A stretch of DNA of 13,116 bases from NCBI GenBank assembly GCA_027604005.1, contig JADGJT010000007.1:122538-135653 (forward strand), in the 5' to 3' direction. This DNA is from Dinochytrium kinnereticum. Taxonomy: Eukaryota; Chytridiomycota; Chytridiomycetes; Chytridiales; Chytridiaceae. Shown one piece after another: positions 1 to 13,116 of the stretch. The notes below the pieces were generated by a model. It worked only from the letters and a program-made list of their open reading frames with translations, did no database searches and was not told the origin of the DNA. The position numbers were made by a program, and so were the translations under genes. Positions within the stretch are counted from its first letter, which is position 1, and each line of letters begins with the position of its first letter.

Positions 1-117
1 TTTTGCTGTTAATTTTTCTGAGATAATTAAAATTTTAACCCTTTTTTTTTTACTTTTTATGCCCATACCCCCCCCCCCCCCCCCCCATCCTCTCTACACT
101 TTTCGCTACCCTAAAAG
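1..117 (+). other. 3' part of an intron in the PKA kinase gene
   Basis: This stretch is AT- and C-rich and continues no reading frame of the kinase. It ends in AG at 116-117, directly before codons reading N-I-L-L-D-K-D-G, the conserved segment after the kinase catalytic loop. The preceding K-P-E codons therefore lie in an upstream exon outside the window, and the junction is phase 0. The intron holds a T-run near 42-51 and a 19-base C tract at 68-86. Its 5' donor is outside the window. Confidence 0.8.
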
Positions 118-690
118 AACATTCTCTTGGACAAAGATGGACACATCAAGATAGCGGACTTTGGGTTCGCAAGGATCATCCATAGCCGAGAATCAGCCCT
201 TACCTTCTGCGGCACACCAGCCTACATGGCACCTGAAATCATTCTAAAGGTCGGATACACCAAAGCAGTGGACTGGTGGTCTCTAGGGATCGTCAGCTAC
301 GAGCTTCAAGCCGGTTACAGCCCCTTCCAAGCCGAAACTCCCATTCAGATTTATGAGAAGATTGTGGACGGTAAAATGCGATGGTCCTCGCAGATTGGAG
401 CAGTGTCCAAGGACATTCTAAAGCGGTTGCTTGAGATGGATCCTCATATTCGGATGGGTGCGGAGGGTGCAAAGGAGGTTAAGGCTCATAGTTGGTTCCG
501 GGATGTCGATTGGAAGGCTCATGAGGGAAGGATGTTTCCGGTTCCTTATAAACCGGCGGTGTTGAACGAGGAGGATATCAGCAACTTTGATGTCTACACT
601 GAGCCTAGTTCTGTCACGCAAATGCAGAAGGGGACTTTAGAGCTTGGGGCAGATGATCTTGCATATGATGAGTATTTTAAGGACTTTTGA
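118..690 (+). CDS. cAMP-dependent protein kinase (PKA) catalytic subunit, last exon (C-terminal 190 residues)
   Basis: This is the C-terminal lobe and tail of an AGC Ser/Thr kinase that phosphorylates Arg-rich substrates when cAMP releases the regulatory subunit. Numbering from the first codon of the exon, it shows DFG (14-16), the activation-loop Thr at 29 in T-F-C-G-T-P (equivalent to PKA Thr197), the APE motif (38-40), DWWSLG, and the sequence PIQIYEKIV that is nearly diagnostic of PKA. The tail has SNFDVY and ends in the FxxF hydrophobic motif (FKDF) right before the TGA. The Gly-rich loop, the VAIK lysine and the catalytic-loop Asp lie in upstream exons outside the window, so the gene is cut off here but not broken. 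The P+1 loop reads GTPAY where animal PKA has GTPEY. PKG or another AGC kinase is less likely because of the PIQIYEKI and SNFD signatures and the FxxF ending. Confidence 0.93.
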   Translation, partial: NILLDKDGHIKIADFGFARIIHSRESALTFCGTPAYMAPEIILKVGYTKAVDWWSLGIVSYELQAGYSPFQAETPIQIYEKIVDGKMRWSSQIGAVSKDILKRLLEMDPHIRMGAEGAKEVKAHSWFRDVDWKAHEGRMFPVPYKPAVLNEEDISNFDVYTEPSSVTQMQKGTLELGADDLAYDEYFKDF

Positions 691-1094
691 TTCTTGTGCT
701 TGCAGGTTGCAAGATTTGGGGGGGTGGTTGACTTTTGGAAGCTTGCCCAGCGCACATCAGAAGCAAAATAAAGCGCGCGTCCATGAGGAGTGGAGCGGTG
801 TCAGAGGAGTGTTCGCCTCCGTCTCTTGTTTTTTCATCCAACCAACTCTGCATAACTCAGCTTACGATACATTTACTTGACGCGTTTGCTGTTCGAGGGG
901 ACATGACCGTCTCGTCAATCCAAGCAGTGTGTATCCAAGCCAACCGCAACACACAAATTTCACAAAACGGTTTTTCTGTTTTCCCCCCCCCCCAAAAGCC
1001 AGTTCAACAGCATCTGGCCTGTCTGTCTCCACCTCGGTCGCTGCAGACGGGAAGTCGAGCTCAACGAAAAGGAAAGAGAAAAAAAGAAGACAGC
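691..1094 (+). other. Intergenic region between the PKA gene and the Gln-rich gene (3' UTR, promoter, 5' UTR)
   Basis: These 404 bases hold the kinase 3' end and the upstream region of the next gene. An AATAAA hexamer lies at 767-772. An 11-base C tract lies at 983-993, followed by a purine-rich stretch before the ATG at 1095. The frame of the downstream gene stays open through here, with in-frame ATGs at 783 and 903. However, the translated sequence has none of the Gln/Pro character of the protein, so I treat it as non-coding. Confidence 0.55.
767..772 (+). promoter_or_regulatory. Candidate poly(A) signal of the PKA gene
   Basis: A canonical AATAAA hexamer lies about 77 bases after the kinase stop codon, a plausible place for 3' end formation. 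Fungal poly(A) signals are degenerate, so one hexamer is weak evidence. Confidence 0.35.
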
Positions 1095-2306
1095 ATGAAC
1101 GGAAACGGATACTATGCACCCGCTGCGGAGGGTGTCAGCGGTGTCCTACCCCCAAAGCCAACCGCTCCTCCAAGGACGCAATCAAAAGCCTACACTGCTC
1201 CTTATGAAAACGCCATCGCTCAATCACCAACTCATGTCGGACCTCCAGCTGGACCTCCTCCTCCCCAAAAAGAGCTCCATCAATATGGAACCAAACCCGA
1301 GCCTCTTCCCCCAACTCCCACCTCAGCTGGTTTCCCTCCCAACCTCCAGCAGCAGCAACCTCCCCCCCCGAGCCCTGGGAACGGCCCGCCAGGTTACGGA
1401 TCTTCCATGACTTACGTTAGCAACGCCCCTCGCACCTCTAGCATTCCTGGGTCGGAATTAGCGGCTTCGGAGGGTCGGCCGTCTCCCCATCTGGGTTTGG
1501 GGACCAGGGAACCAGTGCCTCCTTCCCCTCAGCCGTATCAACAGCAGCCATCTTCACCTCAGCAGCAGCAGTTCCAACAGCAATATCAGCAGCCTCAGGG
1601 TTCTGCTCTCCCTCCATCTGGCGCTCCTCCATCTGCAGGGATTCAGTACAGTCCCATCTACAAGGCCGATTCTCAACCTCAACAGGGATTGGCGGCCCCT
1701 CCCGTCTTCTTTCAAGCCCCTCAGCAATCCGCTGATCCTGTTCCCGTTCCTTTTGGGGACGCTCCGCCAAGTGTGGCTCAGCAGCATCCCTTGCAGATGG
1801 CTGGTCAGCCTCCTCAGAATGCTCACACGGGAGCAGCGAGCTCTCCGGTTCATCCGCAACCGGCGAAGCATGGGTTCATGGATAAGTTCTTGAAGCCGAA
1901 ATCCAATGCGTCAAATCAGAGCCCTGCGATGGTTCAGCAGGAGTTCGCAATGCAACAGCAACAACAGCAAGGTGGCCTCCCCCAACCGCAGCAGCAGCAG
2001 CAGCAGCAGCAAGGCGGCAAGCGGTTCTCCTTTGGCTTGGGTGGAAGCAACTCTGCCCCATCTCAGGTGCAGGCCGCATCGAAGTCTGGATTTGGGAAGG
2101 TTTTTAAAGGGCTTGCGAAGGGAGGCAATCAGCCTGAGAATAAGCAGGCTTCTCAGTTTCAGCAGCAATCGGCTTCTCAGTTTCAGCAGCAACCAGCCTC
2201 GCAGTTTCAGCAACAGCAGGCGCCTCTGCAGCAGCAGCAACAGCAGTGGAGCCGTGACCCTGCGCAGGGTCAGCCTCAGTATGGTGCTCAGCAAGGGCAG
2301 CGTTAG
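1095..2306 (+). CDS. Gln/Pro-rich intrinsically disordered protein, 403 aa, unknown function
   Basis: Not recognised as a named family. The chosen ATG has A at -3 and is where Pro/Gln-rich sequence begins; the frame is open further upstream but looks like UTR. Residues 1-250 are Pro/Ser/Gln-rich with PPxP runs. Residues 257-270 (AKHGFMDKFLKPKS) form a basic, aromatic, amphipathic motif resembling a dehydrin K-segment. Gln runs follow at about 287-292 and 299-306, then two short basic-aromatic islands (KRFSFG near 309; KSGFGKVFKGLAKGG at 330-344). Residues 352-375 are three tandem copies of ASQFQQQ plus one variable residue, encoded by a 24-bp repeat. The tail is Gln-rich. There is no signal peptide or membrane segment. 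It could be a scaffold, condensate or membrane-associated stress protein; that is inference. No intron is needed and the frame is uninterrupted. Confidence 0.75.
   Translation: MNGNGYYAPAAEGVSGVLPPKPTAPPRTQSKAYTAPYENAIAQSPTHVGPPAGPPPPQKELHQYGTKPEPLPPTPTSAGFPPNLQQQQPPPPSPGNGPPGYGSSMTYVSNAPRTSSIPGSELAASEGRPSPHLGLGTREPVPPSPQPYQQQPSSPQQQQFQQQYQQPQGSALPPSGAPPSAGIQYSPIYKADSQPQQGLAAPPVFFQAPQQSADPVPVPFGDAPPSVAQQHPLQMAGQPPQNAHTGAASSPVHPQPAKHGFMDKFLKPKSNASNQSPAMVQQEFAMQQQQQQGGLPQPQQQQQQQQGGKRFSFGLGGSNSAPSQVQAASKSGFGKVFKGLAKGGNQPENKQASQFQQQSASQFQQQPASQFQQQQAPLQQQQQQWSRDPAQGQPQYGAQQGQR
2148..2219 (+). repeat. Three tandem 24-bp units encoding ASQFQQQ(S/P/Q)
   Basis: The units lie at 2148-2171, 2172-2195 and 2196-2219. 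Each encodes A-S-Q-F-Q-Q-Q followed by S, P or Q. The first two copies are nearly identical at DNA level and the third has synonymous changes (GCC TCG, CAA). The repeat sits inside the Gln-rich tail and keeps the reading frame. Confidence 0.9.
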
Positions 2307-3087
2307 CCACAGATATAGCCGAAAAGTTAGATGGGAAAGAGGGTTATGTCTGAGGGATTGATTATAGATGATGCTTGGGATTTCCATATCTCGTGGCTGT
2401 TTTGTTTGCTTGTTTGTTTTTTGTTTTTTTTGCCTCTCGGAGAAGCTACTTTCCTTTACTTCTGAGTTCACCGGGCCTCTTTCTTGTTTCTTTTTCTGTC
2501 GTTTTGGTTTTTTCTTTTCTTTCCCTTTCCGCCCCCCCTTTTTTTTTCCAAGGTTTTAACATGAGACTGTCTGGCGTTGACAGCTCTCAGTCATACTTTC
2601 ACCTCCTTAAGACACCTATATAGTTTTCATCTAGTTACTGAGCCGGTAACGGATAGGGACTGCTGTCATTTCACTTATGTATCTTGCTTTTTGCCTCTGG
2701 TCTTTCCTCCTAGTTCTTGCAGTTTTTCTCGTTTTTAATTTCGGGCAGAGGAATATGTTTGTTGCTGTTTCTTGGATGTATTTTGTTAACGCTGGTTCGT
2801 TGAAGTGTGGACGGACAACCACATACTGCCTTATCTTTTGCTTCCTGATCTTCTGTGGTTTTGTGTACGCAGTTGCTGGGCTTTCCAAGTTCTTTGCTTA
2901 TTCTTAGCACCTCTTTTTTTTCTCTCTTTACCTCTCGTGGCTAGCTCTCTGAACTAGCGAGATTGTTCGAACGTCGCTGCAGAGGTCCCTGAGACTGACT
3001 TGCCATCTCTGTGCCGATTATTTTCTTGTTCATAGATTTCAACCACAAAACCATCTTACTCCAAATTGTCATCACAGACCTGAAAAC
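2307..3087 (+). other. Intergenic region, T/C-rich, no supported gene
   Basis: These 781 bases are strongly pyrimidine-rich on the + strand, with many T and C runs. They should hold the 3' UTR of the Gln-rich gene and the promoter and 5' UTR of the phosphatase gene. A 76-codon frame at 2677-2907 would encode a hydrophobic peptide, but that is expected from T-rich codons (Phe, Leu, Val, Cys). I see no tRNA, repeat or clear TATA element. Confidence 0.5.
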
Positions 3088-4501
3088 ATGAGACCCCGCC
3101 TGATCATCCTTGTTCGCCACGGCGAGTCCGAGTTGGCAGTTGACCGCGACATGTAAATCCACTTGATGCGATTCAAACGCATTCGTAACGCTCCGCATGC
3201 TGTTTTGTTAGACTCTGCCACACGGCTGATCACCGCATTCATTTGACGGAGAGGGGACAGGAGCAGGCTGTTGAGGCTGGGAAGAGATTGAGGGGATTGG
3301 TTGGCGAGGGAGAGAGAGTGAGGTTTTATGTTTCGCCTTATCAAAGAACTAGGGAGACCTTTTGGTTGATGTCCCGGGCATTGGATAAGGAGGTTTGCCT
3401 TTTTTTTTTGATTCTGAGGCGTCTGTTGGATCGTGTTTTTTTAATTTCTTCTTTTTGTTCTGTTTTGACCCTTCTCTGCCCTTTCTTTGATAGCGGTACG
3501 ATTATTTTGAAGAGCCGAGGTAAGTGTTTTTGCTTTTTAACCTGACATTAAAACTCACACCAACCAACAACAAAAACAAACATCATGAAAAACAAAATAA
3601 ATTAGACTTCGAGAGCAAGACTTTGGCAACTTTCAATCCAAAGACCAAATGGAAGAATGTAAAGCTGAGCGAACGCGATACGGTCATTTGTAAGCATTGG
3701 GGAGAAGGGGGGGAGTTCTTAAGCAAAGCAATTCAACCAAACTTGAACTGACCCTTACTTTTTTTTTTTTTTTTTTTTTTTGCTTCTCTCATGGAATAAC
3801 TAGTTACTATCGGTTTCCTGGAGGAGAATCCGGGGCAGATGTCTATGATCGCATGTCGACTTTTTTTGAGACGCTTCATCGGCAGTTTAAGAGGAGTGAT
3901 TTTCCGGAAGTGCTTGTTCTTGTCTCGCATGGCCTTTCCTCAAGGTTAGTTCTCGGAGGCGGTTGTGTGGGGTCCCAACACCGTATCTTTGTCGGTGGCT
4001 AAAAAAAAAATGGGGAAGGCGGTTTTTTCTGCTGATGATGACCCCACTTTGCGTCTTTTTTGCTTGCCTTTGACGTTGTGTTAATTTATTTAAACGACTC
4101 CATCAATCCATTCTGTCTCCGTGCCACCATTCTCATAACCTCTCTGTCTCTTCTCTCCCACCCTTAGACTCTTCCTCATGCGTTGGTTTCACTGGAACGT
4201 CGAAGACTTTGAGTCCCTTGACAACCTTGACCACTGTGAAATGGTTATTATGGAAAGAGAGGAGTGTCATCTTCCTCGAAAGGATGGTGAACCTCCAGGA
4301 CCTTTGCACAAATTCCGTATTGCGACCCCGTTGTGTAGATGGAGGGAACCGGCGTTTCCGGACAGGATGAGGGAATTTGCGCCGCAGTTGTTGGCACCCC
4401 CCTTTCCACCTTATTTTTGTGAAAGGGGAAACGGTGGGGTTGGGAGTTTGAATTCGGATTTGATGGGGGAGGTGAAGGGTGTCACTGATTTTTCTAGTTG
4501 A
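3088..4501 (+). CDS. DET1: DET1-like histidine phosphatase (phosphoglycerate mutase superfamily), six exons, 276 aa
   Basis: Exons: 3088-3152, 3212-3392, 3494-3519, 3606-3689, 3804-3944, 4168-4501; all five introns are GT-AG and total coding length is 831 bases. Histidine phosphatases use a phospho-histidine intermediate. Catalytic residues: R10-H11-G12 in LVRHGES, R67 in SPYQRTRET, E94 in LREQDFGNFQ, H161 in LVSHGL. Further family signatures are YGHFYYRFPGGES and YDRM, with FLMRWFHW following the second His. The M-R-P-R-L-I start and LREQDFGNFQ place it with the fungal DET1 (YDR051C) group of acid phosphatases, linked in yeast to sterol transport, rather than with glycolytic mutases. It is probably cytosolic, as no signal peptide is seen. 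Residues after about 200 diverge and are Pro/Gly-rich. The start has A at -3 and puts the RHG motif where the family has it. Exon 3 is only 26 bases. Reading through without splicing hits a stop immediately after exon 1. Confidence 0.93.
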
Positions 4502-4850
4502 TTGTGGGGTTGGGGGTATTCTGTTTGTGATGTTTTATACCTTTGTCATGGGATGTATTATTATTTTGGAGGAAGGCCGTACTTTGTGATATTTTTTTTT
4601 TTTTATTATCTGTTTTTAAATGAATAGTAGTGTAGAAGATGAAAAAGAAAATTCCCCTTTTGCTTTCTTTATCATCCTTCTTATCCCGCCACTAATTACT
4701 ATGATGGCATTAGGTTGCTTTCGAGACCAGAATTACGTCCAACCTTTTTTTTTGTAAGAGGGTTAAAGACCAATAGTGTAAGAGGGGTCAGTGAAATAAC
4801 AGCTAGGTATATATAAAAAAAAAACAAAAACCAACCATCACTTCGGTATT
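4502..4850. other. Convergent intergenic region, AT-rich 3' UTRs
   Basis: These 349 bases separate the stops of two convergent genes. They contain T-runs (about 4591-4604 and 4745-4754) and an AT-rich stretch with TATATATA then an A-run near 4808-4824. The TATA-like element sits downstream of both genes, so it is more likely part of 3' end signals than a promoter. No gene is supported here. Confidence 0.5.
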
Positions 4851-7357
4851 TCAGAGCACCTCCACCGCAATTGGCTCGTGTGTGAGCGCGGTTGGATACA
4901 GCGAAACTGATGATGAACTTCTTCGAAGGCTTCCAGTGTCAAAGTGGAATCCCGTTCCATAATAATTGTCCTTCTGTTTCTCTGCCGACCTGTTTCTCCC
5001 AGCCTCCATAATAATGCTCAAAAGGTCCTCGTCAACAAGAACCGCGGTTCCATAATAAGCATCCTTCTGTTTCTCTACCGATCTGTTTCTCTCAGCCTCC
5101 ATAATGTTCAAAAGGTCCTTCATATGAATCGTAAAAGGGGAAGATCTCTTTTCCACACGCATCATCTTCGTAAGCGATCTTACCATAGCGTCCTTAATCC
5201 TCCGAGCTCCTTCGGGGAAGCTCTCAAACAGTGAATAAAGAAATTTGGATAATTCATCCACACCATCCCAGACCAATCCGTTGTCAAAATCTGAAGGGAT
5301 GCGGATGGGTGATGAAACAAAAATGCGTTGGAATACTCTCCCAACACTCGAAATGCCTTTACCTCGGCAACCTTTCTTCATGCCCCAGATCTTTGACTCT
5401 GGTGCATTCACGGGACACACTTCACATATTCTGGAAGGATGGATATCGTACTCGGAAATTGCAGTTCTAGATTCAGTCTGGTTTAAATAGGGATCCCCTG
5501 ACTTGGCCGCAACGTCGCGAGCCCGAAATCTGTTCGCCAAAAAAGAGTTCTTCCAATTGTCGGTCGTTCTCATTACCATCATCTCAGTGACTATCTTGAA
5601 TAAGACATCCCTCATCATCTTCACCGCCTTTAAAGAGTGGTTTAAAAGCGTCTCTAGAGATCTGATAAACGCGCCAATTCCATAACCGACACAACTCCAA
5701 AAGTCTTCCCATCCAGACTCCTTCTGCTTCTCAGAGAGCGTCAAGTCGGAACGGCTAACTGGACACACATCGTAGATTCTGGACGGATGAGTACCGTCCT
5801 CGAGAATTGTGACTTTAAATCCAGTCTGGTTCATAAAGCTCGACTTGGCCGCAAGGTCGCGAGCCCGAAATCTGTTCGTCAAAAAATAGTCGTACTCCTT
5901 AAACGGAGCAGAGTTCTTCCAATTGTCGGTCGTTTTCATTACCATCATCTCCGTGAATATCTTGAATGTGACATTCCTCATCATCTTCACCACCTTCAAA
6001 GAGTGGTTCAAAATCCTCTGGAGTGATCTGATAAACGCGCTTATTCCATAACCGACACAACTCCAAAAGTCTTCCCATCCAGACTCCTTCTGCTTCTTAG
6101 AGAGCGTAAAGTCGGAACGGCTAACTGGACACACATCGTAGATTCTGGACGGATGAGTACCGTCCTCGAGAATTGTGACGTTAAATCCAGTCTGGTTCAT
6201 GAAGCTCGACTTGGCCGCAAGGTCGCGAGCCCGAATTCTGTTCGTCGAAAAAAAGTCGTCCTCCTTAAACGGAGCAGATTTCTTCCAATTGTCGGTCGTT
6301 TTCATTACCATCATCTCCGTAAACATCTGGAATGAGACATCCCTCATCATCTTCACCGCCTTCAAACATTGCTCCAAAAACGTCTCTAGAGATCTGATAA
6401 ACGCGCCGAGTTCATAGCAGATCCAACTCCAAAAGTCTTCCCATCCAAACTCTTCCTGCTTCTCCCAGAGCGTCAAGTCGGAAGAGTCTAAAGGGAGAGC
6501 TTTTGAATTATGAACATCCATCCCCAACATTGTGACGTTGAATCCAGTCTGCTTTAGGATGGAAGCAACGACCTCTGACTTGGCTTCTGCAAGGTTGTGA
6601 GGCCGAAGGCCGTTCGTCGAAAAAAAGCAGTCATCCTCAAAAAGAGCGAAGTTCTTCCGATGATTTCCCTTCTTCATTACCGTAGTCTCCATAAACGTCC
6701 TCAAATCATCATCTTTCATTGCCATCACCTGACCGAGTCCCACCTCACATTGCTCACCTGGAGCGATCTTTGGTAACTGCTCGCTGCCAGCCAGTGCAAA
6801 GGACCTGATAACCTGTCTCGCCCTCCGAATCTTTTTGAGCAACACCGTCTTCACCTTCCTCATGGTCTTCATAATCTTCTGAGAGAGCGTCCGGAACCAC
6901 TTAGAGATGTTGTCGATCCAAACCTCCTGGAACCAACCCCGATCTTCCTCGGAAGAGGGAGCGGGCTCAGGCTCTCCGACGATGATAAGAGAACGAGATG
7001 CATCGGCAATTTGGTGTTCATTGAAGGTGTTTATGGGGCCATGAATGTTCAAAACTTCCAAGTCAGTGGGCTCCGATGCCATTGGGAGATGGTCAGTGTG
7101 GTTGTCGGTAACAATGTTCGTCGCCATCTGCTGGTCAAGGATGTGGGGATAGACGACGGAAAGATGAGGGTGCGTTTGGGTTGAAATTGAGCAGGCGATG
7201 CAGAGAGAAGAAGACCAACCTTTGAAGGAAGCAACGCCGCATGGCTGGACGAAGGCAAGACGCCAAAGAGCCAGCACAGAATCACGGTGAGGGCAGCTGG
7301 CCCCCAAAGCTTGAACCTCGCTGGGGCCTTGAGGCCCAAGGTCATTGCGTGTTTCAT
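4851..7357 (-). CDS. Predicted secreted tandem-repeat protein, about 804 aa, two exons, unknown family
   Basis: Exon 1 is 7357-7220 (46 codons), exon 2 is 7127-4851 (or from 7130), joined by a phase-0 GT-AG intron of 92 or 89 bases. Exon 1 encodes a textbook signal peptide: a basic N-region, the core AALTVILCWLFGVL, then PSSSHA|A at about residue 40. The long frame in exon 2 has an ATG of its own at 7307, but that start would lose the signal peptide. The mature protein has an acidic N-terminal stretch, a basic helical half-repeat (about 6939-6820), a diverged repeat R0, two close 122-residue repeats R1 and R2, a decayed R3, a 31-residue duplication, and a Ser/Arg-rich tail. Each repeat has TTDNWK, RARDLAAKS, NQTGF, HPSRIYDVCPV, GWEDFWSC and a helix ending TEMMVMK. 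There are at least eleven N-x-S/T sequons and two Cys per core repeat. There is no transmembrane segment or obvious anchor after the signal peptide. I recognise no family; a surface or secreted role is inferred. Confidence 0.8.
4951..5102 (-). repeat. 31-residue (93-bp) tandem duplication near the C-terminus
   Basis: The unit MEA(E/G)RNRS(V/A)EKQKD(A/N)YYGT begins at 5102 and again at 5009, a 93-base spacing. The shared + strand word CCTTCTGTTTCTCT occurs at 4970 and 5063. The second copy runs only to about YYGTG. A DLL(N/S)I segment precedes both copies. It is unrelated to the 122-residue module. Confidence 0.85.
5155..5567 (-). repeat. Decayed downstream copy R3 of the 122-residue module
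   Basis: It starts in register with TTDNWKNS but then lacks about 8 residues (the APFKEDDF segment). It keeps NRFRARDVAAKS, NQT and HPSRICEVCPV, then gains an unrelated insert rich in Gly and Arg. The C-terminal helix is still alignable (ELSKFLYSLFES...IKDAMVRSLTKMM against AFIRSLETLLNHS...VKMMRDVLFKIVTEMM). The reading frame is intact throughout. Confidence 0.65.
5568..6299 (-). repeat. Two tandem 366-bp repeats (R1, R2) coding for 122-residue modules
   Basis: R1 is 6299-5934 and R2 is 5933-5568. Each starts with the codons for T-T-D-N-W-K, and the marker word on the + strand recurs at 5551, 5917 and 6283, exactly 366 bases apart. The two modules differ at roughly 17 of 122 residues by eye (about 86% identical), with no indels. 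This is in-frame tandem duplication in the coding sequence. Confidence 0.95.
6300..6671 (-). repeat. Diverged upstream copy R0 of the 122-residue module
   Basis: It aligns with R1/R2 through FEDDCFFSTN, QTGFNVT, SDLTLWEKQ, GWEDFWSW, GAFIRSLETFL and LKAVKMMRDV. The middle is diverged and slightly longer, and the Cys of the DVCPV motif is absent. It is the first recognisable full-length module after the N-terminal region. Confidence 0.8.
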
Positions 7358-7942
7358 GATATTCGATGAAGTCAAAGTAGTTTCAGATCACTCGAGGGGA
7401 AGTCGCTTGCTTTTTGTTCAGACAACTGTTTGGTTCGGAGTTGAAAAATATCATTAATGAATTTGCAAAGTGCTTGACGATGCCAGCCAATCATGCACAC
7501 TGGGGGTCCTGACACTGGCTGAGTTTGAAGCTCTGATGGAAGGAAGTGAGGATGAGGGAGGCGAAACGCAGGCGCCAATGTTGATCAAGAAGGTATGTTT
7601 ATTTTTGTAGATAAGTATGGAGGGCTATAGCTCAAGGTACACACATCACAGAGGACATTGTTGAGTAGAAAGGAAAATCAAAAAAAAGTAGCGAAATCAC
7701 CGCTCATGTGAGAACTATAAAGAAATGCGACTTGAAGCGATATTGCAGCCTCGTTGAAATGGAAGAAGAGAACAAGGAAGAAACAGGAACGAAAAGAGAA
7801 AAGAGAAAGATTTAAGAATGAGTTCTCCAAAGTGGGTTTGTGAATGATTAGAGCAAAAAAGAAGGGGATAGAAAGACATGACCATGCAAAAGATCATTGC
7901 ATCGTTAACTGCCTTCAAGGAGACGGTGTTTAGTAGAATAGC
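7358..7942 (-). other. Intergenic region: promoter of the secreted-protein gene and 3' UTR of the SEL1-like gene
   Basis: These 585 bases lie between two genes on the - strand. The part next to 7357 should carry the promoter of the secreted repeat protein. The rest is purine-rich on the + strand (7745-7870), so pyrimidine-rich in the sense direction. On the - strand an AATAAA reads from 7603 to 7598, about 340 bases past the SEL1-like stop, too far to assign firmly. CCAAT words on the + strand occur near 7484 and 7575. No gene is supported. Confidence 0.45.
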
Positions 7943-9310
7943 TTAACGCCTCCTAGCCGAGTGGTCGGACGACTGGGCGGACCCCACATCGCCCTTTTTT
8001 GGGGGGGCCCTCACTGCCGACTTTGACCTGACCGCGGGCTCTGATTTTGCAGTCACCACGCTACCCCTCTCCCTCACAACCGACCTAGACCGTCCCCCTG
8101 GCTCTGAAGCCCCACCACCCTGACGAATTCCCAAGAACCGGACAGACGGCAAATGCCCCAACGCCGCGGCGATCCTGATCAACGCCAGAGCTGACGCGTT
8201 GGACTTGTCGTCGCGACTACGAAACACCCCAGTCGGATCCAACACCCTCGCCACGTCGTCCACATCGCGGGCAATGCGGGTCCTGGCAGATGGTGAGGAG
8301 AGGAGCTTTGGAGGCGCTAGAAGAAGCATTGCGAGAGCGTGAAGGGGTTCGGGGTGGACTGGGGTGGAGGCTAGAGCTGCTGAATGGAGGTGATGGAGGC
8401 TGTCAATGGCGGTGGATTGGGCGAGGGGTGGATCTGATTTTTGGAGGGTTTCGGCCTGCTTGATGAGACGATTGTGAAGCCAGAGGAGGGATCCGGGGTG
8501 ATTTGCTGCTGCCGCTGTGATATGCAGTTCGTTAATGGCGGCGTCGGTTGCGGGGTTTCGCTTTGACGGCGATGAAGTATCCATGTGCTGTTTTGACGGA
8601 TTTCTCTTTGATTTTGACGCAGTCGTTGATTGATCGTGACTGGCAATGAGGGAGACTCGATCGTGTTCAAGGAGGAGAGCGGCGTTGTGAGCGGCGGTGG
8701 GACTGCCTCCATCCACAGCACGGAGGTAGAGGGAGAAGGCCATAGGATAGTTTGGGACGACAGGTTGATCTTGGAACGGGATACCGGTGATGAGGAGGTT
8801 TGCGGCGAGAAGGATGGCAGGGACATGGCCTCCTGAACCGGTGAAGACGTTATCGGGGAGGGCGAGACGATCAATGATGGAGACTGCCTCTGAGATGAGG
8901 GATGAGCGGAGATCAGATGGAAGGAGGGCGGCGTGGTCAAGGATGTGGCTGGCGAGACGGTACTGGGGGTCTGGTTCGTCTGGACCAGCTCGGTTTGCTT
9001 CGTTTTGAAGTTCTTCGAGGGTTGCCATGATGGTTTCTGTTGAGGGCGATGGTGGTTGTGATGGAGTTGTTGTTTTTGAAGCATGATGGTTGGAGGATGA
9101 GGAGACATGGAGGGAGTTGCGGTGGAGGACTGAGCGGAGGGAGGAGGTGACGGTTGCGTGAGCAGCGGCAAAGTCCCCAGCCCTTGCAGCGGAGGCGACG
9201 GAGATGATGCATGCCCTTGCAGCTTCCAGATAGGATGTTGACGGCGGAGTCGGCGATTGGAGGGGGTGGGGGTGAGTGTGAGCAGGGCCATGGTTGCTCG
9301 TTGGCAGCAT
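7943..9310 (-). CDS. SEL1-like repeat protein (Skt5/Chs4-like architecture), 455 aa
   Basis: SEL1 repeats are TPR-like helical hairpins used for protein-protein scaffolding; in fungi the Skt5/Chs4 group activates chitin synthase. The clearest unit is residues 191-215 (AFSLYLRAVDGGSPTAAHN followed by AALLLE), matching the SEL1 pattern A-x2-L-Y-x2-A-x2-G-x4-A. A second clear unit is ALALIRIAAALGHLPSVRFLG at 374-394. Weaker units lie near 116-150, 258-282 and 303-331. Residues 1-95 are Pro/Ser/Thr/His-rich apart from a helical patch (27-64). Residues 398-455 form a basic Arg/Ser/Lys tail ending SARRR, with no CaaX box as found in Skt5. The chosen ATG at 9310 has A at -3 and sits directly after a tetranucleotide repeat; an internal Met at residue 95 is an alternative start. 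The frame has no intron. Assignment to SEL1 is fairly secure; the link to chitin synthesis is only inferred. Confidence 0.72.
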   Translation of the reverse strand: MLPTSNHGPAHTHPHPLQSPTPPSTSYLEAARACIISVASAARAGDFAAAHATVTSSLRSVLHRNSLHVSSSSNHHASKTTTPSQPPSPSTETIMATLEELQNEANRAGPDEPDPQYRLASHILDHAALLPSDLRSSLISEAVSIIDRLALPDNVFTGSGGHVPAILLAANLLITGIPFQDQPVVPNYPMAFSLYLRAVDGGSPTAAHNAALLLEHDRVSLIASHDQSTTASKSKRNPSKQHMDTSSPSKRNPATDAAINELHITAAAANHPGSLLWLHNRLIKQAETLQKSDPPLAQSTAIDSLHHLHSAALASTPVHPEPLHALAMLLLAPPKLLSSPSARTRIARDVDDVARVLDPTGVFRSRDDKSNASALALIRIAAALGHLPSVRFLGIRQGGGASEPGGRSRSVVRERGSVVTAKSEPAVRSKSAVRAPPKKGDVGSAQSSDHSARRR

Positions 9311-9316
9311 GATGGG

Positions 9317-9348
9317 ATGGATGGATGGATGGATGGATGGATGGATGG
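9317..9348 (+). repeat. (ATGG)8 microsatellite
   Basis: Eight perfect ATGG units begin 7 bases outside the start codon of the - strand SEL1-like gene; in the sense direction they read CCAT and fall in its 5' leader. A tetranucleotide array is prone to length change. Confidence 0.97.
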
Positions 9349-9383
9349 AGGGAGGGAGGGAGGGAAGGGGAGGGGAGGGAAGG
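9349..9383 (+). repeat. (AGGG)4 plus further G-runs, G-quadruplex-capable
   Basis: Four AGGG units (9349-9364) are followed by GGGG, GGGG and GGG runs separated by one or two A. More than four G3+ tracts with very short loops meet the usual sequence rule for a G-quadruplex, on the template strand of the SEL1-like gene. Confidence 0.85.
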
Positions 9384-9540
9384 TGAGGCAGCGGATGGAT
9401 GGTTGAAATGTGCGGAGGGATGAGGCTCCGCTCACTCAGTCAGAAATACCAAAGTGAAACCTTGCAATATTCAAGAGATATTCAAGCAATATTCCCTGTG
9501 CGACATCCAGACAATAAATTTATTTTAGATTTCTGCTGCT

Positions 9541-9556
9541 GGACTCCTGCGAGTCC
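9541..9556. promoter_or_regulatory. Perfect 6-bp inverted repeat with 4-base spacer
   Basis: GGACTC and GAGTCC are separated by CTGC. The dyad lies near the middle of the divergent promoter. It could bind a dimeric regulator or form a small hairpin; chance is also possible at this length. Confidence 0.3.
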
Positions 9557-9625
9557 GTCCATCTGGTCTGCTCTCACCTCACTCGAGGGCATCATCCATC
9601 CTTCCTTCCGTCCGTCCTTATCACA

Positions 9626-9641
9626 CCATCCATCCATCCAT
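9626..9641 (+). repeat. (CCAT)4 microsatellite, inverted relative to the ATGG array
   Basis: Four CCAT units, preceded by CCTTCCTTCCGTCCGTCC. They are the reverse complement of the ATGG array about 280 bases upstream, so the two arrays form an inverted pair flanking the divergent promoter. Confidence 0.9.
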
Positions 9642-9707
9642 CCACCCACAGGAGCCTGGACAGAGCCGTAGCGGAAGAGGGGGAAGGAAGGGTGGGACAT
9701 CAGCACA

Positions 9708-12700
9708 ATGGTTGTCGATCACACTGTGCAGCAGCAGCAGCAAAGCATGCATCGCAAGATGCCAAGCGCATCCGGTCTCCTCCTCCATTCTTCTGCTTCT
9801 CCCGCATCTTCATCAACACCGATCGCAACCCCGGATCCCCTGCATCAGACCCTCCATCACAATGGTCATCCCCACTTTCACCATCGTCCGCAACCCCATC
9901 ACCAGCAGCAGCAGCATGCCGTTAAAATGCAGCAGTCGCAGCCTCAGGAGCAGCAGCAGCAACAGCAGCACCATCATGGGCTAAGAAGGGTGGCTCCGTT
10001 TGACTCTTCTACCTCTTCTTTGTCGTCCTCGCCCTCGCAAAATGCTGGAGTGGGAGGGGGGCCCTCACGAATCTCCACCATTCTTCCACTTCCCCGAAAG
10101 CTCTCGGGCAGCAAGCTGTTCACGCAGGAAGAAATCGACTCCATATTTGCTTCCATCTCACCCTCCTCTTTGATCGTTCCTTCTTCAGCTTTGGCCCCAA
10201 ATGCTGCCCCCGCCTCCATTGTCTCCACCGCTTCAACAGAGGATTATGGAGGGCTGACCACCGTGCAGCTTCTGGGATCTCGATCAACAACCATCACTGC
10301 TGGAGGGCAGTCGGGAGGCTCCTCCTCCACTGTGTCCCCAGTCTTGCCTTCTCCGCAAGTTGGCAAGTCAACATCCATTCTAGCTTCGTACCCCAAACCC
10401 GTCACCCACTCGTCCCCGCTGGCCGGTCCCCCATCTTTTCCCACCCCAACCTCGTCCTCGTCGTCCTCTCCCTCATCTTCTATTCCACATTCACAACAAC
10501 CTGCATCGTCAATGCAAAAAGGATCCAACAACATCCCTCAGCACCCAGCCACAACTCGTCTTCTATCTCCACTATCAAGTCCCAGTCCGGATGGATACGA
10601 TGCCGCGGATGTGTATGGGATGTATATGGACACCCCGTCACCCTCACCTAAACCCATGAGTCCGATCGCTCGGGCGTCTGGTCAGGCCATCACACCGGCC
10701 TCTATGTCGCCGTCGGAGGCCAATGAGCGACTGGATGGGTCGCCGATGGTTCTGTATGGGAGGGTGAAGAAGGAGAGGAGTGGGTCTCGAAAGGTTAGAA
10801 CCCCAGAGGAGGTTGGGGCCCGTGGTTTTGAAGCAGGAGGGGAGAATGAGTACTCGGATGATGATTGGTCGGATGTTGGGGAGTTGCCTTGGTCTCCTCC
10901 GCGAAAGCCGTCAGAAGATGTCTCCGCCCAGGTTTTGTCGGCGTCGTCGGGATTAGTGGTAAAGAAGGTTGACACGAGCCTTCCACCAAGAACGGATTCG
11001 GTGTTGAAGGCTGCCAGACAGTTGCCGAATTCCAGCACCGTAGCCATGTCGTTTCATAGAGACTTGCAGCAGCAGCAGCTACAACAGCAACAAGGGCCTT
11101 CTAATGATATTCCGAGGAGGGTGGCGAGTCCTCCTAGACAGGAGATTGCGATCGTGAAATCTTCTCAGCAGAATGTGGGGATGGCGAGGGTGTCAGCCGA
11201 ACGAGTTTTACCTTCTTCGTCATCATCGTCTTCTTTGACATCTGCTTCCAAGCCTCGTCCCACTCCTATTTCCATCCCCAACTCCGCCTCAGCAGGGCTG
11301 GGATCTACAGCTAGTCGAACTATCAAACAACAACTCTCATCGTCCTCCTCCGCCTCCACGAACCCCCCACTCCCCCGCTCATCTTCCCCATCCCCACACA
11401 GCGCCTCCCACCAACCTCGATCCCACCACCACCACCACCACCACCACCACCACCCCGCACATCATCTCCGCACCCCTTCCGCAGGATCCGCCCCGCCTTC
11501 AACCCATCACCCAGACCTCCTCTTCCCACCGTCACTGCTGAACAATCCAGCATTTCCGGCTTTGTACCCGAGTCAGGCGGCCGCAGTGGCAGCCGCCGCG
11601 CAGCTGAGAGTCGCCAGCATGTTAAGCAATCGCACCGCGACCGGTCCAATGGTGTTGCCGTTTTATCCGCCTTTCATGGGACCCATCGGTCCAGGAGGGT
11701 TACCGATCTTGCCAACTCATTTTGGACAGGGAGCGGTTGGGCCTGGGTTTCTGGGAGCTTCACCGGGGGCTGCCGCTCAGATTGGAACGAGTGGGGGAGG
11801 GTTTGGAACGACGGGTGGGGTACAGGCTGGGGGGTTGCAGAAGGGTGTCACGGGGGTGCTTACTTCGGAGGCGGTTGCTGCGAAATCGACGGCGGTGGCT
11901 GCTGGGGTTGGAGGTGGAGGTGGGAAACCGGGACCTGTTTCTTCTTCGTCGCATTCGGCGAGTGTGCCGTGGCCGTTAGGGTTCCCGATGATGGCGACGA
12001 CTGGCGTGACAGCCAACACGACGACGACGACGCCTTTGGGGGGTGGTGGCGGGATGTTTCAGAACCCAACCAACACGACGACGGCGACTACACCGGGTAC
12101 GGCTGGTGTCTCTGCGATGCCGACAACGACGCAGGGGTTGCCTGTTCGGTCGACCAGTAGGAATAATCCTGCCACAGGGCCTGTGGGGGCGTTGGGAGGG
12201 GGCGGAGGAGGAGGCAAGGTGTTTGGGGATGTTGGGGTGCCATCGTTTTTGACGCATTTTGATCCTCACGCGGCTGCGATGGCTGCTGCTGCTGTTGCTG
12301 CTGCTCATGCTGCAGGTGCAGGTGCGGGAGGGGCTGGCGCTGGACGACCGCCTCGACCTACTATGGGACAGTTGGCTGCTGCGATGGCTGCTGCGACTGC
12401 TGCCGCTGCTGCGGCGGCTGCTGCAGCCACTGCGTCAGCCTCAGGGCCGGCGACGACGCACCTCGGAGGCTTAGTAGGGAAAGGTGACAGGAATCCGGCG
12501 GTTGCGGCTTGGGTTGAAGAGGTTGGGAGGATTGATCCTGCTGAGTTTGAGGAGAGGGTTCGGAGGGCGAGGTGCTCGACTGTTTCCTCGAGGAAGAGTT
12601 TGGCGTTGTGTGATGAGGATGATGGGATTGATGCGAATGATTCTGTGTCTAGGGTTGGGGCTGCTGTTGCTGCTTCTGGGCAGGAGGAGCTGGTCAGACT

Positions 12701-13116
12701 TGCCGTTGAGGCTTTGACAGCTGCCACCGCCGCCTCCAATCTTCCGTCATCAAAGAAACCTGACGTCCCTCCTGCTGTGACTCTACCCCAATCCCAGCCC
12801 GTCCTACCACACCATCATCAAGCCGTCATCCCCGCCACGGTGTTGGTACCATTTCTCCACCCGGCCCCCCAGAGAGGCATGGACCTGACCTCGATGATGC
12901 TTGACCCCTCCCCTCCGCACCCGGCGCCACCTCAGTCTGATGAGGAGTCCGTCGTAGATTACACCAAGCAACCGGTCGCCCCCGCCTCCCTCACCAAGAA
13001 TGTTCGAAAGAGGGCGTCGAGTCGTGGTATGGCTTGGATGAGACGGAATAGCTTGGATTTGGATGTTGGCGGGGGTGGGGGGGATATCGGAGGTGGAGGG
13101 GGGGGAGAGGAGTACC
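9708..13116 (+). CDS. Very long low-complexity (poly-Q/H/S/A/G/T) protein, at least 1136 aa, 3' end outside window
   Basis: The ATG at 9708 has A at -3 and G at +4 and is the first ATG after an in-frame TAG at 9669. From there I read 1136 codons with no stop up to the window edge. That length without a stop, in codons with clear amino-acid bias, strongly supports a real gene. Features by residue: poly-Gln near 8-12 and 65-90 with many His; Ser/Pro-rich to about 330; an acidic patch EYSDDDWSD at about 381; Gln run near 450; Ser runs; a His10 run at 573-582; Gly/Thr-rich 680-830; Ala-rich runs at 855-870 and 890-910; a charged, possibly helical patch (WVEEVGRIDPAEFEERVRRAR) near 938-958; basic RKRASSR (1100-1106) and RRNSL (1112-1116). 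No catalytic domain, signal peptide or membrane span is visible. It has the composition of a nuclear regulator or scaffold, but I do not recognise a family; a conserved domain may lie past the edge. Confidence 0.78.
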   Translation, partial: MVVDHTVQQQQQSMHRKMPSASGLLLHSSASPASSSTPIATPDPLHQTLHHNGHPHFHHRPQPHHQQQQHAVKMQQSQPQEQQQQQQHHHGLRRVAPFDSSTSSLSSSPSQNAGVGGGPSRISTILPLPRKLSGSKLFTQEEIDSIFASISPSSLIVPSSALAPNAAPASIVSTASTEDYGGLTTVQLLGSRSTTITAGGQSGGSSSTVSPVLPSPQVGKSTSILASYPKPVTHSSPLAGPPSFPTPTSSSSSSPSSSIPHSQQPASSMQKGSNNIPQHPATTRLLSPLSSPSPDGYDAADVYGMYMDTPSPSPKPMSPIARASGQAITPASMSPSEANERLDGSPMVLYGRVKKERSGSRKVRTPEEVGARGFEAGGENEYSDDDWSDVGELPWSPPRKPSEDVSAQVLSASSGLVVKKVDTSLPPRTDSVLKAARQLPNSSTVAMSFHRDLQQQQLQQQQGPSNDIPRRVASPPRQEIAIVKSSQQNVGMARVSAERVLPSSSSSSSLTSASKPRPTPISIPNSASAGLGSTASRTIKQQLSSSSSASTNPPLPRSSSPSPHSASHQPRSHHHHHHHHHHPAHHLRTPSAGSAPPSTHHPDLLFPPSLLNNPAFPALYPSQAAAVAAAAQLRVASMLSNRTATGPMVLPFYPPFMGPIGPGGLPILPTHFGQGAVGPGFLGASPGAAAQIGTSGGGFGTTGGVQAGGLQKGVTGVLTSEAVAAKSTAVAAGVGGGGGKPGPVSSSSHSASVPWPLGFPMMATTGVTANTTTTTPLGGGGGMFQNPTNTTTATTPGTAGVSAMPTTTQGLPVRSTSRNNPATGPVGALGGGGGGGKVFGDVGVPSFLTHFDPHAAAMAAAAVAAAHAAGAGAGGAGAGRPPRPTMGQLAAAMAAATAAAAAAAAAATASASGPATTHLGGLVGKGDRNPAVAAWVEEVGRIDPAEFEERVRRARCSTVSSRKSLALCDEDDGIDANDSVSRVGAAVAASGQEELVRLAVEALTAATAASNLPSSKKPDVPPAVTLPQSQPVLPHHHQAVIPATVLVPFLHPAPQRGMDLTSMMLDPSPPHPAPPQSDEESVVDYTKQPVAPASLTKNVRKRASSRGMAWMRRNSLDLDVGGGGGDIGGGGGGEEY
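11424..11453 (+). repeat. (CAC)10 trinucleotide repeat encoding His10
   Basis: Ten perfect CAC codons in frame give an uninterrupted ten-His run in the long low-complexity protein. The codons are pure, which suggests recent slippage expansion. Poly-His runs often mark nuclear-speckle localisation in animals; that role is not established here. Confidence 0.95.

What the first reader, a model, noticed from the sequence alone, without database searches (positions are those of the whole stretch)
4851..7357. Unrecognised secreted protein built from 122-residue tandem modules, with the signal peptide on its own exon
Seen directly: an exon-1 frame with a classic signal peptide (core AALTVILCWLFGVL, cleavage after PSSSHA), an in-phase GT-AG intron, and a long frame of near-identical modules. 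Each module has conserved Trp (GWEDFW), two Cys, N-glycosylation sequons and an amphipathic helix. I know of no fungal family with these motifs. Secreted, repeat-based, sequon-rich proteins are typical of fast-evolving surface or host-interaction proteins, so this is the best candidate for an undescribed system in the window.
Basis: partly seen in the sequence, partly recalled or inferred. Interest (0 to 1): 0.75.

Follow-up and report, generated by a model that had tools for sequence, protein, structure and literature searches.

The report
Orphan secreted helical-repeat protein, chytrid fungus
A chytrid fungus carries a gene for a probably secreted protein made of repeated helical modules; it belongs to a tiny family of otherwise unknown proteins, whose other intact member looks anchored in the cell membrane.

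Summary
On the minus strand, 4851-7357, there is a signal-peptide exon (7357-7220), a plausible 92-nt GT-AG intron and a 758-codon open exon. "Near-identical modules" is overstated: of four modules, two are 87% alike and the outer two are divergent. The organism is Dinochytrium kinnereticum, inferred from a named protein on the same contig.

B shares a signal peptide, an N-terminal helix segment, one module and a YPxALTHEPxA motif, and adds a transmembrane exon plus a short tail. I found no such exon beside the window gene (A), though an unrelated hydrophobic stretch lies in another frame just past its stop.

No Pfam or NCBIfam match reached its cut-off. No homologue turned up outside this genome, but those searches also failed to link A with B. 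AlphaFold finds one long helix in the module modelled and no fold. Function is unproven. I favour a secreted, multivalent surface glycoprotein; decay after loss of the anchor is a serious rival.

The parts
7220..7357 (-). Exon 1: 46 codons, signal peptide (proposed cut after residue 40)
   Evidence: aligns with the signal peptide of paralogue B
7128..7219 (-). Proposed intron, 92 nt, AAG|GTTGGT...CAGCAG| (an acceptor at 7131 is equally possible)
   Evidence: no RNA evidence; the last intron implied by the B protein record also starts AAG|GTTGGT
4851..7127 (-). Exon 2: 758 codons and TGA stop
   Evidence: protein record P0001 (743 aa) starts 15 codons inside it, at 7082, without the signal peptide
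6798..6938 (-). N-terminal cationic amphipathic helix segment (net charge +11), shared with paralogue B
   Evidence: 32% identity over 90 residues including this stretch; hydrophobic moment 0.53 at 100 degrees; own-genome match to B with a 60-residue piece, E=2.4e-4; coordinates
6303..6704 (-). Module M1 (divergent first half)
5937..6302 (-). Module M2 (122 codons)
   Evidence: 87% identical to M3
5571..5936 (-). Module M3 (122 codons); structure model: helix in module residues 76-121, pLDDT 82-87 in blocks 91-120
5151..5570 (-). Module M4: first 65 residues like M3, rest divergent
4950..5102 (-). Short internal duplication (MEAxRNRSxEKQKDxYYGT twice)
   Evidence: seen directly in the translation; coordinates
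4854..4898 (-). C-terminal motif YPTALTHEPIAVEVL, shared with B and the C21 copy; the frame stops directly after it
   Evidence: coordinates
4765..4821 (-). Hydrophobic 19-residue stretch in another frame, just past the stop; status unknown, no similarity to B's transmembrane exon
   Evidence: Kyte-Doolittle 2.12, reached in 9 of 1000 simulated sequences of the same composition

Best explanation
The window gene (A) encodes a secreted, glycosylatable, helix-rich protein. It belongs to a small surface-protein family, so far seen only in Dinochytrium kinnereticum, whose other intact member looks like a type I membrane protein. Proposed route: the signal peptide takes A into the secretory pathway; lacking B's transmembrane exon, it is released or held in the wall. 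Its four module helices and the cationic N-terminal helix pack with one another, with the related helices of B, or on another surface, giving a multivalent surface or matrix glycoprotein. Shown: frame, modules, paralogues, transmembrane segment in B's record. Inferred with fair support: signal peptide, splice, secretion, absence of an anchor. Inferred only: self-association, binding, any role on another organism.
For: Open frame far beyond chance. Exon 1 aligns with B's signal peptide. The N-terminal helix segment, one module and the C-terminal motif are shared with B. B's record carries a transmembrane segment, peak Kyte-Doolittle 3.09 over 19 residues, and a tail; both are legible in the broken C21 copy. 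The 350 bases past A's stop show no similarity to that exon: scores at or below the shuffle mean in all three frames. The M3 model is one long helix, its best-predicted part; hydrophobic moments are high near 100 degrees. 12 sequons.
Against: No RNA or protein evidence. A hydrophobic stretch of unusual strength lies in another frame just past A's stop (9 of 1000 simulations), so 'no anchor' is not certain. The genome search that failed to find B's transmembrane exon beside A also failed to list A's own copy of the motif contained in the query, so its sensitivity was limited. Module dN/dS is 0.52-0.73 and the neutral tests are not significant. Module model mean pLDDT 55.5, full length 30.2. The first 44 residues of exon 2 do not align significantly to B (804 of 1000 shuffles reach the score). 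Shuffling does not keep hydrophobic clustering, so the exon-1 result is optimistic. P0001 omits exon 1.
Confidence: 0.45

Rival explanations
1. A is a decaying copy of the membrane-anchored gene: it lost its anchor, expanded its modules by unequal exchange under relaxed constraint, and may do nothing.
For: B's transmembrane exon was not found beside A. The C21 copy is already dead, with 12 in-frame stops in its main match. Among modules the constraint signal is not significant: P(no stop) under neutral substitution 0.37 and 0.19; P(nonsynonymous share this low) 0.11 and 0.57. The out-of-frame hydrophobic stretch past the stop could be a relic.
Against: 804 codons without a stop despite deep divergence from B (32% identity in the conserved N-terminal part); signal peptide still recognisable; length differences between modules keep the frame.
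Confidence: 0.25
2. A is anchored after all: the hydrophobic stretch at 4821-4765, in another frame past the annotated stop, is part of the real protein through a splice form or because the assembly is inexact there.
For: The stretch (Kyte-Doolittle 2.12 over 19 residues, followed by basic residues) is stronger than in 991 of 1000 simulated sequences; B and C21 carry a transmembrane segment.
Against: No similarity to B's transmembrane exon. Of 22 GT-AG pairs that would reach it, none keeps the conserved THEP motif. It lies in T-rich low-complexity DNA and was noticed after the fact.
Confidence: 0.12
3. A is not secreted: translation starts inside exon 2 (as in record P0001) and the signal-like frame upstream is a coincidence; the protein is an intracellular helical-repeat protein.
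For: The protein record starts at an internal Met; the GT-AG junction is not unique.
Against: B has its signal peptide in one continuous frame with its body, and A's exon 1 aligns to it.
Confidence: 0.1
4. A is a secreted, membrane-active protein: the cationic N-terminal helix and amphipathic module helices act on membranes of another organism.
For: Very cationic amphipathic N-terminal segment (+11); secretion signal; no anchor found.
Against: M1-M4 helices are near neutral (-3 to +3); B has the same kinds of helix while apparently anchored in the fungus's own membrane; no expression data.
Confidence: 0.08

Closest known systems
Paralogue B, HDU67_009005 of Dinochytrium kinnereticum (hypothetical protein, P0002)
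   Same: Signal peptide, N-terminal helix segment, one module of the same kind (24% identical to M3), C-terminal YPxALTHEPxA motif
   Different: Middle filled by eight 37-39-residue repeats with one Cys each instead of extra modules; transmembrane segment and tail present
Fungal adhesins with tandem repeats (review PMC6023273; start of abstract in the listing and passages)
   Same: Secretion signal, tandem repeats, N-glycosylation sites
   Different: No hydrophobic C-terminal (GPI-type) tail in frame; Ser+Thr 15% of exon 2, no Ser/Thr stalk; helical 122-residue module. One adhesin in that review, Bad-1, has 24-residue disulfide-stabilised repeats with a single helix
RAYH candidate effectors of Synchytrium endobioticum (PMC6572847; passages, section 17)
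   Same: Predicted secreted family restricted to one chytrid
   Different: RAYH is absent from exon 2; 148 and 75 members in two isolates there against three loci found here

Membership tests
Surface-protein family of D. kinnereticum (A, B, C21) | N-terminal signal peptide | tested here: met
   Sequence features and alignment to B; no SignalP run; none seen in the C21 copy
Surface-protein family of D. kinnereticum (A, B, C21) | Shared N-terminal helix segment, module, YPxALTHEPxA motif | tested here: met
   Pairwise BLASTP without composition correction, E=1e-8 and 3e-7; own-genome E=2.8e-5
Type I membrane protein like B | Transmembrane exon and cytoplasmic tail | tested here: not met
   Present in B's record and legible in C21; not found beside A, with the caveat of the out-of-frame hydrophobic stretch
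Classical GPI-anchored fungal adhesin | C-terminal hydrophobic GPI signal | tested here: not met
   A ends YPTALTHEPIAVEVL; the hydropathy scan finds only the signal core above 1.4
Classical GPI-anchored fungal adhesin | Recognised ligand-binding domain | tested here: not met
   No Pfam family at its cut-off
RAYH candidate effectors | RAYHxxVFExLKxLF motif | tested here: not met
   RAYH absent from exon 2; exon 1 read by eye
Mrr_cat_2 (PF13156), best Pfam hit | Score at the gathering cut-off | tested here: not met
   18.5 and 19.2 bits against 22; the stretch spans the end of M1's helix and the start of M2
Secreted protein in vivo | Found outside the cell or in the wall | not testable with these tools
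   needs RNA or proteomics

The most novel reading that the evidence does not exclude
A and B form a soluble/anchored pair: the secreted multi-module protein binds the single matching module helix on the membrane-anchored paralogue, building a chytrid surface coat or recognition system in which each paralogue has expanded a different internal repeat.
Probability: 0.1. Interest if true: 0.6.

Novelty: new variant of a known kind. Interest (0 to 1): 0.35.

Why it matters
Adhesion molecules outside Ascomycota and Basidiomycota are sparsely described (PMC6023273, listing and passages). A small family with one apparently anchored and one apparently soluble member, each with a different amplified repeat, is a compact case of how surface proteins may diversify in chytrids. 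It also points to a protein record that has probably lost its signal exon. Otherwise it is one more orphan secreted protein, so interest is moderate.

Tried and rejected
Organism: I first suspected Synchytrium from genome size and read passages and one section of PMC6572847; the named paralogue then pointed to D. kinnereticum. Subtelomeric location: the three loci lie within about 21 kb of a contig end, but none of four telomere-like patterns occurs in the stretches held and contigs are short, so I do not claim it. B's transmembrane exon beside A: not found. Selection inside modules: not significant. Structure: mean pLDDT 55.5 (module, five rows) and 30.2 (full length, two rows), so no fold search was run. 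PDB by sequence was searched with the module profile and with B, not with full-length A. Pfam hits such as Mrr_cat_2 and IL6 are below cut-off. Literature: six searches; I saw titles and abstract starts, and none of the titles listed concerns this gene; two of the six returned nothing, none used a name of this gene. For 'Dinochytrium' four papers were listed, one of them seen in passages (PMC12075339).

Full report
What is in the window. The minus-strand frame 4851-7382 is open for 843 codons; 500 Markov sequences of exon-2 length and dinucleotide content gave a longest open run of 221 codons. An ATG at 7357 in another frame opens a signal-like peptide, and a 92-nt GT-AG intron (7219-7128) joins it in phase to the long frame, giving 804 residues with 12 sequons.

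Modules. TRF reports 2.6 copies of a 366-bp unit at 90% matches. At protein level there are four units: M2 and M3 (87% identical), M1 (58-59%) and M4, which resembles M3 over its first 65 residues (61%) and then diverges. AlphaFold on M3, with the three other modules and the B module as alignment, gives mean pLDDT 55.5 and pTM 0.28; residues 1-65 are below 50 and residues 76-121 form a single long helix. The hydrophobic moment near 100 degrees beats shuffles at p<0.02 in seven of eight helix segments; the eighth, a piece of the C21 copy, gave 0.053. A full-length model on a two-row alignment failed (mean pLDDT 30.2).

Where it comes from. The window is G000:C7:122538-135653 of a 22.4-Mb assembly in 558 contigs. 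The paralogue, recorded with a contig of the same 148,510 bases, is HDU67_009005 of Dinochytrium kinnereticum, family Chytridiaceae. From recall, not from a call: this chytrid was isolated with weakened dinoflagellate cells and can be grown in culture.

The family. A search of the own genome with exon 2 finds itself and one more place, C7:10494-10778, E=2.8e-5. That place is a second gene, B (C7 about 8.3-11.0 kb). A search with B finds A again (E=4.4e-5) and a third locus on C21, with 12 in-frame stops in its main match. A and B share an N-terminal helix segment (32% over 90 residues), one module, and the motif YP(T/I)ALTHEP(I/L)A. B's middle holds eight repeats of 37-39 residues, six of them beginning CFA. 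So each paralogue amplified a different internal unit. These counts are lower bounds, as the search scores only its best candidates.

The anchor. B's record (P0002) continues, through an intron after the motif, into a transmembrane segment and a short tail (peak Kyte-Doolittle 3.09). The same segment and tail are legible in C21. A genome search at E up to 10 with motif, transmembrane segment and tail lists eight matches: seven at B and C21 and one weak place on C7 at 91.7 kb (E=0.34), none beside A. It did not list A's own copy of the motif, so it was not very sensitive. A direct comparison of the 350 bases past A's stop with B's transmembrane exon gives scores at or below the shuffle mean in all three frames. 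In another frame of those 350 bases, however, there is a hydrophobic stretch (4821-4765, Kyte-Doolittle 2.12), as strong in only 9 of 1000 simulated sequences; 22 GT-AG pairs could reach it but none would keep the conserved THEP motif. It may be a relic, an unrecognised anchor, or chance in T-rich DNA. A convergent histidine-phosphatase gene (His_Phos_1) appears to end at 4501.

Is exon 1 real? Against B's signal peptide exon 1 scores 42 (shuffle mean 21.6, sd 4.1; 1 of 1000 shuffles reach it). The spliced first 90 residues score 45 (2 of 1000). The upstream sequence in the unspliced frame scores 17, under its shuffle mean. The first 44 residues of exon 2 do not align significantly to B (804 of 1000 shuffles reach the score), so the junction itself is supported only by order and phase. 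Shuffling does not keep hydrophobic clustering, so the exon-1 figure is optimistic.

Is the protein under constraint? dN/dS is 0.60 for M2/M3, 0.73 for M1/M2 and 0.52 for M1/M3 second halves, on few changes. Under neutral substitution the chance of no stop is 0.37 (M2/M3) and 0.19 (M1/M3), and the nonsynonymous share is not significantly low (P 0.11 and 0.57). Constraint since the A/B split is implied by the open frame and the conserved ends; recent relaxation cannot be excluded.

Known families. Pfam: best hit Mrr_cat_2 at 18.5 and 19.2 bits against a cut-off of 22 for A, none for B. NCBIfam: nothing near a cut-off. PHROGs best E=0.037. PDB: module profile best E=0.66, B none up to E=1. Three searches of 5.8 billion proteins returned only the two proteins themselves. 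Candidates must share exact five-residue words, and only 7991, 7994 and 5587 were scored; the search with A did not return B, nor did B return A, although both are in the database. Homologues elsewhere as distant as A is from B would therefore be missed, and no other chytrid genome could be searched.

Reading. I take A to be a secreted, helix-rich, glycosylatable protein related to a membrane-anchored surface protein. Its most likely mode is multivalent helix-helix association at or near the cell surface (inferred). The main rivals are decay after loss of the anchor (0.25) and an unrecognised anchor (0.12).

Noticed in passing
L018 (G000:C21:10001-16000), about 645-2952, minus strand: Broken third family copy with several in-frame stops and no signal peptide that I could see, but a still legible transmembrane segment and tail.
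   Followed up: partly
L004 2289-5007, minus strand: Paralogue B carries eight 37-39-residue repeats with one Cys each, with its strongest period at 113 residues, about three units.
   Followed up: partly
window 4765-4821, minus strand: Strongly hydrophobic stretch in another frame just past the stop of the finding's gene, in T-rich DNA.
   Followed up: partly
window 4851-7082, minus strand: Protein record P0001 (743 aa) starts at an internal Met and has no signal peptide; probably an incomplete gene model.
   Followed up: partly
window 3088-4501, plus strand: Histidine phosphatase superfamily gene that seems to have several short introns, convergent with the finding.
   Followed up: no
window 115-690, plus strand: C-terminal part of a protein kinase gene (Pkinase E=2.4e-33).
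   Followed up: no
window 7943-9439 (-) and 9672-13115 (+): Long open frames with no Pfam family at its cut-off; the second is full of Gln, Ala, Ser and His runs.
   Followed up: no
window about 68-86, about 3758-3781 and other places: Homopolymer tracts (poly-C, poly-T) and a GGAT array at 9315-9365.
   Followed up: no
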